Source: an uncultured Chlorobiaceae bacterium (GTDB taxonomy: Bacteria > Bacteroidota > Chlorobiia > Chlorobiales > Chlorobiaceae). From it: a stretch of DNA of 64,000 nucleotides. How positions within the stretch are numbered: the stretch's first letter is position 1; every line of letters begins with the position of its first letter. Both the position numbers and the translations under genes were made by a program. The stretch is taken from contig CAIMPI010000011.1 in NCBI GenBank assembly GCA_903843305.1, positions 1-64,000 of the forward strand. Reading direction: 5' to 3'. Shown piece after piece: positions 1-64,000 of the stretch. Below the pieces are notes generated by a model. It was given only the letters and a program-made list of their open reading frames with translations, was not told where the DNA came from and did not search any database.

Positions 1-888
1 CCCTGTAAGGTCGGTTTCATTGCTTCGTATTCTGCTGATCCCGATTTCATGTGGACGAACAAAGGTCTGACTTGGTTTTTCTTCAGCATGTTTCAGCTCA
101 TCAGGCGCATCAACATGGTGTGTGCCAAGACTGACCTTGCCATTTTTGATTCGCCCGTGGAAGACGTTGACATTGCCTAAAAAGTTGTAGACAAACGCAT
201 TTTTAGGATGATCATAGACCTCAAGGGGAGTTCCTTGTTGTTCAATCCGCCCTTTGTTGATGACAACAATCCGGTCTGCCAGCTCAAGGGCTTCCTCCTG
301 GTCGTGAGTGACGAAAATGCTGGTGACGTGAATTTCGTCATGAAGCTTTCTGAGCCAGCGGCGCAGCTCCTGCCGAACTTTGGCGTCAAGGGCTGAGAAG
401 GGTTCATCCAGCAGGAGTACCTTCGGATTGACGGCCAAAGCACGCGCAAGGGCTACACGCTGCCTTTGTCCACCAGAGAGCTGGGATGGGTAGCGTTTGA
501 GAGCCCATTCCATTTGCACCATTTTCAAAAGATGCTCCACTCTCTCACGAATTTCAGAACGGGATGGACGCCCTTTGCGAGGAAGAACCTTAAGACCGAA
601 AGCGACGTTTTCAAACACCGTCAGTCGTCGGAAAAGTGCGTAGTGCTGAAAAACAAAACCGACATTTTTTTCTCTGGGAGGAAGGTTTGTTGTGTCCTTG
701 TTTTCCAGAATGATTTTTCCAGCATCCGGTAGCTCAAGGCCGGCAATAATCCGCAGCAGGGTGGTCTTGCCGCAACCTGAAGGTCCGAGCAGCGCAACCA
801 GCTCGCCCGAAGCGACGTTGAGGCTGATATTGTCGAGCGCGGTGTAGCCGGTAAATTTTTTGGTAATGTTCTGAAGTTCTATACCCAT
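1..888 (-). CDS. cysA: Sulfate/thiosulfate ABC transporter ATPase CysA (3' end cut by window edge)
   Basis: ATP-hydrolysing subunit that powers sulfate or thiosulfate import. Translation from the ATG at 888 begins [12 protein letters not shown] and shows, in order, Walker [10 protein letters not shown], the Q-loop in VFQHYALF, the ABC signature QLSGGQRQR, Walker [13 protein letters not shown] and the H-loop FVTHDQEEA. The regulatory C-terminal part continues to the edge without a stop. Its start lies 8 bases after the cysW stop, so it is the last visible gene of the sbp-cysT-cysW-cysA operon. The sulfate assignment rests on this gene order as well as the ATPase sequence, which alone resembles other importer ATPases. 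Confidence 0.93.
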
Positions 889-896
889 GTCAGATC

Positions 897-1763
897 CTAA
901 TGGTGAAAGCTGTTTTTCTGAAATTGTTTTTCCATGGCCACTTTAAGTGTTACGGTGAGCAAGGCCAGAAAGACAAGGATTGATGCCACTGCGAAAGATG
1001 CCGCAAAATTGTATTCGCTGTAGAGAATTTCCACATGCAGGGGAATGGTATTCGTCTGGCCACGGATATGGCCGGAGACGACCGAGACTGCGCCGAATTC
1101 ACCGATAGAGCGTGCGCCGCAGAGGATCATCCCATACAGCAGGCCCCAACTGATATTCGGCAGGGTGATTTTCCCGAAGATCTGCCACCCTCTTGCGCCA
1201 AGCGTCAGAGCGGCCTCCTCCTCATCCCGTCCCTGTGCCTCCATAAGCGGAATCAGTTCACGGACAACAAAGGGAAAAGTGACAAAGAGCGTAGCAATAA
1301 CAATCCCTGGTGTTGAAAAAATTATCTTGATGCCATGTTCGCCGAGCCAGCCTCCAAACGGAGTACGGCTCCCGACAAGCAGTACAAAAATGAGGCCGGC
1401 AATAACCGGCGAGACAGCAAACGGGAGATCCAGCAGTGTCTTCAGCGCAGCTTTTCCTGCGAAATTGAATTTGGTGATGGCCCATGCCGCAGTCACACCG
1501 AAAAAAGCATTCAGCGGCACAACAATAGCCACGGTTGTCAGCGTCAGCTTCACTGCCTCAATTGCATACGACTCTGTTATGGATTCAAGATAGAATGCCA
1601 AACCTTTCTGGAACGCCTGCGCAAAGACCAGCCCGAGTGGCAAAAAGATAAATCCAATAAAAAAGAGCACCATCAATCCAATCAGCACAATTTGTACCTG
1701 CAGAGGATCCGAAACTCTTTTTCTGACAATTGGTGCAGTATCTGGTGTTGGTTGTTTCAGCAT
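897..1763 (-). CDS. cysW: Sulfate ABC transporter permease CysW
   Basis: One of two inner-membrane permease subunits of the sulfate importer. The 288-residue protein has about six hydrophobic segments and the cytoplasmic EAA loop that contacts CysA ([14 protein letters not shown] followed by ITLP, about residues 180-200). The conserved [14 protein letters not shown] and [13 protein letters not shown] stretches are typical of CysW. It lies 6 bases downstream of cysT and 8 bases upstream of cysA, which implies one transcript. CysW and CysT are paralogues; position and the FGAVSVVSG segment favour CysW here. Confidence 0.93.
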
Positions 1764-1769
1764 AATCGA

Positions 1770-2603
1770 TTAACGGTATTCTTTCTGTTGCCACTCCTGA
1801 ATCGCGTTCAGCATCAGGAGCATTGAAAAGGAGATAAGCAAAAGCACCAACGCGACAGCCGAAGCTCCGGCATAGTCGAACTGATCAAGTTTGGACATGA
1901 TCATGAGCGGCGCAATTTCGGTTTTCATCGGAAGATTGCCAGCGATGAAAATCACCGAACCATACTCTCCGATACCACGTGCAAAAGCCAGAGTTGAACC
2001 GGTAAGCAGGGCGGGGAAGAGATGCGGCAGCAGGATTCTTCTGAAGGTCTGCCAGCGTGTTGCGCCAAGGCAGTGCGCTGCCTCTTCAATCTCCTGCTCA
2101 ACCTCTTCCAGAACAGGCTGGATGGTACGGACAACAAAGGGAAAGCCGATGAAGACAAGGGCGACAACAATGCCTGTCGCCGAGTTGATGATAGTAATAT
2201 TCCACTTGGTTAACGTTGCACCGAGCCATCCAACTGGAGAGTAAAGGGTCGCAAAGCAGATACCGGCAACGGCGGTAGGCAGTGCAAACGGGAGATCGAC
2301 AAGAGCATCAAGAAACTGCTTGCCGGGAAAACGGTAGCGCACCAGCACCCATGCTGTCAGCAGCCCGGCCACAGCATCAAAAATGGCAGCGAAGAACGCT
2401 GTTGAAAAACTCAGTCGGTAGGAGGCAAGAACGCGGGGAGCCGTTACGGCGTGAACAAATGGATCCCATCCCATGGGAACGGTGTTGAAGAATATCATGC
2501 TCAGTGGCACAATCACAATTGCCGAGAGGTAGAATACAGTGTATCCCATCGACAATCCAAAACCTGGCAAAATGTTGCGCCTTTTTATCGGAAATAATCC
2601 CAT
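1770..2603 (-). CDS. cysT: Sulfate ABC transporter permease CysT (CysU)
   Basis: First permease subunit of the sulfate importer, 277 residues. It has an N-terminal membrane segment after residue 15, the DLPFALPTAVAGI segment characteristic of CysT, and an EAA loop (EIEEAAHCLGATRWQTF then ILLP). IGEYGSVIFIAGNLP near the C-terminus is also family-typical. The gap to the upstream binding-protein gene is 78 bases and contains a strong hairpin (2625-2660), so expression may step down between the two genes. Confidence 0.93.
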   Translation of the reverse strand: MGLFPIKRRNILPGFGLSMGYTVFYLSAIVIVPLSMIFFNTVPMGWDPFVHAVTAPRVLASYRLSFSTAFFAAIFDAVAGLLTAWVLVRYRFPGKQFLDALVDLPFALPTAVAGICFATLYSPVGWLGATLTKWNITIINSATGIVVALVFIGFPFVVRTIQPVLEEVEQEIEEAAHCLGATRWQTFRRILLPHLFPALLTGSTLAFARGIGEYGSVIFIAGNLPMKTEIAPLMIMSKLDQFDYAGASAVALVLLLISFSMLLMLNAIQEWQQKEYR

Positions 2604-2624
2604 CGTCTCTGTTTTTCCTGATGC

Positions 2625-2660
2625 GAATGAGCAGAGAGTATTTCTCTTCTCTGCTCATTC
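2625..2660 (-). other. Intra-operon hairpin between sbp and cysT
   Basis: A perfect 13-bp inverted repeat (2625-2637 with 2648-2660, 10-base loop) fills the gap between the binding-protein stop and the cysT start. It has no T-run on the minus strand, so it is unlikely to be an efficient intrinsic terminator. Such hairpins often protect the 3' end of an abundant binding-protein mRNA from decay. That role is inferred. Confidence 0.6.
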
Positions 2661-2681
2661 AGTGGTAAATATGCCTTTAGA

Positions 2682-3698
2682 TCAGGGAACGTAAATCTGA
2701 TCAAAAACGCCGCCATCGTTAAAATGGGTTTTCTGGGCTGCACGCCAGTTTCCGAACACTTCTTTGATGGTAAAAAGCTTGATTTTCGGGAAGTTTCCGG
2801 CATATTTCTTCAGTGCTGCAGCATTGCGTGGGCGATACGAGTTCTGGGCAATGATATCCTGAGCTTGAGGAGTGTACAGGAAGTTCAGATAGGCTTCAGC
2901 AAGTTTTCGTGTTCCATGTTTATCAACGTTTTTATCAACGATGGCGACGGGTGGTTCTGCAAGAATGCTTACCGCAGGAGAGATGATTTCATACTTGTCT
3001 GATCCGAACTCCTTGAGAATCAGGTGAGCCTCATTTTCCCACGCAAGGAGCACATCACCAAGGCCTCGCTGTGCGAAAGTCAGAGTTGAGCCGCGTGCGC
3101 CAGTATCAAGCACTGGGACATTCTTGTAGATTGCCTTGACAAAAGCTTTGGCCTTTTCTGCAGAGCCGGTCTGTTTCTGTTTGTATCCCCATGCAGCCAG
3201 GTAGTTCCAGCGGGCGCCACCGGATGTTTTTGGATTTGGAGTAATGACGGAAACACCCGTTTTGGTCAGATCATCCCAGCCCTTGATCTGTTTCGGATTA
3301 CCTTTTCTTACCACAAAGACAATAGTGGAGGTGTAGGGTGTGCTGTTGTTGGCCAGTCTGCTCTGCCAGTTGGCAGGCAAGAGTTTGCTGTCGGAGATAG
3401 CGTCAATGTCATAGGCCAGGGCCAGTGTGACAACATCAGCCTCCAGACCATCAATGACCGCACGGGCCTGTTTTCCCGATCCACCGTGTGACTGGTCAAT
3501 TTTCACGGTCTGACCGGTTTTCTTCTGCCAGTACTGAATAAAAGCGGCATTTTCGCTCTGATAGAGTTCTCTTGTGGGGTCATAAGAGACATTAAGCAGC
3601 GTTGAAGCAGCAGCGGCTTCTGCAATCGTTCCCGGCAGACCGGATGCAAGAACAAGCGATGCAAAAAGCGTAATTTTTTTCGTCCATTCAAAATTCAT
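2682..3698 (-). CDS. sbp: Periplasmic sulfate-binding protein
   Basis: Periplasmic solute receptor of the sulfate importer. From the ATG at 3698, preceded by a GGGAGATAA-like ribosome site, the 338-residue product has a signal peptide (MNFEWTKK, a hydrophobic core, then A-rich cleavage region). The mature start [14 protein letters not shown] is the classic entry of the Sbp/CysP family. [10 protein letters not shown] and [11 protein letters not shown] in the middle and C-terminal half are family-typical. The reading frame stays open to 3746, but the shorter start gives a clean signal sequence. It is first in the sbp-cysTWA operon and follows a leader with an intrinsic terminator. Thiosulfate may also be a ligand. 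Confidence 0.94.
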
Positions 3699-3754
3699 TG
3701 TATTATCTCCCTGTAACGTATTTATAGTTTTAGTGTAATAATGCAAAAATCAGC

Positions 3755-3790
3755 AAAAAAAAACCGGTTCACTGTGGTGTCAGGAACCGG
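3755..3790 (-). terminator. Intrinsic terminator in the leader of the sulfate-uptake operon
   Basis: On the minus strand a 7-bp perfect stem (3784-3790 with 3764-3770), extended by three more pairs across a bulge, is followed at once by nine T residues (3763-3755). It lies about 57 bases upstream of the sbp start and in the same direction. No other minus-strand gene ends nearby except rimO about 250 bases earlier. A possible competing pairing is visible: GAACC at 3815-3811 can pair with GGTTC in the 5' arm of the terminator. This is what a transcription attenuator or riboswitch expression platform looks like. Confidence 0.7.
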
Positions 3791-4000
3791 CCATGGCAAA
3801 AAACAGCTATGGTTCTACCTACACAAGCCAGAAATTCCTTTGTCAGCACAAATACTCGGTTGACAGCAGCAAATGGTTGTTTGGTTATCTAAAACAGTGC
3901 TCATTGCTTCAATAGTTGGTTAACGATTGTTAATAAAGCACAATGTTTTCAATGTTTCCAAGCTTGGAGTATAAAAATACCGTAAATATGGTATGAAGTC
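3791..4000 (-). promoter_or_regulatory. Leader region of sbp, possible aptamer or attenuator; otherwise no gene
   Basis: This stretch between the rimO stop (4043) and the leader terminator holds no ORF that I can support. It contains an imperfect hairpin (3791-3797 with 3806-3812) directly before the terminator, a 12-base palindrome around 3957-3968 and a short inverted repeat ending in T residues near 3970-3990 that may serve rimO. I do not recognise a known riboswitch class here. Confidence 0.35.
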
Positions 4001-4042
4001 AGGGGTCAGGGGCAGGCAACGTCGGCTTGTAGTTTTTTTGGG

Positions 4043-5344
4043 CTACTCTTCTTCAGTTCTCTCAATTTTGCCATACAGCTCATAAGCCGATGAATCGCTG
4101 AAGGTTGCCATGCAGAATGACCCGACGGTGACTGGTGTATCTCCAATTGAAAGAATACACTCATTATCTACTTCTGGTGCATCGTACTCAGTTCTTCCAA
4201 AGGCGGTGCCACCCTCAATCTGTTCAATCAGAACCTTGATTGTTTTTCCCTCAAAGAAGCGGTTATTCTCTGTGGCAACAGCTTCCTGAATTTCCATGAG
4301 TTCCGCTATTCGCTCCTGTTTTTCTTCGGGTGTTACGGTCTCTTCAAGCGCATAGGATGCGGCATACTCTTCGTGGCAGTAGGGGAAACAGCCAAGCCGG
4401 TCGAAACGGCTCGTCTCGATAAACTCCAGCAGCTCCTCGAACTCCTCTCTCGTTTCTCCGGGATAACCGGCAATCATGGTGGTGCGCAGGCGGATATCAG
4501 GGTTCTTCTCCCTGATGGTTTCAAGAAGGCGAATGGTTTCCTGCTTGTTGATGCCACGGTTCATTGAATGGAGGATGCGGTCATTACAATGTTGCAAGGG
4601 GATGTCGAGATAGTTGCACAGATTCTGCCGGTCACGCATTGTCTGAATCACTTCGAGCGGAAAATTCACAGGATAGGCGTAAAGCAGTCTTATCCAGTCA
4701 AAAGCCATGTCAGAGAGACGGAGCACAAGATCATTGAGCATAGATTTGCCAACCGTATCATAGCCGAACATGCTGATATCCTGGGCAATGACATTAAGCT
4801 CTCTTACACCGTTTTGCTGCAACAACGCGGCTTCACGCAAAAGCTGGTCGATTGGCTGGCTCCTGTAGCGCCCCCTGATTTTCGGAATAGAGCAGAACGA
4901 GCAGCCTCGATTACACCCTTCTGCAATCTTGAGGTATGAGTAATGAGAAGGAGTAAGCAGCGATCGTCGGTCGTAAAGCTCCTCGCGATAGGATGCTCCA
5001 ATGGCAGCAAGTACTTCAGGCAGTTCACGAGTCCCGAAAAAGCCGTCAACCTCCGGCATCTCCTTCTTCATTTCTTGCCGGTAAAGCTCGCTGAGGCAAC
5101 CCATTACAAAGACTTTCTGAATTTTCCCCTCTTCCTTTTTATCAATAGCGGCAAGCGTTTCAGCAATCGATTCTTCCTTGGCATCTTCAATAAAACCACA
5201 GGTGTTGATAAGAATAGTGTCCGCGTCATCAGCGTGTTCAGTAAAGACAATACCGGAAGCCTCAGCCTGAGCCATCAGACGTTCAGAATCGACAGTATTT
5301 TTAGAGCATCCGAGGCTCAGAAGAAAGACTTTATGCTTGGTCAT
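4043..5344 (-). CDS. rimO: Ribosomal protein S12 methylthiotransferase RimO
   Basis: Radical-SAM enzyme that adds a methylthio group to an aspartate of ribosomal protein S12. The 433-residue product has an N-terminal UPF0004 domain starting KHKVFLLSLGCSKNTVDSE, whose SLGCSKN sequence separates RimO from MiaB. The radical-SAM motif is CNRGCSFCSIP, near residue 140, and a TRAM domain closes the protein. The ATG at 5344 is chosen because family members begin just before KHKVFLL; the frame is open to 5398. The start overlaps the end of tgt by 14 bases, so both RNA/ribosome-modifying genes are probably co-transcribed. Confidence 0.93.
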   Translation of the reverse strand: MTKHKVFLLSLGCSKNTVDSERLMAQAEASGIVFTEHADDADTILINTCGFIEDAKEESIAETLAAIDKKEEGKIQKVFVMGCLSELYRQEMKKEMPEVDGFFGTRELPEVLAAIGASYREELYDRRSLLTPSHYSYLKIAEGCNRGCSFCSIPKIRGRYRSQPIDQLLREAALLQQNGVRELNVIAQDISMFGYDTVGKSMLNDLVLRLSDMAFDWIRLLYAYPVNFPLEVIQTMRDRQNLCNYLDIPLQHCNDRILHSMNRGINKQETIRLLETIREKNPDIRLRTTMIAGYPGETREEFEELLEFIETSRFDRLGCFPYCHEEYAASYALEETVTPEEKQERIAELMEIQEAVATENNRFFEGKTIKVLIEQIEGGTAFGRTEYDAPEVDNECILSIGDTPVTVGSFCMATFSDSSAYELYGKIERTEEE

Positions 5345-6467
5345 TGCTGTTGTTGAATTGGTCGAGAAAATCTTGTTTCCATTCTGAAAATGAGCCATTC
5401 TGAATCTCTTTGCGTGCTGTCGCGGTGAGCCACATAAAAAAAGAAATATTCTGCAGTGTACAGAGCTTCAGTCCCAGAATCTCACCCACATTAAGCAGAT
5501 GGCGGATATAGCCGCGAGAATAGTTTCGGCAGACCTCATTTTCGAAGCCCTCATCTATTGAGCTGAAATCATCAGCATATTTTGCCGAGCGCAGATTTAT
5601 TTTGCCACATCGGGTATAGACCCTTCCGTTTCGCCCTTCGCGCGTTGGGATGACACAGTCGAACATATCAACGCCTCGCTCAATGGCGTTCAGAATATTC
5701 TCCGGTGTGCCGACACCCATGAGGTAGCGTGGTTTCTCTTCGGGCAGTAGCGTGTGTGACAGTTCAAGAATGCGATACATTTCAGGGGCAGGTTCTCCTA
5801 CAGCCATACCGCCAATAGCATATCCGTCAAAGTCAAGATCAACAAGTTCGTTTGTTGAGATAGTACGTAAATCAGCATGAATTCCGCCCTGGGTGATACC
5901 GAAAAGGTACTGTTTATGGCCGTAAAGAGGTTCCGTCAGACTGAAATGCTTCCGTGCCCTTTCAGCCCAGCGAATAGTCAGCTCACCGGAGATACGGACA
6001 TAATCCCTTTCAGCGGTTGACGGAGGACACTCATCCAGGGGCATCATGATATCGCTGCCGATAATGCGTTCGGTATCCACCACATTTTCAGGAGTGAAGA
6101 GCTGTTTGGAACCATCAAGATGCGACTTGAACATCACTCCCTCCTCACTGATTTTTCGCAAATCGGAGAGTGAATAGACCTGATAGCCGCCACTGTCGGT
6201 CAAAAGCGCTCCTTGCCAGTTCATGAACCGATGCACGCCACCGGCCTTCAACAGAATATCATTTCCCGGTCTCAGGTAGAGATGATAAGTATTAGCCAGA
6301 ATAATATGGACATGCTGCTCTTTCAGCTCATGCGGTTCAACCGATTTCACGCTCGCCCGAGTGCCCACCGGCATAAAGACCGGAGTAGGAACAGTGCCGT
6401 GGTCAGTCTGCAGAACGCCGCATCTCGCAGAAGTTCTGGAGTCTTTTGTGGTAACCGTGAATTTCAT
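5331..6467 (-). CDS. tgt: Queuine tRNA-ribosyltransferase Tgt, zinc ligands missing
   Basis: Exchanges guanine-34 of GUN tRNAs for the queuosine precursor. The ATG at 6467 gives 378 residues starting MKFTVTTKDSRTSARCG, as usual for bacterial Tgt. LTDSGGYQVYSL, LMGVGTPENIL and DMFDCVIPTREGRNG (catalytic Asp region) are present. The C-terminal zinc site, normally CxCxxC plus a His, is not: the segment reads GFENEVCRNYSRGYIRHLL and later CTLQNISFF, so two Cys are F and N and the usual His is Q. The fold around it is otherwise well kept. The gene precedes rimO with a small overlap. Confidence 0.92.
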   Translation of the reverse strand: MKFTVTTKDSRTSARCGVLQTDHGTVPTPVFMPVGTRASVKSVEPHELKEQHVHIILANTYHLYLRPGNDILLKAGGVHRFMNWQGALLTDSGGYQVYSLSDLRKISEEGVMFKSHLDGSKQLFTPENVVDTERIIGSDIMMPLDECPPSTAERDYVRISGELTIRWAERARKHFSLTEPLYGHKQYLFGITQGGIHADLRTISTNELVDLDFDGYAIGGMAVGEPAPEMYRILELSHTLLPEEKPRYLMGVGTPENILNAIERGVDMFDCVIPTREGRNGRVYTRCGKINLRSAKYADDFSSIDEGFENEVCRNYSRGYIRHLLNVGEILGLKLCTLQNISFFMWLTATARKEIQNGSFSEWKQDFLDQFNNSNDQA

Positions 6468-6605
6468 TGATGGCCAAGGGATTGATATATTTGACAGCTG
6501 GTTGAAGGTAAGGGTTTCGGGGGATATATTCTGCAAATATTCAGCGGATTGCTTGCTCTTTTTGGAAATGTATTCGGATAAAAATTTCGACAAACACAAG
6601 AAACT

Positions 6606-7070
6606 ATGCAACTCTATGTTCAGGAGACACTGATTGGAACTGTCGGGATAGCAGAGCAGGACGGATGTATAAGCAATCTTTACTTTAAAAAGGACAAATT
6701 TCCTTCTTGCGGAGAATGTAGTAAATCAGCATTGCTTGTTGAGGCATTTCGTCAGTTGAATAGTTATCTTAAGGGTGATATCAGTGTGTTTTCATTGCCG
6801 CTTGCTCCTGCAGGGACTTCCTTTATGCTGGATGTGTGGCAAGCCCTGTGCAGAATTCCATACGGAAAGACTTCGAGCTATAAAGAGATAGCTGTTGTTC
6901 TCGGAAATCCTCGTGCCAGCAGGGCTGTGGGGATGGCGAATCGCCGAAATCCTTTACCGGTGTTTATTCCCTGTCACAGGGTTATTGGTAGTAACGGTAC
7001 CCTAACCGGGTACCGTGGCGGGCTGGCATTGAAAAAAGTGCTGCTTGATCTTGAACGCAGAGCAGGATAA
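6606..7070 (+). CDS. ogt: Methylated-DNA--[protein]-cysteine S-methyltransferase
   Basis: Suicide repair protein that takes the alkyl group from O6-methylguanine in DNA. The 154-residue product has the active-site PCHRVIGSNG near residue 125, with SYKEIAVVLGNPRASRAVG before it (DNA-binding helix and arginine finger). The N-terminal domain is short, like Ogt/MGMT rather than Ada. It is divergent from tgt (about 140 bases between starts) and convergent with the LRR gene. Ogt and AdaB/MGMT cannot be told apart on sequence this short; the activity is clear. Confidence 0.92.
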   Translation: MQLYVQETLIGTVGIAEQDGCISNLYFKKDKFPSCGECSKSALLVEAFRQLNSYLKGDISVFSLPLAPAGTSFMLDVWQALCRIPYGKTSSYKEIAVVLGNPRASRAVGMANRRNPLPVFIPCHRVIGSNGTLTGYRGGLALKKVLLDLERRAG

Positions 7071-7142
7071 TTGTAGTATGTACTTATTGACCTTAGGGTT
7101 ACTTTTTTGCCATAGTACAGCAATGAAACCGTGCTTTTGGTG

Positions 7143-8378
7143 TTATGGCTTCAGCACTATTTCGCAATTTGGATGAAGTTCTATAAAGCGTTTAACTTCT
7201 TCTTCAGGGACTATGCCTGTCGAAAGCTCTATTTTTTCCAGGTGCTTAAGGTGCATGATCGGACCAATGGAGGGAACGAGGGTATTCGACATATCAAGTT
7301 CTTCAAGGCTGGTAAGTTCCTCCAGAGCGTCAATATTGTCAATCGGGGTGTTTGCTATGCTCAGTTCCCGAAGGTCGGCCATATTTCTTAAGGGTTCAAT
7401 GCTTTTGATTCTCGTTTTGTTGCACCGGAGATACTCGATATTTTTGAGATCGGCGAGGGGCGTTATATCATCAATGTTGGAGCTGTCGATACCAAGCTCA
7501 ATAAGATTTTCAAGGTGTGTGATGGGTTGAAGGGAAGATATGCCTGTTTTGTAGCAACTGAGTTTTTCAAGATTGATAAGCTCTTTTAGTGGTGAAAGGT
7601 CAGTAATATTTGTTTCTGAACAATAGAGCTCTTGAAGTTTGAAAAGCTGACTGATTGGTTCAAGAGAGCTGACCTGGGTGCTGGAAATCCAGAGGAGTTT
7701 CAGGTTTGAAAGGTGACGCAGGGGCTCAAGCGATGAAAAGTCGCAGTCGAATGCATAAAGGTATTGCAGGTTTTTCAGATGCTGAAGAGGTTCAATATTT
7801 TCAATAGGGGATTCGTCGCAGCGGAGCTGTTGAAGCTTTTCAAGTACCTGAACGGGTAAAAGATTATGAATTCTGCGACTGTCACAACGCAGATGAGTTG
7901 TTTCAAAAAAATTAAGCAACTCTTGATCGGATGGCTCACGCGCTATTTTAAGAGAACTTTTTACGATCTCTTTCCAGTCAGCCGTAAGGGTACTCCACCA
8001 TTTTTTTCTTAGGGTGTAGTCACGAAGGAGTTCATTTCGAGAAATACTGTGAAGTGCTTTAATTTTATCAGTGTTTTCGACAGTTTGTGTTACACCTTCC
8101 TGCTTAGCCCCTTTTCTTGAAGGTATTGGATCATCTGTGCTGAAATTGAGCTTTTCAGTAAGGCAGCGAGTATACCACTCGGCTTTTTTTTCTGCTATGT
8201 TCTGATGGTGCAGTTCTTCAGATTGCTGGTCAAGAGAAGATATATCTTCAAAAATGTCATCTCCACATCTCGGGCATATCGCACTGTTCAAAGAAAGAGG
8301 AAAACCGCAGACCGGGCATTGATTATAGGTATTTTGCTCCAAATTATAAAGTAATTTAATGTCATGGAAAATAAGCAC
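7143..8378 (-). CDS. Zinc-ribbon leucine-rich-repeat protein
   Basis: 411 residues with two parts. The N-terminus carries a CPVCG-x10-CPRCG zinc ribbon at about residues 21-38, then a charged linker to about residue 150. The rest is about nine 22-residue leucine-rich repeats of the internalin/SDS22 type, with units like LEPLRHLSNLKLLWISSTQ. There is no signal peptide, so it is probably cytoplasmic and binds another protein. The frame opens with a GTG at 8378; a TTG at 8342, just before the zinc ribbon, is also possible. No enzymatic domain is seen and the partner is unknown. Confidence 0.8.
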   Translation of the reverse strand: MLIFHDIKLLYNLEQNTYNQCPVCGFPLSLNSAICPRCGDDIFEDISSLDQQSEELHHQNIAEKKAEWYTRCLTEKLNFSTDDPIPSRKGAKQEGVTQTVENTDKIKALHSISRNELLRDYTLRKKWWSTLTADWKEIVKSSLKIAREPSDQELLNFFETTHLRCDSRRIHNLLPVQVLEKLQQLRCDESPIENIEPLQHLKNLQYLYAFDCDFSSLEPLRHLSNLKLLWISSTQVSSLEPISQLFKLQELYCSETNITDLSPLKELINLEKLSCYKTGISSLQPITHLENLIELGIDSSNIDDITPLADLKNIEYLRCNKTRIKSIEPLRNMADLRELSIANTPIDNIDALEELTSLEELDMSNTLVPSIGPIMHLKHLEKIELSTGIVPEEEVKRFIELHPNCEIVLKP

Positions 8379-8559
8379 TATGGCATTTTTAAAAAATAAG
8401 GAAAAAAAGCGTTACTGCCATAAAACAGTGAGAACATTATCGGCAATTTTCTGCTTAATCGTTATCGAAGATGATTTGGATGGACAGGGTAGGAATTTGA
8501 AGGAAGAGATGATGGAGATACCCTCTCAAGATCATCAGAAAATGTGCTATTTTGACGTT

Positions 8560-8579
8560 CATCTGCATCGTTGCAGATG
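8560..8579. other. Perfect 8-bp hairpin upstream of dnaE
   Basis: An 8-bp inverted repeat (8560-8567 with 8572-8579, loop TCGT) followed by seven T residues from 8588. It lies in the 264-base region between the divergent LRR and dnaE genes, about 64 bases before the dnaE start. It could be a weak terminator or leader hairpin; the gap between stem and T-run argues against an efficient terminator. The rest of this gap shows nothing I can name. Confidence 0.35.
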
Positions 8580-8642
8580 CCAAACAGTTTTTTTGCGGCA
8601 TAATCCCGCACTTTGCTTCAAGGATGATGTTTTTTTATCGAT

Positions 8643-11600
8643 ATGGATTTTATTCACTTACATGCTCATACGCACTATTCGATGCAGAGCAGTCCAATTT
8701 TTCCGGATGAATTGTTTTCTGCTGCGGTAAAGTTTGGCATGAAGAGTATTGCGGTTACCGATTATTGCGCAATGTTTAATATGCCGCAGCTTTTCAGTGA
8801 AGCCAAACATGCCGGCATCAAGCTTATTATTGGCAGCGAGCTTCTTCTGCTTGAAACCGATGCGCATCAGCATGGTCGCATTCCTGTGTCGCCTTCGCTG
8901 GTGCTTCTTGTCCAAAATGATATCGGGTACAAAAATCTTTGTATTCTTTTGTCGAGGGCGGCAAAAGAGGGTTTTGTTCATGGCATGCCTCATATTGAGA
9001 GTCGCATGCTTGAAACTTTTCATGAAGGACTTATCGCTCTTTCCTGTTACTCTTCGGGTAGAATTGGTCGTGCATTGCTTGCTGGAGCCGTGGAGGAGGC
9101 AGAAACTTTTACCGCTTACTATCAGGAGATTTTTGGCGACAACTTTTATCTTGAACTTCAGCGTCACAATACCCCTTTTGATGACAAGCTCAACCAGCAG
9201 ATTATTACACTTGCGGAAAAATTTTCTATTGAACTGGTTGCCACCAATAATGTTCATTATCTCGAACGAAAGGATGCTGGCTGCTACAGGGCAATGGTGG
9301 CGAACCGAACCAAGGAAAAACTTTCCAATCAACATCTGCTGGCACTTGCTGGAAGTGATCATTATCTGAAGTCTTCTGAGGAGATGAGCATTCTGTTCAC
9401 TGATGAACACAGGGAACTGAGCAATACGGTGCTGATTTCCGAAAAATGTTCTTTCATTTTCAGCCATAAGGAGCCTGTTCTGCCGCACTTCCCTCTTCCG
9501 GAGGGCTTTGATAATGAGTTTACCTATCTTCGTTACCTGACTTGGGAGGGGGCAAAAGAAAAATATGCTGACGCTGAATCTGACGGTATTACTCCCGAGG
9601 ATGTGAAGTCGAGAATTGAGCTTGAGCTTGGAGTGATCGAAAAGATGGGGTTCAGCTCCTATTTTCTTATTGTCAGTGATCTGATTGCAGCTTCCCGGCG
9701 ACTTGGTTATTCTGTAGGCCCTGGCCGCGGATCAGCGGCGGGAAGTATTGTTGCTTACCTGACAGGAATCACAAGAATCGATCCGCTGAAATATAAGTTG
9801 TTGTTTGAGAGATTTTTGAATCCGGAACGCTCCTCAATGCCGGATATTGATATCGATTTTACTCCGGTTGGCAAGCAGAAGGTTCTTGAATATACGGTCG
9901 AAAAATATGGTACTGAGAGTGTTGCCAAAGTTATTGCTATTGGTACGTTTGGTGCCAAGGCGGCAATCCGTGATGCAGGAAGAGTGCTTGAGGTTCCGCT
10001 CTCTCTCGTGGATAAACTTGCAAAACTTGTTCCTGTAAAGCCGGGAATTACTCTTGAAAAGGCATTAAGCGAGGCAAAAGAGCTCAAACAGTTTGCTGAA
10101 AGCACGCCAGAACTTCGGGAGCTTATGGTCTCCGCCCGTGCTCTGGAGGGAAGGGCACGGAATGTTTCCATGCATGCTGGTGCTGTGGTTATTACTGACG
10201 GGCCGCTTGAGGAGCAGGTTCCGCTCTATGTCTCCAACAAGATTGAGACTGAGGTTCGAAAGTTTGCTGATGAATTTGACCTTGACGAACCTGACCATGT
10301 GAAGGGAAAAGCCTCTGATGGCAGTGACGAGAAGCAGGTTGTTACCCAGTTTGACAAGAACTGGATTGAAACTTCCGGACTGCTCAAGATTGATTATCTC
10401 GGCCTTGAAACGCTTGCCGTCATTGATGAAACGCTCAAGATGATCAAACGTCGCCACAATCTGGATATTGAGCTTGAAAAGGTACCCATGACCGATCGAA
10501 AGACCTTCAAGATTTTCCAGGAGGGTAAGATGGCCGGTATTTTCCAGTTTGAGTCATCCGGGATGCAGAGCTATATGACTCGCCTGCAGCCTACTCAAAT
10601 TGGCGATATTATAGCCATGAGTGCCCTTTATCGTCCCGGCGCTCTCAATGCAAGGATTGATGAACGGCGCAATGCAGTAGATCTTTTTGTCGATCGCAAG
10701 CATGGCAGGGAGGCTATTGATTACATGCATCCCATGCTCGAGCAGATTTTGAAGGAGACTTATGGTGTTATTGTTTATCAGGAGCAAGTGATGCAGATCT
10801 CCCAGGTGATGGGTGGGTTTTCGCTTGCCAAGGCGGATAATCTGCGCAAGGCAATGGGCAAAAAGAAGCCCGAAATCATGGAAAAATACAAAGCTGATTT
10901 TGTTCAGGGAGCTATTCAGCAAGGAGTTCATGGTACGCTTGCAACAAGGGTTTTTGAACTTATGGCCGAGTTCGCAGGTTACGGCTTTAATAAAAGCCAT
11001 TCGGCGGCTTATGGTGTTCTTGCTTACTGGACGGGGTACCTGAAAGCTCATTACACTATTGAGTTTGTGACGGCTGTCCTGAACAGTGAAATCGGCGATA
11101 TAGAACGGATGAAGCATTTAACCGATGAGGCAAAAAGTTTTGGTATATCGACTCTGCCGCCTTCGATTAACAAGAGTGATGCGCTTTTTTCGGTTGAGGA
11201 AGCGGATGGTCGTTCCTATATCCGTGTTGGGCTGAGCGCAATCAAGCAGGTAGGTGGAGCGGCAAGAGCAGTTGTAACATCAAGACTCCGCAGGAAACGT
11301 GACTTTGTAAACCTTTTTGACTTGGCGGCATCGGTAGATCTGAGAGTCATGAACCGAAAGGCGCTTGAGTGCCTGATTCTTTCTGGGGCATTTGATGAAA
11401 TTGACACGCATCGTGCAAGGCTGATTGCCAATGTCGACAAGGCTATCAAATTCGGGCAGATGCAGAATCGCTCCGTGACGCTTGGGCAGTGTGGTTTTTT
11501 TTCATCAGAAGAAGGTGACGGTCTTGAGGAGGCGCACTATCCTGATATGGAGTCAGCGGATATGATGCCTGAAGCCGAAAAACTTCTTCACGAAAAGAAA

Positions 11601-12212
11601 TTGGTCGGTTTTTATCTGAGTCGTCATCCGCTCTCGCCTTACCGTCGAGACTGGCAGGCGTTTGCAACCCTTCATCTTCAGGAAAAAGAGGTTATTGCGG
11701 CAAAGCAGTACAAAGTTATTGGTGTTATTGTATCGGTGAAGCCTTATCAGGACAGGAAAGGCAAGCAGATGCTGTTCGGTTGTATTGAAGATTTTACGGG
11801 CAAGGCTGATTTTACGGTGTTTGCCAGTCTCTACGAACAGCATGGTCATCTTATCAAGCCTGAGGCTTTGCTGATGCTGGTTGCTGAAGGAGAAGTCAGT
11901 GGAGGAATGCTTAAACTGCTTGTCAGGGATGTTGTGCCGATCAAAAAGGTAAGAAACAGCTTTGTTAAAAAAATTATTCTCAAAGTTGATGCGGATGATC
12001 AGGTGCAAATGGAAAAACTTGGCAGTGTTAAGAAAATTTTTGATGCAAACAAGGGTGGCACGCCGGTTGAATTTGAGGTAAAAGCCCAGTCGGGAGAAAA
12101 TATTGAAACAATCACGATCTTTGCCCGAAGTACCCCGATTGATGCGGAGGAAAGTACTATTGAAAAGCTTGAGGAAATTCTTGGTCCCGACAATGTGCGG
12201 ATTTCCGGATAG
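8643..12212 (+). CDS. dnaE: DNA polymerase III alpha subunit DnaE
   Basis: Catalytic subunit of the replicative polymerase. The 1189-residue product starts with the PHP domain (HLHAHTHYSMQ at residues 5-15). The polymerase core includes SVGPGRGSAAGS (about 358-370) and the catalytic PDIDIDF (about 399-405), then FNKSHSAAYG in the fingers. A helix-hairpin-helix region and an OB-fold (about 1010-1100) follow. Length is normal for the DnaE1 group. The ATG sits right before the PHP motif, which settles the start. It is transcribed alone, with trxA 101 bases downstream. Confidence 0.97.
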   Translation: MDFIHLHAHTHYSMQSSPIFPDELFSAAVKFGMKSIAVTDYCAMFNMPQLFSEAKHAGIKLIIGSELLLLETDAHQHGRIPVSPSLVLLVQNDIGYKNLCILLSRAAKEGFVHGMPHIESRMLETFHEGLIALSCYSSGRIGRALLAGAVEEAETFTAYYQEIFGDNFYLELQRHNTPFDDKLNQQIITLAEKFSIELVATNNVHYLERKDAGCYRAMVANRTKEKLSNQHLLALAGSDHYLKSSEEMSILFTDEHRELSNTVLISEKCSFIFSHKEPVLPHFPLPEGFDNEFTYLRYLTWEGAKEKYADAESDGITPEDVKSRIELELGVIEKMGFSSYFLIVSDLIAASRRLGYSVGPGRGSAAGSIVAYLTGITRIDPLKYKLLFERFLNPERSSMPDIDIDFTPVGKQKVLEYTVEKYGTESVAKVIAIGTFGAKAAIRDAGRVLEVPLSLVDKLAKLVPVKPGITLEKALSEAKELKQFAESTPELRELMVSARALEGRARNVSMHAGAVVITDGPLEEQVPLYVSNKIETEVRKFADEFDLDEPDHVKGKASDGSDEKQVVTQFDKNWIETSGLLKIDYLGLETLAVIDETLKMIKRRHNLDIELEKVPMTDRKTFKIFQEGKMAGIFQFESSGMQSYMTRLQPTQIGDIIAMSALYRPGALNARIDERRNAVDLFVDRKHGREAIDYMHPMLEQILKETYGVIVYQEQVMQISQVMGGFSLAKADNLRKAMGKKKPEIMEKYKADFVQGAIQQGVHGTLATRVFELMAEFAGYGFNKSHSAAYGVLAYWTGYLKAHYTIEFVTAVLNSEIGDIERMKHLTDEAKSFGISTLPPSINKSDALFSVEEADGRSYIRVGLSAIKQVGGAARAVVTSRLRRKRDFVNLFDLAASVDLRVMNRKALECLILSGAFDEIDTHRARLIANVDKAIKFGQMQNRSVTLGQCGFFSSEEGDGLEEAHYPDMESADMMPEAEKLLHEKKLVGFYLSRHPLSPYRRDWQAFATLHLQEKEVIAAKQYKVIGVIVSVKPYQDRKGKQMLFGCIEDFTGKADFTVFASLYEQHGHLIKPEALLMLVAEGEVSGGMLKLLVRDVVPIKKVRNSFVKKIILKVDADDQVQMEKLGSVKKIFDANKGGTPVEFEVKAQSGENIETITIFARSTPIDAEESTIEKLEEILGPDNVRISG

Positions 12213-12258
12213 TCCCGTTTATTTAATAAATTTTTTTATTACTTTATTTCCTTGCTAA

Positions 12259-12285
12259 TTGAAATGATTGAGTCGAAACTATAAT
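12259..12285 (+). promoter_or_regulatory. Possible trxA promoter
   Basis: TTGAAA at 12259-12264 and TATAAT at 12280-12285 are separated by 15 bases, 28 bases ahead of the trxA start in an AT-rich gap. The spacer is short, so the -35 assignment is uncertain; the -10 hexamer is perfect. Confidence 0.4.
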
Positions 12286-12313
12286 TAATTTAAACTGGTA
12301 TAAAAATAGAATA

Positions 12314-12643
12314 ATGAGTGGTAAATATCTTGTAGCAACAGACACGAATTTCAAAATTGAGATTCTTGATTCCGATAAAATCGCGCTGGTTGATTTCTGG
12401 GCAGCGTGGTGTGGTCCCTGTATGATGCTTGGTCCTGTTATTGAAGAGCTTGCCGGTGACTACGAAGGAAAGGCCGTTATTGCGAAACTCAATGTCGATG
12501 AGAATCCTAATACTGCAGCCCAGTATGGTATCAGAAGTATTCCTTCTCTGCTAATCTTCAAGAACGGCCAGGTTGTCGATCAGATGCTTGGAGCTATGCC
12601 GAAGAACATGATCGCCAAGAAACTCGACCAGTATCTCGCCTGA
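12314..12643 (+). CDS. trxA: Thioredoxin
   Basis: Small dithiol oxidoreductase, 109 residues, cytoplasmic. The redox motif WCGPC is at residues 32-36 inside VDFWAAWCGPC, and the cis-proline segment RSIPSLLIFKNG near residue 77 is typical. It is followed after 88 bases by trxB on the same strand, so the thioredoxin/thioredoxin reductase pair is encoded together. Confidence 0.96.
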   Translation: MSGKYLVATDTNFKIEILDSDKIALVDFWAAWCGPCMMLGPVIEELAGDYEGKAVIAKLNVDENPNTAAQYGIRSIPSLLIFKNGQVVDQMLGAMPKNMIAKKLDQYLA

Positions 12644-12731
12644 TAGAGTTGTTTGAGAGCCCATCCTTTTATCCCGGTGACAACGCCGGGATATAGTTTC
12701 CATTTATTTAAACCTCATTGTAAGGAAAATC

Positions 12732-13667
12732 ATGGAGTGTACTGTACGCGATATTATTATTATGGGTACCGGCCCTGCTGGTTATACAGCAGCTATTTAC
12801 ACTGGTCGGGCAAATCTCAAACCTCTTGTTATCGAGGGATTTCAGCCAGGTGGTCAGCTTATGATTACAAGTGAGATTGAGAATTTCCCAGGTTTTCCAG
12901 CAGGTATTCGAGGACCGGAGCTGATGGCAAAAATGCGTGAGCAAGCGGCAAAGTTTGATGCTGAGTTTGTCAATGGAAGTGTTACCGAGGTTGATCTTTC
13001 AAGAAGTCCGTTCTGCCTTGCGCTTGAGGACGGTCGGGAATTTTTAACTCATGCACTCATTGTCGCAACCGGCGCAAATGCCAAGTGGCTTGGCATAAAG
13101 TCGGAAGGGCTCTACCGAGGCAAGGGAGTATCGGCATGCGCAACCTGTGACGGTTTTTTCTTTCGTGACGGTAAAGTTTTTGTTGTTGGCGGAGGCGATA
13201 CAGCAATGGAAGAGGCCCTCTATCTTACAAAATTTGCCTCTCATGTTACTCTGATACATCGTCGCGAAGAGTTCCGGTCATCGAAAATAATGAGTCTTCG
13301 AACCAGAAAAAATCCTAAAATCAGCATGATGCTGAATGAGGTGGTTGACGAAATTCTTGGCGACCGTCAAAAAGTTACCGGAATAAGGTTAAAGAATGTC
13401 TTGACCGGAGAGCTTTCAGAACATGCCTGCGATGGTGTTTTTTTGGCTATTGGTCATACGCCCAATACAGAGTTGTTCAAGGATCAGCTTGATCTTGATG
13501 ACTACGGCTATATTAAAACAAAAAAATCATCAACAGAAACCAGTGTGTTGGGCGTTTTCGCTTGTGGCGATGTCCAGGACTACACGTACCGTCAAGCTGT
13601 TACAGCCGTGGGAACAGGATGTATGGCGGCTGTTGATGCAGAGCGCTTTCTTGAAACAATACGTTGA
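12732..13667 (+). CDS. trxB: Thioredoxin reductase
   Basis: NADPH-dependent flavoprotein that reduces thioredoxin. The 311-residue product has the FAD-binding GTGPAGYTAAIY near the N-terminus, the redox pair CATC at residues 136-139, the NADPH-binding GGGDTAMEEA and the C-terminal FAD motif FACGDVQD. The size matches low-molecular-weight TrxB. It directly follows trxA and is convergent with the Nudix gene, with 13 bases between stops. Confidence 0.96.
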   Translation: MECTVRDIIIMGTGPAGYTAAIYTGRANLKPLVIEGFQPGGQLMITSEIENFPGFPAGIRGPELMAKMREQAAKFDAEFVNGSVTEVDLSRSPFCLALEDGREFLTHALIVATGANAKWLGIKSEGLYRGKGVSACATCDGFFFRDGKVFVVGGGDTAMEEALYLTKFASHVTLIHRREEFRSSKIMSLRTRKNPKISMMLNEVVDEILGDRQKVTGIRLKNVLTGELSEHACDGVFLAIGHTPNTELFKDQLDLDDYGYIKTKKSSTETSVLGVFACGDVQDYTYRQAVTAVGTGCMAAVDAERFLETIR

Positions 13668-13680
13668 GTTTAACTCGGCT

Positions 13681-14109
13681 TTAGTTCGAGGGTGGGGTGT
13701 ATTTTTTTTCAGTATTTCCCCGCAGACGGTGGTAATAGTCCGCAAGAACCTGATCGAAGCCGTAGGCAAGCTCGATTTGCCCGGTTTCATCCATAGAAAA
13801 CCACCGAAGCATCTGCCCCTCATGCAGGATAACGTTCTTTATGTCGAAATCAGCCTGTTTCATAAAAACGTACTCTCTTCTGTCCGAAAATTCATAAACA
13901 CGGAAGAGCATACAACCCGAAACATTGATTTCAATCTCTTCAAGCATTTCTCTGACAATGCACTCTTCTGCAGTTTCATTGTCTTCAATATGTCCACCTG
14001 GTAAATTCCAGAGTCCGGGGTAGGGGATGGTTGAAATATTATCCCTCAGTACCAGCAATACTTCATGAGAGCTGTTGTAAAAAATTATGCTGGCGCCACT
14101 GTGTCTCAT
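13681..14109 (-). CDS. Nudix hydrolase
   Basis: 142 residues; hydrolyses a nucleoside diphosphate-linked substrate, not identifiable from sequence. The Nudix box is GHIEDNETAEECIVREMLEE (about residues 39-58); the usual Gly after the second EE pair is Glu. NLPGGH precedes it as expected. Its start overlaps the stop of the upstream small hydrophobic gene (14106-14354) by 4 bases, so they are translated from one message. Confidence 0.85.
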   Translation of the reverse strand: MRHSGASIIFYNSSHEVLLVLRDNISTIPYPGLWNLPGGHIEDNETAEECIVREMLEEIEINVSGCMLFRVYEFSDRREYVFMKQADFDIKNVILHEGQMLRWFSMDETGQIELAYGFDQVLADYYHRLRGNTEKKYTPPSN

Positions 14110-14354
14110 ACCTTGAGTTCAGGAGCTTCTGAACTTATTGGCAGTGATTGTGCGGGTGATTTGAGCACTTTTTCTTTGGTGAGTCCAACGATAACGGCTC
14201 CAACTGTGAAAGTCAAAGCCCCCACTGCGGCACCGGTCAAGGCATGAAGAGCCAGAGGCACACCAAAGAGGGGGAACAGTAATGAAGCACCTGCCGGAAG
14301 AGCCTGAAGGGTTATCGATGGTTGAATTTTTTGTGTACTATCCGGTTCTGGCAT
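14106..14354 (-). CDS. Small hydrophobic protein, paralogue of 21763-22080
   Basis: 82 residues with a central hydrophobic, Gly/Ala-rich part: LLFPLFGVPLALHALTGAA followed by VGALTFTVGAVIVGL, then a charged tail. The same pattern, a VP...HA...G...GA-GAL core, recurs in the 105-residue product of 21763-22080. Both probably insert into the membrane as a hairpin. I do not recognise a named family. It is coupled to the Nudix gene by a 4-base overlap. Confidence 0.7.
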   Translation of the reverse strand: MPEPDSTQKIQPSITLQALPAGASLLFPLFGVPLALHALTGAAVGALTFTVGAVIVGLTKEKVLKSPAQSLPISSEAPELKV

Positions 14355-14504
14355 AATAATTCAAAGGTAGTTATAATTCTAGGGTAAAGAGTAACTTCTA
14401 TCAAGTTAAAGTGACACACTCGGCTAATTTAAGCATTAATTGTTGATTTATAAATGGGCAGGATCTCTGCTTTCTGTTGCTGCAGAGAACGTTCATTCAG
14501 CAGG

Positions 14505-15350
14505 TTAATCATCATCTGTCTCCTCAGCTTTGCCGTTGCGATGGCACTTCATGCAGTTCTGGAAATTGTAGATTCCCTCTTCACGATGCTTGTCTGCAAT
14601 ATTGGAGAGCGAGTGTTCATGGCAGTTATAACAGGTATATTTTTTGTAATTCCCGTGATCGGTATGGCATGTTTTGCAATTTACCCTGTGATCACTGTCG
14701 AGTCTGAAATACCGGCTATGGTTAAATGTTGCAGGTTTCCAACGTGTAGTGCCATGGCAGGTTCCGCAGCTTGCCTGCGATTGGCGGTGCATATCGTCAG
14801 CGGGTTGATCAGCCTTGTGGCAACTGACGCACTGTTTTCCACTTAATGCAGTAAACTTTTTGTGATCGAATGTTGCTGGTTTCCAGCTTGTGGTTTGATG
14901 GCATTCAGCGCATTTTTCTATTGCGAGTTGATGCAGTACATCTCCCGGCTTTTGCTCTTTGTGACAGGTGATACAGTCGTTCCTGAGTTGAGGAGAAAGC
15001 GATGTATGCCTGAAAGGCTTGACTGCTTGAGAGGGGAGAGTGCCTTTGTGATCGGTATGGCACTCGATACAGGAGTTGTCGTCAAGGCCTTTATGAAAAA
15101 GAACTTTGCTGGTATTTTTTTTCAGAATGGTTCCTGCGACAGTTTTGCCGCCGATGTCACTCTGTTTATGACAACTGAGGCACTGAACTGACGTTATGCC
15201 ACGAAAAGGTGTATGGCAGGCAAGGCAATCGTTGTTAATCGTCGTATGGCCTTTCGTGAGCTTACCGGGGCTCAGGAGTACGTCAGGGTATGCTATGGCA
15301 AGAACAGCAAGAATAACTGCTGCAGCGATAAAAACAAAAAGTGGTTTCAA
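14505..15350 (-). CDS. Decaheme cytochrome c
   Basis: 281 residues with an N-terminal hydrophobic anchor or signal (residues 1-25) and ten CXXCH haem sites: CLACH, CLSCH, CIECH, CITCH, CAECH, CVSCH, CGTCH, CKTCH, CYNCH, CMKCH. Many lone histidines can serve as distal ligands. It should sit in the periplasm and carry electrons from the membrane. It starts 4 bases after the stop of the membrane cytochrome-like gene (15355-15933), which suggests a two-protein quinol or redox complex. The electron donor and acceptor are not evident; the repeat pattern resembles the cytochrome c7/NrfH-type multihaem families in general. Confidence 0.9.
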   Translation of the reverse strand: MKPLFVFIAAAVILAVLAIAYPDVLLSPGKLTKGHTTINNDCLACHTPFRGITSVQCLSCHKQSDIGGKTVAGTILKKNTSKVLFHKGLDDNSCIECHTDHKGTLPSQAVKPFRHTSLSPQLRNDCITCHKEQKPGDVLHQLAIEKCAECHQTTSWKPATFDHKKFTALSGKQCVSCHKADQPADDMHRQSQASCGTCHGTTRWKPATFNHSRYFRLDSDHRVNCKTCHTDHGNYKKYTCYNCHEHSLSNIADKHREEGIYNFQNCMKCHRNGKAEETDDD

Positions 15351-15354
15351 AAGG

Positions 15355-15933
15355 TTACCTCCAGTTCCATAATAATAATATGGAAAGAATATGGACTGAA
15401 CTTAATGCTATTAAAATAGATACCATAGGCGTATGAACGCGTCTCCATTGGTCAAGAGTTTTGACTGTCAGGCTGTCCCAGTAGTGCTGCCGCTCCAGTT
15501 CATCATCCACTGTTGCATTGACTCCGAGCTGTTTCATTTTTAGTTTCATCTCCTCTTTGAGTTTCTTTATCAAGTATTGCCCGACATGGCCGCTTGCAGT
15601 TACCACCATCATAAGCGTTGTTGCAACCCATGGCAGAATCGCGTTGAAATGAATACCAGAATGAACGAGAATCATCAGGGTTCCAGTCCATCCTGTATAA
15701 CAGTGAAACTTGAGAAAAAACTTGAGTGCTCCGTTTTTGATAACCTTGTTTTTGCGCGCTGAATATCCAAAAGATAAGGCAAGAAAAACTGTGCCGACAA
15801 TCCCAAAATATCGTCCTATCCAAGCAAGATGCGCAATATGAAGGATGTAATCAAGTGCGATTCCGGCAATGATCAGCAGGAGATATGAAACCGACAGAGG
15901 TAATGTTCGTTGTATAAGGAGTGATTTCCACAT
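15355..15933 (-). CDS. Membrane cytochrome b-like protein
   Basis: 192 residues with about five membrane segments (around 13-30, 38-55, 78-93, 99-115, 168-186). Histidines fall inside or next to membrane segments (FHCYTG, LVHSGIHF, SGHVGQY, RRVHTP, VHILSI), the arrangement of a diheme cytochrome b. With the decaheme cytochrome 4 bases downstream it probably forms an electron-transfer module between the quinone pool and the periplasm. The haem ligands are inferred from position only. Confidence 0.7.
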   Translation of the reverse strand: MWKSLLIQRTLPLSVSYLLLIIAGIALDYILHIAHLAWIGRYFGIVGTVFLALSFGYSARKNKVIKNGALKFFLKFHCYTGWTGTLMILVHSGIHFNAILPWVATTLMMVVTASGHVGQYLIKKLKEEMKLKMKQLGVNATVDDELERQHYWDSLTVKTLDQWRRVHTPMVSILIALSSVHILSILLLWNWR

Positions 15934-16123
15934 TGTTGAGTATTGATAACCAATGATTAACTTTCTGAAAAAGATAATTGGTTTTGCTTAAAAGAGTCTG
16001 AAGAGTGCATTAAAACTCGATTAAAATAATGAAGAGGCGAGGTTGTTTCCTTTAAAATTGGCCAGGCAGTTGGAATGGTGAAACCGACGTAAAGGAGTAT
16101 ATAAGAATTTAAGACTTTCTTTA

Positions 16124-16178
16124 TTAAGCATTTCTTAAGCTTGGCTTTCGACTTCTTTAAGATTCTGTCAGATATATT
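16124..16178 (+). promoter_or_regulatory. Four 11-bp operator repeats plus -10, PmrA-box-like, upstream of the zinc-ribbon/CDF/P-ATPase genes
   Basis: TTAAG at 16124, TTAAG at 16135, TTTCG at 16146 and TTAAG at 16157 are spaced exactly 11 bases apart, and a TATATT -10 hexamer follows at 16173-16178. The first two units fit the PmrA/BasR box (YTTAAK-N5-YTTAAK) except for one base. The same arrangement, with the same odd third unit and the same distance to GATATA, recurs at 20739-20793. Direct repeats with an 11-bp period are the usual target of OmpR/PhoB-type response regulators. The rest of the 312-base gap 15934-16245 holds nothing else I can name. Confidence 0.7.
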
Positions 16179-16245
16179 TTGTTCACAAAGGGAGAAATAG
16201 AGAGTGAACTATTGAACTATTGTCTAATAACTTAAAGAGAGTGTC

Positions 16246-16536
16246 ATGAAATGTCCCGCTTGTAATGTTGATCTGCTACTTTCTGAACGTCAGGGGATTG
16301 AAATTGATTATTGTCCATCATGCAGGGGCGTCTGGCTTGACCGGGGTGAGCTGGATAAAATCATAGAACGGGCTGCTCCTCAGCCGCGCACTTCGGATTA
16401 TGGTCAAGAATATCGTAAAGAGGAGTCGCATCATGGTCACCATGACGATGATCACGATTATTACATTGACCCAAGAACGGGAAAGAGAAAAAGAAAAGGT
16501 GGAGCGCTCGGATTTCTTGGCGAACTGTTTGATTAA
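16246..16536 (+). CDS. TFIIB-type zinc-ribbon protein with His/Asp-rich tail
   Basis: 96 residues. It starts with MKCPACNVDL and continues to DYCPSCRGVWLDRGELDKI, the zf-TFIIB family pattern of two CxxC pairs around a short beta ribbon. A His/Asp cluster around residues 62-75 (HHGHHDDDHDYY) could bind additional metal. It is first in a cluster with a CDF exporter, a TPR lipoprotein and a P-type ATPase, behind the four-repeat operator. A role in metal handling or envelope stress is suggested by this context only. Confidence 0.85.
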   Translation: MKCPACNVDLLLSERQGIEIDYCPSCRGVWLDRGELDKIIERAAPQPRTSDYGQEYRKEESHHGHHDDDHDYYIDPRTGKRKRKGGALGFLGELFD

Positions 16537-16563
16537 TTATCGCATCAATAGTGTGGCAGCATA

Positions 16564-17568
16564 ATGACAAAAGCACAACAAAATTATAACTTTCAGAAGA
16601 TTGTCGCGGTTACCGGTGTTGTACTTTTTGTCATTAAAATGGGCGCCTGGTACCTGACCAATTCAGTAGCTATCCTTACCGACGCACTGGAGAGTACGGT
16701 CAATGTTACCAGCGCTTTTATAGGATTATACAGTCTGTATATCTCGGCAAAGCCAAAAGATAGTCATCACCCTTACGGGCATGGTAAGGTTGAGTTTATT
16801 TCAGCGGCAATTGAGGGAACATTGATTGCCTGCGCTGGCTTGCTCATTATCTATGAGGCGATCAAAAACCTTCTTGGCACTCCTGCGCCGATTGGCAAGC
16901 TTGATTATGGCATACTTTTGATAACAGCAACCGCTGTAATAAACTATGTCGTTGGTGCGATTGCCGTCAAAAAAGGAGGCCAGAATAACTCTCTTGCCCT
17001 TGTTGCCAGTGGCAAACATCTCCAGTCAGACACCTATTCGACGATTGGCATCATCCTCGGTCTGATTCTCCTCTATGTTACAAAAATGCTCTGGCTGGAC
17101 AGCGTTGTTGCTCTGCTGTTTGCTTTGCTCATTGTCTATACCGGCTACAAGATTATTCGTGACTCGCTTAGGGGAATTATGGATGAAGCAGACGAAGAGT
17201 TACTGAAAAAAATGGTTGACCTGCTTGAGGCTCATCGTCCTCAGGAGTGGATTGATCTGCACAATATGCGCATTATCAAGTACGGCAGCACACTCCATCT
17301 TGACTGCCATCTGACGGTTCCTTGGTACCTCAATGTCCACGAAGCTCATCTGGAAATCGACAAACTCAACAGACTGGTCAACGAAAGTTTTGGTGAAACT
17401 ATCGAGTTATATGTCCATACGGATGGCTGTCTTGACTTTTCGTGTGAAATATGTGAAAAAGAGGGCTGCTCTGTTCGTAAGGCAGAATTCAGGCGAAGAG
17501 TAGAGTGGAAGGTTGAAAATGTTTCGAATAATCACAAACACAACGCTTCATTAACTCTCATAAAATAG
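16564..17568 (+). CDS. Cation diffusion facilitator (CDF) exporter
   Basis: 334-residue proton-coupled divalent cation exporter. It has five to six membrane helices, the TM2 signature TDALESTVNV, the HHPYGHGKVEF motif between TM2 and TM3 and HLQSDTYSTIG in TM5, followed by a cytoplasmic C-terminal ferredoxin-like domain. An extra Cys-rich tail (CLDFSCEICEKEGC, about residues 298-311) is unusual and may sense metal. It starts 27 bases after the zinc-ribbon gene. Zn, Fe or Mn are all possible substrates. Confidence 0.92.
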   Translation: MTKAQQNYNFQKIVAVTGVVLFVIKMGAWYLTNSVAILTDALESTVNVTSAFIGLYSLYISAKPKDSHHPYGHGKVEFISAAIEGTLIACAGLLIIYEAIKNLLGTPAPIGKLDYGILLITATAVINYVVGAIAVKKGGQNNSLALVASGKHLQSDTYSTIGIILGLILLYVTKMLWLDSVVALLFALLIVYTGYKIIRDSLRGIMDEADEELLKKMVDLLEAHRPQEWIDLHNMRIIKYGSTLHLDCHLTVPWYLNVHEAHLEIDKLNRLVNESFGETIELYVHTDGCLDFSCEICEKEGCSVRKAEFRRRVEWKVENVSNNHKHNASLTLIK

Positions 17569-17577
17569 AGGTCGTCA

Positions 17578-17997
17578 GTGAAAAAAGCAGTACGAATACT
17601 CTCCTTTTCATTTATCGGTCTCATGGGTATGACAGTTTCAGCTTGCGACAACGCGTCAGATGAGTCAAAATACAGTTTACTGAGTACAGGAGCAAAGATT
17701 GGCAGTGGCGCTGTCGAGGGTTCCATTGCTGAGTTTTCAAAAGCAATAAAACTTGACTCCACTTCGGCGAAGGTCTATGTTGGTCGAGCCGCAGTTAAAT
17801 ATTCCGCAGGGGATAACAAGGGCGCCATGACTGACCTTACGAAGGCTATAGAACTGAATCCAAAATCAGCAACAGCATATTCTGCCAGAGCGACCGCTAA
17901 ATTCTCCGAAGGCGATATTCCCGGCGCGGTGGCCGACGTTATCAGCGCCGGAAAGCTTGTTGTTTTCTCTTCGTTCAGCAAGGAGTCAGGGAACTGA
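17578..17997 (+). CDS. TPR-repeat lipoprotein
   Basis: 139 residues from a GTG start 9 bases after the CDF stop. The signal peptide ends in a lipobox (VSAC, about residue 23). At least two tetratricopeptide units follow (AIKLDSTSAKVYVGRAAVK and AIELNPKSATAYSARATAK), so it is an outer- or inner-membrane-anchored scaffold. The partner is unknown. It is in line with the CDF and P-type ATPase genes. Confidence 0.82.
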   Translation: MKKAVRILSFSFIGLMGMTVSACDNASDESKYSLLSTGAKIGSGAVEGSIAEFSKAIKLDSTSAKVYVGRAAVKYSAGDNKGAMTDLTKAIELNPKSATAYSARATAKFSEGDIPGAVADVISAGKLVVFSSFSKESGN

Positions 17998-18068
17998 TGA
18001 GCATTCAGAAACAGGGATGTGCATGTTCTCAGTGATTTTGCAGGGCGAAATTTAACGGGAGTGAGTTG

Positions 18069-20729
18069 ATGGCTCTTGAACAGTGGCATACGTTGCATGC
18101 TGATGAGGCACTTGAAAAAATCGGCTCTTCGCCTGCTGGCCTCAGTAATGCTGAGGCGCTCAGTCGTCTTGGGGTTTATGAACCTAATCGCCTTGAAGCT
18201 GAGCGTAAGGCAACTCCTTGGCTCTTGTTGCTTGATCAGTTTAAAAATGTCCTGATTCTTACCCTTCTTCTTGCGACGGTTCTCTCGGCTTTTCTTGGAC
18301 ATGGGGTTGAGGCAGTTGCCATTGCCGTGATTGTTGTGTTTGCTGTGCTGCTTGGTTTTGTTCAGGAATTCAGGGCTGAACGGGCTATTGAAGCGCTCAA
18401 GGCAATGGCAGCGCCACTCGCAAAGGTGATGCGTGATGGAATGGAAGTGATGATCAATGCTTCCGAGATTGTGCCGGGTGATGTGGTGATGCTTGCAGCA
18501 GGAGATCGTGTGCCTGCCGACGCAAGGCTGCTTCAGGCGATGAACCTGCGTGCCGACGAAGCGTCGTTGACGGGGGAGTCGTTGCCATCTGAAAAGGAGG
18601 CTGGTGTGATATTTTCGGAACAAGCAACGCCAGGTGATCGTAAAAATATGGTTTTTGCCGGTACTGCTATCAGTTATGGTCGAGCAACAGCCCTTGTGGT
18701 GGCGACCGGTATGCAGACTGAATTTGGCAGGATTGCCACGATGCTTCAAGGGGTGAAAACCGAAAAAACACCGCTCCAGAAAAATCTTGATAAAGTGGGC
18801 TCGGTGTTGGCGGGCGTCGCCTTTGTGGTTGTGCTGGTTATTGTGGCTTTCGGGGTGTTTCGTGGCCAGTCTTTTATTGAAATGCTGATTTTCGGCATTG
18901 CGCTGGCCGTAGCCGTGGTGCCCGAAGCCCTTCCTGCCGTGGTCACCATCTCACTTGCTCTTGGCGTTCAGCGTATGGTAAAGCGTCATGCTCTCATGAG
19001 GCGCCTGCCTGTGGTGGAGACCCTTGGCAGTACCACAGTTATCTGTTCAGATAAAACTGGTACGCTCACACGGGATGAAATGACGGTCCGTGCACTCTAT
19101 ACTTCCGGGACTCTGATTGAGGTGAGCGGTTCAGGTTATAGGCCTGAAGGTTCTCTGACAGTTGAGAGTAGTGGGGTTTTGCCTGAAAGTGTGCGGGAGC
19201 TTCTTGTTGCCGGAGCCCTTTGCAATGATGCCAGGATGGTAATAAACGGGGATGGTGCCTGGCAGATTGCCGGTGATCCTACCGAAGGAGCGCTTCTTGT
19301 GGTTGCCCGCAAGGCAGGGCTGGATGAGACTCTGTTGCAGCAGGAGCATGAACGCCTTGATGAGCTTCCATTTTCTTCTGAAACCAAACGGATGATTACC
19401 CTGCACAAAAGTGGTAACTCAACCAAGGCTGTGATCAAGGGTGCGCCGGAGGTGCTTGTCGATGGTTGCAATTCTGTGCGTATTGGCGCTGGCGTGCAGG
19501 CGCTTGATGATGCCATGAGAGCCGCTCTTCTTGCCGTGGCAGATGGACTTGGCAAAAAGGCTTTACGGGTACTTGCCCTTGCGGTAAAGGATGTGGCAGA
19601 AATTCGGGGAGCTGATACAGGCTTGACCTTTCTCGGATTTGTCGGGATGATTGATCCTCCGAGGGCAGAAGCTGGAGCGGCTGTGCGCAAGTGTCTTGAT
19701 GCAGGGATTCGTCCTGTCATGATTACCGGAGACCATCCATTGACTGCTGAGGCTATTGCTCGCGAGCTTGGCATTCTCGGCGATGGAAAGGTGGTTACCG
19801 GGATCATGCTGCAAAGTATGAGTGACGAAGAGCTGCGCCGTACTGCCAGTTCTATCTCAGTTTTTGCAAGAGTATCTCCTGAGCATAAGTTGCGTATTGT
19901 TGATGCACTGCAGCAGAATGGTGAAGTGGTTGCCATGACGGGCGACGGCGTGAATGATGCTCCAGCCCTGAAAAAAGCCGATATCGGGATCTCCATGGGA
20001 ATTACCGGTACCGATGTGGCAAAGGAGGCATCGGCCATGATGTTGACCGACGACAACTTTGCCTCAATAGTAGCGGCTATTGAGGAGGGAAGGAGCATCT
20101 ATGACAACATAAAAAAATATCTTGTCTACTTGCTCTCCTCGAATATCGGCGAACTTGGTCTGATGGCTGTTGCCACCTTCATGGGTATTCCTCTGCCACT
20201 CTCTGCTGTGCAGATTCTCTATGTGAACCTTGCCACCGATGGCCTTCCGGCTCTTGCGCTTGCAGTGGATCCGGCTGAAAGTGATATTATGCTTCGGCGT
20301 CCGAACGATCCATCACAAGGGATATTTACCCGTTCAGTTCTTGCGCTTATACTTACTGGCGGTATATGGTCTACTATGGTTAACGTTTCGCTTTTCCAGT
20401 GGACGATCGCTTCAGGGCGTCCTCTTAAAGAGGCGATGACGATGACTTTTTTATCGCTGGTTCTCATCCAGTTTTTCAAGGCCTATAATTTCCGTTCCGA
20501 AAAGAATTCAATGTTCATACGTCCCTTTGCCAACAAATGGCTGAATCTGGCAATAGGCTGGGAACTGGTGATGCTTGCAGCTATTATCACACTTCCATTT
20601 TTGCAGAAACCATTTGGAACTTTCCTGCTGACGGGTGAAGACTTGGTTATCGTTATTTTTTCAGCCGCGACCGTTGTGCCTGTTATCGAGATACTCAAAT
20701 GTTTTTTACGTAGGGAGTTGCTGAAATAG
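18069..20729 (+). CDS. P-type cation-transporting ATPase, Ca2+/PMR1-like
   Basis: 886-residue P2-type pump. It has an N-terminal cation-ATPase domain, the TGES actuator loop, PEALP in M4 (ion site), the phosphorylation site DKTGTLT (about residue 330), the hinge TGDGVNDAPALKKAD, and NLATDGLPALAL in M6. The motifs and length fit Ca2+ (or Mn2+) ATPases of the PMR1/SERCA class. The ATG at 18069 follows a GGGAGTGAG-like ribosome site; a TTG directly before it gives one more residue. It is 71 bases after the TPR lipoprotein and probably shares the operator at 16124. Confidence 0.93.
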   Translation: MALEQWHTLHADEALEKIGSSPAGLSNAEALSRLGVYEPNRLEAERKATPWLLLLDQFKNVLILTLLLATVLSAFLGHGVEAVAIAVIVVFAVLLGFVQEFRAERAIEALKAMAAPLAKVMRDGMEVMINASEIVPGDVVMLAAGDRVPADARLLQAMNLRADEASLTGESLPSEKEAGVIFSEQATPGDRKNMVFAGTAISYGRATALVVATGMQTEFGRIATMLQGVKTEKTPLQKNLDKVGSVLAGVAFVVVLVIVAFGVFRGQSFIEMLIFGIALAVAVVPEALPAVVTISLALGVQRMVKRHALMRRLPVVETLGSTTVICSDKTGTLTRDEMTVRALYTSGTLIEVSGSGYRPEGSLTVESSGVLPESVRELLVAGALCNDARMVINGDGAWQIAGDPTEGALLVVARKAGLDETLLQQEHERLDELPFSSETKRMITLHKSGNSTKAVIKGAPEVLVDGCNSVRIGAGVQALDDAMRAALLAVADGLGKKALRVLALAVKDVAEIRGADTGLTFLGFVGMIDPPRAEAGAAVRKCLDAGIRPVMITGDHPLTAEAIARELGILGDGKVVTGIMLQSMSDEELRRTASSISVFARVSPEHKLRIVDALQQNGEVVAMTGDGVNDAPALKKADIGISMGITGTDVAKEASAMMLTDDNFASIVAAIEEGRSIYDNIKKYLVYLLSSNIGELGLMAVATFMGIPLPLSAVQILYVNLATDGLPALALAVDPAESDIMLRRPNDPSQGIFTRSVLALILTGGIWSTMVNVSLFQWTIASGRPLKEAMTMTFLSLVLIQFFKAYNFRSEKNSMFIRPFANKWLNLAIGWELVMLAAIITLPFLQKPFGTFLLTGEDLVIVIFSAATVVPVIEILKCFLRRELLK

Positions 20730-20738
20730 AGCGAATTT

Positions 20739-20793
20739 TTAAGCATTATTTAAGCTGAACTTTCGGATTTTTTAAGGTTATGAGCGATATACT
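20739..20793 (+). promoter_or_regulatory. Second copy of the four-repeat PmrA-box-like operator, upstream of the FISUMP gene
   Basis: TTAAG at 20739, TTAAG at 20750, TTTCG at 20761 and TTAAG at 20772 repeat every 11 bases, with a TATACT -10 at 20788-20793. TTTAAG-CATTA-TTTAAG is a full match to YTTAAK-N5-YTTAAK. The distance from the fourth unit to GATATA is 14 bases, as in the first copy. It implies that the FISUMP gene is controlled by the same response regulator as the 16.2-20.7 kb cluster. Confidence 0.7.
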
Positions 20794-20901
20794 TCTTTCA
20801 GAAAAGGATGATATGATTGAAGGTGATCTTCAACTCAATAACTTTTTTTAAACGGTTCAGTGCTTATCAAAACAACATAAACTCTTAAACAGCAGCAAAC
20901 T

Positions 20902-21558
20902 ATGAGAAACAAGCAGAACAACATGTACAGGTTACTTCTATTTCTGGTAATCTTGATGACTTCCGCCTCTAATGTCTGGGCAGTGGGGGGAGCCGATGCA
21001 CCCAGTGTATTAATTGGCAAACAGGTCTGGATGCAGGAGAACCTTGATGTTAGTCATTATCGAAATGGTGATACGATTCGATATGCTGGATCAAATACGG
21101 AGTGGCTTGATGCCGCATCAAAAGGTGAAGGCGCATGGTGCTATGAAAAATATGGTCGCCTTTACAACTGGTATGCCGTGAATGATCCTCGTGGTCTTGC
21201 TCCGTCAGGGTGGCATGTGCCGAGCGATGAGGAATGGAAGGCATTGACAGATGTTTTGGGTGGAGAATCCATTGCTGGCGGAAAAATGAAATCGACTAAT
21301 TCTGCAGTCTGGAATACCCCGAATATTAATGCCAGTAACAGTAGTTATTTTAGTGCATTGCCAGGTGGTCTCAGAGGAGAAGGTGGAAAAGTTTTTTTTG
21401 TAGGTGAAAGCTCCTATTTTTGGTCCTCTTCGGAGGCAACTGCGAAATCTGCGTGGTATCGTGTCCTGAATTATCACAATTCAGCCTCTGTTCGAAGCGG
21501 TGAAGACAAACAAGATGGAATGTCAGTTCGTTGCGTCAAAGATTTGGAAGTTCGTTGA
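20902..21558 (+). CDS. FISUMP-domain secreted protein
   Basis: 218 residues with a signal peptide ending near VWAVGG (about residue 27). The mature part is one Fibrobacter succinogenes major paralogous domain: IGKQVWMQENLDVSHYRNGD, WCYEKYGRLYNWYAV, LAPSGWHVPSDEEWKAL and a C-terminal SVRCVKD. These domains are common in Chlorobi, Fibrobacteres and Bacteroidetes and are extracellular or surface-exposed, without a defined activity. Its promoter carries the four-repeat operator shared with the cation-transport cluster. Confidence 0.88.
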   Translation: MRNKQNNMYRLLLFLVILMTSASNVWAVGGADAPSVLIGKQVWMQENLDVSHYRNGDTIRYAGSNTEWLDAASKGEGAWCYEKYGRLYNWYAVNDPRGLAPSGWHVPSDEEWKALTDVLGGESIAGGKMKSTNSAVWNTPNINASNSSYFSALPGGLRGEGGKVFFVGESSYFWSSSEATAKSAWYRVLNYHNSASVRSGEDKQDGMSVRCVKDLEVR

Positions 21559-21588
21559 GTCAAGAATTGAGCGTATTGTTAAACTATT

Positions 21589-21622
21589 ACTCAGAGAAGC
21601 TTTTTTATCAGCTTCTCTGAGT
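21589..21622. terminator. Hairpin after the FISUMP gene
   Basis: A perfect 12-bp inverted repeat (21589-21600 with 21611-21622) with loop TTTTTTATCA, 30 bases after the FISUMP stop. It has no following T-run, so it may act as an mRNA 3'-end hairpin or a factor-dependent terminator. Confidence 0.5.
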
Positions 21623-21644
21623 ATCTGACAGTTTACAATCTTTT

Positions 21645-21679
21645 GAGCCTTTTGCACATGATGTTTTGTGAAGCAGGAT
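21645..21679. repeat. 35-bp dispersed repeat, copy 1
   Basis: Identical in 33 of 35 bases to 23508-23542; both contain GCACATGATGTTTTGTGAAG. Both copies lie in intergenic DNA, 87 and 174 bases after the preceding stop codons, on the same strand. Function unknown. Confidence 0.75.
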
Positions 21680-21762
21680 ACTGAGTTTCAGAGAAACGTT
21701 TATACCTGTTTCATGGCTGTAGTTGATGTTGACATATATTGACAAGCCTTATAAAAAGGCCA

Positions 21763-22080
21763 TCAGGAAAATGGAGTCGCAACGATTTCATTTTCATTCT
21801 GCGTTTCCGAAAAAGTCTGCTCAGCAACAGGCCGTATCTTGTTCAGTACCTCACCAGATGGTTTAAGGAGCTCCTGAGTTTTAGGGTTAAAGAGCAGGTT
21901 TCCAGCCAAAGCTCCAATAGCCCCGATACCAATCCCGTGAATAGCGTGCATAAAAAACGGAACAGCTAACGGGATAGCTAATGGAAGCGCCAAGGGAAGA
22001 GTAAAAACCGGAGCAAGGAGTACAAGTTCGTAAATATCAGGTTGTGTCGTTTTATTTTCTACAGCATTTTCTTGAGACAT
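21763..22080 (-). CDS. Small hydrophobic protein, paralogue of 14106-14354
   Basis: 105 residues: a charged N-terminus, a long hydrophobic stretch rich in Pro/Leu/Ala (LLAPVFTLPLALPLAIPLA, about residues 26-44), the Gly-rich MHAIHGIGIGAIGALAG and a polar C-terminal tail. The VP-x(2-3)-HA-x2-G-x3-GA core matches the 14106-14354 product, which suggests one family duplicated in this genome. No signal peptidase site is apparent. Function unknown; a membrane or particle-surface protein is likely. Confidence 0.7.
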   Translation of the reverse strand: MSQENAVENKTTQPDIYELVLLAPVFTLPLALPLAIPLAVPFFMHAIHGIGIGAIGALAGNLLFNPKTQELLKPSGEVLNKIRPVAEQTFSETQNENEIVATPFS

Positions 22081-22205
22081 GGCAGTGATAACATATCAAG
22101 TTGGAATAAAGATAAATTAATTTTCTCTTTCGGTTCGATAGCCGATGTTATATACTTAAAATTACGCTATTTTAATTGATCGAACCAAAACAATAATTCT
22201 CAGTT

Positions 22206-22446
22206 CTATAGTGGACCCTCCCCAGTAGACAGAAGAGGGGTGACTTTAACTTGGGGTCGCTTCAGAATTCGGACAAAATCGTACGCTAACGATAAAATGC
22301 CCACTGTGTTGATGATACCGATGTTTGATTCGATGTCACCCAGCAACAAAACTCCGGCATCGCTTGTCATGCTTCCAGCCATGAAATCAAGAGAGACTTT
22401 TTTGCCTTTGACAGAAGAAATGGCTGAAGCGGAATTGTAAGAAAAT
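22206..22446 (-). pseudogene. IS1380-family transposase N-terminal remnant
   Basis: A minus-strand translation reads VKGKKVSLDFMAGSMTSDAG, then VLLLGDIESNIGIINTVG, before a stop at 22206. This matches the start of IS1380-type DDE transposases (DF-GG-TSDAG-LLL-D). Only about 75 residues remain and the catalytic core is absent. The segment 22206-22260 (beginning GTGGACCCTCCCC on the plus strand) does not look like transposase and may be the end of a second element. Apart from this relic the gap 22081-22638 has no gene I can support. Confidence 0.55.
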
Positions 22447-22638
22447 AATTCTTGCTGACTATCCAGTGATGTGACTATATTCCTCTGAAAAGACTGTATA
22501 AATATCGCGTCTTATTAGCTTACTTTAACTATCAGTAATATAATGAGTTGCGTTATCTTTTGCGCATTTTTTTATTTCTTTGATGAATAATGCAGGTTAT
22601 CAAGTAACAAATAGAACCCCAATAACAAAGGAATAGTT

Positions 22639-23334
22639 ATGAGAAACAAAATTCTGAAACGCGCTTTTTTTGCAACCATCTTATCTGTTGGATGTGCATC
22701 GTCAGCATTTGCCGGTTCAGGGGATATTGCTGTCGGTGTCAAGGGTGGAACATTAGGTCTTGGGGGAGAGGTAACTGTAGGAATTACCCCTGCCCTTAAT
22801 GCAAGAGCTGGCTATAACGGCTATAATTACAACGGCTCCACCTCAAAAAATTCGATTAATTATGATTACAAGTTATCTCTCGGATCTTTTCCTGTATTGC
22901 TTGACTGGTACCCATTTGAACATTCTGGCTTTAGGTTGTCGCCAGGAGTTATTTTCAATAATAACAAGGTAAGCGCAACCGGTACATCACCACAAGTTGT
23001 GTCTTACATTATCGGAGGAACCACATATACCTCGACTCAAATAGGCTCTTTGACAGGCTCTATTGATTTTAACAAGACAGTACCATACGCCGGACTTGGG
23101 TGGGGAAATGCTGTTGGAAAAGATTCGCGCCTTTCTTTCGTTTTCGATCTTGGCGTCATGTTTCAGGGTACTCCTAAAGTTGCGCTTAACGCAAGTAATC
23201 TCCAAAACAACACTCCTGGAGACCAATCAGCTATTCAGTCAAGTATTGATAAGGAAATTGCGGATTTGAAGAACACGACAGATCGCTTGAAATATTATCC
23301 GGTTGTTTCTATAGGATTAGCCTACAAGTTTTAA
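22639..23334 (+). CDS. Outer-membrane beta-barrel protein
   Basis: 231 residues with a clear signal peptide (MRNKILKRAF... cleaved after SAFA, about residue 25). The mature protein has alternating polar/hydrophobic strands (GDIAVGVKGGTLGLGGEVTV) and ends in GLAYKF, with the terminal aromatic residue of outer-membrane barrels. About eight strands fit the length, as in OmpW/OmpA-like barrels. The ligand or role is unknown. Confidence 0.78.
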   Translation: MRNKILKRAFFATILSVGCASSAFAGSGDIAVGVKGGTLGLGGEVTVGITPALNARAGYNGYNYNGSTSKNSINYDYKLSLGSFPVLLDWYPFEHSGFRLSPGVIFNNNKVSATGTSPQVVSYIIGGTTYTSTQIGSLTGSIDFNKTVPYAGLGWGNAVGKDSRLSFVFDLGVMFQGTPKVALNASNLQNNTPGDQSAIQSSIDKEIADLKNTTDRLKYYPVVSIGLAYKF

Positions 23335-23392
23335 TCTCTACGGGTTGAATTTCCAGCCGCTTGCGGAGCAAGTGTGGATGATTCAGAAGAAG

Positions 23393-23419
23393 GAAAAATC
23401 CGTATGCTAAGGATTTTTC
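23393..23419 (+). terminator. Hairpin downstream of the outer-membrane gene
   Basis: A 9-bp inverted repeat (23393-23401 with 23411-23419) whose 3' arm contains five T residues, 59 bases after the stop at 23334. It is a plausible weak terminator. Confidence 0.4.
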
Positions 23420-23507
23420 TGTTAACAGATTCTGTAAGAGTGTTAGATAACCAGGCAAAATGAATTTTTTTGTCTGGTTACTGCCTGCCGGAACCCCGCA
23501 AACCCCT

Positions 23508-23542
23508 GAGCCTTGCGCACATGATGTTTTGTGAAGCAGGAT
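23508..23542. repeat. 35-bp dispersed repeat, copy 2
   Basis: Second copy of the element at 21645-21679, with two substitutions. It lies 80 bases before the small gene at 23622. The copies flank the 21763-23334 interval in the same orientation. Confidence 0.75.
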
Positions 23543-23621
23543 TATAACTTCTCCACAATCGGTTGTACATTTCAAGCAATAGGGATTATGCTTCTCACTA
23601 TAACCAAAAGAGGAGAGTGTT

Positions 23622-23795
23622 ATGGCCATTGTTTCAAAACTGCAGCTTGCCTCGGATGCTATTCAGGATGCAAAGAGACGTCTGGAAAGAGCAAAGGATG
23701 ATACTGATGATGATTATGAAATTCGTCAGGCAATAAAGATTATTGATGAAGCGGCGGAATATTTAAGGGGTGCAATCTCAGAACTTCAAAAATAA
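23622..23795 (+). CDS. Small acidic/basic helical protein, 57 aa
   Basis: ATG at 23622 preceded by AGGAGAG 6 bases upstream, a strong ribosome site for this genome. The product starts MAIVSKLQLASDAIQDAKRR and ends AAEYLRGAISELQK, an amphipathic helical protein rich in Asp, Arg and Lys. It is not a shadow of a larger gene, since no other ORF covers it. I do not recognise a family. Confidence 0.7.
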   Translation: MAIVSKLQLASDAIQDAKRRLERAKDDTDDDYEIRQAIKIIDEAAEYLRGAISELQK

Positions 23796-23860
23796 AAGAA
23801 ATCGATCGCTTATCTCCTGCCACTCCGCAGCCCGAAGGCTGCATCACATGGTGGGTGAGT

Positions 23861-25042
23861 TCAGCGTGTCACATAAAAACAGGCAAACTTCAGGTAGCTT
23901 GTTTCCGGCATGGCAAGCAGTACCGGGTGGTCAAAGGGTTGCGAGTTTTTATGGATCAGCCTGAGCTGGCAGCCAGCGGCAAGGGCGGCTTGGTGTATCG
24001 ATTGCAGGAAGTCCTCTTCTGAAACATGGTGACTGCATGAAGCGGTGGCAAGAAACCCGCCATTTTTCAAAAGTTGTAACCCGAGTTTGTTCAGTCGTTT
24101 GTAGGCCTTCAGGGCGCCGGGGAGGTTTTTGCGGCTTTTAGTGAAGCTTGGCGGATCCAGCACAACAAGGTCAAACGATTCCTTTGACTCTACCATTTGA
24201 TCGAGAGTGTCGAAGGCATCAGCGGCAACAAGACTGTACTCGGAAAATTTGTTCAGTTGTGCATTGTGTTCCGCCCGTTGAAGCGCCTCTTTGGATGCGT
24301 CCACAAGAATGGCTGAATGAGCCCCTCCGTACAGGGCATTCAGGGCAAAGCCTCCGTCATTTGTAAAGACGTCAAGTACGTCGGCACCTTCGGAAAACTT
24401 TCTGATAATTCTGCGGTTTTCACGCTGGTCAAGGAAAAAGCCGGTTTTCTGTCCTTCAAAAAGATCGACCTCAAACGTAATACCTGCATCGTGAATCGTC
24501 TGGACTGTTTCAGAACGTTCACCTCTCACAACATCTTTATGGAGAGTTAGCCCTTCGAGTTCTCTCAAGGGAGATTCGTTGCGCACGATAATAACGGAAG
24601 GGTTGAGCAGCTCCTGCAAGACATCACTGATTATCGGCAGGTGAATGTCCATGCCAGCCGAAAAAGCCTGTAGCACGATAGCCTTGTTGAAGCGGTCAAC
24701 AATAAGGCCTGGCAGACCATCAGACTCTCCGTGCACAAGACGATAGGCATTTGTCTCCTCAGTTTTGTAGATTATTTCACGGAGCTTGAGTGCTTCAAGA
24801 AATTTTTTACGGAAAAAATCTTTGTCGGGTTCTTCGTCCATGCGAGAAAAAAGGCGGACAGAGATAAGTGAGTGGGGGTTGTAGAAGCCGGTTCCAAGGA
24901 ATTTTTTGTCGTGGGTAAAAAGTTTTACGGTTTCACCGGAGGCTATATCGCGCGGAAGGCTTGCGAGTTCATTGCTGAAGACCCAGAGATGTCCTTTCTG
25001 GATTCGGTGGTGTTCTTTTGGTTTAAGGTAAAGGGAGTGCAT
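23861..25042 (-). CDS. rlmI: 23S rRNA (cytosine) methyltransferase, RlmI family
   Basis: 393-residue SAM-dependent m5C methyltransferase. It opens with a PUA domain ([20 protein letters not shown]), followed by an EEHEH-like middle domain ([19 protein letters not shown]) and a Rossmann domain with [13 protein letters not shown] (motif I), [11 protein letters not shown] (motif IV) and [11 protein letters not shown] (motif VI, catalytic Cys). The ATG at 25042 starts right before the PUA fold; the frame is open to 25081. The exact rRNA position is taken from family knowledge. Confidence 0.88.
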
Positions 25043-25274
25043 AATGGTAATAATGTGATTTTGATTTTGATAGCTTTGCAATTTACCTTAATTATAACCG
25101 TCCTTCACTAAAGTACAAGAGAGTCCCGTTACAGGAAAAAGAGCATTCTTGACCGTCTGCCATAAAAACGTAGTTGCTTGAACATTACTGTAATGCAATG
25201 TGCAGCAAAAGCTAAGAATCTCAAAGGAAATAAGTGCAGGGTTTGTTGATGTGGTTAATTTTACAGGAAAAAGG

Positions 25275-26129
25275 ATGAAACAGAAAGTTAGGCTGATTTT
25301 TGTGCTTTTCATGCTTGTTCTGGTCTGGGGTTGTGCGGAATTCAGAACGGTCGGCAAGCAGGAACTGCCCACTGAACAGACGGGGTTGCTTGCGGAACAT
25401 GCGGCTCTTTATCGTGAAGTGACCGCCGCATCGCCTTATGTTCGTTCACTTGACGGCTATGCTGACGTATGGATAAAAACGCCCAAAAGGCAGAATCGTG
25501 TTTTCTGCAATATCCTTATCAATCGGGGAGGAGAGTCACGGATGATTGTCAGCGCTGGTATTATCGGGTGGCCAGTTGCCGATATGTTTTTCAGCCGTGA
25601 TTCACTTTATGTGCATGATATGCTCAATAACCGGCTTTTTCTGGGCAGTAATAGCGATATGAACCTCCAAAAAATTCTGGGAGTGAATTCAGGATACCAG
25701 CTTTTATCAGAATCTCTATTGGGGTTGGTAAATATTTCCGAACCGTTAAGTGCAATCAGGTCGGTGAAAAAAGGTTCCGGAATGTTGCTTTTCACGGTTG
25801 ACAGTGCCACAGGAAGCAAAGAGATGGTTATCGATCCTGCCAACAGAACGCTTACTGCTCTTCTCCTGAAGGACAGGCAGGGAAAGACGACAACTGAAAT
25901 TCACTTCAGGAATTTTGAAGCCATCACGATCGACGGACAGAGCACACTTGTACCGAAAGAGATTGATATGGTGTTGTATAACAGTGGCAATGGAATTGGT
26001 GAGCATCAACTGGTGATTGCCTATGATGAACGGGCATTTAACAAAACTCTGCAGTCACTCAGATTTGTATTACCTAAAAAAGCAAAGGTGGTCAATATTG
26101 ATGACATGCAGGCAACACTCTTTTTGTGA
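25275..26129 (+). CDS. DUF4292-family outer-membrane lipoprotein
   Basis: 284 residues. The ATG at 25275 gives a signal peptide ending in a lipobox (LVWGC, about residue 20). The body is rich in beta strands: SLDGYADVWIKTPKRQ, then IIGWPVADMFFSRDSLYVHD, which is typical for DUF4292, a LolA/LolB-like fold found in Bacteroidetes/Chlorobi. It is probably an outer-membrane lipoprotein that handles lipid or lipoprotein cargo (inference). It is convergent with sodB; a strong inverted repeat lies between. Confidence 0.78.
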   Translation: MKQKVRLIFVLFMLVLVWGCAEFRTVGKQELPTEQTGLLAEHAALYREVTAASPYVRSLDGYADVWIKTPKRQNRVFCNILINRGGESRMIVSAGIIGWPVADMFFSRDSLYVHDMLNNRLFLGSNSDMNLQKILGVNSGYQLLSESLLGLVNISEPLSAIRSVKKGSGMLLFTVDSATGSKEMVIDPANRTLTALLLKDRQGKTTTEIHFRNFEAITIDGQSTLVPKEIDMVLYNSGNGIGEHQLVIAYDERAFNKTLQSLRFVLPKKAKVVNIDDMQATLFL

Positions 26130-26140
26130 TCCACCGGTTC

Positions 26141-26173
26141 GGCGGTATGTCGGTTCTTTGCTGACATACCGCC
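26141..26173. terminator. Bidirectional hairpin between convergent genes
   Basis: Perfect 11-bp GC-rich inverted repeat (26141-26151 with 26163-26173, 11-base loop) midway between the DUF4292 stop at 26129 and the sodB stop at 26212. The symmetric position suggests a shared terminator, though no long T-run follows on either strand. Confidence 0.55.
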
Positions 26174-26211
26174 CGAAGGTTAATTCCTGCAGAGACCAAA
26201 TAGTGACAGGC

Positions 26212-26820
26212 TTACGCCACCGTTGCTTTTTTGAAATTTTCTGCTGCAAAATCCCAGTTAAGGATGTTTTCTATTACTGTCGCGACATAGTCCGGGCGAC
26301 GATTCTGATAGTCAAGATAGTAGGCGTGTTCCCACACATCAATGGTAAGAATTGGCTTTTGGCCGCTGGTTGATGGCGTTTGGGCGTTTCCGGTTTTTAC
26401 GACTTTGAGTGCATCTCCTTCCAGCACAAGCCATGCCCATCCACTGCCGAATTGGGTCGTTGCAGCGATTTTGAGTTCTTCTTTAAATTTGTCGAAACTG
26501 CCGAAATCTTGGGTGATTTTTGCTCCAAGAGCTCCAGCAGGCTCACCTCCACCGTTAGGCGTAAGGCAGTTCCAGTAAAAGGAGTGATTCCATGCCTGAG
26601 CGCCATTGTTGAAGATACCGACTTTCTGCGGGTCTGAGGCGGTCAAGGCAATAACCTCCTCAAGGCTCATGCTCTCAAAAGATGTCCCCGCCACAAGGTT
26701 ATTATAGTTTGTAATGTAGGCAACATGATGTTTGCCATAATGAAAACTGAGCGTTTTTGCGGAAATAAATGGCTCAAGTGCGTTTTCTGCATATAAAAGT
26801 ACAGGTTGCTGGTAGGTCAT
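26212..26820 (-). CDS. sodB: Superoxide dismutase, Fe/Mn family
   Basis: 202 residues, cytoplasmic. The metal ligands are visible in the four expected places: LSFHYGKHH (His about 27), AWNHSFYWN (His about 80), and DVWEHAYYLDYQNRRPDY (Asp and His about 160-165). AQAWNHSFYW and FGSGWAWL favour an iron form. The protein protects an anaerobe during oxygen exposure. It is transcribed alone. Confidence 0.94.
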   Translation of the reverse strand: MTYQQPVLLYAENALEPFISAKTLSFHYGKHHVAYITNYNNLVAGTSFESMSLEEVIALTASDPQKVGIFNNGAQAWNHSFYWNCLTPNGGGEPAGALGAKITQDFGSFDKFKEELKIAATTQFGSGWAWLVLEGDALKVVKTGNAQTPSTSGQKPILTIDVWEHAYYLDYQNRRPDYVATVIENILNWDFAAENFKKATVA

Positions 26821-26931
26821 AAAGAATCATCATTTAGAGTTTAAAAAGAAGTCGATAGAAACAATTAAAATGTTTAAACTTGTATTCTGATAATTTAGTT
26901 TCTTGAATCCACATAATTCATTCTTGCGGTA

Positions 26932-27279
26932 ATGAAATTCTGCAATTCCCTTAGGATCTTTATTTTATCATTTGTTTTTTGTTGTGCCCTGTCAGGGTGC
27001 AGTGAAAAAAAATCTTCTGTACTTGATAAGGATGATATCCGTATTGCAGGATTTTATTGTGATTATCTTCTTCTGTCAGGAGTGGAGTCTGATAATGGAG
27101 GCGTTGAACTTGCCGTGATAGATTCGGTTGATCTCAATGAACTTCTTGTACGTCACGCACTGACTCGTGAGAGTATGCAGCGCAAGATGGAAGCCTATAA
27201 AAGGAATCCTGAACTCTGGAGATTGGTACTTGAGCAGGTTCGGGCAAATATCCGCAAAAAAGCAGCTACAGCTCAATGA
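26932..27279 (+). CDS. Small lipoprotein of unknown function
   Basis: 115 residues with a signal peptide and lipobox (ALSGC, Cys about residue 24). The mature part is helical and charged, with LNELLVRHALTRESMQRKM in the middle and VRANIRKKAA at the end. Its stop overlaps the coaE start (ATGA, 4 bases), so it is translationally coupled to coaE. The layout is similar to DUF4296 lipoproteins, but I cannot confirm that. Confidence 0.72.
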   Translation: MKFCNSLRIFILSFVFCCALSGCSEKKSSVLDKDDIRIAGFYCDYLLLSGVESDNGGVELAVIDSVDLNELLVRHALTRESMQRKMEAYKRNPELWRLVLEQVRANIRKKAATAQ

Positions 27280-27923
27280 AGCGAACTTATCCTTTTCTTG
27301 TCGGCGTAACAGGTGGGCTTGGTAGCGGCAAATCAATGGTTTGCCATTTTCTTTCGGAGATGGGTTGCGCACTGTTTGAGTCTGATCGGGTGGCAAAAGA
27401 GCTTCAGCTTAACGATCCGGAAGTGATTGAGGGAATCACGGCACTTTTCGGATCAAAGGTTTATTCTTTCGATGTTTCCGGCACAATGGTTCTGGATCGA
27501 AAAAAAATAGCGGCAATGGTTTTTTCTTCTCCCGAAAAGCTTGAAGCGCTGAATAGGCTCATTCATCCCAGAGTTTATATTCAATTTCGCAAGGCGGTGC
27601 TTGAGGCTGAAAAACGAGGGACAAAGATTCTGGTTAAGGAAGCTGCAATTCTTTTTGAGTCGGGCGGAAATGAAGGGCTTGATGCTGTGGTTGTTGTAGC
27701 GTCTGATGTGCAAAAGCGGATTGAAAGGGCTGTATTGAAGGGCATGGGTACTCATGAAGAGATCGTGCTGCGTATTGCGACCCAGTGGCCTCAGGAAAAG
27801 TTGATTGCCCAGGCCGATTATGTGATTTTTAACAAAGGATCTCTTGTTGACTTGAAAAAAGAGACAGAGAACCTTTATTGCAAGCTGCTTGCTGCAGCGG
27901 TTTCAAGCTGCAATCCTCTCTGA
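27276..27923 (+). CDS. coaE: Dephospho-CoA kinase
   Basis: Last enzyme of coenzyme A synthesis, phosphorylating the 3'-hydroxyl of dephospho-CoA. The 215-residue product has the P-loop GVTGGLGSGKSMV (residues 10-22), ESDRVAKELQ, LIHPRVYIQF and KEAAILFESGG, all typical of CoaE. The start overlaps the upstream lipoprotein stop by 4 bases. It is convergent with tatC (13 bases between). Confidence 0.93.
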   Translation: MKRTYPFLVGVTGGLGSGKSMVCHFLSEMGCALFESDRVAKELQLNDPEVIEGITALFGSKVYSFDVSGTMVLDRKKIAAMVFSSPEKLEALNRLIHPRVYIQFRKAVLEAEKRGTKILVKEAAILFESGGNEGLDAVVVVASDVQKRIERAVLKGMGTHEEIVLRIATQWPQEKLIAQADYVIFNKGSLVDLKKETENLYCKLLAAAVSSCNPL

Positions 27924-27936
27924 GTTGTCTTGGCAA

Positions 27937-28755
27937 TCATTTGAGAGCAGCATTGTTGCGATTTACCTGTGCTGAAATCAGGATGCTGAGTTCATAGAGC
28001 AGAATCATCGGGAGCCCTATGATGAGCTGGGTTACAGCATCGGTTGAAGGGGTAACCACCGCAGCAACAATCATAAGAACAACAATGGCATGTTTGCGGT
28101 AAAACCTCATAAAAGCTGGTGTCAGGAGCCCTATTTTGGAAAGAATATAAGAGATAAAAGGAAGCTCGAAAACAAGTCCGGCGGTCAGAAGTGTGCCGAT
28201 AAAGAAGCTGACATAGTCCTGGACAGAGATGTTGTTCTTGATAAGGGTTGATCCGAAGCTGGCAAAAAACTGCAGAGAAACAGGCAGAAAGACAAAATAT
28301 CCGAAGGCTATGCCGGAAAAGAAGCAAAGGGAGATGAAGAGTATGGAAAATCGGCTGGCCTTGCGCTCATGTTCATGCAGTCCTGGAGCTACAAATTGCC
28401 ATATTTGCCAGGCGATGAACGGAAATGAGATAATGAATCCCGCAAAGAAGACAACCTGAAAGTAGAGAGAGAGCTGCCCGTAGGGAACAAGGTTTTGAAG
28501 TACCATGGATTGATTGCTTCGCTTGAGCGGTCCGATAAGGATCTCATTGACCAGGAAATCGGCATAAGTGGCACACAATGCTGTAACAATGAGCAGCGCT
28601 ATAACCGATTTGATGAGTCGTGATCGTATTTCATCAAGATGTCCTATGAAGTTCATCTCGTTTTCTGGTTCGGGTTCTGATTCTTGCGTCACAGTTTTCT
28701 GTGTGCTCTCATCGGGAAGTTGTAGCGATGTTGCTGATTCTGGTTCCTGGCTCAT
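27937..28755 (-). CDS. tatC: Sec-independent protein translocase TatC
   Basis: 272 residues with six membrane helices, the polytopic subunit that binds twin-arginine signal peptides. It has an acidic N-terminal extension of about 35 residues, then MNFIGHLDEIRSRL (the conserved HL-E-R start), FQVVFFAGFIISFPFIAWQI and FELPFISYIL. tatA is not adjacent but lies at 45797. The gene is divergent from the polyprenyl synthase gene. Confidence 0.94.
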   Translation of the reverse strand: MSQEPESATSLQLPDESTQKTVTQESEPEPENEMNFIGHLDEIRSRLIKSVIALLIVTALCATYADFLVNEILIGPLKRSNQSMVLQNLVPYGQLSLYFQVVFFAGFIISFPFIAWQIWQFVAPGLHEHERKASRFSILFISLCFFSGIAFGYFVFLPVSLQFFASFGSTLIKNNISVQDYVSFFIGTLLTAGLVFELPFISYILSKIGLLTPAFMRFYRKHAIVVLMIVAAVVTPSTDAVTQLIIGLPMILLYELSILISAQVNRNNAALK

Positions 28756-28923
28756 GAGTTCAGTTCAGGATGAAACAAAAAGGGTGTTCCCGGGATGCTG
28801 TCGTTGCGTTGGCTTGCTCTGGAACTTTGATAATAATCGCAAAACATAGTAACAAAGATGCACGTAGGCAAGAAAATGTTTTAAAGGCCTCATCGTATTG
28901 ACCATTTTTTTTGCTCCCTGAAA

Positions 28924-28932
28924 TGTTATACT
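28924..28932 (+). promoter_or_regulatory. Possible extended -10 promoter for the polyprenyl synthase gene
   Basis: TGTTATACT at 28924-28932 is an extended -10 element about 46 bases before the start codon in the divergent tatC/synthase gap. A TTGACC at 28898 is too far upstream (23 bases) for a standard -35. Confidence 0.35.
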
Positions 28933-28977
28933 TTAAGTCGTTTAATGAAGCTTATTATGTAAAAGTCCGGGGAATTG

Positions 28978-29952
28978 GTGAATATCAAGGATGTTACTGC
29001 ATCGGTAGCCGATGAAATTGTGATATTTCAGCAGAAGTACAAACAGGTGCTTTATGCCCGAAATACACTGGTTGACAAGGTTTCCCGCTATGTGCTCAAA
29101 CAGCAGGGAAAGCAGATTCGTCCTGCCATGGTTCTGCTTTCCGCTCAGTTGTGTGGTGGCGTGAATGACGCAAGTTATCGGGCGGCCATAATGGTTGAAC
29201 TGCTGCATTCGGCGACACTGATTCATGATGATGTCGTGGATGGTGCTGAAATGAGACGGGGCCTGCCATCGATTAATGCTTTGTGGAAAAATAAGATATC
29301 GGTACTGATGGGCGATTATCTTCTTTCCAGGGGTCTCCTCTATTCTCTCGAACACAAAGACTACGGCTTTCTCCATCTGGTTTCGGAAGCGGTTCGCCGG
29401 ATGAGTGAAGGGGAGATTCTTCAGATACAGAAGACCCGCAGTCTTGACATTTCAGAAGAGGATTATCTGAGTGTTATTTCAGACAAGACGGCTTCGCTGA
29501 TCTCTTCCTCCTGTGCTATGGGTGCTATGAGTGCTACCTCCGATGAGGGCAGAATTGCCGCTCTGAAAAGTTATGGCGAGTATTTAGGTCTTGCTTTCCA
29601 GATACGTGATGATCTGCTTGACTATACGGGAGATTCAAAAAAAACAGGCAAGCAGATGGGCATCGATATCAAGGACAAGAAGATAACACTTCCCCTGATT
29701 TATGCACTTCGTAATGCTCCGTTATCCGAGCAGAAGATGATCCGTTCTATTTTGAAGAGCTCCCGTAAAAGGGCAGTGAAAAGTGCTGAGGTGATATCGT
29801 TCGTTACAGGTAAAGGTGGTCTCGACTATGCATCTGAAGTTGCTGAAGGGCTTGCGGCAAAAGCTGTGGCATCAATCAGCTCTTTTCCTGATGGCTCGGC
29901 CAAAACCTCATTATTGAGGCTTGTGGATTTTGTTATGGTCAGACAGTATTAG
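28978..29952 (+). CDS. Long-chain polyprenyl diphosphate synthase
   Basis: 324-residue trans-prenyltransferase that makes the isoprenoid tail of quinones (menaquinone/chlorobiumquinone) or related lipids. The first Asp-rich motif lies in LIHDDVVDGAEMRRG (about residues 82-96), the second in FQIRDDLLDYTGD (about 209-221). QQGKQIRPAMVLLSAQL is the usual N-terminal block. The GTG at 28978 is preferred over the TTG three bases earlier because GGGGA is 5 bases upstream. Chain length cannot be read from the sequence alone. Confidence 0.9.
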   Translation: MNIKDVTASVADEIVIFQQKYKQVLYARNTLVDKVSRYVLKQQGKQIRPAMVLLSAQLCGGVNDASYRAAIMVELLHSATLIHDDVVDGAEMRRGLPSINALWKNKISVLMGDYLLSRGLLYSLEHKDYGFLHLVSEAVRRMSEGEILQIQKTRSLDISEEDYLSVISDKTASLISSSCAMGAMSATSDEGRIAALKSYGEYLGLAFQIRDDLLDYTGDSKKTGKQMGIDIKDKKITLPLIYALRNAPLSEQKMIRSILKSSRKRAVKSAEVISFVTGKGGLDYASEVAEGLAAKAVASISSFPDGSAKTSLLRLVDFVMVRQY

Positions 29953-30011
29953 ATTCCCTTGTTCCGATATAAAGGTGTTTTCATTGAATCGAAATAATTG
30001 TTACAGAAGAG

Positions 30012-30743
30012 ATGAAAAAAGCAGGCGTGATTTTTCTTATACTTTTGGGGTTTGTACTGCTGTTCGACAAATTGCTTATGCCCTTGTATATTTCACAGGG
30101 AAGCGTCAAGGTGGTTCCGGATGTGACCAAAATGGACTATGACGATGCTGCGCAGAAATTGCGGTGGGCAGGATTCGAGGCTATAAAAAGCTATCATGTC
30201 AGATACCTCAGCAATGTTGATTCCAATATTGTGATTTCCCAAACGCCCCAGGCAGGAATGGAGGTCAAGCCAGGCAGAAACGTTTATATTGTGGTCAACC
30301 GGCGGGAAAAGCCAAATGTTCCGATGCCTGAGCTTGTAGGGAGACCGGAATTTGATGCTCGTCAGGCGGCTGCCCGTATGGATATAGTCCTTAATAGTGT
30401 ACAGGTCAGTACTGTTAATAAACCTGAAGAGGACGGACGGGTGCTGAGCCAGTCAATTCCTCCGCAGACCATGGTGAAGTCAGGCACTTCTGCTTCTATT
30501 ATGGTTGGAAGGTATGAGGCGCCGATTGCAGGCGCCAAAAAAATAGCTCTGCCCAATGTTCTCGGTATGTCACTTGCACAGGCCAAACAGGTTATTACAG
30601 ATGCAGGTCTTGAAATAGGAAAGGTCACAACTGAATATTCTGTACTTCTCGTACCCAATACTGTAATCAAGCAAAAGCCTGCAGTTGGTTCTTTTATCGC
30701 TACCGACCAGCCGATTGAACTGACGGTGGTAACGGCAGAGTAG
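30012..30743 (+). CDS. PASTA-domain membrane protein
   Basis: 243 residues: one N-terminal membrane anchor (residues 5-25) and three PASTA repeats outside (about 35-95, 100-165 and 175-243), recognisable from VVPDVTKMDYDDAAQKL, VPMPELVGRPEFDARQAA and LPNVLGMSLAQAKQVI. Each unit ends with the usual VxVxxG-like strand. PASTA domains bind peptidoglycan or muropeptides; here there is no kinase or PBP domain attached, which is common in Bacteroidetes/Chlorobi. It follows the polyprenyl synthase by 59 bases. Confidence 0.88.
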   Translation: MKKAGVIFLILLGFVLLFDKLLMPLYISQGSVKVVPDVTKMDYDDAAQKLRWAGFEAIKSYHVRYLSNVDSNIVISQTPQAGMEVKPGRNVYIVVNRREKPNVPMPELVGRPEFDARQAAARMDIVLNSVQVSTVNKPEEDGRVLSQSIPPQTMVKSGTSASIMVGRYEAPIAGAKKIALPNVLGMSLAQAKQVITDAGLEIGKVTTEYSVLLVPNTVIKQKPAVGSFIATDQPIELTVVTAE

Positions 30744-30749
30744 TCCCTG

Positions 30750-30923
30750 TTATCTGTAGTTGGTGTTTTTATACTCGTCGCGCAGATCCTTTATGCCAGT
30801 TGTTCTGTCGTTGCCGTCACTGATAAGTCCGAAATACTCAAGAATAATCCTTACAACCAGCCAGAGTCCAGCTAAAAGAATTGACAATGATCCCCAGATA
30901 GTGGTGATGCTTTTTTTTACCAT
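30750..30923 (-). CDS. Small single-span membrane protein, 57 aa
   Basis: The ATG at 30923 opens a 57-residue frame: MVKKSITTIWGSLSILLAGL, a hydrophobic segment through residue 35, then a polar tail ending DLRDEYKNTNYR. Composition and one clear membrane helix make it a credible small gene. No Shine-Dalgarno is seen. It is convergent with the PASTA gene. Confidence 0.5.
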   Translation of the reverse strand: MVKKSITTIWGSLSILLAGLWLVVRIILEYFGLISDGNDRTTGIKDLRDEYKNTNYR

Positions 30924-30940
30924 AGGAGGTTGTGATAATC

Positions 30941-30974
30941 AGACAAAAAGGCCATTCTTCAAGGGAATGGCCTT
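30941..30974 (-). terminator. Intrinsic terminator of the DUF2934 gene
   Basis: A perfect 10-bp stem (30948-30957 with 30965-30974) followed on the minus strand by TTTT-rich sequence, 26 bases beyond the DUF2934 stop at 31000. It may also limit read-through into the small membrane-protein gene at 30923. Confidence 0.8.
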
Positions 30975-30999
30975 GCAAAAAAATAAAAGCTACGTCGGT

Positions 31000-31200
31000 T
31001 CAGTCGGTAACGGTTCCTTCCGCCTCTAACCAGTCCTCAAAATCTGACCCGTGGGTTTTTCCCCGTTCTTCCCACCGATAGTATGCAGCAAGCCTGACCT
31101 CCTCTTCACGCATTTCAGGTGTTTGTGCAGCCTTGGTTTTCTTGCTTTTTGTTGCTGGAGTTTTTTTCTTACTCTCTTTATCCGTTGTGATTTTAGCCAT
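31000..31200 (-). CDS. DUF2934-family small protein
   Basis: 66 residues: a Lys/Thr-rich N-terminus (about residues 1-28), then [20 protein letters not shown] and DWLEAE, the DUF2934 signature (R-x-A-Y-x-W-E-x-x-G...DW-x-A-E). Such proteins are short and cytoplasmic; the Lys-rich tail suggests nucleic-acid contact (inference). A smaller relative is at 50612-50770. It ends with a good intrinsic terminator. Confidence 0.82.
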
Positions 31201-31267
31201 TTATTCGCTTATTTTATTATCAATACCATCTAACTTATGGAAGTTTATAAAATAAAAAAATAGTGCG

Positions 31268-32311
31268 TTACAGCAATCGTTTTCCGAGAGCGCTGAACGA
31301 AATGACAAGAAGGATGGTGAGCGCTTCGATTATCATGAAGATATCCTTTGGTATCCAGGCGTTGACCGTCAGTCCTCCGTATTCAAGGCATCCGAAAAAA
31401 AACGCCGAGAGGAAAATCCACAACGGATGAGCGCCAGCGAGCAGAGCCACTGCGATGCCTGTAAAGCCGATTCCACCTGTCATTCCTGACTCATAATAGT
31501 GTTTATAGCCGAGCACAATGTTTGCCGCTCCAAGCCCTGCAGCAGCTCCACCGAGGCTCATGGCGGTGATACTGTGCATTCCCGCATTGATTCCTCCATA
31601 CCGTGCAGCCTCAGGTTGGAGGCCCGCAGCCCTCATTTCGTAGCCGAACCTCGAATAATAAAGGAGAACCCAGAAGAGCAGCGCCACGCCGACCGTCAGA
31701 ATTGTGCTGAGATTGGCAGGAGAGTTGGTGAACCATCCTGTGACAGAGCCATAGGTCGGTATCATGGCGTTATCCGTAATTTGGGCAGTATGAACCGTCG
31801 ATGGAATCGCAAAATGGTAAGTCAGCAAATATCCGGTAATACCTTGGGCAATGAAATTCAGCATGATGGTTGCGATAACCTCATTGACGCCAAAGCGTAC
31901 CTTGAGCACTCCAGCCAGCAGTGCCCAGCCAGCTCCTGCGGCCATTGCTGAAAGAATGCAGAGCGGGATAGCAATAAGGGATGTGAGACTCGCTGGAAGT
32001 ATGGCGCCGGTCATTGCAGCGGCGAATGCTCCCATAAGAAGCTGCCCTTCGGCCCCGATGTTGAAAAGCCTGACCTGAAAAGGAATTGCAACGGCAAGCC
32101 CCACAAGCACAAGCGTTGTCATCCTGAATACTACCTGCCCGATTCCGTAGGGTGTACCGAGTGTTGCATGCAACATTTTCTGAAAAATCATGAGCGGATC
32201 ACAGCCTGCCAGAGCAATGATCAGACTGCTGACGGCGAGCGCAGAGAGAAGAGAGAAAAAGGGTATGAGAAGCCGGAGATTTTTTGAATTCATGGTATTC
32301 AGGTTGTTCAC
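31268..32311 (-). CDS. Nucleoside/sugar-type ABC transporter permease
   Basis: 347 residues with eight to ten membrane helices of the BPD_transp_2 family. FNIGAEGQLLMGAFAA and FGVNEVIATIMLNFIAQ are hallmarks of the BmpA-associated (nucleoside) importers such as YufP. The GTG at 32311 overlaps the upstream ATPase stop by 4 bases; an ATG 18 bases later is also possible. The usual second permease and the BMP-type binding lipoprotein are absent from the window on this side. Confidence 0.88.
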   Translation of the reverse strand: MNNLNTMNSKNLRLLIPFFSLLSALAVSSLIIALAGCDPLMIFQKMLHATLGTPYGIGQVVFRMTTLVLVGLAVAIPFQVRLFNIGAEGQLLMGAFAAAMTGAILPASLTSLIAIPLCILSAMAAGAGWALLAGVLKVRFGVNEVIATIMLNFIAQGITGYLLTYHFAIPSTVHTAQITDNAMIPTYGSVTGWFTNSPANLSTILTVGVALLFWVLLYYSRFGYEMRAAGLQPEAARYGGINAGMHSITAMSLGGAAAGLGAANIVLGYKHYYESGMTGGIGFTGIAVALLAGAHPLWIFLSAFFFGCLEYGGLTVNAWIPKDIFMIIEALTILLVISFSALGKRLL

Positions 32312-33849
32312 GTGATATGAAGACCAATCTCTTTTTCGAACTCATGTTCTGCCTCTCTCTTGAGTGCGACCTCCTCCTGACTGAATTCGTGTCGGATTGA
32401 ACCCTTGTAGAGGCAGCCGATACGCGTTGAAAGCGCAATGATCTCTTCCAGTTCAGAGGAGACAAGAAGAATTGCCATACCGCTTTTGCGAGCCTCGATA
32501 ATCTTTTTATGGATGGTCTCAATTGCGCCGATATCAACACCTCTGGTAGGTTGGGCAAGAATAAGCAGGGAGATACTTGGTCGGTTTAGTTCCCGGGCAA
32601 GAACGACCTTCTGCTGGTTGCCTCCCGAGAGGGCGCTGAGGGGTTGGCGGTCTGGTGAGGTGCACCTGATATCATATTCTGAGATCATCGCTTCAGTATA
32701 ACTCTTTATGGTGCGGTTGTTAAACCCCATACCCTGGTGAAAAGAGTGCTCCCGATGCCTGCCGAACAGCAGATTTTCAGAGATGGTGTAGTCAAGGATA
32801 ACCGCATGTCGGAGACGGTTTTCAGGAGTGTGGGAGACGCCCATAAGCGCGATCTCTGCCGGTTTTTTCCCGATGATCGAACGCCCTTTGAGTGTTGCGT
32901 CACCCGAGATGACGCTTCCCTCGGCCGCAAGCCCCCAGAGCGCCTGCAAAAGTTCGCTCTGCCCATTTCCTTCAACTCCTGCAATCCCGTAGATCTCTCC
33001 GGCCCTGACATTCAGGGTGAGGTCATGAAGCCTCTCTTCGCCTTTCGGGGTGCGAAAACTGAGCTTGTTGATGTTAAGAATGGTTTCTCCAGGCGAAGGT
33101 AAGGGATTGGTAACCCGTAACAGCACACTGCGTCCCACCATCATCCGGGCAAGTTCCGGCTTGGTCACAGAGGCGGCAGGTACAGTGCCGACAATTTCCC
33201 CTTTTCTCATAACGCTGACGGTGTCGGCTACAGCCAGTACCTCATCCAGTTTATGGGTAATAAGGATAACGGTTTTTCCCTTGTCGCGGAGCGATCGGAG
33301 CGTAGCAAAAAGCATGTCCGTTTCAGAGGGTGTGAGTACGGCAGTTGGTTCATCAAAAATCATGATGGATGCCTGACGGAACAGGAGCTTGAGAATTTCA
33401 ACCCGTTGCTGTTCGCCAATGCTGAGGCTTGCAACCGGAGCGTCAGGGTCTACGGCCAGCCCGTAGGCTTCGGCTTCTTTCCGGATAAGAGCTTTAGCCT
33501 TTTCCAGGGGGAGAGGTCCAAAAAGCCAGGCCTGTTCATGGCCGAGAATGATGTTTTCCGCAACCGAGAGTTCCTGGACAAGCATAAAGTGCTGATGAAC
33601 CATCCCTATACCAGCCTTGATGGCATCCCGTGGAGAGGTGAAGTGGGCAGGTTTACCTTGTATGACAACCTCGCCCGACGTAGGCTGGTGCATTCCGTAG
33701 ATGATTTTTGTCAACGTACTTTTTCCGGCCCCGTTTTCACCGACAAGCGCATGAATGGTGCCCTCTTCGACAGAAAGCGAGATATTGCTGTTTGCGGCAA
33801 AGCTTCCAAACCTTTTTGAAACACCGCTCAAACGGACGGCAATACCCAT
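32308..33849 (-). CDS. Nucleoside/sugar-type ABC transporter ATPase (two ABC domains)
   Basis: 513 residues with two fused ABC modules. The first has Walker A GENGAGKSTL (about residues 36-45), GMVHQHFMLV, SIGEQQRVEI and IMIFDEPTAVL. The second has a degenerate Walker A (GVEGNGQSELL), LSGGNQQKVVLARE and LILAQPTRGVD. This matches the YufO/RbsA-like ATPases that drive nucleoside import. It starts 20 bases after the bchC stop and overlaps the permease gene, so it seems to be the middle gene of a bchC-ATPase-permease operon. Confidence 0.9.
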   Translation of the reverse strand: MGIAVRLSGVSKRFGSFAANSNISLSVEEGTIHALVGENGAGKSTLTKIIYGMHQPTSGEVVIQGKPAHFTSPRDAIKAGIGMVHQHFMLVQELSVAENIILGHEQAWLFGPLPLEKAKALIRKEAEAYGLAVDPDAPVASLSIGEQQRVEILKLLFRQASIMIFDEPTAVLTPSETDMLFATLRSLRDKGKTVILITHKLDEVLAVADTVSVMRKGEIVGTVPAASVTKPELARMMVGRSVLLRVTNPLPSPGETILNINKLSFRTPKGEERLHDLTLNVRAGEIYGIAGVEGNGQSELLQALWGLAAEGSVISGDATLKGRSIIGKKPAEIALMGVSHTPENRLRHAVILDYTISENLLFGRHREHSFHQGMGFNNRTIKSYTEAMISEYDIRCTSPDRQPLSALSGGNQQKVVLARELNRPSISLLILAQPTRGVDIGAIETIHKKIIEARKSGMAILLVSSELEEIIALSTRIGCLYKGSIRHEFSQEEVALKREAEHEFEKEIGLHIT

Positions 33850-33869
33850 AACATGAGGATTTTCAGTCG

Positions 33870-34832
33870 TTATACCCAGCTCAACACGGTTTTGATAGAT
33901 TCCTTGCCGTCAAGCGCTTTGCGATAAGCCAGTTCAAACTGTGAAACCGGATAGACACCGGTGAAGAATTTTTCGGTCTCAAGCCTTCCGCCCTCAAGCA
34001 GGGAGACGGCCTCTTTCAGGTTCGACAGAGTGGTTATACTGGAGCTGATGATCACCGGTTCCTTATGCTGTATCAGGCGGTAATCATAGGCCATAACCTC
34101 ATAATTGCCCATCAGCAGAACTATAGCTTGCTGCTTCATCAGGCGAGTGGCCTTTTCAACCATCAGGATTCTGCCGGTCGTTTCAATAATAAGATCGTAG
34201 GTATTGTTGAACTCCTCGGTGAAATCGTCAATATCGAGAGCAATATGTTCAGCATGGGAGAGCTGCCCCCTGATACTGAAAATTTCGACAGCATCCACAT
34301 GCTTGATGCCAAGCGAGTGAAGGTACTCCGACACCATGAGGCCGACCGAGCCGAGACCAAGCACAAGGACTTTCGACGAAGCCTCAAGAGGCACTTTGTC
34401 GATGGCGCTAACCGCGTAGGCAAGCAGGCCGGTGAGCAGATCGCGGTGGACAGGAGGACGGCCAAGAGCAAGAACATTCTGCCGCGATGTGGGAATGATC
34501 TCTGCATGGCAGCCAGCGTAGGGCTCAATTCCCAGCCAGCGATCCCCCTTGAAAACGTAGACAAAATCACCTGCTTGCAGATCGGTGACTCCTGAGCCGG
34601 TTTTGATAACCTGCCCAATAGCCTCACTGCCTGGCATGATCGGATAGGTGAAGACTCTGCTCGATACCGGTTTGTTAGTCAGAAGAAGCCGGTCAAATCC
34701 TGGAGTTATCGTGCTTGCAATAGTTTTGACCAGAACATCGTCAGGCTGATCGGCATGGTACGCAGCACTCTGCAATTTAAGCTTGTTGGCCTTCAGCAAA
34801 ACAATCGCTTGAGCTTCTCCCTTCATGGTCAT
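33870..34832 (-). CDS. bchC: BchC-type bacteriochlorophyllide a dehydrogenase
   Basis: Oxidises the 3-(1-hydroxyethyl) group of bacteriochlorophyllide a to the acetyl group, a late step in bacteriochlorophyll a synthesis. It is a 320-residue zinc-less MDR dehydrogenase: TYPIMPGSEAIGQVIKTGSG, the nucleotide-binding VLVLGLGSVGLMVSEYL (about residues 150-166), and the BchC-typical RPPVHRDLLTGLLAYAVSA. The start is placed at 34832 (another ATG at 34826) since family members begin near AIVLLKANKL; the frame is open to 34895. A related alcohol dehydrogenase cannot be wholly excluded. It is the clearest phototroph marker here. Confidence 0.82.
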   Translation of the reverse strand: MTMKGEAQAIVLLKANKLKLQSAAYHADQPDDVLVKTIASTITPGFDRLLLTNKPVSSRVFTYPIMPGSEAIGQVIKTGSGVTDLQAGDFVYVFKGDRWLGIEPYAGCHAEIIPTSRQNVLALGRPPVHRDLLTGLLAYAVSAIDKVPLEASSKVLVLGLGSVGLMVSEYLHSLGIKHVDAVEIFSIRGQLSHAEHIALDIDDFTEEFNNTYDLIIETTGRILMVEKATRLMKQQAIVLLMGNYEVMAYDYRLIQHKEPVIISSSITTLSNLKEAVSLLEGGRLETEKFFTGVYPVSQFELAYRKALDGKESIKTVLSWV

Positions 34833-35002
34833 TGGTGTGGTTACTTCGTGAATTTTTCTGGAGCGCAGAATACCAAAGCGCTTATCCTTTTGCATCCCTT
34901 GATGTTCTTGGGAAGATAAGGAAAAGAAGGAAGATAAACAGGGCAGGGAAATTTGAAAATGGAAATAAAAAGATTCAAGATATGAGGTGGTCTCCCATCT
35001 TA

Positions 35003-35041
35003 TTTCTTAAATCCCGTAAGGATGAAATATCGGTAGCAACC
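35003..35041 (+). repeat. Dispersed palindromic repeat, copy A
   Basis: 39 bases, about 82% identical to 50982-51020. The core ATCC-CGTAA-GGAT is an imperfect palindrome that is changed in a compensatory way in the other copy, and both end in GGTAGNAACC. The rest of the 34833-35127 gap has no gene that I can support. Confidence 0.6.
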
Positions 35042-35127
35042 AGCGTGGAGAGGCTGGAAATTTTTTTGCGGTAAAGCAATTTTATTGTCTCTTTGTCAAC
35101 CGTCCATTGTCCATTGAAAAAATGTCT

Positions 35128-36654
35128 TCAGATCTTCTCCCATTCAAACTTGCTGACATTTCTGGCCTTCGGGTCAAAGACGATGCCAATCAGGTAGCGT
35201 TCACCGCTGTATTTCTCGTAATATTTCATCTTTTTGATCTGCTCAAGCGGCTCCTTGTCGGTCACTTTGAACTCAAACAGCAAAGTTTTCCCTTCGACCT
35301 TCAGCGTCAGATCAATTCTGCCCTTGTTACTCACATCCTCGGCGATGATATCGACCCCGAGACTGGCAAAATAGGCATAAAGCACGCTGGCGTAAAAGCC
35401 TTCGTAACTTTCAATAGAGTTGTTGGTGAAATTATTGTAGGCAATGCTTGCAAAAAGGCGTTTGATGACTGGCTCCAAGCGTTCAACAGCTGCGGCGTTG
35501 ATGAGATCAAGCAGCTCATGGCGGATCGGCTCTTTTTCCGAAACACTGGCCATTGATTGCAAAATGTAATTGTTAAAACTGATCTGCACCTCCTTGTTGG
35601 GAAATCCCAACTCGTAACCAACTCCCATGCCTGACGGCAGCACTCTCTTGATGGTCAAATAGCCGGTTTGAAACATAATCGTTTCAAGATTGAGCGACTC
35701 AATGTTAAAGCTGTTGAGCAAACTTTTGTCAACGTTGATATTGAGAAAATCAGGAATGAAATAGCGGTTTTTTTTGATCAACTCAACCAGAAAGCGCGGA
35801 GTACCGGTTTCGAACCAGTAATTGTCAAACACAAACCTGTTCTTGATAAAGAGCAGAATATCATAAGGGTTATAGACTTTGTCACCCAAAAAGTTATACC
35901 CGTTGTACCACCGCTTTACCTGTTCCATTTCGACGCCCTCAAGATATGGAGCAAAAGCGGTCTCCACATCAAGCTGGGTGTAGCCGCAGACAGTGCCATA
36001 GTCGGGATTGAGGCTGATATCTTCGAGATTATTCAAACCACTGAAAAGCGACACCTTGGAGAATTTGCTTACCCCGGTGAGGAAGGTAAAGCGCAGATAC
36101 TCGTCGTTCTCCTTGATTTTTGTATAAAAGTCCCGCATTCCATCCCTGATGGTGAGCGCCTCAGGGATATTTTCAATATTGTCCAGGATGGGCTTGTCGT
36201 ACTCATCAACGAGAATGACAACCTTCTGCTTATATTTCTCGGATGCCTTTTTGATTAATTCTGCAAAAAAGTATTGTGCTCTTGACCTGTTTTCACACTT
36301 CAGCCCAAGTCGCTCCTCATTGGATTTGAGTATGTGCAACAAATCCACCTCAAGATCGGCCTTTGAGTGAACCCCGCCACTGAAACTTATCTTGATGACC
36401 GGCCAGGTCACCTCCCAGTTCCATTGCTCCTCAATGAGAAGCCCCCTGAAAAGCTCCCGTTTTCCCTCAAAAATATTTTTCAGCGTATCAAGAAACAGGC
36501 TTTTGCCGAAACGGCGTGGCCGCGACAGAAAGACATAGCGATAATTGTCAATCAATGCACGGGCAATCTCCGTTTTATCGATGTAAAGATAATCACCCTC
36601 GATGATTGTCCTGAAGGTCTGTATTCCTACTGGCAACTTTTGCATGGCACTCAA
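35128..36654 (-). CDS. AAA-ATPase-like / PD-(D/E)XK protein (DUF1703 type)
   Basis: 508 residues. The N-terminal AAA-ATPase-like domain starts LPVGIQTFRTIIEGDYLYID and has a P-loop-like RPRRFGKSLFL (about residues 45-55) and VVILVDEYDKPIL (Walker B, about 165-177). The C-terminal part carries GRIDLTLKVEGKTLLFEFKV, the D...E-x-K core of a PD-(D/E)XK nuclease. This architecture is widespread and multicopy in Chlorobi and Bacteroidetes; the role is unknown, with a mobile or defence link suspected. A second start (MQKL) lies three codons in. It begins the accessory stretch 35-41 kb. Confidence 0.9.
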   Translation of the reverse strand: MSAMQKLPVGIQTFRTIIEGDYLYIDKTEIARALIDNYRYVFLSRPRRFGKSLFLDTLKNIFEGKRELFRGLLIEEQWNWEVTWPVIKISFSGGVHSKADLEVDLLHILKSNEERLGLKCENRSRAQYFFAELIKKASEKYKQKVVILVDEYDKPILDNIENIPEALTIRDGMRDFYTKIKENDEYLRFTFLTGVSKFSKVSLFSGLNNLEDISLNPDYGTVCGYTQLDVETAFAPYLEGVEMEQVKRWYNGYNFLGDKVYNPYDILLFIKNRFVFDNYWFETGTPRFLVELIKKNRYFIPDFLNINVDKSLLNSFNIESLNLETIMFQTGYLTIKRVLPSGMGVGYELGFPNKEVQISFNNYILQSMASVSEKEPIRHELLDLINAAAVERLEPVIKRLFASIAYNNFTNNSIESYEGFYASVLYAYFASLGVDIIAEDVSNKGRIDLTLKVEGKTLLFEFKVTDKEPLEQIKKMKYYEKYSGERYLIGIVFDPKARNVSKFEWEKI

Positions 36655-36702
36655 CCTCGATGTGAAACGTTAACCATCATGAGTATCGGTTTTTCTTCTT
36701 CA

Positions 36703-36831
36703 TCAATGGATCGCAGGGGAGGGAAATCCAGCCGAACCCCCCACAACAAAAAGCGGCAGCTCAAACGATGTCGCCAGATCAGCCGTGTAAAAGTCCAGCA
36801 CAGTGTTAGAATGTATTCGGGAAAGGCGCAT
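36703..36831 (-). pseudogene. umuD: umuD N-terminal fragment
   Basis: A 42-residue minus-strand frame ends FELPLFVVGGSAGFPSPAIH and a stop. PLF...GFPSPA is the self-cleavage region of UmuD-type LexA-like peptidases, with Ala-Gly at the expected cut. The Ser/Lys catalytic part is absent: the frame stops within the length of one domain, and other frames do not restore it. It lies 48 bases upstream of the DUF1703-type gene, so that gene's arrival may have cut it off. Confidence 0.5.
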
Positions 36832-37089
36832 CAGTCAACGTAATAGTTCTCAAAATCATAGTATCATCACAATATGCGAAAAAGAGAAAGAATAGTCACA
36901 GAAGAATACATCAAGCCATGTATAACGTTTGCTTCAGCATGTCGATCAGCATCAAACAGAAAGACTCGCCCCTGTGCTGAGCACAAGGATTTTTTTGTAA
37001 TTTGGAGATCCTCCATCACCATGAATCGATATCGATAATGTCAAAGCTTTGATGTCCACTATTATATCGACCTGAAAATATTACTATGA

Positions 37090-37171
37090 AGCTCCACTGC
37101 GCCGAGTACCGCACTGCTCCGCCTGATGAGAAAGATCGTATTCTACTGTCCGGTTGAATGATGGGTTAGCC
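37090..37171 (-). other. Half attC site after the GNAT cassette
   Basis: The minus strand reads GGCTAACCCATCATTCAACC just at the stop codon of the GNAT gene, i.e. an attC R'' core (37171-37165) plus L''. R'' is the exact complement of the GTTAGCC boundary at the gene's 5' side (37615-37609), as expected for one cassette. No matching L'-R' half is found before 36900, so the site seems truncated. The remaining bases of 36832-37165 contain nothing else I can name. Confidence 0.5.
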
Positions 37172-37600
37172 CGTGGCAACATGCTTGAACAGAAAAGCGG
37201 ATGAAGACGGGCAAAGCCCTGAGAATTGAGATGTGGCTTGAATGGCCTGTGGTGCCTTTTGACGAGAGGCAGGAGTGTAACCAAGCTTCAAGAAGAAAGC
37301 CTCAGCGGAGGTTGTAAGCAAAAACAGCGAGTCAACGCCATGCGAGGCAGCAAAGTTTTCGAGGAAGATGACCAATTTACGGGCAAGACCACGTTTGCGG
37401 AAAGCTTGAGAAACCGCAAGAGATCGCAGCAAACCGACGGATTGATAGGTTTCCATGCCGATAACGGCAACCAAGGAGCCAGCAACCTGAATACCGAAAA
37501 ACTGTGGTGGCGATGCCGCCGAAATATCAGAAATAGGTAAATTGCAGTCCGTAAGCAGGGGAAGAATTTCGTCGAGCGATGACAGCGGTTCAATGTTCAT
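37166..37600 (-). CDS. GNAT N-acetyltransferase, ArsN2-like (gene cassette)
   Basis: 144 residues of the GNAT fold with the acetyl-CoA loop in FRKRGLARKLV (about residues 72-82), preceded by YQSVGLLRSLAVS. The C-terminal half (LFLLTTSAEAFFLKLGYTPA, then AIQATSQFSGLCPSSSAFLF) is the pattern of ArsN2-type acetyltransferases. The ATG at 37600 comes 9 bases after the attC boundary at 37609. The stop codon TAA lies inside the next attC core (37166-37168), which is usual for integron cassettes. Function in arsenic or organoarsenical resistance is possible, not shown. Confidence 0.82.
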   Translation of the reverse strand: MNIEPLSSLDEILPLLTDCNLPISDISAASPPQFFGIQVAGSLVAVIGMETYQSVGLLRSLAVSQAFRKRGLARKLVIFLENFAASHGVDSLFLLTTSAEAFFLKLGYTPASRQKAPQAIQATSQFSGLCPSSSAFLFKHVATG

Positions 37601-37608
37601 GGGAAGCG

Positions 37609-37667
37609 GGCTAACGATAAAGCTCAGCGGGGCGCGGTAGCGCGTCCGCTGGAGCAACTTGTTCGAT
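37609..37667 (-). other. Integron attC site
   Basis: On the minus strand the site runs from GAACAAGTTGCTCC to TTTATCGTTAGCC. Its centre folds as CAGCGG/CCGCTG and CGCG/CGCG with loop CTAC, has an unpaired base in the outer stem, and ends in the R' core GTTAGCC. These are the features of an attC recombination site. It sits between two small minus-strand genes, 4 bases after the zinc-ribbon gene's stop and 9 bases before the GNAT start. Confidence 0.75.
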
Positions 37668-37670
37668 GAT

Positions 37671-37931
37671 TCATTTCTCTTTCCAGCGGTTTAGTTTTGG
37701 AATGCTTCTGGTAAAGATCCATGCTACAAATCCATGCATTCCCATTTCCTTCATCTTTCCGATGCAGAACTCTTGCATCTTCTGAGGGGTGTTTATTTCA
37801 GGAGAGCTGAAAGCCCCGCCTATGTAGCAGTAGCTGCAATACTCAGTACTCTTGCTGCCGTCAGCATTCGTTCCCCCATTCTGGGGATCTTTTTTTATCG
37901 GCATCCCGCAACTTTGGCAAAACTTGTTCAT
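37671..37931 (-). CDS. Putative zinc-ribbon protein (gene cassette)
   Basis: 86 residues starting MNKFCQSCGMPIKKDP with a second metal-binding pair in EYCSYCYIGG; this is the putative zinc-ribbon family with an N-terminal CQSCGMPL-like motif. The ATG at 37931 follows GGAGAGGAG, a good ribosome site. The stop is 4 bases before an attC site, so it is the cassette upstream of the GNAT gene. Function unknown; such genes are frequent cargo of cassettes. Confidence 0.82.
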   Translation of the reverse strand: MNKFCQSCGMPIKKDPQNGGTNADGSKSTEYCSYCYIGGAFSSPEINTPQKMQEFCIGKMKEMGMHGFVAWIFTRSIPKLNRWKEK

Positions 37932-38133
37932 ATCATCTCCTCTCCATCGAACAATAATTATGTTGATCCACATAAACAGCGGATTCTTGAATTATAAACG
38001 TAAATAGATGTTAATCTTTTATTTTGTTGACACTTATACTATGTAATGCTTCTTATTTCTGTTTTTTATAAGGATCGGCATAAAAGCACTGTTTACTTGC
38101 TCTTTTATGGAAAAGAGTTGATATAATGTACGC

Positions 38134-38307
38134 ATGGATTTTGAGTATTCCATCGGCGGTGGTGTAATATTTTTCGCAGCGGTATGGGCAGTTCAGTGGA
38201 AGCGAAAGCAAATATGCTTGCAGATCGGCGTGAAAGCCAAGTGCTTTCAGAGGTTTGGGTTAAGCCAGAACTGGCGGTGTGAACAAAAGCCTATGGCGCA
38301 ATTTTAG
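38134..38307 (+). CDS. Doubtful small ORF, 57 aa
   Basis: ATG at 38134 with TATAAT just upstream (38122-38127), starting MDFEYSIGGGVIFFAAVWAV and rich in Gln, Lys and Cys later. It overlaps the end of the GH25 gene by 17 bases. No homologue comes to mind, so it may be chance. Otherwise the 37932-38290 gap shows no feature. Confidence 0.2.
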   Translation: MDFEYSIGGGVIFFAAVWAVQWKRKQICLQIGVKAKCFQRFGLSQNWRCEQKPMAQF

Positions 38308-39010
38308 TGAGCGGCCAAGCCACCTTGAGTTGTTCGGAGCTGCCATTAAACACGTTTATGTCCATATCGGGTTTTGTGCCGGGTATGGGCATCTGGGGAA
38401 GTATCTCACTGGAAAACTGCCAAAGTGTGTAGGTGGGCCAGACGCCGTGTGGAAAGTCGGTGACCTTTGACTTAAAGCGCGCGTACCAAAGCGGTGTCTT
38501 CGAGAATACGCTGTTTTTATATTTAGCAGCTATGAGTTTCGCACTGGAGTGATTGGTGTAGAGAACCGGGTAGCGACCTGTACGAGCTTTTACGCGCTCC
38601 ACAAACAGGATGGCCTCGTCTACGTTCATCAGAGTTTTTGACTGAGCGTCTTCAAGGTCCAATGCGATCAGTTCATCGGGTTCCGGTTTGACCGTATCGA
38701 TGTAAAAGTCAGCCTGTTTTTCGGGTTGGCCGCTTATACCCCAGTGATACGAGCCCCAGAGGTAACCGTGTTTGCGAGCCTCTTCCTTGCGCTTTCTGTA
38801 GCCGGGATCAAGTTTCGTTGTGCCGATTGTGGCCTTGTGAATGATCGCGACGACCCGCGGTTCAGTTTTCAACTTGTTCCAATCAATTGCGTTCGCGTAG
38901 TACGGATCGATTACGATGGCGACCTTCGGATCCTTCCAAGGGGCATTAAACTCGGCCGAAGAGGCAATGGCAGGAAGCATCAGGAGCACAAAAAAAGCAA
39001 TCTTGTTCAT
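38291..39010 (-). CDS. Glycoside hydrolase family 25 lysozyme-like protein
   Basis: 239 residues with a signal peptide (MNKIAFFVLLMLPAIASSAE). The GH25 barrel is visible: VIDPYYANAIDWNKL at strand 1, IIHKATIGTTKLDPGY, YHWGISGQPEKQADFYI and the catalytic ALDLED. PVLYTNHSSAKLI and YTLWQFSS are typical later strands. It would cut peptidoglycan in the periplasm or outside. The ATG at 39010 gives the signal sequence; the frame is open to 39118. Upstream lie IS21-like repeats. Confidence 0.87.
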   Translation of the reverse strand: MNKIAFFVLLMLPAIASSAEFNAPWKDPKVAIVIDPYYANAIDWNKLKTEPRVVAIIHKATIGTTKLDPGYRKRKEEARKHGYLWGSYHWGISGQPEKQADFYIDTVKPEPDELIALDLEDAQSKTLMNVDEAILFVERVKARTGRYPVLYTNHSSAKLIAAKYKNSVFSKTPLWYARFKSKVTDFPHGVWPTYTLWQFSSEILPQMPIPGTKPDMDINVFNGSSEQLKVAWPLTKIAP

Positions 39011-39045
39011 GGAACGTCTCCTTGTTGGGTCTGAGTATTCCGGTG

Positions 39046-39115
39046 AAAGTTTACCACTGATTCCTTGCGAATATGTACCACCGGTTCCGGTGCAAAGTGT
39101 ACCACCTTTTTCATG
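39046..39115. repeat. Three 24-bp-spaced repeats, IS21-like end
   Basis: TTTACCACTGATTCC, TGTACCACCGGTTCCGG and GTGTACCACCTTTTTC have their ACCAC cores at 39053, 39077 and 39101, i.e. exactly 24 bases apart. IS21-family elements carry such multiple terminal repeats for transposase binding. No istA or istB is present, so this would be an isolated end remnant just upstream of the GH25 gene. Confidence 0.5.
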
Positions 39116-39265
39116 CAAGATTTGCTTTTAGAACTTACAGAATTATTTCCAAATTCCTTCTTCGTAATGATTCACCTTTCAACTCAATTCGGTGGGTATT
39201 TCCGACTATACATCTTTTGTCCTCCTGTGTCGTGCCGGGCCTAACATTGTTAAGACTGATTAGGT

Positions 39266-39592
39266 TCAAGGAGTTTTCAGCAAACAATTGAGGCGAACAT
39301 CTTCCTTGAACGGCCCTTTCAACGACCACTTGCAGTTAACGTAACCTGGCATCCTCATGACCACGTTAATATTTTCTTCGTAGTACGGTACGTTAATTGT
39401 CGAATTAGTCTTGCCGATGAGTTCGCTATTAACCCAGATTTCCGCTCCATCGGGAGTGGAGGTAGTAATTAGCTTCAAAACTCCTATAGTGGTCCAAGGT
39501 GCCATCATGGGAGCAGGCGGTGGCGTACACGGCGTTTCACGTTCCGCGAGAATCGGACTATTGATTACGAGACGGTAAGCATTTGGAAACAT
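39266..39592 (-). CDS. PEGA-domain-like protein
   Basis: 108 residues without signal peptide. STPDGAEIWVNSELIGKTNS followed by MRMPGYVNCKW matches the PEGA repeat (P-x-GA-x-V...G-x-T...GY). PEGA domains are surface-associated beta modules. The ATG at 39592 is used; a TTG at 39610 would extend it. It lies between the caspase-like and GH25 genes on the same strand, so all three may belong to one unit. Confidence 0.6.
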   Translation of the reverse strand: MFPNAYRLVINSPILAERETPCTPPPAPMMAPWTTIGVLKLITTSTPDGAEIWVNSELIGKTNSTINVPYYEENINVVMRMPGYVNCKWSLKGPFKEDVRLNCLLKTP

Positions 39593-39600
39593 CTTGTCTT

Positions 39601-39810
39601 TTATAACCAAGGAAGCTTATCCCCTTCGTTTACTAACAAATTGGACCAGAAGTAGTTATCTGGAACGATCCTACAAACCGGGTAAAGAGTTTGCCCCGTC
39701 CTAAAAGGCGAGAGCACGAGTTGCTTTTTGTAGGGAAAGCGGGGGAGTTCAAATCTGCCGTCAGTCCGCCTGACGTGGAAGCTTACCCGCCAGCGCCTAC
39801 CACAAAACAT
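39601..39810 (-). CDS. Possible small ORF between caspase-like and PEGA genes
   Basis: A 69-residue frame, RVSFHVRRTDGRFELPRFPY in its first half, that stops 8 bases before the PEGA start. It is in line with its neighbours and no other frame covers the interval. It has no domain I recognise, and the composition does not prove coding. Confidence 0.3.
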   Translation of the reverse strand: MFCGRRWRVSFHVRRTDGRFELPRFPYKKQLVLSPFRTGQTLYPVCRIVPDNYFWSNLLVNEGDKLPWL

Positions 39811-39864
39811 GAAAACACAAAACAGTTTGTGGACGCTGGTCGGGTGTAGCTTGCCGCTTTATGG

Positions 39865-40692
39865 CTATTTGGAGGAAATTCCCCGCTGAGTGGCCGGACA
39901 CTCAAGCTGTGCAACCTGCGCATAATGATTGGCTGCGAGATCCGTATTCACCTTCTTGAGCAGATCTTTCCGCGAGATATTGTTCTTTGCGGTGGTGGTT
40001 TCCTTGACCCAGTAATAAGTGAAGGCGCCATGATAGGTGCCGCCGATATAAGCATCGGCGCTGGTCTGGTTGTCCCGACAAGCGGCCCAGAGGATGACGT
40101 TCTTGGCTGCCTTTTCCACCACACGGCGACTCAGACCCCGGGCCATGAGGGGCATCACCTTCTCGCACGCAGCCAAGGATGGCGGCGCGATATAGCGGGG
40201 TCGGCGATTAGGCATGAGGTCTGAAGCCTTGAGGCCAGTGCCCGAGTGACAGGTGTCCAGATACACCTCTATGAGAACGTTGTCCGGCACCTGCGCCAAT
40301 AGATCGTGCAGTTCGTCGTCAACGATGACGTGATTCGGATCCCATTGGCCGCTTTTTTCCGCCAGGTCATGAGGGCAAAAAGCCTCGTCATAATGATCGG
40401 CCTCATCAGCGTTCTTGTCTGGCACCTGGGTGCCGTGGCTCGAAAGGCTGAACACGAGATAGCTGTACTTGCCGGTCTTGGCTCCACTGACCATTGCAGT
40501 CAGTTCAGCCATGATTGCCTGCTTTGTGGCTTGGGCATCGGTCAATACCTTGATGTCTCCTGCGGCAAAGCCAAGATATGTCTCAAGGATCCCGACCATC
40601 TGGTTGGCGTCGTTGACACATCCGTGCAAGGTGCTACCGGGATAGTTCTTGAAAACGTTGATCCCAACGCAAAGCGCTCTACGGTTTGACAT
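39865..40692 (-). CDS. Caspase-family (metacaspase-like) cysteine protease
   Basis: 275 residues of peptidase family C14. The N-terminus RRALCVGINVFKNYPGSTLH and the catalytic His in FSLSSHGTQVPD (about residue 86) and Cys in VYLDTCHSGTG (about residue 147) are both present. There is no signal peptide or partner domain, so it is cytoplasmic and single-domain. Bacterial caspase-like proteases are often parts of cell-death or defence systems; the cue here is its accessory neighbourhood, so this is inference. The 40693-41038 gap upstream holds no gene I can support, only a short GTAAGTGA-type repeat near 40698. Confidence 0.9.
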   Translation of the reverse strand: MSNRRALCVGINVFKNYPGSTLHGCVNDANQMVGILETYLGFAAGDIKVLTDAQATKQAIMAELTAMVSGAKTGKYSYLVFSLSSHGTQVPDKNADEADHYDEAFCPHDLAEKSGQWDPNHVIVDDELHDLLAQVPDNVLIEVYLDTCHSGTGLKASDLMPNRRPRYIAPPSLAACEKVMPLMARGLSRRVVEKAAKNVILWAACRDNQTSADAYIGGTYHGAFTYYWVKETTTAKNNISRKDLLKKVNTDLAANHYAQVAQLECPATQRGISSK

Positions 40693-41039
40693 TTTAGTCT
40701 CCTAAGTAAGTGAGTAAGTGAAAATTACTGTGCTTTTTACGGAAACGGCTGTTTGAAACTTGGGCAATAGTTACCTATTATTACGCAATAATCTTTATCA
40801 CCTCCTTGCTGTCTTCTGTGTTCCCAAACATAGTTCAGATTGATCCGCCTAATACGGAAAAAGCAGAATGTTTCTTTCGGTATAACAATTCAAGAAGTCC
40901 CTTCTTTTCTGTAAGTTAGAAACTCTGGAGTATTTATCAATGAGCTGGAGGTTGCGGCCGATTTTTTTTAGTGGTTTTTACCCCGTTGTATAACAAGGTA
41001 AAGGGTTTCTTGCCGATTCGGCTGGGGCGACATCATTCT

Positions 41040-41226
41040 TGATGATCCCGTTTAGAAAAATTATATTTACTGCAAGCTCACCCTTCAGCTTTTCTATTAC
41101 AGAAGAGCAACCATGGCATAATTCAAATCATCATCCATGCCCGTCATTCTATAGGGAAAATCTTGACTCAAAAATTAAGGTTCCGGCGGCGCTGGGGTTG
41201 GCGGTGGTGGATGCGGATGCAATTGA
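41040..41226 (+). pseudogene. Frameshifted DUF4266-like small lipoprotein gene
   Basis: Frame 41182-41226 encodes SGGAGVGGGGCGCN and a stop, which is the characteristic end of DUF4266 proteins. The frame is closed by a TAA six bases before it (41176). The preceding segment (YRENLDSKIK, to about 41179) is in another frame and resembles the region just before that Gly/Cys tail. DUF4266 genes usually sit directly ahead of DUF3570 genes, and a DUF3570 gene starts here 24 bases downstream. One indel or more has probably broken the gene. Confidence 0.45.
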
Positions 41227-41250
41227 TATAATTTTCAAAACAGGACAACT

Positions 41251-42432
41251 ATGGTATCGGGTTTGAAAATCAAGTCAACGGTTCTTGGCACTGCTCTTCT
41301 GACTGCCGCTATGGCACTGCCTTCACTGCAGTTTGCCAATGCGGAAGCGGCTCCTGATCAAGGTGTTGTAAGCTTCAAATATCTGCATTATCAAGACAGT
41401 CAGATTGGGGATGGTATAAATGTTATAAGCGGGGCATCTTCAGCAGGATCGTCAAGCCGGATGGGAGTCAATGCATACTCAATGACGGTATTAGTGCCTG
41501 TTGCCGGTGAATGGTCAATAGGAACAACGTATACCTCTGACTCAGTATCTGGAGCATCTCCAATGTATCATTCCTCGAAGTTGACAAAGATGAATGATTT
41601 ACGTCGCGCAATTGATGGCGAGCTAACACGTTACTTTTCAAACGGAACGCTGAGTTTCGGGACAGGCTATTCAAAGGAGTCCGATTATCTTTCACGCAGC
41701 TTCTCACTTCAGGGAAGCCTGTCCACAGAAGATAAAAATACAACGTTTACTCTGGGAGGCAGCCTGAACAGTGATAACATTTTTCCGATTACCAATCCAA
41801 ATGCTTATTACGCAAAGAAGGTCTATTCAAGTATTTTTGGAATTACGAGGGTCTTGACGAAGCATGATATTGTACAGCTCGACTTTGGATACTCTAAAGG
41901 GAACGGTGATTTTTCTGATCCCTATAAACTCTATGATAACAGGCCGACCGAACGCAATACGACAACGATTCTAACTCGTTGGAACCATTATTTTGACTGG
42001 ACTGATGGCACGGCTAAACTCTCGTATCGCTATTATTCAGATACTTTTGGTATTCGAGCACATACATTTGAAGCTGAATATGTCCAGCCGCTATGCAAAA
42101 GCTGGACGGTGACCCCGTTACTTCGCCTCTACAGTCAAAGCGAAGCTGACTTTTATGTTCCCGTCAGTGCTGTTGAAAAAGCAGACCCTACGCAACAAAC
42201 TTTACCTCCTGTTAGTGCTGTCTATTATTCAGAAGACCAGCGCATGTCAGCTTTCGGGGCAATCACTTTGGGATTGAAGGTAAGCAAACAATTAAATCGT
42301 GATTGGCTTGTTGATGTGAAATACGAGGAATATGAACAAAGAGGTAAATGGAGCGTGTACGGCAAGGGTGATCCCGGATTGGCGCCGTTTGGTGCAAGGA
42401 GCATTCAGGTTGGACTATCGAAAAAGTTCTAA
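41251..42432 (+). CDS. DUF3570-family outer-membrane protein
   Basis: 393 residues with a signal peptide ending near ANAEA (about residue 33). The mature part VVSFKYLHYQDSQ, then SVSGASPMYHSS and a C-terminal VGLSKKF with a terminal Phe, is DUF3570, a predicted beta-barrel. In other genomes it is encoded with DUF4266, a thioredoxin-like protein and ApbE; here only a broken DUF4266 relic precedes it. Function unknown. Confidence 0.85.
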   Translation: MVSGLKIKSTVLGTALLTAAMALPSLQFANAEAAPDQGVVSFKYLHYQDSQIGDGINVISGASSAGSSSRMGVNAYSMTVLVPVAGEWSIGTTYTSDSVSGASPMYHSSKLTKMNDLRRAIDGELTRYFSNGTLSFGTGYSKESDYLSRSFSLQGSLSTEDKNTTFTLGGSLNSDNIFPITNPNAYYAKKVYSSIFGITRVLTKHDIVQLDFGYSKGNGDFSDPYKLYDNRPTERNTTTILTRWNHYFDWTDGTAKLSYRYYSDTFGIRAHTFEAEYVQPLCKSWTVTPLLRLYSQSEADFYVPVSAVEKADPTQQTLPPVSAVYYSEDQRMSAFGAITLGLKVSKQLNRDWLVDVKYEEYEQRGKWSVYGKGDPGLAPFGARSIQVGLSKKF

Positions 42433-42507
42433 GTCAGCTCGTGGCTTATTGACACGCCACCAGCGATCACGAAATCCATACGAAGTTATTAGACCCGATT
42501 TCCTCCA

Positions 42508-42918
42508 TTAACGCTCAGGCTTGATGAGTAGCAGGGGAATGGAAGTTTTTTTGCGAAGTGCTCTTGATACGCTCCCGAAAAGGATTCTTTCAGGCAGATG
42601 ATGACCGTGCACAGCCATAGCAAGAAGATCATAGCTGTTTTCCTCAATTTCACTGAGAATCTCTTTCTCGGGCTCTCCACTGCGGATAACGACATGGACG
42701 TCAATATCTGCTTCCTGCAATTGATTCTGGTAATGATCAAGGGTTATCATCGACTGCCCACGAAGAAATCGTTCCTGATCAAGAGTGTGTGAATGGATAA
42801 CATGCAGCAGATGCAGAGTTGCACCAAGCTGAAGTGCAAGTGCTGAAACATGTTCAATAAGAATGTCATCAACCGGTGAACAGTCGATGGCAACAAGGAT
42901 TTCTTTGTAAGCCTGCAT
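42508..42918 (-). CDS. Universal stress protein (UspA family)
   Basis: 136 residues. It starts YKEILVAIDCSPVDDILIEH and has the nucleotide-binding region AMAVHGHHLPERILFGSVS near the C-terminus; the usual G-x2-G-x9-G-S/T is partly replaced (HGHHLPERILFGSVS). It is last in a minus-strand operon after an Nramp transporter, one base away from it. Role under stress or metal load is inferred. Confidence 0.88.
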   Translation of the reverse strand: MQAYKEILVAIDCSPVDDILIEHVSALALQLGATLHLLHVIHSHTLDQERFLRGQSMITLDHYQNQLQEADIDVHVVIRSGEPEKEILSEIEENSYDLLAMAVHGHHLPERILFGSVSRALRKKTSIPLLLIKPER

Positions 42919-42919
42919 G

Positions 42920-44164
42920 TCAGCGTTCTCCGGTTAAGGTCGTATAAAGGAAATAGAGATTGAGCATGATAACGATAACGGAAACAATTGATGCTCCGGT
43001 AAACTCAACGTTATTGCTTCGGAACCCACCCATAAGATTTCGGTTACGGCTGAGGATGAGAAGAGGAAGAAGAGTAAAGGGAAGCTGGATGCTCAGGATT
43101 ACCTGGCTGAAAATCAGGATACGATAAGTCTCGATACTGAAGAGAATAATCAGGAATGCCGGAATGGCCGTAACGAAAACCGAGAGTCTGTAGAAGTTTG
43201 TTCCGGGATCTTCTGGTTTCCCAAGGAAGCCTGCTATTACATCGGCTTCTGCAATTGAGGAGGTCATGGAGGAGCCAACACCTGAAAAAATAAGGGCGAC
43301 GGCAAACAAAAGGCCAGCAAACGCTCCTGCAATTGGTTTCAATGTTGCCGATGCCTGTTCGATACTGCTTACCAGTATATTGTTTTTAAAAAAGATTGCT
43401 GCGGCTACGATGATCATTGAACAGTTTACCACCCATCCCAGAGTCATAGCAAGGAGTGTGTCCAATTTTTCGTATTGAAGAAGCTCTCTCTTTTCATCCT
43501 CAGAAATTCCCCATTTACGACTGTGAATAACGTTTGAATGCAGGAATATGTTGTGAGGCATGACCAAAGCGCCAAGAATCGCCAGCGCAATATAAATACT
43601 TTTATTACGTACTTTTGGTACAACAAGTGCCGGCGCTATCGCTGCCCAGTCTGGTTTTACAATCAGAAGCTCGACAAGGTAACACAGGGTGATAATCCCA
43701 AGAAAGCCCACAATGATCGTTTCAATTCGGTGATACCGTTGACTGATAACCAGAAAAATCTTGAGAAGAAGAGTCACCAAAGCCCCGGTCCATAACGGGA
43801 TGCCAAATAACAGGCTGAAACCAATACCTCCACCCAGAAGCTCAGCAACATCGGTTGCAATACAGGCAAGCACAACAGTAAAGCCAAGAAATGCAGTGAC
43901 AGGTTTCGGAAAAAAATCACGGATATTGACTGCAAGCGATTTTCCTGTGGCAATACCCAGCTTTGCAGCAATATGCTGAATCAGGATAAGCATGATAGTG
44001 CCAAGGGTAACTACCCAGAGTAATTCATAGCCAAACGTTGCTCCTCCTTCAATATTGGTTGCCCAGTTGCCTGGATCGACAAACCCGACCGTAACAAGAA
44101 ATCCGGGGCCAAGAAAGCTGAAAAGGGTTTTGAGCGAAAACTTTTTATTTATTGGGTCATGCAT
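42920..44164 (-). CDS. mntH: Nramp-family divalent metal transporter
   Basis: 414 residues with eleven or so membrane helices. DPGNWATN in helix 1 (metal-coordinating) and MPHNIFLHSNVIH in helix 6 (MPH motif) are the key features; proton-coupled import of Mn2+ or Fe2+ follows from the family. The start at 44164 (MHDPINKK) is preferred; a GTG at 44215 would overlap the upstream stop. It lies between a methyltransferase gene and a UspA gene on the same strand. Confidence 0.92.
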   Translation of the reverse strand: MHDPINKKFSLKTLFSFLGPGFLVTVGFVDPGNWATNIEGGATFGYELLWVVTLGTIMLILIQHIAAKLGIATGKSLAVNIRDFFPKPVTAFLGFTVVLACIATDVAELLGGGIGFSLLFGIPLWTGALVTLLLKIFLVISQRYHRIETIIVGFLGIITLCYLVELLIVKPDWAAIAPALVVPKVRNKSIYIALAILGALVMPHNIFLHSNVIHSRKWGISEDEKRELLQYEKLDTLLAMTLGWVVNCSMIIVAAAIFFKNNILVSSIEQASATLKPIAGAFAGLLFAVALIFSGVGSSMTSSIAEADVIAGFLGKPEDPGTNFYRLSVFVTAIPAFLIILFSIETYRILIFSQVILSIQLPFTLLPLLILSRNRNLMGGFRSNNVEFTGASIVSVIVIMLNLYFLYTTLTGER

Positions 44165-44211
44165 GAGTAACCGTCGAATTTTAGCATATCGATTCAGATT
44201 GACTTGACAGG

Positions 44212-45129
44212 TCACGCGTGAGTGGTTCCATCAAAACGAACAGTAAGAATACTCAATGGCCAGGAGCAGGCGACGGTATGCTCTCTTTTGCCGGTGGCGA
44301 TTTCAGCAATAATATCCAACTCAAGTTCGCTGTAAAATTTTCGGGCTGAAGTAAGTCCGTCGAGGGCAAATGAAGGGATGCCTTGTATGCTTGCCATGAG
44401 AGGAACGCCACCGGCAAGCAAGATGCTGCGGTAACCATCAATACCAACGAACGCTGTTGTTGTATGTTGTGCTGACTGGGCGATCATGATGGCAAGTTGA
44501 CCGGGAGTGAAATGGTGGAGGCTCTGTGAGATTACCATAAGGTCAAAGGAGCCTTCAGGGAACTGGGGAAGGCTGAAGGCGTTGATGAGTTGAAACTTGA
44601 CCGGAAGTTTTTTTTCTGCGGCCTGACGGTTGCCCTCCTCAATAAATTTTGGCACGATATCTGAACCGGTAACAGAAACAGGCAGATTTTTTCGCTGTGC
44701 CTCTTCGGCAAGTGCCAGCGCCAGTCCTCCAGAGCCGCTTGCCAGTTCAAGGACACTGACATTCCGTTTTTCACGTGTTGCCACCTCTTCGAGGAGAGAA
44801 AGCAGAAGGGTCACATAGCGGGGGTAGAGTTGCATCTTATGGTTTTGCCGGTCAAGAGCCTGTACAAGTTCCAGCTTTTTGGCTTCGGATAAAGTGCCGC
44901 TGTCCATATATTCTTTATCCGAAGTCCTTAGTAACCTGTCAATAAGTTCTGGCAGGAGAGAGTTGCCCCCAAGCTCTTTCGATACCTTGAATCGTTCATC
45001 AAGAAAACGCGATACACTATCATTGGCGTAGGTTTCAAGTTCCTCCATGCTCTGCCAAACAGGAGGAAAGTTACCCTCAGAGCGAAGGTTTTCAAGAGCC
45101 TGACTTCCAGCTTTTTTCAATTGAAGCAT
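44212..45129 (-). CDS. SAM-dependent methyltransferase, class I
   Basis: 305 residues. The Rossmann domain starts with VSVLELASGSGGLALALAEE (motif I, about residues 122-141), followed by GSDIVPKFIEEG and FDLMVISQSLHHF. An N-terminal helical extension of about 100 residues precedes it. The C-terminal part mentions no specific substrate motif. It is first in the methyltransferase-Nramp-UspA operon. Substrate unknown. Confidence 0.85.
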   Translation of the reverse strand: MLQLKKAGSQALENLRSEGNFPPVWQSMEELETYANDSVSRFLDERFKVSKELGGNSLLPELIDRLLRTSDKEYMDSGTLSEAKKLELVQALDRQNHKMQLYPRYVTLLLSLLEEVATREKRNVSVLELASGSGGLALALAEEAQRKNLPVSVTGSDIVPKFIEEGNRQAAEKKLPVKFQLINAFSLPQFPEGSFDLMVISQSLHHFTPGQLAIMIAQSAQHTTTAFVGIDGYRSILLAGGVPLMASIQGIPSFALDGLTSARKFYSELELDIIAEIATGKREHTVACSWPLSILTVRFDGTTHA

Positions 45130-45373
45130 GATGTAATAAAAATTTGGTTGTCGGCCGTTACGTCGGTATCGTCATGAAAAAAATGAGCTTGGCTTGACAT
45201 TTCGCACTTCGAAAGCATGGAAATGGTTATGGTGTTCGGCAACATGAAAAAAAATTACAAGACAAAAAGATTTTTTGAAAGAAAATCGCGCGGAGTGCGT
45301 ACTAATTAGGGAGAAGTGAATTGCTTCGGTTTATTTAAAGATGTTTCCATTAAAAATAAAAGTAAAATAACTT

Positions 45374-45604
45374 ATGAAAAAGAATCTTATCGCAGGTATT
45401 GTTTTTTCTCTTGCAGTGACCGGATTTTTTGGTGGCGTTTCTTTTGCAGCAGACGCGACAGCACCTGCGGCTCCAGCAAAGGTTGAGGTAAAAGCAGAAA
45501 AGGCACCAGCTCCAGCAGCAAAAAAGAAGGCTGCAAAGAAAAAAGCTGCCAAGAAAGCTGAAGTAAAGAAAGAAGAAGTAAAGAAAGAAGAAGCAAAAAA
45601 GTAA
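45374..45604 (+). CDS. Secreted Ala/Lys-rich low-complexity protein
   Basis: 76 residues. After a signal peptide (MKKNLIAGIVFSLAVTGFFG..., cleaved near SFAAD) the mature part is nearly all Ala, Lys, Glu and Pro, with KKKAAKKKAAKKAE and a threefold VKKEE-type repeat at the end. It resembles histone H1-like tails but is exported, so it may bind polyanions at the envelope. A strong terminator follows at 45711. Confidence 0.75.
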   Translation: MKKNLIAGIVFSLAVTGFFGGVSFAADATAPAAPAKVEVKAEKAPAPAAKKKAAKKKAAKKAEVKKEEVKKEEAKK

Positions 45605-45710
45605 GCTTTAAAATAAGCTAATTTTTCTTGTAGATACCGTAAAAGACAGAAGACAATGTGTTGGTGACGTAAGTGATGATAAGGTGTCGATACGGTTATC
45701 AGTTTTTTTC

Positions 45711-45745
45711 AGAAAAGCCCTTTTTTAAAGGGCTTTTCTTTTTAT
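45711..45745 (+). terminator. Intrinsic terminator
   Basis: Perfect 10-bp stem AGAAAAGCCC with GGGCTTTTCT (45711-45720, 45730-45739), three more A-T pairs inside and T residues after it. It lies 107 bases after the Ala/Lys-rich gene and before tatA. Confidence 0.85.
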
Positions 45746-45796
45746 ATATATTTTGAGTTTAATTATACCATGCTAACCTGACTTGGAGGGATTATT

Positions 45797-46042
45797 ATGT
45801 TTGGATTGGGTGGACAAGAGTTGCTGTTGATTCTGTTTATTGTCCTGTTGTTTTTTGGTCCTTCCAAACTCCCTGAACTTGCCAGAGGGTTAGGCAAAGG
45901 GATGAGGGAGTTTAAGAAAGCACAGGCTGACCTTGAGCATGAATTCAACAAAGTCGCCGAAAGCACGGAGACTGCAGATAAACCAGTTGAGTCCAAAGTA
46001 GCAAAAGAAGCACAAAGTGGTTCGGAGAAGAAAAAATCGTAA
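45797..46042 (+). CDS. tatA: Twin-arginine translocase subunit TatA
   Basis: 81 residues: one membrane helix ([20 protein letters not shown]), the conserved [16 protein letters not shown] hinge and amphipathic helix, and a charged tail. It forms the pore of the Tat pathway with TatC (27937-28755). TatA rather than TatB is favoured by the FG-x-KLPELAR motif and short tail. Confidence 0.93.
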
Positions 46043-46051
46043 CCGCGAAAC

Positions 46052-46603
46052 TCATGTTATTTCATTAGTGCCTTGAATTACTTTGCTGTGCATATCCTGT
46101 GTCAGCTTATCAATATGTTGGCTTAACTCATTTATGAGTTTGGTTAGTTGCGTATTCTGTTGAAGTAACTCCAAGAGCTGATCCCCCTGTTGTGCTGCTA
46201 ATTTTTGGCGCTCTTCACTTGCTATGGCGAGGGCTTCCCGATGTTGTGCATCGGCATCGGCGTGAGCTTTATCTCGGTCAGCCTGTCTTGTCTGTGCAAG
46301 CAAAATAAGCGGAGCAGCATAGGCAGCCTGAAGACTGAATGCGAGATTGAGCAGGATAAACGGGTAAACATCGAATCTGGTAAAACCTGCAGCATTCAGT
46401 AAAATCCAAATTCCCACGATTATGGTCTGACCAACAAGAAAAACAGGTGTCCCAAAAAAACGAGCGAAAGCTTCAGCTTTTAGAGAGAACCAGTCATCAC
46501 CAAAAACAGAGCCAAGGTGCAGATGTGGAAGATGGAATCGGAAATAATTATTTGGCACTTCCTCTGGAGGAGGGAATGTCGATTTTTTTGAAGAGGTATC
46601 CAT
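46052..46603 (-). CDS. DUF1003 membrane protein
   Basis: 183 residues with two membrane helices (about 53-72 and 84-103): FFGTPVFLVGQTIIVGIWIL and FDVYPFILLNLAFSLQAAYA, the DUF1003 core, then a long coiled coil (ADRDKAHADADAQHREALAI onward). Family members are predicted cytoplasmic-membrane proteins of unknown function. It is convergent with tatA, 9 bases between stops. Confidence 0.88.
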   Translation of the reverse strand: MDTSSKKSTFPPPEEVPNNYFRFHLPHLHLGSVFGDDWFSLKAEAFARFFGTPVFLVGQTIIVGIWILLNAAGFTRFDVYPFILLNLAFSLQAAYAAPLILLAQTRQADRDKAHADADAQHREALAIASEERQKLAAQQGDQLLELLQQNTQLTKLINELSQHIDKLTQDMHSKVIQGTNEIT

Positions 46604-46735
46604 ATTTTATCGTGATGTTTTCTTCTTGATAAGTTAACAGTGTCGTATTGCCACCTTGAATATAATTATAATTATATAACAGGTAATTGGTGGATTTGTC
46701 TCCGATATTCTAATCATTAGCATTTTTAACGTGAT

Positions 46736-47197
46736 ATGGCTTTAAACCCTAAGATGACTCGTGTTTTGAAAGCCGTTGCAATATTCGAAGCATCGAAAGG
46801 GCTTCTGGTACTCCTTGCCGGTTTAGCTGTATTTTCTCTCATACATCAGAATATTCATAGTGTTGCGGAACAATTAGTCGGTCATTTGCACCTGAATCCC
46901 GCAAAACATATTCCACGAATTATTATTGAAGCCGCAGGTAGTCTGACTGACGGTCGTATTCGTCTTCTTACCATTCTGGCATTGCTGTATTCCTTTATGA
47001 GGTTTGTTGAGGCTTATGGCCTGTGGCTTGCAAGGCAATGGGCCGAATGGTTTGCATTGGTGAGCGGTAGTGTATATTTGCCGATCGAACTTTATGAGCT
47101 TTACAGAGGTGTGACATGGCTCAAGGTAATTTTGGTGGTGATTAACCTCCTTATTGTGTTTTATATGGCTATTATGCTAAAAAGAAATGGCAAATAA
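46736..47197 (+). CDS. DUF2127 membrane protein
   Basis: 153 residues with four membrane helices. LKAVAIFEASKGLLVLLAGL, then FVEAYGLWLARQWAEWFALV and YLPIELYELYRG are the DUF2127 pattern. Function unknown. The stop is followed by a short inverted repeat (47200-47221). Confidence 0.86.
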   Translation: MALNPKMTRVLKAVAIFEASKGLLVLLAGLAVFSLIHQNIHSVAEQLVGHLHLNPAKHIPRIIIEAAGSLTDGRIRLLTILALLYSFMRFVEAYGLWLARQWAEWFALVSGSVYLPIELYELYRGVTWLKVILVVINLLIVFYMAIMLKRNGK

Positions 47198-47328
47198 TTC
47201 CTGTTTTTTATAGCAAACAGGGGAGACGTTTTTGCACTGTTCGGACTCTGCTGACAGCATCTCCAGTGACTATAAATCCTTTCAGACAGACAGTATATCG
47301 ATTTCGTGAGCAGATTTTCTAAACATAA

Positions 47329-48171
47329 ATGAAGTGTACCAGAATGCTTGATTTTAAAATAAACAAACAGAGTTGCACTCGTTGCGGCCAGTGTGTTACT
47401 GAGTGCCCGACACGGATAATAGCTATGGAGGAGGACGGCTTTCCATCCATTACCATTGAGAAAGAAACACTGTGCTACAAATGCCAGCATTGTTTTGCGA
47501 TATGCCCAACCGCCTCTGTCTCTATCTTCGGGCTGGATCCAACAAATAGTTATTCTCTTGCCGGAGGATATCCAGAGCCGGAAAAACTTGAGACACTTAT
47601 CAAGGGGCGGCGATCGGTGCGGCGCTATAAGCATGAAAACCTGGATCCGGAACTTTTTCAGAGACTTTTGGAGGTTGCCTGGCATGCTCCTACCGGAGTA
47701 AATTCACGGCAGGTTCATTTTACGGTGTTGGATAACAAGGATAAGGTTGCACAACTTCGTAATGAAGTGATCGCAGGACTGGCAAGGTTAGTTAAAGAAA
47801 ATACTCTACCGGAAGGGATGGAATCCTTTGCCAATTTCGCCCGAATGTGGGAAGAACAGCACATTGATGTCATATTCCGTGGTGCACCTCATTTGCTGAT
47901 CGCCTCAGCACCAAAGGGAGTAGCTTCTCCGATGCCAGACTGTCTGATAGCTCTCTCTTACTTCGAACTGTTTGCCCAGGCAAACGGAGTAGGTACAGTC
48001 TGGAGTGGTCTGGCAAAATCGGCCATCAATGACCTTTTGCCTGAAATTCGCCCACGTCTTGGCATTCCGGATGACCATTTAATAGGTTATGTCATGGCGT
48101 TCGGTAAACCGGCAGTACACTTTGCTCGCACGGTTCAGCATGTTCCCGCTTTGATACATCGGGTATTGTAG
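47329..48171 (+). CDS. Nitroreductase with N-terminal 2[4Fe-4S] ferredoxin domain
   Basis: 280 residues. Two ferredoxin cluster motifs, CTRCGQCVTECP (about residues 16-27) and CYKCQHCFAICP (about 49-60), feed a C-terminal FMN nitroreductase domain that begins LIKGRRSVRRYKHENLD. The flavin site includes GVNSRQVHFTV. Such fusions use reduced ferredoxin clusters to reduce a small substrate; the natural substrate is unknown. It stands alone between the DUF2127 and CoA-transferase genes. Confidence 0.9.
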   Translation: MKCTRMLDFKINKQSCTRCGQCVTECPTRIIAMEEDGFPSITIEKETLCYKCQHCFAICPTASVSIFGLDPTNSYSLAGGYPEPEKLETLIKGRRSVRRYKHENLDPELFQRLLEVAWHAPTGVNSRQVHFTVLDNKDKVAQLRNEVIAGLARLVKENTLPEGMESFANFARMWEEQHIDVIFRGAPHLLIASAPKGVASPMPDCLIALSYFELFAQANGVGTVWSGLAKSAINDLLPEIRPRLGIPDDHLIGYVMAFGKPAVHFARTVQHVPALIHRVL

Positions 48172-48390
48172 GGCAGAACCTCAGCTTACTCCTTCGAGGT
48201 GACAAAAGAACAGAGGATTCAAGAGACGCAGAGGTAATTTTTGGAAGAAGAAAGAAAAAGAGAGTTAGCCGGTCAGAAAGAAGTTTGAAACTTGTAAATT
48301 AGCATCGCTCCCAAAAGTGGAAACAAGTTGTTGTTCAAAAATTGCCCGGAAAAAATATTCTTTTTTTTAATCTTCAATGGAGTTATGTAA

Positions 48391-49905
<1,515 letters not shown>

Positions 49906-50006
49906 AGTTCAATTTTCCGTTACCGTTGCAATAAAAAAGCATAAAATATTGTATCAAAGGATATATATGCTTGCCGCCTCGGAGTCTCCTCCTTCTATTC
50001 ATCTCA

Positions 50007-50456
50007 TCAGAGAGGAGATTCAACCGAGGTGTTTTCCTCACTGGTGTCAGTTTTAGAGGTCATGTACAGTATAACCGTTTTTATATCATCATCGGTTAGA
50101 GATGCGTTGCCTCCTCTTGGAGGCATCATGCCGACTTTTCCATCAACACCTTCAATAGCTTTTTTAATCATGACATCTTTTTCCGCTGCTGTACGATTAC
50201 TCCAAACCTCCTTGTCTCGATGTTTCGGAGCCCCGGATGAACCTGAATCATGGCAGGAAGCGCAATTGGATTCATAGAGTGATTTGCCTGCAGCAAGCTT
50301 CTGTGAAAGAGCAGATTCTTTCACGGGTTTTGAAACATTTTCACTACTTGCAGGATTTTGAGAGCTGCATGCTCCGAGAAAAAAAAGTCCAGCTAAAACA
50401 AGGTGCTGAAAAAACTTCCAAAAAGCGGTTACCTGACTAACGTAGTGTTTACTCAT
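50007..50456 (-). CDS. Monohaem cytochrome c lipoprotein
   Basis: 149 residues from the ATG at 50456. A signal peptide ends in a lipobox (FLGACS, Cys about residue 29). The haem site NCASCHDSGSSGAP is about residue 70 and the distal Met is in VGMMPPRGGNASL, as in cytochrome c5/c-555-type class I cytochromes. Being lipid-anchored, it would face the periplasm. Green sulfur bacteria use such small c-type cytochromes to feed the reaction centre; whether this one does is inference. Confidence 0.88.
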   Translation of the reverse strand: MSKHYVSQVTAFWKFFQHLVLAGLFFLGACSSQNPASSENVSKPVKESALSQKLAAGKSLYESNCASCHDSGSSGAPKHRDKEVWSNRTAAEKDVMIKKAIEGVDGKVGMMPPRGGNASLTDDDIKTVILYMTSKTDTSEENTSVESPL

Positions 50457-50611
50457 AGATAACTTTGTATGACTTGTTACCCTGTCCACGAAAATATCGC
50501 AAGTTCAGAAATACACGTGATACATGAGTATACTAAATCTCTATAGATAAAATAATAAGAATAATAATGGTAAATAACGGAGAAGGAGAAAGGCCACGAT
50601 GCAAAATCGGT

Positions 50612-50770
50612 TCAATCACCAACTGCTTTATCAGCTTCATGCCAGTTATCAAGACTGCACCTTTGTGTCTCTTCCTTCTCTTTTAAGCAGTAATATGCAG
50701 CAAGCATTATCTTCTCTTCAAGCGTCTCAATCTGTGAGTCCGGCGTTTCGGATGTCATTTCTTGTGTCAT
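50612..50770 (-). CDS. Very small DUF2934-like protein, 52 aa
   Basis: An ATG at 50770 after AGGTGA opens MTQEMTSETPDSQIETLEEK, then IMLAAYYCLKEKEETQRCSL and DNWHEADKAV. The I-x-x-A-A-Y-Y...W-x-E-A pattern matches the DUF2934 protein at 31000-31200. It was missed by a length cut-off but has a good ribosome site. The surrounding 50490-50611 region has nothing further. Confidence 0.65.
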   Translation of the reverse strand: MTQEMTSETPDSQIETLEEKIMLAAYYCLKEKEETQRCSLDNWHEADKAVGD

Positions 50771-50933
50771 TGGTTCACCTGTATACGTCTTTGATAAACT
50801 CTTTCTTTTAATTTACTTTAAATAATAAAGTTTTAAAATCAAAAGTTGTTTGCTTAGCGTTTCCAAAGAAACTCTTTTTGACATGCCACTTCTACCTCCG
50901 TTACCACAAGAAAAAAAGAGGGGGAGAGGGTTT

Positions 50934-51017
50934 TTTTGCTACCAATATGCCGCCCCGCCGGGGCTGGAAAACAAAAAGCATTTTCTTAAATCCTGTAGGG
51001 ATAACATGTTGGTAGAA
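50934..51017. repeat. Dispersed palindromic repeat, copy B (longer form)
   Basis: The right part 50982-51020 matches 35003-35041 at about 82%. Here it is preceded by TTTGCTACCAATATG, the reverse complement of its own GGTAG end, and by GCCCC-GCC-GGGGC (about 50952-50964). The whole unit is thus a roughly 85-base element with inverted ends and two internal palindromes. Apart from this, 50771-51108 has no gene. Confidence 0.6.
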
Positions 51018-51108
51018 ACCTTATTGAATAGTTATCAATAAAAATATGCTCAGGCCTCACCTATGAGGGAGAGAACTTTTCAATAGAGAGAGTTACCCAT
51101 CCAATGCT

Positions 51109-51360
51109 TTAACCAACCCAATGCTCATATCCATCCAGCCTGTCTCCCGTTGAAAATTTATTTTTATTACGTTTAGCATCAGAAGAGTAATTCTCATCCC
51201 TTTGGCCAGGTGTCAGTCCTCCCTTTTCCTCAACATTCTTCTGATCATCAGAAGTGTCAAAAAAGTTTCGGGACAAAATAAAGTCCACAACACGATCACG
51301 AAAATCCGGGTCAGTCTGGAGCTTTTCGGAGATTAACTTTTTTGAATGATCTTGTGACAT
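51109..51360 (-). CDS. Small hydrophilic protein, 83 aa
   Basis: The ATG at 51360 follows GGGAGGGGG and gives MSQDHSKKLISEKLQTDPDF, RVVDFILSRNFFDTSDDQKN and a charged, Asn/Lys-rich C-terminus ending DRLDGYEHWVG. It is highly polar, with no membrane segment or metal motif. I do not recognise a family. Confidence 0.6.
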   Translation of the reverse strand: MSQDHSKKLISEKLQTDPDFRDRVVDFILSRNFFDTSDDQKNVEEKGGLTPGQRDENYSSDAKRNKNKFSTGDRLDGYEHWVG

Positions 51361-51456
51361 TTTCCCCCTCCCTCTTTTGTTCTGATATTGCAACGTAAGA
51401 AGATCGAACGTTGTTATCTGGATTGAAATATTCACCACCTTTATAGAAAAGAAAAT

Positions 51457-51760
51457 TTACTTTAAAAAACAAAGCGCAAAGATAAAAAGTTCATTACCGT
51501 TGCTCCTGACTATCATTATTATTTTGCAACCACTAAATCGCCATTGACAGCCGCCGTTCATCCTGTGTACTTCCGGTTCGGAGAGCACCTCAAGGGCCAA
51601 GTAGCTTTTGAATCTTCTGATGCTGTGTTCAGGGTACATTTCCAGACCATTGATTGCCGATTCGACGGCCGAATGCGGCCAGATTCTAAAAATCCGGCCT
51701 GAAGGGGTAATAAACTTACCCAGGTCTCCTTACATGGCTATGTGGTTGATTGATTTCCAT
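51457..51760 (-). pseudogene. Small gene interrupted by a +1 frameshift
   Basis: Starting at the ATG at 51760 the frame reads MEINQPHSHVRRPG then stops (TAA). Skipping one T at that stop continues without a break as KFITPSGRIFRIWPHSAVES, NGLEMYPEHSIRRFKSYLAL and LEVLSEPEVHRM to 51457. The join (GGG-T-AAG) resembles the slip site of RF2-type +1 frameshifting, but a simple indel is more likely. No named family recognised. The 51761-52011 gap holds the promoter region of pal only. Confidence 0.5.
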
Positions 51761-52011
51761 GAAAACCCGGAACTTATAATCCGAGACTGCCGTTCTTATA
51801 GCAAAGTTCTTCTATTGACAAAGCGCTTTAGTTATTAATGCAATTGGGTGGCGGCTTAGATTTAAAGCATTATCTTATAATGCTTTATTATTCTTCGAAC
51901 GGCGAAAACGGGTGCCACTTATTGCATAATCGAGGGCGTAGAGATGAAGTTAAGCTGGTTCTTGTTCTGGAAGTAACATCTTTTGCAAAATCTAAAAAGA
52001 AAAGGGGCGAA

Positions 52012-52485
52012 ATGAAATACGTAAATTCTTGTTTGAGGAATCTGCTGATTCCATCTATGATGTTTCTTGGTGCTTGCTGCAGTCAAAAGGATCTTGCTGT
52101 AGCTCCTGAAAGTGTTAACCCGCCACCGCCACCTCCTCCTTCTAAGGTTGTTGTCCCTGTTCTTGGTGATATATTTTTTGATTTTGATAAATCCGTGCTC
52201 AGTATGGATGCGACCGAACAGTTGAAAACCAATTCTGGATGGCTCCAGGCAAATCCCAAAAAAACTGTTGTTATCGAAGGTCATTGCGACGAGAGAGGTA
52301 CCAACGAATATAACTTTGCTTTAGGAGAGCGAAGGGCTGACAGTGCGAAAGACTACCTTATACAGTTGGGAACTGATCCGTCTCGCCTGAAGGCTGTCAG
52401 CTTTGGAGCGGAAAGGCCGTTTGCTGTTGGACACACTGAAGAGGCGTGGGCTCAGAATAGAAGGGCTCATTTTGTTGCTGAATAA
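52012..52485 (+). CDS. pal: Peptidoglycan-associated lipoprotein Pal
   Basis: 157 residues from the ATG at 52012, which follows AGGGGCGA. The signal peptide ends in a lipobox (FLGACC). A Pro-rich linker (eight Pro around residue 40) leads into an OmpA domain: IFFDFDKSVLSMDA, VVIEGHCDERGTNEYNFALG and LKAVSFGAERP, the Pal signature (EGHCDERGT). It anchors the outer membrane to peptidoglycan. No tol genes are adjacent. Confidence 0.92.
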   Translation: MKYVNSCLRNLLIPSMMFLGACCSQKDLAVAPESVNPPPPPPPSKVVVPVLGDIFFDFDKSVLSMDATEQLKTNSGWLQANPKKTVVIEGHCDERGTNEYNFALGERRADSAKDYLIQLGTDPSRLKAVSFGAERPFAVGHTEEAWAQNRRAHFVAE

Positions 52486-52685
52486 AAGAAAGGTGATAGC
52501 CTCCAAGAGTTCACGATAGATGATCCTTTGCGGATCGAGCATTTCCAGGACGTTTGTCGGAGCCGCCATGGACGATGTTCCACCCGGCGGTTCCAGATGG
52601 TTTGCGCTTGATTTACTTCCGGAAATATGGTGTATATTGCATTCCGCCAGATACAAGTTAATGCGGTGCAACCACTCCATACGCC

Positions 52686-55487
52686 ATGAAAAACGAGCAG
52701 CAAACTCGTATCGAATTGATTGACAAGCTGTTACTGCAGGCAGGCTGGAGCGTGAACGATCCCTCCCAGGTTGTGGAGGAGTTTGATATTCTTGTCGGTT
52801 TGCCTGAAGGAGTGCAGGAGCCACGCATCAGGTACGAAGGGCATCAGTTCAGTGATTATGTGCTGCTTGGCAAGGATGGCAGGCCAATTGCCGTGGTTGA
52901 GGCCAAAAAAACAAGTCGCGATGCCGCCATTGGCCGTGAACAGGCGCGGCAGTATTGTATTCATATTCAGAGGCAGTTGGGCGTTGAAATACCGTTCTGT
53001 TTTTATACCAATGGTCTTGAGATCTTTTTCTGGGATCTCGACAACTATCCGCCCCGAAAGGTTATCGGCTTTCCCACCCGTGACGACCTTGAGCGGTTTC
53101 AATATATTCGCAGAAGCCGCAAACCTCTCACCGGGGAGCTGATCAACACAGCCATTGCCGGGCGCGATTATCAAATTCGGGCCATTCGCTCTGTCCTTGA
53201 AGCAATTGAGCAGAAAAAGCGGGATTTCCTTCTGGTTATGGCCACTGGCACGGGAAAAACCCGCACCTGTATTGCCCTGATTGACGCCTTGATGCGTGGC
53301 GGACATGCCGAAAAAATTCTCTTTCTGGTCGATCGCATTGCCTTGCGGGGGCAGGCGCTCTCTGCCTTCAAGGAGCATTTGCCCCACGAACCTCGCTGGC
53401 CCAGCGCCGACGGTGAAAAGCTCTTTGCAAAAGATCGCCGCATCTACATTGCCACCTACCCCACGATGCTCAATCTCATCAGGGATGAATCGCAGCACAT
53501 TTCACCATATTTCTTTGACTTTCTTGTCATTGATGAGAGCCATCGCTCCATCTACAACACCTACGGTGAAATCCTCGATTACTTCAAAACAATCACTCTG
53601 GGGCTGACGGCAACCCCAACCGATATTCTCGACCATAACACCTTTAGCCTCTTTCACTGTGAAGATGGCCTTCCAACCTTTGCTTATACCTACGAAGAGG
53701 CGGTGAACCACATCCCTCCTTATCTGAGCAATTTTCAGGTGATGAAAATCCAGACGAAATTCCAGATGGAGGGCATCAGCAAGCGGACTATCTCCCTTGA
53801 AGATCAGAAAAAGCTGATTCTCGAAGGTAAAGATATCGAAGAGATTAATTTTGAAGGAACGCAGCTCGAAAAGCAGGTGATCAATCGGGGGACGAATACC
53901 CTGATTGTCAAAGAGTTCATGGAAGAGTGCATCAAAGACCAGAACGGCGTTCTTCCCGGAAAAACCATATTTTTCTGCGCCACCATAGCGCATGCCCGCA
54001 GAATTGAAGAGATATTCGACAAGCTCTATCCGCAGTACAAGGGTGAACTTGCCAAGGTTCTGGTCTCCGACGACCCCCGCGTCTACGGCAGGGGAGGCTT
54101 GCTCGACCAGTTCACCAACTGCGATATGCCCCGCATTGCCATCAGTGTTGACATGCTTGATACCGGCATTGACATCCGGGAGCTGGTGAATCTGGTCTTC
54201 GTAAAACCGGTCTACTCCTACACAAAATTCTGGCAGATGATTGGTCGGGGAACACGCCTCCTTGAGCTTGGTAAAATCAAGCCATGGTGCACCGAAAAAG
54301 AGCTGTTCCTGATTCTGGATTGCTGGGATAACTTTGAATACTTCAAGCTTCAGCCCAAAGGCAAAGAGATCAAACAACAACTGCCGCTTCCGGTGAAACT
54401 CTTCGGGCTGCGTCTCGACAAAATTGAGTCTGCGCTCTCAATCGGCAACACTGCCATTGCAGAGCGGGAAGTGGTAAAACTCCGCAGGCAGATCGTCGAG
54501 CTGCCGCGCACCTCGGTGGTTATCAAAGAGGCCGCATCAGCGCTTCACCCTTTGGAAGAGGAGAACTTCTGGCTCTCTCTTACGCAGCAAAAGCTTGAAT
54601 ATCTGAGAAGCGAAGTCAAACCGCTCTTCAGAACCGTCTCAGATGCTGATTTTAAGGCGATGCGTTTTGAGCGCGACATCGTGGAGATTTCACTGGCAAA
54701 ACTTCGCCATCAAAAGGAGAGGTACGACACCATCAGCGACGGCATTGCCGAGCAGATCAGCCAGCTTCCCCTCAGCGTCGGCTTTGTGAAACAGGAAGAG
54801 GTTCTGATCAGGGCTGCTCAAACCAAGCGGTTCTGGAACGAGGCAACCGAAGAGAGCTTCGACGGGCTTATCGAAAAGCTCTCACCGTTGATGAAGTTTC
54901 GTGAGGTTGAGAGCGGCGCTATCGACCAAGTTCATCTGAATCTTCAGGATCTTCTCCACCACAAAGAGATGGTGGAATTCGGCCCCCGGAATGAGGCCGT
55001 CAGCATTACTCGCTATCGTGAAATGGTTGAGGCGCTCATTACCGAGCTGACAACACAGAACCCGATTCTCTCCAAAATCAAGGAGGGCAAAGAGATTTCG
55101 CCTGAAGAGGCCAATGAACTTGCCGAGCTGCTTCACGAAGAGCATCCGCACATTACCGAGGAGCTTTTGCGTTCCGTCTATAACAACCGCAAGGCACATT
55201 TTATCCAGTTTATTCGCCATATTCTTGGCATTGAAATTCTCAAGAGTTTCCCTGAAACAGTTGCCGATGCGTTCGCTCAGTTTATCCAGCAGCACTCCAA
55301 CCTTTCAAGTCGCCAACTGGACTTTTTAAACCTGCTCAAAAACTTCATTATAGAGCGCGAAAAGGTAGAAAAGAGAGACCTCATCAACGCACCGTTTACC
55401 GTGATACACCCGCAAGGCATTCGTGGGGTATTCAGTCCGACTGAAATTAACGAAATCCTGGCTCTGGCCGAACAACTGGCAGCATAA
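52686..55487 (+). CDS. hsdR: Type I restriction enzyme R subunit
   Basis: 933-residue motor/nuclease subunit. The N-terminal PD-(D/E)XK nuclease has D57 in FSDYVLLGKDGRP and E72/K74 in VVEAKK. The SF2 helicase follows: Walker A ATGTGKT (186-192), DESH box VIDESHRS (283-286), GLTATP and QMIGRGTRL (motif VI, about residue 515). A C-terminal helical domain (about 780-930) ends in FSPTEINEILALAEQ. The organisation is that of EcoEI-type HsdR. One base separates its stop from the AlbA-type gene, so the defence genes start as one operon. Confidence 0.94.
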   Translation: MKNEQQTRIELIDKLLLQAGWSVNDPSQVVEEFDILVGLPEGVQEPRIRYEGHQFSDYVLLGKDGRPIAVVEAKKTSRDAAIGREQARQYCIHIQRQLGVEIPFCFYTNGLEIFFWDLDNYPPRKVIGFPTRDDLERFQYIRRSRKPLTGELINTAIAGRDYQIRAIRSVLEAIEQKKRDFLLVMATGTGKTRTCIALIDALMRGGHAEKILFLVDRIALRGQALSAFKEHLPHEPRWPSADGEKLFAKDRRIYIATYPTMLNLIRDESQHISPYFFDFLVIDESHRSIYNTYGEILDYFKTITLGLTATPTDILDHNTFSLFHCEDGLPTFAYTYEEAVNHIPPYLSNFQVMKIQTKFQMEGISKRTISLEDQKKLILEGKDIEEINFEGTQLEKQVINRGTNTLIVKEFMEECIKDQNGVLPGKTIFFCATIAHARRIEEIFDKLYPQYKGELAKVLVSDDPRVYGRGGLLDQFTNCDMPRIAISVDMLDTGIDIRELVNLVFVKPVYSYTKFWQMIGRGTRLLELGKIKPWCTEKELFLILDCWDNFEYFKLQPKGKEIKQQLPLPVKLFGLRLDKIESALSIGNTAIAEREVVKLRRQIVELPRTSVVIKEAASALHPLEEENFWLSLTQQKLEYLRSEVKPLFRTVSDADFKAMRFERDIVEISLAKLRHQKERYDTISDGIAEQISQLPLSVGFVKQEEVLIRAAQTKRFWNEATEESFDGLIEKLSPLMKFREVESGAIDQVHLNLQDLLHHKEMVEFGPRNEAVSITRYREMVEALITELTTQNPILSKIKEGKEISPEEANELAELLHEEHPHITEELLRSVYNNRKAHFIQFIRHILGIEILKSFPETVADAFAQFIQQHSNLSSRQLDFLNLLKNFIIEREKVEKRDLINAPFTVIHPQGIRGVFSPTEINEILALAEQLAA

Positions 55488-55488
55488 C

Positions 55489-56931
55489 ATGACTGAAAAT
55501 AACCGCATCGAATACAAGCGCGAGCTGAATGATAGACTTGAGAAAGAGGTCATCGCATTTTTGAACTATCATGATGGCGGCATTATCTACATAGGTATTG
55601 ACAAGCATGGATCTCTCTATGGCGTGACTGAGTGCGACGCTCTGCAGCTTGCCATCAAAGATCGTCTAAAAAATAATATTCAGCCTTCATGCCTTGGTTT
55701 GTTCGATGTCATTCACGAAACCCGTGATGGCAAAGATATTATTAAAATCATCGTTGCCAGTGGTACCGAAAAACCTTATTACCTGCGCAGGTTCGGCATG
55801 TCAGAAAAAGGATGTTTCATCCGTATTGGCAGCGCCAGTGAGCCCATGTCGCTGCGTATGATTGAAGAGCTGTTTGCCCGACGTACGCGTAACTCAATCG
55901 CTCGTATCCGTTCTCTGCGGCAGGATCTCACCTTTGAACAGCTTAAAATCTACTATCAGGAGGCAGGCCTTACCCTTGGCGACAAATTCGCAGCCAATCT
56001 TGAACTGATCACCGAGGATGGCGGTTACAACTATGCCGGTTACCTGCTGGCCGATCAAAATGGCAACTCGGTGCAGGTGGCAAAATATGCAGGCACTGAC
56101 AGGGTTGATCTGCTTGAAAGCAAGGATTACGGCTTCTGTTGCCTGGTTAAAAGCTGCAAGCAGATACTCGACCGTCTGGAGGGAGTCGAGAACCGTGTCA
56201 TCAATAAAATAACTTCCCGTGAGCGTATCAGCCGAAGCCTGTGGGACAAGGTCGCCCTTCGTGAAGCCGTTATCAACGCCATCATTCATAACGACTACAG
56301 TACTGAACTGGTACCAAAGTTTGAAATTTTTGCTGACCGGCTGGAAATTACCTCAGCAGGTACCGTTCATCCTGGCACTGAGCAGGATGATTTTTTCGCC
56401 GGCTACTCCATGCCCCGCAATAAAACCCTGATGCGAGTCTTCAAGGATCTTGCTATGGTCGAATACCTTGGCTCCGGAATGCCCCGGATTCTCAAAGCTT
56501 ACCCACGTGAAGCCTACACCTTTTCGACACATTTCATTCGGACGACCTTTCCTGTATCCCTGGAAGCCCTTGCGCTGGAGGAAGAGGTGCTGAATGGTGA
56601 TGCAAAAACCTTGGGGGTAGAGTCAGGGGTAGAGTCGGGGGGGAGAGTCACCGCACAAGTCACCGCACAAGTCACCGCACAAGTCACCGCACAAGTCACC
56701 GCACAAGTCACCGCACAAGTCGGGAGCTACTGTGCCGAACCACGGAGAGCAAGCGAAATTATGTCAGAACTTGGTTTGAAACACTGGAAAACGTTCCAGA
56801 ATAATTATTTAAACCCATTGCTTGATGCCGGTTTTTTGGCGCGAACTATTCCCGATAAACCTCAAAGTCGTTTGCAACGCTACAAAACAACCGAGCAAGG
56901 ACAAACATTTTTGAAGCAGAACAGACAATGA
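55489..56931 (+). CDS. AlbA_2/Schlafen-type ATP-binding protein with VTAQ repeats
   Basis: 480 residues. The N-terminal AlbA_2 (Schlafen AlbA-2) domain reads IEYKRELNDRLEKEVIAFLN, then DGGIIYIGIDKHG. The middle has a GHKL-like ATPase segment (REAVINAIIHNDYS, SGMPRILKAY). A linker with six perfect VTAQ units (residues 387-410) leads to a winged-helix tail (ASEIMSELGLKHWKTFQNNY). The ATG at 55489 is one base after the hsdR stop; the frame opens earlier inside hsdR. Proteins of this type are transcription or DNA-binding factors often linked to restriction loci. Its function here is unknown. Confidence 0.88.
   Translation: MTENNRIEYKRELNDRLEKEVIAFLNYHDGGIIYIGIDKHGSLYGVTECDALQLAIKDRLKNNIQPSCLGLFDVIHETRDGKDIIKIIVASGTEKPYYLRRFGMSEKGCFIRIGSASEPMSLRMIEELFARRTRNSIARIRSLRQDLTFEQLKIYYQEAGLTLGDKFAANLELITEDGGYNYAGYLLADQNGNSVQVAKYAGTDRVDLLESKDYGFCCLVKSCKQILDRLEGVENRVINKITSRERISRSLWDKVALREAVINAIIHNDYSTELVPKFEIFADRLEITSAGTVHPGTEQDDFFAGYSMPRNKTLMRVFKDLAMVEYLGSGMPRILKAYPREAYTFSTHFIRTTFPVSLEALALEEEVLNGDAKTLGVESGVESGGRVTAQVTAQVTAQVTAQVTAQVTAQVGSYCAEPRRASEIMSELGLKHWKTFQNNYLNPLLDAGFLARTIPDKPQSRLQRYKTTEQGQTFLKQNRQ
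56647..56718 (+). repeat. Six perfect copies of a 12-bp tandem repeat inside the AlbA-type gene
   Basis: GTCACCGCACAA occurs six times without a change, encoding (Val-Thr-Ala-Gln)6. Each unit is a whole number of codons, so gain or loss of copies keeps the frame. It lies between the ATPase-like part and the C-terminal winged helix. The 5' flank also has a near-repeat GGGGTAGAGTC. Confidence 0.95.
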
Positions 56932-56974
56932 ACAGACAGGAACAGTTCACCATCAATACTACAGATACAAGCCG

Positions 56975-58636
56975 ATGCTCCAGCACAACCCTGAACTGAA
57001 ATCGAAGATAGACCAACTCTGGAACAAGTTCTGGAGCGGGGGCATTTCCAACCCGCTCACCGCTATTGAACAGATCACCTACCTGCTCTTCATGAAGCGG
57101 ATGGACGATCAGGACAGAGAGAAGCAGGCAAGTGCCGAGTGGGCGGGCGACACCTACCGCTCACTCTTTGAGGGGATGTGGATACCGCCGGAATACCGTG
57201 ATAAAGAAAATGCCGCGAGTTATGCCATTGACAAAAGCACCCTTCGCTGGAGTGAATTCAAACACCGGCAGGCCGAAGATATGCTCACCCACGTGCAGTC
57301 GAGAGTCTTTCCCTACCTGAAAGACATGAACGGCTCCGAGTCGAAATTTACCCATCATATCAAAAATGCGGTATTCATCATTCCCAAGCCTTCTCTCCTC
57401 GTTGAGGCGGTGAAAACGGTCGACGAGATCTTTGAGGTGATGGAGAAAGACTCGAATGAAAAGGGGCAGGCTTTTCAGGATATTCAGGGCGATGTCTATG
57501 AATTTCTGCTCTCCGAAATTGCCTCCGCCGGTAAAAACGGGCAGTTCCGCACCCCTCGCCACATCATCAAAATGATGGCCGATCTGGTCGAGCCCAAGCT
57601 TGGTCACACCATTGCCGATCCCGCATGTGGTTCAGGCGGATTCCTGCTTGGGGCTTATCAATACATTGTCACGCAATTGGCGATTCGTGCCGGAAACAAG
57701 GATCTCGTGCCGGACGAAGATGGATTTCTCCGCACCTCCGTTTCTGCCGGGCTTACCGAACAGGCAAAAACCATTCTCAGTAAAACGCTTTTCGGCTACG
57801 ATATCGACAGCACCATGGTTCGCCTTGCGCTTATGAACCTCATGATGCACGGCATTGACGAGCCGGAAATCGACTACAAAGACACCCTGAGCAAAAGCTT
57901 TACGCAAGAGTCCTGCTACGACATCATCATGGCCAATCCCCCCTTTACCGGCAGCATCGACAAAGGCGATATTAACGAAAGCTTCACCCTCTCCACCACC
58001 AAAACAGAGTTGCTCTTTGTCGAAAACATCTATCGGCTGCTGAAAAAAGGTGGAACCGCCTGCGTTATTGTGCCGCAAGGTGTGCTCTTTGGCTCCGGCG
58101 GCGCCTTCAAGGCTTTACGCAAACTGCTTGTTGACCGCTGCGACCTCAAAGCCGTTATCACCATGCCGAGTGGAGTCTTTAAGCCTTATGCCGGAGTCTC
58201 AACCTCCATTCTGCTCTTCACAAAAGTATGGGGCCCGCTCGATAAGGTCACCAAACCAGCGACGGAGCACGTCTGGTTCTACGACATGCAGTCGGACGGC
58301 TACTCGCTCGACGACAAACGAAGCAAGCAGGAGGGTTTCGGCGATCTGCTTGATATTGTCGAGAACTATAAACGGCGAAGCGTTGAGCACGACACCGACA
58401 GAACCCAAAAGTTCTTTATGGTTTCGCGTGCAGAAATTGAAGGCGAAGGTGGATATGATCTCTCCCTTTCCCGCTATAAAACCGATGTGTTTGAAGAGGT
58501 CGTCTACGAAAGTCCGTCGGTGATTCTCGACAAGCTGATTGCGGCAGAGGTGGGGGAGATTGATGAGGCTGAACTTGCAAACATTCAGAGTGGCATTGTA
58601 CGGGAGCTGTTGGAGTTGAAGGGGATGATTGGATGA
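56975..58636 (+). CDS. hsdM: Type I restriction-modification M subunit
   Basis: 553-residue N6-adenine methyltransferase. An N-terminal HsdM_N domain (KIDQLWNKFWSGGISNPL, ITYLLFMKRMDD) is followed by motif I ADPACGSGGFLLGAY (about residue 212) and motif IV NPPF (about 322), then FGSGGAFKALRKLLV and the ending LELKGMIG. The stop overlaps the hsdS start (ATGA). It methylates the host target sites and forms the M2S trimer. Confidence 0.94.
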   Translation: MLQHNPELKSKIDQLWNKFWSGGISNPLTAIEQITYLLFMKRMDDQDREKQASAEWAGDTYRSLFEGMWIPPEYRDKENAASYAIDKSTLRWSEFKHRQAEDMLTHVQSRVFPYLKDMNGSESKFTHHIKNAVFIIPKPSLLVEAVKTVDEIFEVMEKDSNEKGQAFQDIQGDVYEFLLSEIASAGKNGQFRTPRHIIKMMADLVEPKLGHTIADPACGSGGFLLGAYQYIVTQLAIRAGNKDLVPDEDGFLRTSVSAGLTEQAKTILSKTLFGYDIDSTMVRLALMNLMMHGIDEPEIDYKDTLSKSFTQESCYDIIMANPPFTGSIDKGDINESFTLSTTKTELLFVENIYRLLKKGGTACVIVPQGVLFGSGGAFKALRKLLVDRCDLKAVITMPSGVFKPYAGVSTSILLFTKVWGPLDKVTKPATEHVWFYDMQSDGYSLDDKRSKQEGFGDLLDIVENYKRRSVEHDTDRTQKFFMVSRAEIEGEGGYDLSLSRYKTDVFEEVVYESPSVILDKLIAAEVGEIDEAELANIQSGIVRELLELKGMIG

Positions 58637-60240
58637 AACACGAACTTCTTCTGAACGTTGCGCCATTTTCTGGGGCACGTGTACTGGAATTTGAAGGCTT
58701 CATGCGTTATCTGAGTACAGGCGATCTACAGAATGAATCCATTTCATTTGTAGATATTACCTACAAAGATAGACCCTCGCGGGCTGATATTGCCGTGAAA
58801 CAAGGAGATGTCCTTTTTGCTCGAATGAAGGGCACAAAAAAAGTACTTGAGATTGATAAAGAGCTAACAGGTATTGTTGTGTCTACCGGATTTGCTGTGG
58901 TTCGTCCTACCAATGAATGTAATGGCAAATACTTAGCGATATATATAAAGTCTGATGACTTCGAACGACAAAAAGAGAAGTATTGTTCTGGTGCAATCCA
59001 GCCAGCCATTACTAATGCTGGTATCAAAAAGATTAAAATCCCTCTTCCGTCGCTCGATGACCAAATCCGCATAGCAACCCTTCTTTCAAAGGTAGAGAAC
59101 CTGATCTCCCGCCGCCGCGAGCAACTCAAACAGCTTGATGAACTGCTCAAAAGTGTTTTTCTGGAGATGTTTAGCCCGGCGAATCGGAATTTTGAAACCT
59201 GGCCTTTAGTCGAAATCAAAGAACTTGCAGCCAAACACAAAGGAGCTATGAGAACCGGACCATTCGGTTCAAACTTACTTCATAGTGAGTTCAGTTCTAC
59301 AGGTGATGTGGCTGTAATGGGAATTGATAATGCTGTTCATAATCGGTTTACTTGGGGCGATCAGCGATTTATTACAAAAGAGAAATACAAAGAGCTGGGA
59401 AGCTATAGAATATATCCTGGCGATGTAATTATTACCATTATGGGTACAATAGGTTGCTCTGCAGTAATACCTGATGATATTCCTCTTGCTATAAATACAA
59501 AACATCTCGCAGCAATAACCTTGGACAGGGAACTCGCCAATCCACTGTTCCTCTCATATTCAATTCACTCCAACCCATACATTCGCAAGCAGTTTAATAT
59601 TAAGAACCGTGGAGCAATTATGAGCGGTCTAAACTTGACCATTATCAAGGAAACAAAAATTCGACGTCCTCCGATTCGGCTTCAAAATCAGTTTGCAGGC
59701 ATTCATCTTCAAATTGATGAAATCAAATCACACTATCAGCAAAGCCTCACTGAACTGAATAATCTCTATGGTGTATTGAGTCAGAAGGTATTTAAGGGCG
59801 AGCTGGATTTGTCGCAAGTGCCCTTGGAAAAAAATGAAGAACTTATTCAAGAACAAGTGATCCGGCCAGTTCCTAAGGGAGAAGAAAACGCAAAAACTAT
59901 CAACTTGCCAGATCCTGATGATGCAAGTGCTCTTGGTAAATCTGAAGTGCGCAAAGAGTTGATCGAGAACTGGATAAATGCTTACATCTTACAGCTTGGT
60001 AGTGGTGCCGAGTTTGTATTAAAGGATTTTTTTGAGGTGGCTCAGCAGAAGGTATTGAGTTTGTTGGACGATGATGAATCCTCACGCTTGGGACTTAAGG
60101 AGTATGACCAGATCAAGGATTGGGTATTTAAGGCTATTGAGCATGGGAAAATATCTCAAACACGGAACATTGTCAGTGAGCCAGATAAAGAAGTCGTTTA
60201 TGGTAATCAGATAATTCTGAAAACAGTGAATCAAGAGTGA
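58633..60240 (+). CDS. hsdS: Type I restriction-modification specificity subunit with C-terminal extension
   Basis: 535 residues. Two target-recognition domains (about 15-160 and 190-375) are separated by the helical spacer RREQLKQLDELLKSVFLEMF; the second repeat ends SLTELNNLYGVLSQKVFKGEL. An extra C-terminal segment of about 130 residues follows (RKELIENWINAYILQLGSGA, LLDDDESSRLGLKEYDQIKD), which ordinary HsdS lacks. The start overlaps hsdM by 4 bases and the stop overlaps the AAA gene by 4 bases (GTGA). The DNA sequence recognised cannot be read from this. Confidence 0.88.
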   Translation: MKHELLLNVAPFSGARVLEFEGFMRYLSTGDLQNESISFVDITYKDRPSRADIAVKQGDVLFARMKGTKKVLEIDKELTGIVVSTGFAVVRPTNECNGKYLAIYIKSDDFERQKEKYCSGAIQPAITNAGIKKIKIPLPSLDDQIRIATLLSKVENLISRRREQLKQLDELLKSVFLEMFSPANRNFETWPLVEIKELAAKHKGAMRTGPFGSNLLHSEFSSTGDVAVMGIDNAVHNRFTWGDQRFITKEKYKELGSYRIYPGDVIITIMGTIGCSAVIPDDIPLAINTKHLAAITLDRELANPLFLSYSIHSNPYIRKQFNIKNRGAIMSGLNLTIIKETKIRRPPIRLQNQFAGIHLQIDEIKSHYQQSLTELNNLYGVLSQKVFKGELDLSQVPLEKNEELIQEQVIRPVPKGEENAKTINLPDPDDASALGKSEVRKELIENWINAYILQLGSGAEFVLKDFFEVAQQKVLSLLDDDESSRLGLKEYDQIKDWVFKAIEHGKISQTRNIVSEPDKEVVYGNQIILKTVNQE

Positions 60241-62003
60241 AGCTGTTGCGTTTAAAAATAACCGATCCGGATGGCTTTCGCAGTCTGCAATCTGGATTTG
60301 AATATTACTTTCGCGCTCCTTGGGAGTTGGAGGAAAAGCAGGGCTTTGCCCCATTTGTCTGTGCAGGCCCCAATGGAAGCGGAAAATCAAATCTTCTGGA
60401 AGCCCTTGCAGCAATTTTTTTTCAACTGGAAGTGCAACGGGTGCGCCGCAACTTTTTGCCTTCGAATTTTATCTACGATGAGGAGGCGAATCCCGATGGT
60501 TTTCAGGAAGAGGATGCCCTCCCTAACGGTTTTGAAATTGAATATTTAATCAAGGCTCCCGTTGAATACTATATTCCGGATGGGGCGCAGTTTGCCCATG
60601 TAAAAATTCTCAAATCAATCGATAGTACACCCGAATTAAACTGGATAAATCAAGCTGATTTCGATGCTGACACCCATGACATTATTTCAGAGTGGGAAAG
60701 GAACTTTCTTTTGCCGCAGTATATCGTCGGATACTCCTCCGGTGAAAATGAAATTCTGAGTTTGCCCTTCTTCAAGATGCGCTTTGTCCAGTTTGATGAA
60801 TACTGGAATGCGTTAAAAACCCAAAATTCCTATCCTGGAAGACCGGAAACTCGACTGGCTTATCTCGACAGATCATTCAGTCAGGCGATTTTGCTCTGCA
60901 ATTTGCTGTTTCATGATACGGATACCTTGAAGCCATTCCGTGAAGAGGTTGGCGTGGATGAACTGAAAGAGTTTCGCATCATCATCAAACGCAGTATCAA
61001 TGTTTCCGCACTTGTTGCTGAGGGGTTTGGTGAAAATAATCCAGCGCTGAGAGCAGACCCGGAAACCGGTCGATACAATGTGAACCTGATGCAACTGCTT
61101 GAGAAAAACGAGCACTCCGCAAAGAACTTTATTCCCATTGTTACCCGGCTTAAACGGTGCGCAACCTGCTACTTTGTCGATGAAGAAGAGGATTCGCTCT
61201 ATCTCGATTATTTCGTTAACGATGCCACAAAAGATGCATTCAGGGAGAATTTTGACTTTGAGATAAATAAGTCACCCATCGTTTTGTTTCAGGCGTTTCA
61301 GGTTTTGCTGATGCTCAACCTTTATCCTGTGAGTGAGTCGTTGAAAAGAGATCTTTACAAGTCAGACAGTCACTATGTCAACGAAACCGTTCCTACTCTG
61401 GCATCGGATGAGCGCATCATGCGGTTCAAGTTTGTAAAGTTCACCAAACAGGATGTTACAGAACCGGTGATGCTAAAAAGCCTTTCCGATGGCGAACATC
61501 AGTTGTTGCATAGTCTTGGCTTGTGTTTGTTATTCAGAAACACAAACAGCCTTTTTTTGCTCGATGAACCGGATACCCACTTTAACCCCGACTGGCGTTC
61601 AAACTTTATTTCACGACTCTACCAGTGTTTTCCTGAAAACGAGGGTGATCCTGCGAACCATGAAATGCTGATCACGACGCATAGTCCGTTTTTGATTTCC
61701 GACAGCAAGCCCGAAAAAGTGCTGGTATTTAAAAAAGAGAAGGTACTCGGAACAGTAAGCGTCAGCAAGCCGGATTATAACACTCTGGGAGCATCGATCA
61801 ACAAGATTACCATGAACACCTTCGGCAAGCGAGAAACCATCGGAGGTCATGCCCAGTCTATTCTTGATAATCTGCGAACTCGATTTATTGATGGAGAAAA
61901 CAAGGAACAGCTTATCGCCGAGATTGATAAAAAGCTGGGAGATTCGGTGGAAAAGGTGCTGTTGATCAAATCCATCCTCGACAGTATGGAGGAGTCTGGC
62001 TGA
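60237..62003 (+). CDS. RecF/SMC-like AAA ATPase (restriction-linked, PtuA-like)
   Basis: 588 residues from a GTG that overlaps the hsdS stop. Walker A is GPNGSGKSN (residues 44-52), the signature-like SLSDGEHQLLHSLGL is about residue 414, Walker B LFLLDEPDTHFNP about 439, and the H-loop ITTHSPFLIS about 479. This ABC-type ATPase head is that of the OLD/PtuA/RecF group. It ends by TGATG overlap with the HNH gene, so the two are made in a fixed ratio. The ATPase-HNH pair is the composition of Septu (PtuA-PtuB) and of retron-associated effectors; here no reverse transcriptase is present. Confidence 0.88.
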   Translation: MKLLRLKITDPDGFRSLQSGFEYYFRAPWELEEKQGFAPFVCAGPNGSGKSNLLEALAAIFFQLEVQRVRRNFLPSNFIYDEEANPDGFQEEDALPNGFEIEYLIKAPVEYYIPDGAQFAHVKILKSIDSTPELNWINQADFDADTHDIISEWERNFLLPQYIVGYSSGENEILSLPFFKMRFVQFDEYWNALKTQNSYPGRPETRLAYLDRSFSQAILLCNLLFHDTDTLKPFREEVGVDELKEFRIIIKRSINVSALVAEGFGENNPALRADPETGRYNVNLMQLLEKNEHSAKNFIPIVTRLKRCATCYFVDEEEDSLYLDYFVNDATKDAFRENFDFEINKSPIVLFQAFQVLLMLNLYPVSESLKRDLYKSDSHYVNETVPTLASDERIMRFKFVKFTKQDVTEPVMLKSLSDGEHQLLHSLGLCLLFRNTNSLFLLDEPDTHFNPDWRSNFISRLYQCFPENEGDPANHEMLITTHSPFLISDSKPEKVLVFKKEKVLGTVSVSKPDYNTLGASINKITMNTFGKRETIGGHAQSILDNLRTRFIDGENKEQLIAEIDKKLGDSVEKVLLIKSILDSMEESG

Positions 62004-63127
62004 TGCTCTTTCCCTACAAATACGTTCCGCACCAAATGGAGAAGATGCAGACGTTTATCGATTTCATTTTTTATGAAGTCTGGTGCAAAGCGCCTAACGA
62101 AGAATATGGTATTCATTTGTACGAAGCGGAAACAGATCTTCTCAAGGTAATGGAAGAACTGTATAAGCGGGATATGGCAGGAAAACTTATGGATAAAAGT
62201 GCTGATAACTTCTTTTACGTAGCGATTAATGAGATTTACAATGAATTCAAAACTCTCACCGACCATGAGATAGATCAGTATAAGAGTTGCTTTACTGCTA
62301 ATAATATGGTAGAGGAGTTATGCTCATGTGTTACAGCACAACGACCTATTACTTATGTGGACTTATATCCTGCAAGAGAAGCACTTAATAAGAAAATTAA
62401 TAACTTCTTCAAACAATTGTATTCATCAGGTTTCTTTGATTTGAAGTTTGTCAGGGAAGCTCTCGATTCAAGGCTTAGTGATTACTATCTCTCTTTTGTT
62501 CGAGAAAATAATAATTGCACATGTCCATTTTGTGGGCTCCAACCACTTGATAGTGAATATGATCCTTCTCGTGAAGCTTTTGATCATTATCTCCCGAAAA
62601 GTAAATACCCTTTTAATTCTGTAAATCTCAAAAACCTTGCACCGTCGTGCAATAAGTGCAATTCCGGCAATAAAATGGATAAAGACCCGCTGCACGACAA
62701 ACAAGGTAATCGTCGAAAAGCTTTTTATCCTTTTTCTGAGAAACAGTCAGATATAGCCATAAAAGTTGTCATTAAAGAAAAGAATTGGAGCACTCTTACT
62801 CCGGAAAATCTTTCGATTGACATTCAATCCGTTGAATTTCAAGATGAAACTGAAACTTGGAAAGAACTTTTTCGTATCGAACAACGATATGCTGCAAAGT
62901 GTTGTAACACGAATGGTGGTTCTTATTGGCTGAACCGGGTGATAAACGAGAATCAAAACTACAGCCTCTCAATGCAGGAGATGCTTGCTGCAGAGCTTAA
63001 GTCAGCGAGCGCATCTCCGTGGATTGATGCTAATTTTCTCAAAAAAGCCTTTCTTAAAGGTTGCGATAGTGCTGGCTTGTTCGCCATAAAAGAAGAGGTA
63101 CTTGAAACGAAAAATCAAAAGCCATAA
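62003..63127 (+). CDS. HNH endonuclease (PtuB-like)
   Basis: 374 residues. Cys pairs CTCPFCGLQPL (about residue 172) and CNKCNSGNKMD (about 214) bracket FDHYLPKSKYPFNSVNLKNL, the H-x3-P-x2-K-x(6-8)-N-L core of HNH nucleases with a bound zinc. A helical N-terminal part of about 170 residues has no recognised domain. The ATG overlaps the ATPase stop by one base. It would be the DNA- or tRNA-cleaving effector of the pair; the target is unknown. Confidence 0.85.
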   Translation: MLFPYKYVPHQMEKMQTFIDFIFYEVWCKAPNEEYGIHLYEAETDLLKVMEELYKRDMAGKLMDKSADNFFYVAINEIYNEFKTLTDHEIDQYKSCFTANNMVEELCSCVTAQRPITYVDLYPAREALNKKINNFFKQLYSSGFFDLKFVREALDSRLSDYYLSFVRENNNCTCPFCGLQPLDSEYDPSREAFDHYLPKSKYPFNSVNLKNLAPSCNKCNSGNKMDKDPLHDKQGNRRKAFYPFSEKQSDIAIKVVIKEKNWSTLTPENLSIDIQSVEFQDETETWKELFRIEQRYAAKCCNTNGGSYWLNRVINENQNYSLSMQEMLAAELKSASASPWIDANFLKKAFLKGCDSAGLFAIKEEVLETKNQKP

Positions 63128-63188
63128 TGAAAATGAGAGATTATCCGAGGCAATCATGTCTGGTCGGCAGTTTTTACCCAGAGTTTAC

Positions 63189-63215
63189 AATTACGTCCGC
63201 AATGCGGACGTAATT
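63189..63215. other. Perfect 12-bp inverted repeat, 3-base loop
   Basis: AATTACGTCCGC (63189-63200) and its exact complement (63204-63215) are separated by AAT, 61 bases after the HNH stop. No T-run follows, so it is not a standard terminator; it may be an mRNA 3'-end hairpin or a protein site. The rest of 63128-63569 shows no gene I can support. Confidence 0.6.
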
Positions 63216-63569
63216 GCAATTGGTCTTAGCCAGTTTCAACCTTTGCGATTATTTGTTCAGAATGAAGGTCATCTTCAGATGAGAAAAGGTGAACCGACTC
63301 AACATGAAGGGTTTCGGTTTTCATAATGCCATCAATGAAAATGAGTCAACCACCTTATAAACGTCAAAATTACTTTAAAATTTGAATTAGTTCGACCACT
63401 TTCTTAAACTTGTCCTTCGGAGTGCTTTATGGACTTATGCCGTAGAGCTTCTGCTGAGTTAACTTGTGCGATTCCCGAAAGTGTTATGCTGATATCGTGG
63501 CAAGATGTTCTGCATGTTTCAAGCAAAAGCTCTGTTTGATATATGTAACGTATTAAAATTAAAACAGTA

Positions 63570-64000
63570 ATGCTGATAGCTGTTAAGCAACTTGAAAATT
63601 CCAGACTTTCAGCTACTTCCCGGCTTTTTTCTCAGGGGTTGATTCGAGAGCTGGCGCAAAAGGGCTCTTCAGCTCAATTTTCGAGGTTAGCCAAAGAGTC
63701 GAGTCTGCTTGACCAGACACAATGTGACTCTCCGCTCTGTACTTTTTTTGAAAAGGCTTTTTCATTGTTGAAAATAAAAGCGTGCCGTAATGAATACACT
63801 TACAAGTCGGCTCTTGCACATAAAATATTGCTTGGAAAGCATTCGCTTCAAACGGCCACAATGCTTTCAGAGTTTCGGGTTGGAAGCAGTAAAGCTGATA
63901 TTGCTATTTTGAACGGAACTTCAACAGTCTACGAAATAAAATCTGAACGAGATTCTCTTGTTAGAATTCAGGATCAAGTTTCCTGGTATAGGAGTTTTTT
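63570..64000 (+). CDS. sce7726-like PD-(D/E)XK family protein (partial)
   Basis: From the ATG at 63570 the frame stays open to the window edge (143 residues seen). It includes YTYKSALAHKILLGKHSLQT, then SEFRVGSSKADIAILNGTST and VYEIKSERDSLVRIQDQVSW. D-x-A...E-I-K-S-E is the nuclease-like core of the sce7726 family. It is downstream of the ATPase-HNH pair, across 442 bases, and may be a separate unit. The function is unknown. Confidence 0.75.
   Translation, partial: MLIAVKQLENSRLSATSRLFSQGLIRELAQKGSSAQFSRLAKESSLLDQTQCDSPLCTFFEKAFSLLKIKACRNEYTYKSALAHKILLGKHSLQTATMLSEFRVGSSKADIAILNGTSTVYEIKSERDSLVRIQDQVSWYRSF

Follow-up and report, generated by a model that had tools for sequence, protein, structure and literature searches.

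A putative cysteine-codon leader peptide and transcription attenuator before the sulfate-import operon of Chlorobiaceae

We have found that the sulfate-import operon sbp-cysTWA of an uncultured Chlorobiaceae bacterium is preceded by a leader that, as judged from comparative sequence analysis, is very probably a ribosome-mediated transcription attenuator sensing charged tRNA-Cys. The operon lies in a stretch of 64,000 nucleotides (the window) from a draft genome of 2.59 Mb in 55 contigs, whose closest named relatives are Chlorobiaceae MAGs. Comparison of homologous leaders establishes a short upstream open reading frame (uORF) with cysteine codons, an intrinsic terminator and the spacings between them (Table 1). 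Since the Cys codons stand at a near-fixed distance from the stop codon of the uORF, and the stop codon at a near-fixed distance from the terminator, the leader has the anatomy of a leader-peptide attenuator. We suggest that the importer is probably made mainly when cysteine is short.

Table 1. Features of the sbp leader and operon in the window, with further Cys leaders and variant tRNA-Cys copies elsewhere
Feature	Position	Strand	Sequence, basis or remark
sbp, sulfate-binding protein	2682..3698	minus	NCBIfam NF008022 and TIGR00971
cysT, sulfate permease	1770..2603	minus	NCBIfam TIGR02139
cysW, sulfate permease	897..1763	minus	NCBIfam TIGR02140
cysA, ATPase, partial (gene cut by window edge)	1..888	minus	Open frame, named by eye
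Operator, inverted heptamers 2 bases apart	3978..3993	minus	TACCATATTTACGGTA; conservation of TACC-N8-GGTA
Putative promoter, TTGGAA 3961-3956, 18 bases, TTTATT 3937-3932	3932..3961	minus	Conservation, by eye
Inverted repeat overlapping expected start	3920..3933	minus	TTAACAATCGTTAA; similar sequence at sir and DUF4395-metY operons
Leader peptide ORF, 29 codons	3904-3815	minus	MSTVLDNQTTICCCQPSICADKGISGLCR*; Cys uORF in all 42 leaders examined
Control codons TGC TGC TGT	3863..3871	minus	Read from sequence
Region 1 (GTCAA), partner of region 2	3860..3864	minus	Helix 1:2 pairing
Region 2 (CTGGCT), end of leader ORF	3826..3831	minus	Helix 2:3 pairing
Small hairpin, after the stop codon and before the terminator, CCAT 3812-3809 / ATGG 3794-3791	3791..3812	minus	64% paired vs 19-39% slid
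Region 3 (GGCCGG), terminator 5' arm and putative antiterminator partner of region 2	3787..3792	minus	RNAalifold, helix 2:3
Terminator hairpin, regions 3 and 4	3790-3764	minus	CCGGTTCCTGACACCACAGTGAACCGG; fold and helix 3:4 pairing
Nine T directly after hairpin	3763-3755	minus	Read from sequence
Candidate Cys leader at porin	C25		MNFQLMTYKSISFGRPCSCCCLWIDVEKRNSRLST*
Candidate Cys leader at DUF4395-metY-regulator-cysK	C31		MNSGTSKTFTMSCCCCRWSNHSDTGISGRRL*; metY and cysK named by eye
Candidate Cys leader at BadF-type activase, then HGD-D proteins	C9		MTKSKISDSFLYCCCFQENQKAIIIVPT*
Candidate Cys leader at Porin_O_P gene	C9		MNVIVILNPPCCCRFIAL*; weakest of the five candidates
Variant tRNA-Cys copies, amber anticodon CTA	L305:90-165, L311:89-164
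Variant tRNA-Cys copies, 8-base loops	L306:278-353, L308:94-169, L309:101-176
Variant tRNA-Cys copies, other anticodons	L307:282-358 (aaa), L316:93-170 (ata)

Our leader set was drawn from 51 Chlorobiaceae sbp loci, of which 11 were left out (L052, L056, L087 and L089, whose upstream sequence is truncated; L080-L083, leaderless paralogs that carry the operator; and L094-L096, copies without it) and was completed with the window (L009) and L036 to make 42 leaders; alignment A1 has 41 rows, the duplicate L079 being omitted. A cysteine-containing uORF, its start codon chosen by hand in 11 of the 42, is present in every leader, with adjacent Cys codons in 39 (the exceptions being L064, L085 and L086) and three Cys codons in a row in 24. 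An automated search that involved no choice by hand found an ORF with two adjacent Cys codons (CC) in 90% of the leaders versus 2.3% of dinucleotide shuffles, and one with three (CCC) in 55% versus 0.2%. The Cys run and the stop codon lie 48 nt apart in 20 of the 42 leaders, and the stop codon and the terminator 26 nt apart in 19 of them. In the window's leader the Cys codon at 3865-3863 aligns with the conserved GCTGTC of A1, and no clear Shine-Dalgarno sequence precedes the ORF. Residues other than cysteine vary freely across the leaders, and the uORF shows no excess of differences at third positions (101/98/82 differences; 36 synonymous, 165 not), which agrees with a peptide whose control codons alone count; given the absence of such an excess, it is codon content and the open frame alone that argue for coding. 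Among sbp relatives from outside Chlorobi, 28 of 29 of which were examined, a CC ORF occurs in just one (L119), which we take to be chance. We also note that the sbp gene of L015 (G018:C125) carries one in-frame TAG, which might be genuine, an error or suppressed.

An earlier note on this DNA had claimed an intrinsic terminator 57 bases before the sbp start, with a competing pairing upstream, and had read premature termination as the control of sulfate uptake. The hairpin has a stem of ten pairs, and the T run that follows it ends 57 bases short of the sbp start codon (ATG at 3698). The segment 3815-3755 folds at -21.4 kcal/mol (z -3.88, with none of 200 shuffles equally stable); the 213-nt leader taken as a whole is of ordinary stability (z -0.89, matched by 37 of 200 shuffles). 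A simple terminator scan of the window did not report this hairpin, we think because a bulge makes its loop too long for the limits of the scan. A terminator hairpin is found in all 42 intact homologous leaders, at -8.3 to -21.5 kcal/mol. Between the Cys codons and the T run, alignment columns are on average 56% identical, and the conserved blocks are the Cys-codon region, region 2 and the terminator. When helices 1:2, 2:3 and 3:4 were scored over the 41 sequences of A1, 74.6%, 82.4% and 95.5% of cells were paired, against 26-44%, 7-49% and 26-46% in the respective slid controls; the pairing of the small hairpin was moved by one column after its slid control, the initial out-of-register version being 31% paired. 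The covariation of helices 1:2 and 3:4 was reached by none of 500 shuffles, and that of helix 2:3 is weak and was reached by 57 of 500; these shuffle counts are inflated by relatedness and refer to structures derived from the same sequences. Applied to the 41 leaders, RNAalifold returns the terminator in the full RNA, helix 1:2 in the RNA without a ribosome, and helix 2:3 when the RNA begins past a Cys-stalled ribosome and ends before the 3' arm of the terminator. Less strongly than for the ORF, the spacings and the terminator, the comparison points to an antiterminator (2:3) and a terminator (3:4) that would be mutually exclusive. Both the terminator and the competing pairing of the earlier note, the latter being that of regions 2 and 3, are thus borne out, and the conserved terminator, the alternative helices and the position of the operator speak for its reading that sulfate import is controlled by premature termination.

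From this anatomy we infer the translation of the ORF, the stalling of ribosomes upon it, the start of transcription and the direction of the response. Transcription, expected to start near 3925, would begin under the shared sulfur operator, and a ribosome would start on the leader ORF. With ample Cys-tRNA, the ribosome would clear the Cys-Cys-Cys stretch, reach the stop codon at 3817-3815 and cover region 2, so that region 3 would pair with region 4 and RNA polymerase would halt at the T run. With scarce Cys-tRNA, the ribosome would stall on the Cys codons and cover region 1, leaving region 2 to pair with region 3; helix 2:3, once formed, would delay or prevent the terminator, and sbp-cysTWA would be transcribed. 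In a folding model of 40 distinct leaders, the ribosome edge being taken as 14 nt, sequestration of the 5' arm of the terminator is predicted at 0.72 with the ribosome stalled and at 0.21 with the ribosome at the stop codon, shuffles giving 0.56 (z 5.3). Untranslated attenuator RNA is by textbook expectation terminated, the protector helix 1:2 favouring termination; in our model the arm is still sequestered without a ribosome (0.70), and the model does not recover the role that textbooks give to helix 1:2. The contrast is smaller in 24 other leaders of the supposed regulon described below (0.54 stalled versus 0.32 at the stop codon, several arms having been mis-picked), and it is reversed in the porin leader of the window's own genome (0.67 versus 0.85).

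Upstream of the uORF lies a probable activator site, which we take to resemble two NarL-type heptamers. The motif TACC-N8-GGTA is present in 40 of the 42 leaders, about 280-310 bases before sbp (38 of 40 by pattern, those of L009 and L036 being read), and it also precedes the sulfite-reductase (sir) operon in 26 of 27 loci, as well as cysK in the window's genome. That genome has exact copies of the pattern TACCNTANNTANGGTA at just two places, one before sbp and one before cysK; when one mismatch is permitted, the operator is not enriched over a reversed control (8 versus 11 places, one strand). We note that the paralogous sbp copies L080-L083 and L044 have the operator and promoter-like boxes without a leader peptide or terminator, which shows that operator and attenuator are separate modules. 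Besides the putative promoter of Table 1, a consensus scan proposes a different promoter-like pair at 3997-3968. The inverted repeat TTAAC-N4-GTTAA stands at the expected starts of sbp, of sir (L039 near 11755) and of the metY operon (L040 near C31:83850), and is possibly a second operator. A candidate binder of TACC-N8-GGTA is P0001, a NarL-type protein with Response_reg and GerE domains whose gene lies between metY and cysK (L040:5141-5794 = G000:C31:81140-81793) and, in G031, directly before the sbp leader. P0001 and sbp are either both present or both absent in 33 of 37 genus genomes (Fisher p 5e-5, uncorrected for relatedness), although a shared pathway alone could explain this co-occurrence. 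A LysR-type HTH and TOBE protein (ModE-like) is encoded upstream of the DUF4395-metY operon (L040:7921-8730, G000:C31).

The earlier note could match the leader to no known riboswitch, as our Rfam scan confirms (no match in the window at gathering scores, and none in 3600-4100 at E up to 5), and thought that it might be a new sensor of sulfate, cysteine, O-acetylserine or SAM. A translation-independent riboswitch for one of these metabolites would account for a conserved leader with a terminator and an alternative pairing, and the untranslated RNA, too, is predicted to sequester the terminator arm. Such a riboswitch would nevertheless leave the Cys codons and the open frame unexplained, and the conserved blocks hold no aptamer-like core; with what is conserved being a Cys-codon ORF at near-fixed spacings, we regard this reading as very improbable, and of the earlier proposal it is cysteine as the signal that fits, not its sensing by a riboswitch. 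Quite improbable, in our view, is a different route through the peptide, by arrest of the nascent chain or by the binding of a metal or thiol signal through the peptide's cysteines. It would give a part to the further Cys that is common close to the stop codon (GLCR, GSCR, GCCP), but the residues other than cysteine vary freely here, which is not expected of arrest peptides, and the distances to regions 2 and 3 agree with stalling at specific codons.

It might also be that the hairpin only terminates an upstream gene or a small RNA and that sbp has its own promoter downstream. A same-strand gene (4043-5398, RimO-like by eye) does lie upstream of the leader and ends about 250 bases before the hairpin, and the earlier note's argument that no gene needs a terminator there was therefore unsafe by itself. 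Comparison removes this objection, because the leader stands before sbp even in genomes that differ in what lies upstream of the operator, the leader of G031 being directly preceded by a response-regulator gene. Moreover, operator and promoter-like boxes lie upstream of the uORF in the 40 leaders mentioned above, and the operator is found 101 bases from the gene in the leaderless paralogs L080-L083. We consider a mere upstream terminator extremely improbable, and a ribosome-mediated attenuator responding to charged tRNA-Cys is the reading that we carry forward.

Leaders of the same design, with different terminators, stand before other sulfur genes. A covariance search with the leader, which the earlier note had proposed, was carried out with a model (R1) built from 41 sbp leaders; R1 matches 40 of 65 genus genomes at E < 1e-9, many of those species having supplied the model, and in all 24 of these 40 genomes that were also searched for sbp the match sits at sbp. 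Weaker matches lie beside porin genes and about 2 kb upstream of a response-regulator gene, the latter position being, by analogy with the window's genome, presumably before DUF4395-metY; a CC uORF followed by a terminator is found in all 20 of those fetched (11 on the regulator side and 9 at porins). Among 20 more matches, selected manually at E values no higher than about 0.001, CC uORF and terminator are present in 18 (not in L273 and L278). These 18 include two sbp, two metY and two porin leaders again, and the remaining 12 precede taurine/nitrate-type ABC ATPase, radical-SAM, Porin_O_P-like, PNPOx-like and NifH-like genes, a few of these downstream genes being named by similarity to searched ones.

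The window's genome holds five Cys-leader candidates, sbp included. A search of this genome with R1 gave 12 matches, and of the 11 beyond sbp one (C9:63105) has a CC uORF and terminator; the porin and metY leaders escaped this search, and a direct search gives them 21.8 and 19.1 bits. A match within the window at 45354-45466 (E 0.0015) is without a Cys uORF and was taken as false. No ATG-started CC uORF with a terminator is found at the sir operon of this genome; a TTG-started frame ending YCCNI* lies just before sir, and CC ORFs whose significance is doubtful turn up at some further sir loci (L199, L205, L207 and L210, that of L207 spanning a tRNA-Cys). The sister genus g19 gave three strong matches, a script finding CC uORF and terminator in G090 and G098, not in G097 (L297), and in other families of the order (f2-f4) the best R1 match has E 0.027. 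Behind a Cys leader peptide of the window's genome lies an operon with a BadF-type activase and HGD-D/double-cubane-like proteins (L303:2012-7010 = G000:C9:58011-63009), a candidate for an ATP-driven reductase of a sulfur compound. At L276:341-1419 (G061:C40) a NifH-like gene stands behind a Cys uORF and terminator; it could be part of a nitrogenase-like sulfur-salvage enzyme, possibly of the methylthio-alkane reductase kind. The regulon predicted with R1 points to little-studied genes, those for double-cubane-type reductases, NifH-like and radical-SAM proteins and porins, as candidates for a role in acquiring sulfur.

Between the porin and the sulfite-reductase operon of the window's genome we find a 75-nt tRNA-Cys(GCA) (L039:11516-11590 = G000:C25:68515-68589) that is distinct from the ordinary 71-nt tRNA-Cys at C21 (L304:305-376). 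ARAGORN reports a tRNA-Cys near the sulfite-reductase operon in 14 of 27 loci, and sequence similar to the variant (77-100% identity) is present in 44 of 65 genus genomes, its occurrence matching that of sbp in 33 of 37. Some genomes have copies close to the metY leader that are more diverged, and among the tandem copies there are some with an altered anticodon or loop (Table 1); these altered copies may be suppressor tRNAs, non-decoding tRNAs or decaying duplicates. The variant may be a plain extra gene that is expressed with the pathway. One can also conceive of a circuit centred on tRNA-Cys, in which Cys leaders attenuate uptake and salvage operons, a dedicated variant tRNA-Cys is encoded next to or inside those operons, in some species with additional copies that have a CTA anticodon or eight-base loops, and the attenuators read, or are tuned by, the variant rather than the ordinary tRNA-Cys in sulfur starvation, a proposal that we think unlikely.

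In the classical attenuators of enterobacteria (trp, his, leu and thr), control codons lie near the start of a 1:2/2:3/3:4 set of helices. The sbp leader differs from these in that its codons are for cysteine and its target would be an importer, not a biosynthetic operon. Our literature search, which left most subscription papers outside its reach, returned no report of cysteine leader peptides for Chlorobi, and where PMC2965389, PMC4833913 and PMC3766115 mention Chlorobi, they do not discuss attenuators of this kind. Sulfate assimilation has been described for C. ferrooxidans, C. luteolum and C. phaeoferrooxidans (PMC5498476), in a paper whose accessible part does not treat the regulation of sulfur genes. 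Our proposal offers a concrete and testable answer to how green sulfur bacteria obliged to assimilate sulfate, for example photoferrotrophs, sense their need for sulfur.

The closest likeness is to leaders known from other phyla, as far as the accessible portions of the sources describe them. Short ORFs with runs of Cys codons stand before cys operons of Mycobacterium and P. acnes and before cbs of B. longum; these actinobacterial leaders have no conserved terminator hairpin and Rho was suggested (PMC1262725), whereas in Chlorobiaceae the intrinsic terminator is found in 42 of 42. Polycysteine uORFs before sulfur genes of M. smegmatis are reported, from experiment, to be cysteine-responsive (Canestrari 2020, cited in PMC13236596); there the ORFs are leaderless and the mechanism, according to the citing paper, is translation attenuation, whereas for the sbp leader we predict transcription termination. 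In Rhodobacterales, uORFC-8-2 before cysS has been proposed to respond to uncharged tRNA-Cys (PMC8632094). Like the sbp leader, it combines tandem Cys codons in a short uORF with alternative stems and a U run; by its published description, it differs in phylum and in the gene that follows. Cysteine leader peptides are therefore already known from Actinobacteria and Rhodobacterales; the sbp leader would add a case from Chlorobi and would carry cysteine attenuation by way of an intrinsic terminator into a further phylum.

Follow-up and report, generated by a model that had tools for sequence, protein, structure and literature searches.

The locus described here is very probably an integron site without an integrase: a chromosomal attI that lacks intI, into which two gene cassettes have been inserted site-specifically by an integron integrase, and which is one of many such orphan sites. 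The window, by which we mean the whole stretch of 64,000 nucleotides analysed, belongs to a genome of 2.59 Mb in 55 contigs that is 99.9% complete. Its assignment to a green sulfur bacterium in the first-pass annotation agrees with one same-genus genome being a Chlorobiaceae MAG. Read on the minus strand from 38095 to 37146, the locus consists of an attI, a zinc-ribbon cassette, a complete attC, an ArsN2 acetyltransferase cassette and the left half of a truncated attC. Cassette capture at this place is well supported. The zinc-ribbon and ArsN2 genes are true and fairly ordinary integron cassettes; the added interest lies in the integrase-less attI, its dispersal and the turnover of the cassettes. 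The features of the locus and its surroundings are the following:

37946 to 38095, minus strand: attI-A, the integron integration site; its 3' end is the core GTTCGAT (minus strand); located by nhmmer and alignment.
37615 to 37951, minus strand: zinc-ribbon gene cassette, the first of the two; its 5' core GTTCGAT is exactly complementary to R'' ATCGAAC.
37671 to 37931, minus strand: gene of an 86-residue Zn_ribbon_2 protein (Pfam PF12674; the longer reading frame matches at E 7e-23).
37609 to 37667, minus strand: the one complete attC, belonging to the zinc-ribbon cassette, with R'' at 37667-37661 and R' at 37615-37609; it scores 44.3 by position-weight matrix and stem.
37166 to 37600, minus strand: gene of an ArsN2-family GNAT acetyltransferase, in the second cassette (NCBIfam NF040501; Pfam PF00583).
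37146 to 37171, minus strand: what is left of the truncated GNAT-cassette attC: R'' and the left arm, forming its left half; GGCTAAC is the exact complement of the 5' core of the cassette.
38280 to 39027, minus strand: 748-bp block, probably a former cassette, that includes a GH25 gene (38291-39010) and matches a block on contig C9 of genome G205 at 92% identity.
40825 to 40887, minus strand: second attI-like copy, type B, partial (3' part only); nhmmer E 2.6e-6, type-B profile E 3.8e-9.

The attC sites were scored by a position-weight matrix and a stem score, trained on 16 attC sites of other Chlorobiaceae loci. The site at 37609-37667 reaches 44.3 on the minus strand, the runner-up in the 64-kb window (20.4) is the same site on the opposite strand, and the maximum across 30 shuffled windows is 23.5. 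A foldable attC between two minus-strand genes had been proposed for exactly this place, with a model search as the check; our own matrix and stem model finds it there, well outside the shuffles. Plain folding of the DNA is moderately better than that of shuffled sequences (z -2.3 on the minus strand, -1.7 on the plus strand), so that the fold by itself is no proof of an attC. The site is oriented like the zinc-ribbon and GNAT genes and joins the R'' of its own cassette (ATCGAAC) to the R' of the following one (GTTAGCC), the pattern of integrated cassettes. The zinc-ribbon cassette has the R''-L''-L'-R' arrangement with hairpin arms at the 3' end of its gene that defines a gene cassette; the GNAT cassette keeps the left half only, of which GGCTAACCCATCATTCAACCGGACAG is the sole remnant. 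Its left arm resembles that of a complete attC at position 13745 of contig C46 in the same genome (CGCTAACCCATCGGTCAACCGGACG).

In both cassettes the 5' core is complementary to the R'' of the same cassette, exactly over all seven bases, as in a free cassette. The zinc-ribbon 5' core GTTCGAT (minus strand; ATCGAAC at 37946-37952 on the plus strand) pairs with R'' ATCGAAC. In the GNAT cassette the R'' core is GGCTAAC (37171-37165); it contains the TAA stop of the gene and is exactly complementary to the 5' core GTTAGCC, as the first-pass annotation had read it. The positions given there are also right (plus strand: GGCTAAC at 37609-37615, GTTCGAT at 37661-37667 and GTTAGCC at 37165-37171). That account is correct and understated: it has neither the 5' core of the zinc-ribbon cassette (37946-37952) nor the attI that lies upstream of this core.

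In intact integrons of the same genus, intI reads towards the cassettes, and a sequence of about 160-175 bp separates the intI stop from the first core. In the window, the sequence ahead of the zinc-ribbon gene is a homologue of this site, which follows intI in intact integrons of the same family. An attI profile was built from nine intact Chlorobiaceae integrons, with the genome of the window left out; this independent profile matches 38089-37947 on the minus strand at E 2.6e-9, while the best match in 30 shuffled windows has E 1.9, and the attI of a complete integron is therefore present. Among the attI copies, that of the window is one of the more divergent: it is 64-68% identical to intact type-A copies across 152 columns and, compared with other copies, lacks about 26 bases internally. 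The crossover lies between G37952 and T37951. The subfamily to which this attI belongs has a common upstream sequence that is not intI (GGAATACTCAAAATCC-TGCGTACATTA...).

Some further properties of the attI were observed. The consensus of 47 type-A sites has an inverted repeat, CCATATAAGACGC...GCGTCTTATATGG, with arms about 75 bases apart that are both mostly well conserved; it may be an operator or an integrase-binding element. A promoter pattern scan of 37946-38095 found none, an RNA structure in the attI leader has no support (consensus energy -0.22 kcal/mol), and an Rfam scan of the window gave nothing at gathering thresholds. In genome G079 (locus L079, 9880-10108) some 50 bases separate an intact attI from the 3' part of a type-B attI behind it, a tandem of attI sites without an intervening gene.

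The window has no significant tblastn match to IntI or to an IntI relic, which bears out the statement that no integrase gene is present in it, and no intI adjoins the attI as it does in a complete integron. A search for intI and further attC sites elsewhere in the genome had been recommended, and it leads to contig C46. There, the only intI trace of the genome, a 3'-end relic with stops, stands ahead of its attI, an ORF and a complete attC whose core matches. The draft genome gave no intact IntI. Full-length IntI is encoded by 12 of the 65 same-genus genomes, and the intact IntI there has the same attI. Other genomes of the genus have this same flank ahead of intI, and the C46 site therefore looks like the ancestral platform. 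A unit of intI and attI with a fixed 5' end was considered and rejected; the common upstream start is the serB-side flank of the ancestral locus, not the end of an element. The original proposal that the genes were captured by an integron integrase now has behind it the attI, the complete attC, both core pairs, the C46 relic and the intact same-genus IntI with the same attI.

Copies of attI were counted with an attI sequence model that includes the window copies. This genome has about 18. Within the genus, attI places are found in 56 of the 65 genomes, with up to 16 per genome; a second genus of the family also has many copies, and the rest of the phylum hardly any. Genome G169, a single contig of 2.80 Mb (a closed chromosome), has 10 attI copies, and a search at E 1e-40 found no IntI match in it, so that assembly gaps or contig ends do not explain the pattern. 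Two other single-contig genomes, G102 (2,154,946 bp) and G063 (2,289,249 bp), have attI copies as well. The 5' endpoints of the copies vary, many lying near the intI stop. Many copies retain an intI 3' tail of variable length, and some retain an internally deleted intI promoter region; the retention of part of the intI 3' end by so many copies indicates that the attI derives from integron platforms.

Whether orphan sites are loaded was examined by taking the 7-base core at the attI end and requiring its exact complement downstream together with an attC-like stem. Among the 73 attI copies that do not adjoin an intact integrase, 20 have an attC with their own core, against 0.75 expected from a core swap; in 300 permutations the count averaged 1.8 and peaked at 6. 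Because the loci are partly related or orthologous, these counts are not fully independent. In G169, five of the eight tested copies are loaded, against 0.01 expected. The other 53 orphan copies have no own-core attC in this test, and decayed or solitary sites are frequent among them.

The cassettes behind orthologous orphan sites differ between species. Contig C31 of G000 and contig C5 of G280 are 89% identical over 2.06 kb upstream, as far as the core. The next 3.25 kb or so are unrelated except for a short stretch matching a second attI copy, after which 646 bp agree at 96%. Judged from the translations, the gene there is TIR-like in G000 and probably encodes a cytosine methyltransferase in G280. 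In the second genus, four loci (L214, L217, L223 and L227) have 1.5 kb upstream in common at 82-89% and four different cores; tblastn found no intI remnant at any of them. In all 103 locus pairs with a homologous upstream side, homology ends 3-15 bases past the core start. As the attI homology itself ends at the core, this stop position cannot separate integrase action from homologous exchange; it is the core-matched attC that constitutes the evidence for IntI chemistry. Different attI loci also have blocks in common at 92-98% identity. For the window locus itself, neither an orthologous partner nor an empty site was found.

By combining these observations, it is possible to describe a likely history of the locus. 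An integron integrase very probably put the zinc-ribbon and ArsN2 cassettes into a chromosomal attI, and a deletion later broke the ArsN2 attC. With the loss of intI the array would then have become frozen in this genome, which is probable because the ArsN2 attC is broken and no intact IntI was found in the draft genome. More generally, the orphan attI sites in Chlorobiaceae are very probably derived from integron platforms and have exchanged cassettes. The attI, the attC, the core pairs, the dispersal and the differing cassettes at orthologous orphan sites are observed; the action of IntI in trans, or in cis at an earlier time, the route by which the attI sites multiplied and continued expression from the attI leader are inferred. 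Chance occurrence of a hairpin and of core repeats between ordinary genes finds some comfort in the modest z-score of the plain fold and is nevertheless extremely improbable; the attC score far beyond the shuffles, the attI homology with its profile match, the core matches of two cassettes and the loading test led to its rejection.

How so many attI sites came to lack an integrase can be explained in several ways. Each orphan attI might be the remnant of a complete integron (intI, attI and cassettes) that formerly stood there, the cassettes having been inserted while intI was in cis and intI having then decayed. The variable intI 3' tails of many copies and the internally deleted intI promoter regions of some are what such decay would leave, and roughly one intI gene in three is a pseudogene, with several intI genes in some genomes (PMC2426708). 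On the other hand, the number of relics, about 18, is large for genomes with a single identifiable ancestral platform each, and the four orthologous loci of the second genus have no detectable intI yet different cassettes, so that turnover seems to outlast the loss of intI in cis. This explanation has close to an even chance of being correct. A distributed integron of the Chlorobiaceae, in which many attI sites, most of them without an integrase, are loaded in trans by one IntI from a single platform that is sometimes later lost, is proposed tentatively; if it exists, captured genes are shelved at many places rather than in one array.

Alternatively, the attI might have been carried by another mobile element, or have moved as an unusual attI-type cassette, a gene with an attI replacing its attC. 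The common non-intI sequence upstream of the window subfamily speaks for a carrier, as does a 930-bp module of two genes that stands behind four attI loci in different chromosomal settings, and Delta-attI-type cassettes are mobile in class 1 and class 2 integrons (PMC12901181). The module and the upstream sequence may be the trace of such a carrier. With varying 5' endpoints and no consistent 5' terminus, target duplication or transposase found, this route appears rather unlikely. Exchange of the cassettes solely by homologous recombination between loci or strains, with no IntI in trans, is judged distinctly unlikely. The homology needed could be supplied by the attI and the flanks, the downstream flank does resume in G000 and G280, and recombination between attI-flanked loci also predicts that homology ends at the core. 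It leaves unexplained, however, why the junction of attI and cassette lies at the crossover point with a matching R'' core, and it requires homology on the far side, which is present in only some pairs. Insertion by an integron integrase into an attI without its own intI is the preferred reading of the window locus.

The two small genes of the 930-bp module appear HTH-like and repressor-like by eye. At L149 the module lies at +920 to +1855 from the attI end; it is also found at L165, L170 and L180, and at all four loci it stands behind the cassettes, with differing further flanks.

The GNAT protein, first described as ArsN2-like, scores above the curated cut-off of NCBIfam model NF040501 (137 against 125 bits). 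Its relatives within the genus are at most 54% identical, so that their flanks are uninformative on the window cassette. The refuting outcome named beforehand, no attC hit together with GNAT relatives lacking flanking attC, did not arise. The plasmid relatives of the protein are less than 60% identical and, among the matches listed, mostly annotated as ArsN2; several of them overlap an arsB annotation. No GNAT relatives were found in the genome contigs searched, and no DNA similarity to the locus in plasmids. The zinc-ribbon block has a 94%-identical copy in a Chlorobiaceae MAG; this copy has no attC, and from the core behind the gene onwards its DNA is divergent. No zinc-ribbon relative in other phyla has a convincing core and attC signature. 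At locus L204, in a Pseudomonadota MAG, a zinc-ribbon relative stands directly behind an attC-like hairpin, recognised by eye, that ends in CGTTAGGC, an arrangement which suggests that this family travels as a cassette elsewhere too.

The surroundings of the array contain further pieces of this kind. The GH25 gene sits between attI-A and the partial type-B attI, and the counterpart of its block in G205 begins immediately after an attI core. Directly upstream of the block, 39032-39208 is a repeat that recurs at 91-92% identity on contigs C31 (534-706) and C32 (142-318), near the contig starts, and is probably the end of an insertion sequence. The partial type-B attI (40887-40825) is located upstream of an ORF with a caspase domain (Peptidase_C14; 39865-40692), which matches the PADLOC caspase model at E 6.8e-15 and is possible defence-like cargo. 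On the other side, an AAA-ATPase_like/PDDEXK_9 gene (35128-36654), of a family that is multicopy across the genus (76-87% DNA identity), adjoins the truncated attC.

Integrons in Chlorobi are already known (PMC9024848; PMC2426708), and decay of intI is common (PMC2426708). No paper on dispersed attI sites in Chlorobiaceae was found in a search that mostly did not extend to subscription journals, so that a prior description is possible. Integrons are usually described as a single platform with one attI (PMC3607928) beside the integrase; the chromosomes described here, among them a closed one in which no IntI match was found, have captured genes at scattered orphan attI sites. In the sedentary chromosomal integrons of the Treponema type, beside which the intI of Chlorobium phaeobacteroides has been placed, intI reads towards attI (PMC3607928). 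The window locus differs from them in having no intI, and its attI is multiple and dispersed.

A CALIN is a cluster of attC sites without an integron integrase, with at least two attC as the default in IntegronFinder 2, and CALINs are regarded as degraded integrons (PMC9024848). The window locus resembles them in having attC-bearing cassettes without intI. It differs in its recognisable attI, in being one of many dispersed copies, and in having one complete and one half attC, below the two-attC default; searches that demand intI or two attC sites would miss such loci.

Cassettes away from an integron platform are also known at attG, the non-classical genomic insertion sites (PMC12901181), although the target here is a true attI homologue and not an unrelated genomic site. 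In the Delta-attI-type cassettes of class 1 and class 2 integrons, partial attI copies of variable length act as additional recombination sites (PMC12901181). Those lie inside the arrays of mobile integrons, 3' of a gene, whereas the copies described here are 150-175 bp long, stand 5' of the cassettes and occupy many chromosomal places. Dispersed orphan sites of this kind make three matters testable: the service of distant attI sites by one integrase, the mobility of attI itself, and the persistence of cassettes after the integrase has been lost.
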